A stretch of DNA of 5,956 nt, taken from NCBI GenBank assembly GCA_041486365.1, contig JBGPLH010000212.1, positions 1 through 5,956 on the forward strand, given 5' to 3'. The position numbers and the translations under genes are program-made. The notes beneath the pieces were generated by a model. The model searched no databases. It was given only the letters and a program-made list of their open reading frames with translations, and was not told the DNA's origin. This document shows, piece by piece, positions 1 to 5,956 of this stretch (positions are counted from its first letter, which is position 1; each line of letters starts with the position of its first letter). The stretch comes from JBGPLH01 sp041486365 [NCBI: Thermodesulfobacteriota bacterium] (GTDB lineage: Bacteria > JAUYMQ01).

Positions 1-203
1 AGGCCCGCCAGGATATCCTCACCGGGAGCAAGGCACCCTTCTTCCTTGATCCCTCATCCCGCTTCGCCTCCGCCCTCGATCACAAAGCACTCCCCGTGCC
101 TGCAGCTCTCCCCCACCCCCACTCCCAAGCATCGCGGGGGAAGGATTTCAGCGATAAGGACGGGCGGGGGGCAGGTGAGTCATCGGAACCGATAAGTCAA
201 TAA
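1..203 (+). other. Possible 3' end of a convergent plus-strand gene (uncertain)
   Basis: The frame starting at base 3 is open from the window edge to a TAA at 201-203, about 66 codons. Its first ~35 codons mostly end in G or C, as expected of a coding frame in G+C-rich DNA. The later part is rich in Pro, His, Ser and Gly and looks like a low-complexity tail or non-coding sequence. I recognise no domain, and the frame starting at base 1 is also open (to 193-195), which weakens the case. A convergent gene ending here would fit the minus-strand terminator at 220-248. If it is not coding, the stretch holds only C-rich and G-rich tracts (about 110-126 and 136-173), a 10-bp palindrome at 10-19 and a short tandem repeat at 193-208. 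Confidence 0.25.
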
Positions 204-208
204 GTCAA
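193..208. repeat. Tandem 8-bp repeat (taagtcaa x2)
   Basis: Two perfect head-to-tail copies of taagtcaa. On the minus strand this reads TTGACTTA twice, which resembles duplicated -35 hexamers, but I see no good -10 downstream. A short dyad, ATCGG-aa-CCGAT, abuts it at 182-193. On the plus strand the repeat supplies stop codons to two frames. The stretch is too short to give a function. Confidence 0.5.
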
Positions 209-219
209 GCCTGACCCCC

Positions 220-248
220 AAAAGAAAACCCCGCGCGGACGCGGGGTT
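220..248 (-). terminator. Intrinsic terminator after rpoZ
   Basis: Read on the minus strand, a perfect 9-bp stem (AACCCCGCG / CGCGGGGTT, arms 240-248 and 227-235) with a TCCG tetraloop runs into TTTTCTTTT (228-220, overlapping the foot of the stem). This is a textbook Rho-independent terminator. It begins 23 bp after the rpoZ stop codon and marks the end of the minus-strand gene block. There is no matching T-run for plus-strand transcripts, so it works mainly in the minus direction. Confidence 0.9.
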
Positions 249-271
249 CGTTCCAAAGAAACCGGTCGGGC

Positions 272-517
272 TCAGGTCTTGGGCGGGAGAGCCTGCGTCG
301 CGCCCTCCCCGTCGGCCAGTTCCGGGGCCGGCATGGCACGGCGCACCTTCCCCGCCGCGATCTCGCGCAGAGCCGTCACCACTTCCTTGTTGTCCCGCGA
401 CTCGATGAGCGCCGGGGCCCCCTTCATGATCTGCTTCGTGCGCTCCGCCGCCAGGAGGACCAGGTCGAAACGGTTATCGATCCTCACGAGACAGTCCTCG
501 ATGCTGACGCGCGCCAT
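272..517 (-). CDS. rpoZ: DNA-directed RNA polymerase omega subunit
   Basis: An 81-residue protein. Omega is the small RNA polymerase subunit that clamps the beta' C-terminal region and aids enzyme assembly. The family pattern is clear: an N-terminal ARVSIEDCL, then [12 protein letters not shown] (about residues 15-26), then [17 protein letters not shown] (about 42-58), followed by a variable Pro/Ala/Glu-rich tail. The length is normal for bacterial omega. The ATG start is supported by a strong Shine-Dalgarno sequence (GGAGGTG, about 6 bases upstream). The gene lies 84 bp after the protease stop and is followed by a strong terminator. In many bacteria rpoZ sits next to gmk; here its visible upstream neighbour is an HtrA-type protease. 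It may be read through from that gene or from a weak local promoter near 574-579. Confidence 0.96.
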
Positions 518-546
518 GAAGCCACCTCCGGATCAGGGATGAGAAG

Positions 547-563
547 CGGGCCCCGGGGGCCCG
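547..563 (-). other. G+C-rich hairpin in the rpoZ leader
   Basis: A perfect 7-bp inverted repeat (CGGGCCC / GGGCCCG) with a 3-base loop lies between the protease stop and rpoZ. On the minus strand it is followed by CTTCTC rather than a U-tract, so it is a poor intrinsic terminator. If transcription starts near 567 (see the dyad at 569-584), it would form a very stable hairpin at the 5' end of the rpoZ mRNA, of the kind that can protect from 5'-dependent decay. That role is inferred; the stem itself is seen directly. Confidence 0.5.
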
Positions 564-568
564 ACGAG

Positions 569-584
569 TGTGCATCCTAGCACA
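569..584. promoter_or_regulatory. CRP-like dyad overlapping a -10-like hexamer upstream of rpoZ
   Basis: The sequence is TGTGC-N6-GCACA, a perfect 5-bp inverted repeat with the same half-site spacing as CRP-family operators (TGTGA-N6-TCACA). It differs from that consensus by one symmetrical base per half. The six central bases read TAGGAT on the minus strand (574-579), a 4-of-6 match to a sigma70 -10 box, with rpoZ 57 bp further on. No convincing -35 is visible 16-19 bp upstream. A regulator bound here would occupy the -10 and so would repress. Which protein binds, if any, is not shown. Confidence 0.3.
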
Positions 585-601
585 TCCCGAGGCAGCCGCC
601 A

Positions 602-1993
602 TCAGCGGAGGGGGAACACGAAGCTCCCGACACGGTTCCCCCGCTGGGCCGTGATCCGGAGCTGCCCCTGGCCGCGCGCCTCGAGCACCGCTCTGCGAAA
701 GTCCTCCAGGCCGCTGGCGCGCGCTTCGCCCACGCCGACGATCCGGTCCCGGGGGCCGAGTCCCGCGCGGGCGGCGGGACTGTCGGCCCGGACGCTCCGG
801 ACGAAAAGCCCATCGCCGTCGGCGGACACCCGGAGCCCGATCGCGCGGTCCACGAGCCGATCGGCCAGATCGGCCGGAGGGGCCGAGGGCACAAGGGAAA
901 GCGCGAGGGGCGCCTTCCCCCGGAGCCCCTCCACCGCCAGGGCCTGGGCGGGCGCCGCGTCGGCGATCGCTCCCTCGAAGGTCCCTTCGTCCTCGACGGT
1001 CCGCCCGCCGAGCGAGAGGATCACGTCTCCACGCCGGAGTCCCGCGCGCGCCGCAGGAGAGCCTTCGTCGATTTCGGTCACCACCACGCCCGGCCGATCT
1101 CCCGTCCCCAGGTTCTGCGCGAGTTCGGGCGTGATCGACTGGACCGACAGACCCACCCATGCGCCGCTCACCCGACCGAACCGGAGCAGGTCCCCGAGGA
1201 TCCGCCGCGCCTTGTCGATCGGGATCGCGAATCCGATCCCCTGGGCTTCCTGCACGATCGCCGTGTTCACGCCGATCACCTCCCCGTCGAGGTTCACGAG
1301 CGGGCCGCCCGAGTTGCCGGGGTTGATGGAGGCGTCGGTCTGGATGAAGTCGCGGAACTCCCGACCGCCCGTGCGCAGCGATCGCCGCGACGCGCTCACC
1401 ACGCCCGTGGTCACGCTGTTGGAGAGGCCGAAGGGGTTTCCGAGGGCGATCACGGTCTCCCCGACCATGAGGTCGCGGGAGGTGCCCATGGCGACCTGCG
1501 GGAGGCCGCCCGCGGAAACCTGGAGGACGGCGAGATCGGAGTCGGGGTCCGAGGCGATGAGCCGCGCGGGGAAGGATCGCTTATCCACGAGCGTGATACG
1601 GATCTTCGACGCGTTCGCCACGACGTGGGCGTTGGTGAGGATGTGCCCCTTCCCGTCCACGAGGAAACCCGATCCGAGGCTCGTGGACTTCACGCGGCGC
1701 CGGTACGCCGGGATGTCGAAGTCCTCGAAGAAGCGCTCGAAGAACGGATCGTGCGGGATGCCGCCGAAGGGCGAGAAGCGCTGCTCGGTGATCTGCTCGG
1801 CGCTGATGTTCACGACGGCGGGCGCGATGCGGTCCACCGCCTGCACGACGGGCGTGCGCCGGGTGACGGTGCTGCCCAGAAGGACGGGCAGGAGCGCGAC
1901 GAGCGCCGCGGTGATGACGACGGGCTTTTTCACGCCGGGGATTCTAGTCGGCGGAGCGCCGACCCTCAAGAGGCGCGCGGGCGAAGGCGGCAT
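602..1993 (-). CDS. HtrA/DegP-family periplasmic serine protease with two PDZ domains
   Basis: A 463-residue S1C (trypsin-fold) protease that degrades or refolds damaged envelope proteins. One hydrophobic segment (about residues 24-39, after Lys22-Lys23) is a signal peptide or anchor. The protease domain spans about 100-270 with an intact triad: His123 in TNAHVV, Asp153 in DSDLAVLQ and Ser228 in GNSGGPL. PDZ1 is about 275-368 and a shorter PDZ2 about 383-462; length and layout fit DegP/DegQ/MucD-type proteins. The ATG at 1993 has an SD-like GAGGGGG close upstream, but it gives a long N-terminal region before the hydrophobic segment. An in-frame GTG at 1933 (residue 21) gives VKKPVV and a classic signal peptide of a 443-residue protein, and a promoter points at it. 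Either start is possible. The frame begins 64 bp after ACAD1. Confidence 0.93.
   Translation of the reverse strand: MPPSPARLLRVGAPPTRIPGVKKPVVITAALVALLPVLLGSTVTRRTPVVQAVDRIAPAVVNISAEQITEQRFSPFGGIPHDPFFERFFEDFDIPAYRRRVKSTSLGSGFLVDGKGHILTNAHVVANASKIRITLVDKRSFPARLIASDPDSDLAVLQVSAGGLPQVAMGTSRDLMVGETVIALGNPFGLSNSVTTGVVSASRRSLRTGGREFRDFIQTDASINPGNSGGPLVNLDGEVIGVNTAIVQEAQGIGFAIPIDKARRILGDLLRFGRVSGAWVGLSVQSITPELAQNLGTGDRPGVVVTEIDEGSPAARAGLRRGDVILSLGGRTVEDEGTFEGAIADAAPAQALAVEGLRGKAPLALSLVPSAPPADLADRLVDRAIGLRVSADGDGLFVRSVRADSPAARAGLGPRDRIVGVGEARASGLEDFRRAVLEARGQGQLRITAQRGNRVGSFVFPLR
1941..1969 (-). promoter_or_regulatory. Sigma70-like promoter for the HtrA protease
   Basis: On the minus strand, TTGAGG (1969-1964, 4 of 6 to TTGACA) and TAGAAT (1946-1941, 5 of 6 to TATAAT) are separated by exactly 17 bp. 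The predicted +1 lies near 1934, next to the GTG codon at 1933-1931. If active, the transcript would have essentially no leader and would start at the codon that gives the better signal peptide. The promoter lies inside the longest reading frame, so it favours the shorter protein. This is a sequence match only; a -10 this good is uncommon in such G+C-rich surroundings. Confidence 0.5.
1947..1963. promoter_or_regulatory. Perfect dyad filling the promoter spacer (putative operator)
   Basis: GTCGGCG-gag-CGCCGAC is a 7-bp perfect inverted repeat with a 3-bp centre. It occupies all 17 bp between the -35 and -10 hexamers of the protease promoter. A dyad in this position is a typical place for a dimeric repressor to block RNA polymerase. 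If transcription comes instead from upstream, the same bases could form a hairpin early in the htrA coding sequence. The binding protein is unknown. Confidence 0.4.
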
Positions 1994-2039
1994 CGCCCCC
2001 TCGCCCGCGCGGGACCTCGTTCATCGGAATGCAGCCGTC

Positions 2040-2057
2040 AGGCCTTGCCAAAGGCCT
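2040..2057 (-). terminator. Hairpin directly after ACAD1 (weak terminator or mRNA end)
   Basis: A perfect 7-bp inverted repeat (AGGCCTT / AAGGCCT) with a 4-base loop TGGC starts at the base after the ACAD1 TAA stop. There is no U-tract after it on the minus strand, so efficient intrinsic termination is doubtful. It could be a partial terminator or a barrier that protects the ACAD mRNA 3' end, separating the catabolic operon from the protease gene, which has its own candidate promoter. Confidence 0.35.
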
Positions 2058-3269
2058 TTAGGCCGTCAATCCCTGAAGGATCCGGCGCGAGATCACGATC
2101 CGCTGGATCTGCCCCGTTCCCTCGAAGATGTCGTACACCTTCACGTCGCGGAAGAGCTTCTCCACCATCCGATGATGGTAGGTCCCCTCGTAGCCCATGA
2201 GCTGAATGGCCTGCGACGTCACCCGCTGCCCCACCTCCGCGGCGTAGGACTTCGCCACCGAGGCCTCCCGGGCGTTCGTGAGATCGAGGTCGCCCATCCA
2301 GGCCGCCTTCCAGCAGAGCAGCCGCGCGGCGTGGATCTCCCGGTCCATGGTCGCCAGCGTGTCGGCGATCACGTGGTAGCGCGGGATCGGGCGCTTCAGA
2401 TCGTAATGCTCCTTCACCCAGTCGCGGGCGATCTCGTAGGCGGCCCGCGCGATCCCCACGGCCATGGCGGCCACGAGGGGCCGGGTGTTGTCGAAGGTCT
2501 TCATCGCCGTGCGGAAGCCCTCCTTGGATGCGGAGGTGTACTGCTTCTCGCCGCCGAGCAGATCGTCGACGTGCACGCGGCAGTCCTCCAGGACCAGCTC
2601 CGCCGTCTCGCTCGCGCGCAGGCCGAGCTTGTCCTCGATCTTCCCCACGGAGAAGCCCGGCGTGCCCTTGAAGACCAGGAACGCGCGGTGCGCGGCGCGG
2701 CCCTGGGTCTTGTCGATCGTGGCGAAGACCACGTTCCAGTCGGCCCGCGCCCCGTTCGTGATGTAGCACTTGCGGCCGTTCAGGACGTAGTGGTTGCCGT
2801 CCTTGCGGCAGGTCGTGGTGATGTTGGCCACGTCGCTCCCCGCCCCCGGCTCCGTGAGCGCGTATGCGCCCCAGTGCGGCGTCTCCGTGTCCGCGAAGAC
2901 CGCGAAGGCGCGATCCTGCTGCTCCTTCGTCCCGGTGAAGCGCACCGGCGGGCCGCCGAGGCCCGGACCGGGGAACGTGAGGATCAGCGCCGGGTCGCCC
3001 CAGGCCAGCTCCTCGGACCCGAGAATGGCGATCCGGTTGGACTGCTTCTCCTTCTTGGTGCTCTCGAGACCCGGGAGATCCGTCTCGCCGAAGTCGCGGG
3101 GCTGCGAGCTGCCGGCCAGGCCCAGCTGCATCGTCTTCTTGAAGAACGGCAGCGGAATTTCCTTGGTCCGGTCGCACTCCAGCGCGATCGGCCGCATCTC
3201 CGTCTCTGCGAACCAGTGCAGCATGGACTTGACGTTCTGCTGCGCATCCGTGAGTTCAAGGTCAATCAT
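2058..3269 (-). CDS. Acyl-CoA dehydrogenase, catalytic-type subunit (ACAD1), FAD-ADP motifs degenerate
   Basis: A 403-residue flavoprotein of the acyl-CoA dehydrogenase family (alpha,beta-oxidation of an acyl-CoA, electrons to ETF). The helical N-domain is about 1-130, the beta domain 133-235 and the C-terminal helical domain 245-400. It looks MCAD-like: TEPGAGSD at 139-146, ITNG at 170-173, FDNTRPLVAA at 259-268 (Thr262 = MCAD Thr255), and catalytic Glu383 in IFEGTGQIQR (= MCAD Glu376). Motifs that bind the ADP half of the partner's FAD are altered. The RxxFG position reads HYDLK (His288, Leu291, Lys292) and the QxxGGxG position reads QLMGYEG (Tyr360, Glu361), although Gln356 is kept. The start at 3269 is chosen for its AGGAG about 6 bases upstream; the ATG at 3296 has no ribosome site. 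It lies 106 bp after ACAD2, its likely partner. The substrate is unknown. Confidence 0.93.
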   Translation of the reverse strand: MIDLELTDAQQNVKSMLHWFAETEMRPIALECDRTKEIPLPFFKKTMQLGLAGSSQPRDFGETDLPGLESTKKEKQSNRIAILGSEELAWGDPALILTFPGPGLGGPPVRFTGTKEQQDRAFAVFADTETPHWGAYALTEPGAGSDVANITTTCRKDGNHYVLNGRKCYITNGARADWNVVFATIDKTQGRAAHRAFLVFKGTPGFSVGKIEDKLGLRASETAELVLEDCRVHVDDLLGGEKQYTSASKEGFRTAMKTFDNTRPLVAAMAVGIARAAYEIARDWVKEHYDLKRPIPRYHVIADTLATMDREIHAARLLCWKAAWMGDLDLTNAREASVAKSYAAEVGQRVTSQAIQLMGYEGTYHHRMVEKLFRDVKVYDIFEGTGQIQRIVISRRILQGLTA

Positions 3270-3330
3270 CGCTCGCTCCTGTGCTCGAAACGTCATTGTC
3301 AGAGTCGGCCCGCGTCTTGATGGGGTCGGC

Positions 3331-3345
3331 CCTCGCTTCGCGAGG
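3331..3345 (-). other. Stem-loop in the ACAD2-ACAD1 spacer
   Basis: CCTCGC-GAA-GCGAGG on the minus strand forms a perfect 6-bp stem with a 3-base loop. The downstream arm GCGAGGG (3336-3330) can instead pair for 7 bp with CCCTCGC (3361-3355) of the upstream repeat copy, so two mutually exclusive hairpins are possible. No U-tract follows. It may tune the ratio of the two subunits or processing between them; this is inference. Confidence 0.4.
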
Positions 3346-3369
3346 AACCTCCGGGCGAGGGACCTCCGG
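3340..3369 (-). repeat. 15-bp tandem repeat (x2, one mismatch) with internal GGAGGT
   Basis: Two adjacent 15-bp units (3355-3369 and 3340-3354) read CCGGAGGTYCCTCGC on the minus strand and differ at one position. They lie just after the ACAD2 stop. Each carries GGAGGT, a near-perfect Shine-Dalgarno core with no start codon at a usable distance, and a CCTCGC arm that can pair with the downstream GCGAGG. Confidence 0.65.
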
Positions 3370-3375
3370 CGGCCT

Positions 3376-4506
3376 TCAGACCGCCATGATGTGCTCGGCG
3401 ACGAGCTGGTTCTGCGCCTGGTCGCTCCCGCACACGAGCGACAGCGTCCGCGCGTCGCGCATCCATTTCTCGCAGGGGTAGTCGCGGATGAACCCGGCGC
3501 CGCCCAGGACCTGGACGGCGTCGATCGTGATCTTCCCGGCCAGGACGTTCGCCTGCACGAGCGCCTGCGCGCACTCCTTGCGCGCGTTCTGGCCCTTGTC
3601 GATCAGCGCAGCGCCGCGCCAGACCAGCACGCGCGCCGCGTCCACGAGGATCGACATGTCGGCCAGCATGAACGCCACGGCCTGGTGGTTCGCGATGGCC
3701 TGGCCGAAGGCCTGTCGCGTGGCCGCGTACTGCAGGGCGTACTCGTAGGCCGCCCGAGCGATCCCCACGGCGCGCGCGGCGTTCACCACCTGAACGCGGG
3801 CCATGAACCGCTCGACGCCCTCGCGGACAGAGGTCGCGCCCGAGAGCAGGTTCGCCTTCGGCACCCGCACGTCCTCGAGCGTGACATCCGCCGTGCACAG
3901 CGCCCAGAGGCCCGATTTTTCGTCAGCGCCGCCGATCGTGAGTCCGACCGCTTCCTTCGGAACCATCACGGCCCGCACCCCTTCCCAGCCCCGCGCCCGA
4001 TCGATCGTCCCGAAGATCACGTACCAGTCGACCAGGCCCGCGTTGGCCACCAGGCACTTGCGGCCGGTGATCCGGACCTGATCGCCGTCCTCGCGGATCG
4101 TCGTCTCGAGGTCCGTGAAGCTCTCGGACTGCCCGGGCTCCCAGAAGCCCGCCGTGCCCGAGCATGCCTCGTTCAGGTACTGCTTCTTCTGGGCGTCGGT
4201 CCCGAGCTCCAGCAGCGCGTAGGCGAGCAGCCCGCCCCGATCGATGGCCGCGGCCATGGCCGCGTCGCCGAAGGCGAGCTCCTCCTCGACCACCACCTTG
4301 GTCATCATGCTGAGGGCGAGCCCGCCGGCATCCTCCGGGAGCTCCAGCGTCGAGAGCCCGAGCTCCCGGTAGCTCTTCACGAGCGACTCGGGGATCGCCC
4401 GCGCTTCCTCCGCCTCGCGCATCTTCGCCCGCAGCTCGGTGTCGGCGAACTTGCGGACCGTGTCCTGGATGGCGAGGACGTCGTCCTCCAGCTTGAATGA
4501 GATCAT
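3376..4506 (-). CDS. Acyl-CoA dehydrogenase-like partner subunit (ACAD2) lacking the catalytic glutamate
   Basis: A 376-residue acyl-CoA dehydrogenase homologue. The N-domain is about 1-115, the beta domain 117-215 and the helical C-domain 225-376. It keeps the motifs that reach across the dimer to hold the ADP part of FAD: RQAFG at 264-268, Gln275 and QVLGGAG at 332-338, then RDA at 350-352. The catalytic position is Cys359 (LVCGSD instead of IYEGT), and the alternative base position used by isovaleryl-CoA dehydrogenase is Val238. The flavin-ring motif reads FWEPGQSES (121-129) instead of LTEPGAGSD, and WITNG is replaced by LVANA (Ala154 for the flavin-contacting Thr). The start at 4506 has a GGAGGAAGG ribosome site 6 bases upstream and overlaps the hydrolase stop by 4 bp (ATGA). 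The frame is open far upstream of this ATG, but only by chance. It is probably inactive alone and the structural partner of ACAD1. Confidence 0.92.
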   Translation of the reverse strand: MISFKLEDDVLAIQDTVRKFADTELRAKMREAEEARAIPESLVKSYRELGLSTLELPEDAGGLALSMMTKVVVEEELAFGDAAMAAAIDRGGLLAYALLELGTDAQKKQYLNEACSGTAGFWEPGQSESFTDLETTIREDGDQVRITGRKCLVANAGLVDWYVIFGTIDRARGWEGVRAVMVPKEAVGLTIGGADEKSGLWALCTADVTLEDVRVPKANLLSGATSVREGVERFMARVQVVNAARAVGIARAAYEYALQYAATRQAFGQAIANHQAVAFMLADMSILVDAARVLVWRGAALIDKGQNARKECAQALVQANVLAGKITIDAVQVLGGAGFIRDYPCEKWMRDARTLSLVCGSDQAQNQLVAEHIMAV

Positions 4507-5609
4507 GAGAGACCTTCCTCCTCTTTCGCCGCGGCGGCGCCCGCCGGGGCTGTTTCGCGAACCCGGAAGTACAGCCGCCCGTCCTCGAAAAGGCGTTCGA
4601 TCTTCCCCTCCTCCTCGAGCACCTCGAGATGGCCCACCACCTCGGAGACCGAGAGGAACAGCTCCATGCGCTCGCGATCGGGGAAGAGCTGGCGGCTCAG
4701 CTCGTATACCGTGGCCTCGCCGCCCAGCAGGGCCCGAAGAATCTTGTGGCTGCGGATCGTGTGGAACCGGTGGAGCTGGTCGATGAGCCGCCGGTGATCG
4801 GAGATCGGATCGTCGTGACCCGGGAGCACCGTGTCGAGATCCATCGCCCGCGTGCGAGCAAGCGACTCGAGGTAATGGACGAGGCTCCGGAACTTCCCTT
4901 CCCAGGGACGCTCCTCGGCCCCCTCCACGCCGAGCTCGAGCACCGGGTTCGGCGAGATCTTCGGCAGGAGGTGATCGCCCGAGAAGAGGATCCGATGTTC
5001 GGGGAGGTGGAAGCAGACGCAGCCGGGCGTGTGCCCGGGGCAGGCGACGACTTCGAGCGAGAAGGGGCCGAGGTCGAATCGATCGCCCTCGTGGAGGATC
5101 TCCACGGAATCCACCGGTTTCTGGACCCGGAGCGCCGTATCGGCGATCTGGTGCATGAAGTCGATGAAGGCCTCCGGCATCCCGAGGATCCGGTAGTACG
5201 CGCCGTAGCGCTCCTGGGCCCAGCGCGCGGCGGCGACGGGGATCTCGGTGATCTTCCGGACGTCCCCCTCGTGGATGTAGACGCGCGCGCCCGAGCGGTT
5301 CTGGATGGCCCGGGCCAGGCCGGCGTGATCGGGATGGCCGTGGGTGATCAGGATGCGCCGGATGTCCTCGACCCGATGGCCCAGCTCCGCCATCCGCGCC
5401 TGGAACGCGCCCCAGGCGGGACGAAACCCCGTTCCGGTGTCGATGACCGTGAGCTCGTCGGCCTCGAGGAGCCAGGCGTTCGCCGTCGGCACCTGGGGGA
5501 ATGGCGTCGGCGTCTCGATCCGCCTGATCCCGAGGCGCTCGAGATCGGCCGGCGTGTGCGTCGCATCGCTCATGGCGCGGTTCATGGGGCGGCTCGTGGG
5601 GCGGCTCAT
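4503..5609 (-). CDS. Metallo-beta-lactamase-fold hydrolase with C-terminal winged helix (LACTB2-like)
   Basis: A 368-residue two-metal hydrolase. Metal ligands are all visible: THGHPDH at 89-95 (His90, His92, Asp94, His95), His193 in CPGHTPG, Asp212 in FSGDH and His265 in LPGHDD. Residues about 285-350 form a winged-helix-like domain as in LACTB2-type proteins, followed by an Ala/Glu-rich tail. At 368 residues it is longer than LACTB2 (about 290). A helical insert at about 115-165 lies between the second and third metal motifs and could shape a substrate pocket. The family covers thioesters, glutathione esters, lactones and RNA. Next to two acyl-CoA dehydrogenases, a CoA-thioester or ring-opening hydrolase is plausible but not shown. 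The start at 5609 overlaps the tetR stop by 4 bp. In-frame ATGs at 5585 and 5573 lie within a 12-bp repeat and lack a clear ribosome site. Confidence 0.92.
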   Translation of the reverse strand: MSRPTSRPMNRAMSDATHTPADLERLGIRRIETPTPFPQVPTANAWLLEADELTVIDTGTGFRPAWGAFQARMAELGHRVEDIRRILITHGHPDHAGLARAIQNRSGARVYIHEGDVRKITEIPVAAARWAQERYGAYYRILGMPEAFIDFMHQIADTALRVQKPVDSVEILHEGDRFDLGPFSLEVVACPGHTPGCVCFHLPEHRILFSGDHLLPKISPNPVLELGVEGAEERPWEGKFRSLVHYLESLARTRAMDLDTVLPGHDDPISDHRRLIDQLHRFHTIRSHKILRALLGGEATVYELSRQLFPDRERMELFLSVSEVVGHLEVLEEEGKIERLFEDGRLYFRVRETAPAGAAAAKEEEGLS

Positions 5610-5618
5610 GGGGCACCC
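5571..5618 (-). repeat. 12-bp degenerate tandem repeat across the hydrolase start codon
   Basis: Four 12-bp units begin at 5571, 5583, 5595 and 5607. On the plus strand they read catggcgcggtt, catggggcggct, cgtggggcggct and catggggcaccc. On the coding strand three of the four units end in ATG, giving start candidates at 5609, 5585 and 5573; the other ends in ACG. The translated N-terminus is a four-residue repeat (MSRP, TSRP, MNRA, MSDA). The hydrolase domain proper begins after residue about 20, so the repeat lies in a dispensable leader that also covers the tetR stop codon. Confidence 0.7.
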
Positions 5619-5956
5619 TGGACGCCGCGGGTCTTGCCCGCCAGCGGGAGCAGCTCGCGCACCATGTGCGGCTCGAGGATCGGCGTCACGAATCCGAGCA
5701 ACGTGCTCTCCTTCCAGGTCTCCTCGCCGCCGACCTGTTTCATGAGGGCGAAGACCTGATAGCAGCCGACGATCAGCCAGGTGATCGCGTCGAGATCGAT
5801 ATCGCGCCGCACCATGCCGCGCTCCTGCCCCAGCTCCAGCGCCCGCCGGATGATGGCGGCGGACCGGCGCAGCGCCTCCGAGAGCGCGTCCCGTACTTCC
5901 TTATCGTCCAGCTCCGACGAGACCTGGAAGATCATCCGCGCCGTGCCGCGGTCCTG
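5606..5956 (-). CDS. TetR-family transcriptional regulator, C-terminal part (cut by window edge)
   Basis: The last 116 residues of a protein whose start lies beyond the window; the frame is open through the edge, so the internal ATG at 5935 is not a real start. The visible part is all-helical and matches the ligand-binding C-terminal domain of TetR-type regulators: DALSEALRRSAAIIRRALELG, then RGMVRRDIDLDAITWLIVG, a typical arrangement in TetR proteins of fatty-acid and xenobiotic catabolism. The N-terminal helix-turn-helix is not in the window, so DNA contacts cannot be judged. The 4-bp overlap with the hydrolase gene implies co-transcription. By analogy with FadR/PsrA/KstR-type regulators it would be a repressor released by an acyl-CoA or related ligand; that is inference. 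Confidence 0.8.
   Translation of the reverse strand, partial: QDRGTARMIFQVSSELDDKEVRDALSEALRRSAAIIRRALELGQERGMVRRDIDLDAITWLIVGCYQVFALMKQVGGEETWKESTLLGFVTPILEPHMVRELLPLAGKTRGVQGAP

What the first reader, a model, noticed from the sequence alone, without database searches (positions are those of the whole stretch)
2058..4506. Two adjacent acyl-CoA dehydrogenases with complementary loss of motifs: predicted obligate heteromer
Seen: ACAD1 has the catalytic Glu383, TEPGAGSD and ITNG but lacks RxxFG and GGxG. ACAD2 has RxxFG, Gln275 and QxxGGxG but lacks the catalytic Glu, TEPGxGSD and ITNG. Known: in MCAD-type enzymes each FAD is held by the flavin-ring motifs of one subunit and by Arg281, Gln349 and Gly353 of its dimer partner. 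Mycobacterial FadE26-FadE27 and FadE28-FadE29 are alpha2beta2 enzymes with half the usual FAD sites. Inferred: this pair forms one live composite site (ACAD1 ring motifs and base with ACAD2 ADP motifs) and one dead site per heterodimer. Which substrate it serves outside the steroid setting is the open question.
Basis: partly seen in the sequence, partly recalled or inferred. Interest (0 to 1): 0.78.

Follow-up and report, generated by a model that had tools for sequence, protein, structure and literature searches.

The report
Two half-enzymes sharing one flavin site
Two neighbouring bacterial genes encode fat-burning enzymes that have each lost a different half of the flavin-binding site, so they almost certainly work only as a pair; the pair belongs to a widespread family that includes the mycobacterial FadE24-FadE23 complex and seems to have arisen independently of the better known steroid-degrading pairs.

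Summary
ACAD1 (alpha, window 2058-3269, - strand) keeps the flavin-ring and catalytic half of an acyl-CoA dehydrogenase site and has lost most of the ADP-binding half; ACAD2 (beta, 3376-4506) is the mirror image. Of 134 loci examined, 129 hold both genes side by side, beta then alpha (in 5 one gene is incomplete), 2 stop at a contig end and 3 lack an adjacent partner. Trees put alpha and beta in two clades that also hold Mycobacteriales FadE24-FadE23-type pairs; the window pair groups with Myxococcota pairs in both. Steroid-type pairs (ChsE4-ChsE5-like) lie elsewhere: AU tests reject one clade for the alphas (p=0.0003) and betas (p=0.0065), and their base sits at 255, not 376. Some relatives sit beside 3-hydroxyacyl-CoA dehydrogenase/enoyl-CoA hydratase or thiolase genes, which points to ordinary beta-oxidation. 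Physical assembly, FAD content and substrate are untested.

The parts
2058..3269 (-). ACAD1 = alpha subunit (403 aa): flavin-ring half (TEPGAGSD, ITNG), T255, catalytic Glu (E383 = MCAD E376); ADP half mostly lost
   Evidence: alpha clade 100/100; mostly 54-60% identical to alphas of one class around G121
3376..4506 (-). ACAD2 = beta subunit (376 aa): ADP half intact (RxxFG, Q275, QxxGGxG); ring half and Glu lost
   Evidence: beta clade 100/98
4503..5609 (-). MBL-fold hydrolase; its stop overlaps the beta start by 4 nt; inferred same operon
   Evidence: homologue (about 26% identity) directly upstream of beta in L129, L130, L138
5606..5956 (-). C-terminal part of a TetR-type regulator, cut by the window edge; overlaps the MBL gene by 4 nt
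   Evidence: PF16925
3270..3375 (-). 106-nt spacer between beta stop and alpha start (79 nt if the upstream ATG at 3296 is used)

Best explanation
ACAD2 (beta) and ACAD1 (alpha) are the two subunits of one heteromeric acyl-CoA dehydrogenase, most likely alpha2beta2. Each alpha-beta dimer makes one working FAD site, with the isoalloxazine, substrate and base (E383) on alpha and the ADP moiety of FAD held by Arg264, Phe267, Gln275, Gln332 and the Gly-Gly motif of beta. The reciprocal site is dead because both of its halves have decayed. The pair descends from duplication of an MCAD-like homo-oligomer followed by complementary loss, independently of the steroid-type pairs. It sits in a TetR-MBL-beta-alpha operon and most likely does the first step of a beta-oxidation cycle controlled by an acyl-CoA-responsive TetR. 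Shown: sequence losses, co-occurrence, gene order, phylogeny. Inferred: duplication of one ancestor (depends on the root), operon, assembly, FAD stoichiometry, activity, substrate, TetR ligand.
For: Motif table and rule: 121 of 126 pairs. Alpha: E376 125/125, S142 126/126, T168 123/126, but R281 5/126, F284 1/125, Q292 1/124, G353 4/125. Beta: R281 126/126, F284 125/126, Q292 126/126, G353 125/125, but T168 2/126, S142 7/124, T136 5/125. Pairing: 129 of 134 loci; 74 of 77 strong beta hits with adjacent alpha in one phylum sample. Alpha clade 100/100, beta clade 100/98, the two together 96/93, largely mirrored topologies. Both models fold as ACADs with pig MCAD 3mdd on top: alpha Z 45.4 (rmsd 3.2, 382 aligned), beta Z 46.0 (rmsd 2.5, 373 aligned). 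Passage in PMC8399759: in ChsE4/5 and ChsE1/2 only one subunit has the Glu, FAD binds at the dimer interface, two sites per alpha2beta2. Operon context: 4-nt overlaps in the window; neighbours of relatives include 3HCDH+ECH proteins downstream (10 of 46 scanned), TetR, thiolase and MBL upstream (7, 5 and 3 of 59 scanned), thiolase upstream in another clade (4 of 44 scanned); fadE24-fadE23-fadB4 cluster in M. tuberculosis (passage).
Against: No physical evidence: complexes could not be co-folded here and both AF2 models rest on 8-row alignments (pLDDT 78.5 and 80.0). No fused beta-alpha ORF in the 72 pairs checked. Window alpha keeps Gln349, so weak FAD binding alone is conceivable. One genome (G086) carries alpha and beta on different contigs (L117, L187), and L185 has an alpha without a recognised beta. 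Among upstream neighbours of the window's own subclade (35 of the 44 genes scanned) no beta-oxidation family recurs in the 25 of 31 families shown. One paper says the FadE23-FadE24 complex has an activity other than acyl-CoA dehydrogenation (PMC11980559 passage). The exact place of window beta has weak SH-aLRT (96/61).
Confidence: 0.83

Rival explanations
1. The pair is a heteromer, but beta is mainly a regulatory or structural subunit and the complex does something other than plain acyl-CoA dehydrogenation (for example nucleotide binding).
For: PMC11980559 (passage) says the FadE23-FadE24 complex has a different activity; PMC12323669 (passage) cites possible ATP binding by FadE23 and FadE24.
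Against: Alpha keeps the whole catalytic set (E376 125/125, S142 126/126); beta's strictest sites include those that hold the ADP part of FAD, which could itself explain binding to nucleotide probes. Beta-oxidation neighbours in some relatives.
Confidence: 0.08
2. Alpha works as an ordinary homo-oligomer with weakened FAD binding; beta is a decaying paralogue kept by chance linkage.
For: Alpha retains Gln349 in the window; beta evolves faster (mean entropy 1.93 against 1.61; end branch 0.75 against 0.36).
Against: A decaying paralogue would not keep R281, Q292 and F296 in 126 of 126 betas nor stay next to alpha across phyla (129 of 134 loci).
Confidence: 0.05
3. The window pair is a separate, third invention of a split ACAD that only falls at the base of the FadE24-FadE23 clades by long-branch attraction.
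For: In the first tree, without close relatives, AU tests were borderline: leaving alpha outside p 0.0535, joining window alpha and beta p 0.038 (the test for beta did not finish); beta has a long branch.
Against: With Myxococcota relatives added, alpha sits in a 100/95 subclade at mostly 54-60% identity and beta in a 100/97 subclade, both with the same partners.
Confidence: 0.04

Closest known systems
FadE24-FadE23 complex of Mycobacteriales (Rv3139-Rv3140 in M. tuberculosis; Tsukamurella L017 and Nocardia L016 pairs used here as its orthologues)
   Same: Same alpha and beta clades, same order (beta then alpha), same complementary losses, base at 376; alpha 40-42% and beta 31% identical
   Different: Separate subclade shared with Myxococcota; window beta has Cys for Glu376 while L016 and L017 betas keep Glu; window alpha keeps Gln349, Glu in L016 and L017 alphas; MBL and TetR neighbours instead of the impC-pflA and fadB4 neighbours described for M. 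tuberculosis
Steroid-type alpha2beta2 ACADs: ChsE4-ChsE5 (4x28), Tcur3481-Tcur3483 (6wy8/6wy9), ChsE1-ChsE2 (the last from papers only)
   Same: Same half-site principle: one subunit keeps ring motifs and base, the other the ADP motifs (passage)
   Different: Different lineage (AU p 0.0003 and 0.0065); base at 255 with Gly at 376 in 8 of 8 such alphas checked
MCAD-type homotetramers (3mdd, 1ukw)
   Same: Fold and base position; best sequence or structure matches
   Different: An MCAD chain carries both halves; here they are split over two chains
PimC-PimD pimeloyl-CoA dehydrogenase
   Same: Two ACAD subunits outside steroid breakdown; a heterotetramer is called possible for relatives (PMC12543098 passage)
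   Different: NCBIfam scores 46-64 bits against cut-offs of 624-653

Membership tests
FadE24-FadE23-type heteromeric ACAD | alpha and beta fall in the two clades that hold the Mycobacteriales pair | tested here: met
   alpha clade 100/100, beta clade 100/98 in the careful tree of 77 rows
FadE24-FadE23-type heteromeric ACAD | adjacent genes, same strand, beta upstream of alpha | tested here: met
   window 4506-2058 on the - strand; same in 129 of 134 loci of the clade
FadE24-FadE23-type heteromeric ACAD | complementary loss with base at MCAD position 376 on alpha | tested here: met
FadE24-FadE23-type heteromeric ACAD | physical alpha2beta2 complex with two FAD | not testable with these tools
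   no co-folding, no biochemistry
Steroid-type alpha2beta2 ACAD (ChsE4-ChsE5 and kin) | catalytic Glu at MCAD position 255 | tested here: not met
   window alpha T255 and E376; 8 of 8 steroid-type alphas E255 and G376
Steroid-type alpha2beta2 ACAD (ChsE4-ChsE5 and kin) | common clade with the steroid-type subunits | tested here: not met
   AU p 0.000277 for alpha, 0.00653 for beta; groups were named after a first tree had been seen
Steroid-type alpha2beta2 ACAD (ChsE4-ChsE5 and kin) | half-site split between two adjacent genes | tested here: met
MCAD-type homotetramer | each chain carries ring, base and ADP motifs | tested here: not met
   neither chain does
PimC-PimD | NCBIfam TIGR03204/TIGR03203 above cut-off | tested here: not met
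   46-64 bits against 624-653

The most novel reading that the evidence does not exclude
Splitting the composite FAD site of an acyl-CoA dehydrogenase over two paralogous chains happened at least twice: once in the steroid lineage (base at 255) and once in an MCAD-like ancestor (base at 376) whose descendants now do ordinary beta-oxidation in Mycobacteriales, Chloroflexota, Myxococcota and the window's organism. The split is then a recurrent outcome of complementary decay of a composite site, not an adaptation to bulky steroid substrates; in some lineages the ring half of beta has gone on to shrink.
Probability: 0.6. Interest if true: 0.6.

Novelty: new member of a known kind. Interest (0 to 1): 0.43.

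Why it matters
Split-site ACADs have been discussed mainly as a device for steroid or polycyclic substrates (recalled from the abstract of Wipperman 2013, which was not held; passages). A second lineage with a different base position, in part tied to beta-oxidation genes and spread over several phyla, makes that explanation testable and gives a natural example of how an obligate heteromer evolves from a homomer. It also suggests a rule for annotators: an ACAD with RxxFG and QxxGGxG but without TEPGxGSD and T168 is probably half an enzyme. The best PDB sequence matches of the Tsukamurella pair are ordinary ACAD entries (best 60 of 109 and of 104 shown), so this lineage seems to have no solved structure.

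Tried and rejected
Genome context of the window: no genome is held, so counts of ACADs in its own genome were impossible and the organism stays unknown. HtrA (P0005) gave 38-48% identity in the 14 genomes tested and does not place it.

One genome-contig scan with beta alone found no close relative, only 6 ACADs at 29-35%, probably because beta evolves fast. Plasmid tblastn gave only matches under 60% identity but led to the Nocardia and Tsukamurella pairs; the Mycolicibacterium hit L018 has both halves and was dropped.

Considered and rejected: that the window pair is steroid-type (base position, AU tests); that E376 loss in beta is the universal mark (34 of 106 betas keep it); fused beta-alpha genes as proof of contact (0 of 72). 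In one search the third AU test did not finish and was not repeated, because that tree was superseded.

Rows dropped or not looked at: 6 loci among the 80 fetched by the beta profile are ACADs with both halves (L135, L139, L141, L142, L146, L147). 11 of the 57 matches and many lower-ranked matches were not fetched; the genome searches scored at most 6 to 8 candidates per genome when sampling a group. The locus tally of 134 leaves out the window, L016 and L017. Neighbour scans used 59 of 62, 46 of 48 and 44 of 46 genes found by a simple caller (very long ones and L096 downstream, L113 upstream were left out); 24 downstream genes of the other clades were not scanned as a set. Structure lists were cut at 50 entries; heteromeric ACAD entries not appearing there says nothing.

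Papers: Wipperman 2013 and Yang 2015 are not held; what I say of Wipperman's abstract is recalled. The library holds open-licence papers only, so absence of a report on independent origins is not shown; searches.
Full report
What is there. The window carries, all on the - strand, the end of a TetR-type regulator (5606-5956), an MBL-fold hydrolase (4503-5609), ACAD2 (3376-4506), ACAD1 (2058-3269), a HtrA-type protease (602-1993) and rpoZ (272-517). TetR/MBL and MBL/ACAD2 overlap by 4 nt each, so TetR-MBL-ACAD2-ACAD1 reads as one operon (inference from the overlaps). I call ACAD1 alpha and ACAD2 beta.

The observation. In pig MCAD numbering (sequence; residues), alpha has T136, G141, S142, D143, T168, T255, E376 and T378, but H281, L284, K285, H292 and Y353. 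Beta has R281, F284, G285, Q292, Q349, G352, G353 and G355, but W136, S141, E142, A168, C376 and S378. Alpha still has Q349. The division of FAD contacts between the two chains of an MCAD dimer is established knowledge (recalled); a passage of PMC8399759 says that in the steroid heteromers FAD binds at the dimer interface and only one subunit has the Glu.

Related pairs. The beta gene alone found no close relative in the one scan of GTDB contigs. tblastn in plasmid records led to Nocardia and Tsukamurella records with two adjacent ACADs. The Tsukamurella pair lies next to hisN; in M. tuberculosis the fadE24-fadE23-fadB4 cluster lies beyond Rv3137 (impC) and pflA (passage of PMC2834668). That hisN and Rv3137 are the same gene is recalled; on this basis I take these as FadE24-FadE23 orthologues. 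From them, the window and two pairs found in the phylum of a Myxococcales MAG I built a beta and an alpha profile.

Pairing. I fetched 140 regions around hits (80; 20; 40). Six of the first 80 hold ACADs with both halves intact and serve as controls. Of the 134 remaining loci, 123 show the beta-alpha pair with the profiles used (70, 16 and 37); in two of these one gene is incomplete (L079 alpha at the contig end, L215 beta). A broader beta profile adds L182, L237 and L238, and L136, L186 and L230 with part of the partner at a contig end, making 129. L104 and L106 stop at the contig end within or after beta. L117 and L187 lack an adjacent partner and come from one genome (G086) that has the two genes on different contigs; L185 has an alpha without a recognised beta. 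Census by coordinates in the 222-genome sample: 74 of 77 strong beta hits have an alpha directly downstream; 74 of 84 strong alpha hits have a listed beta upstream. Of the other ten alphas, six are L175-L180, whose more distant beta is there, one is L186 (partial beta), one is L187 and two were not fetched. In each pair seen the order is beta then alpha.

Complementarity. Over 126 pairs (123 plus the window, Nocardia and Tsukamurella), 121 meet the rule 'alpha has G141, S142, D143 and E376 but lacks R281 or F284; beta has R281, F284 and Q292 and lacks at least three of T136, G141, S142 and T168'. The five exceptions are one truncated alpha (L079), three betas that keep two of the four ring residues (L096, L101, L222) and one beta with Met for F284 (L188). 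Alpha keeps E376 in 125/125; beta keeps it in 34/106 overall and in 0/34 of the 37 pairs of the window's subclade (the window itself has Cys). An all-column comparison without preselection of columns puts the FAD half-sites at both extremes, with the caveat that columns and rows are not independent. Pairs were selected by one subunit's profile, so only the partner's motifs are an independent finding in each set.

Phylogeny. In the careful tree of 77 rows, alphas form one clade (100/100), betas one clade (100/98), and the two together one side of a branch (96/93), next to ordinary MCAD-like enzymes; that they are sisters depends on the root. Window alpha is sister to the Myxococcota alphas (100/95); window beta lies in the matching beta subclade (100/97), its exact place being weaker (96/61). 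In two genomes (G197, G226) I looked at further adjacent ACAD pairs with complementary losses. One of them, L154, was searched in the PDB: its alpha matches 6wy9, 6wy8 and 4x28 best (175-149 bits against 109 for MCAD), its beta 6wy8_A, barely above ordinary ACADs (131.5 against 127.5 bits). I call these pairs steroid-type on that ground and by their clade. Their alphas and betas form their own clades elsewhere. Forcing all alphas together is rejected (p-AU 0.000277), as is forcing all betas (p-AU 0.00653); the groups were named after a first tree had been seen. The alphas differ in chemistry too: E255 with G376 in 8 of 8 steroid-type alphas, T255 or S255 with E376 here. I read this as two origins of the split site, subject to sampling and long branches.

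Structure. AF2 models from shallow alignments (8 rows; pLDDT 78.5 for alpha, 80.0 for beta) are ACAD folds with MCAD on top: 3mdd, Z 45.4 (rmsd 3.2, 382 aligned) and Z 46.0 (rmsd 2.5, 373 aligned). Residues 66-74 of alpha, in an insertion against MCAD, are poorly predicted. Complexes could not be modelled here.

Function. Neighbours give the best lead. Downstream of alpha in the FadE24-FadE23-like set, 10 of 46 scanned genes have 3HCDH plus ECH domains and 11 are zinc-type alcohol dehydrogenases; upstream of beta, 31 of 59 match HxlR, 17 SCP2, 7 TetR, 5 thiolase and 3 MBL. The MBL-beta-alpha order of the window recurs in L129, L130 and L138. Four pairs of another clade (L169-L172) have a thiolase directly upstream. 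Of the 44 upstream genes scanned, 35 belong to the window's own subclade, and no beta-oxidation family recurs among them in the 25 of 31 families shown. So ordinary beta-oxidation is the likeliest role, with unknown substrate. Against this, PMC11980559 (passage) states that the FadE23-FadE24 complex has a different activity, and PMC12323669 (passage) cites possible ATP binding; the intact catalytic residues of the alphas make me doubt the first, and an ADP-binding site could explain the second.

Known or new. The FadE23-FadE24 complex is named in print (passage) and split-site ACADs are known (passages), so the window pair is a new member of a known kind. What I did not find in the searches listed (16, 26, 33, 34, 69, 79, 105, 106; open-licence papers only, seen as listings, with passages of ten papers read) is the statement that the 376-type and 255-type split ACADs arose separately.

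Noticed in passing
L149-L168 (genomes G197, G226): Two genomes with 53 and 39 PF02770 matches hold many further adjacent ACAD pairs with complementary motif loss of the steroid type.
   Followed up: partly
L182-L184, L237, L238: In an outer subclade the beta subunit is shortened and diverged around its middle (flavin-ring) domain, as if that half were dispensable.
   Followed up: partly
L069-L100, upstream of beta: An HxlR-type regulator, in part with an SCP2 domain, often lies directly upstream of beta in FadE24-FadE23-like pairs (31 of 59 scanned upstream genes match HxlR).
   Followed up: partly
window P0001 residues 60-80: Alpha carries an insertion between N-terminal helices compared with MCAD, longer still in the Nocardia and Tsukamurella alphas; low pLDDT in the window model.
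   Followed up: no
L117 and L187 (genome G086): The only genome seen with alpha and beta on different contigs away from contig ends; real separation or assembly fault not settled.
   Followed up: partly
window 272-517 and 602-1993: rpoZ and a HtrA-type protease lie downstream on the same strand; HtrA similarity does not reveal the organism.
   Followed up: partly
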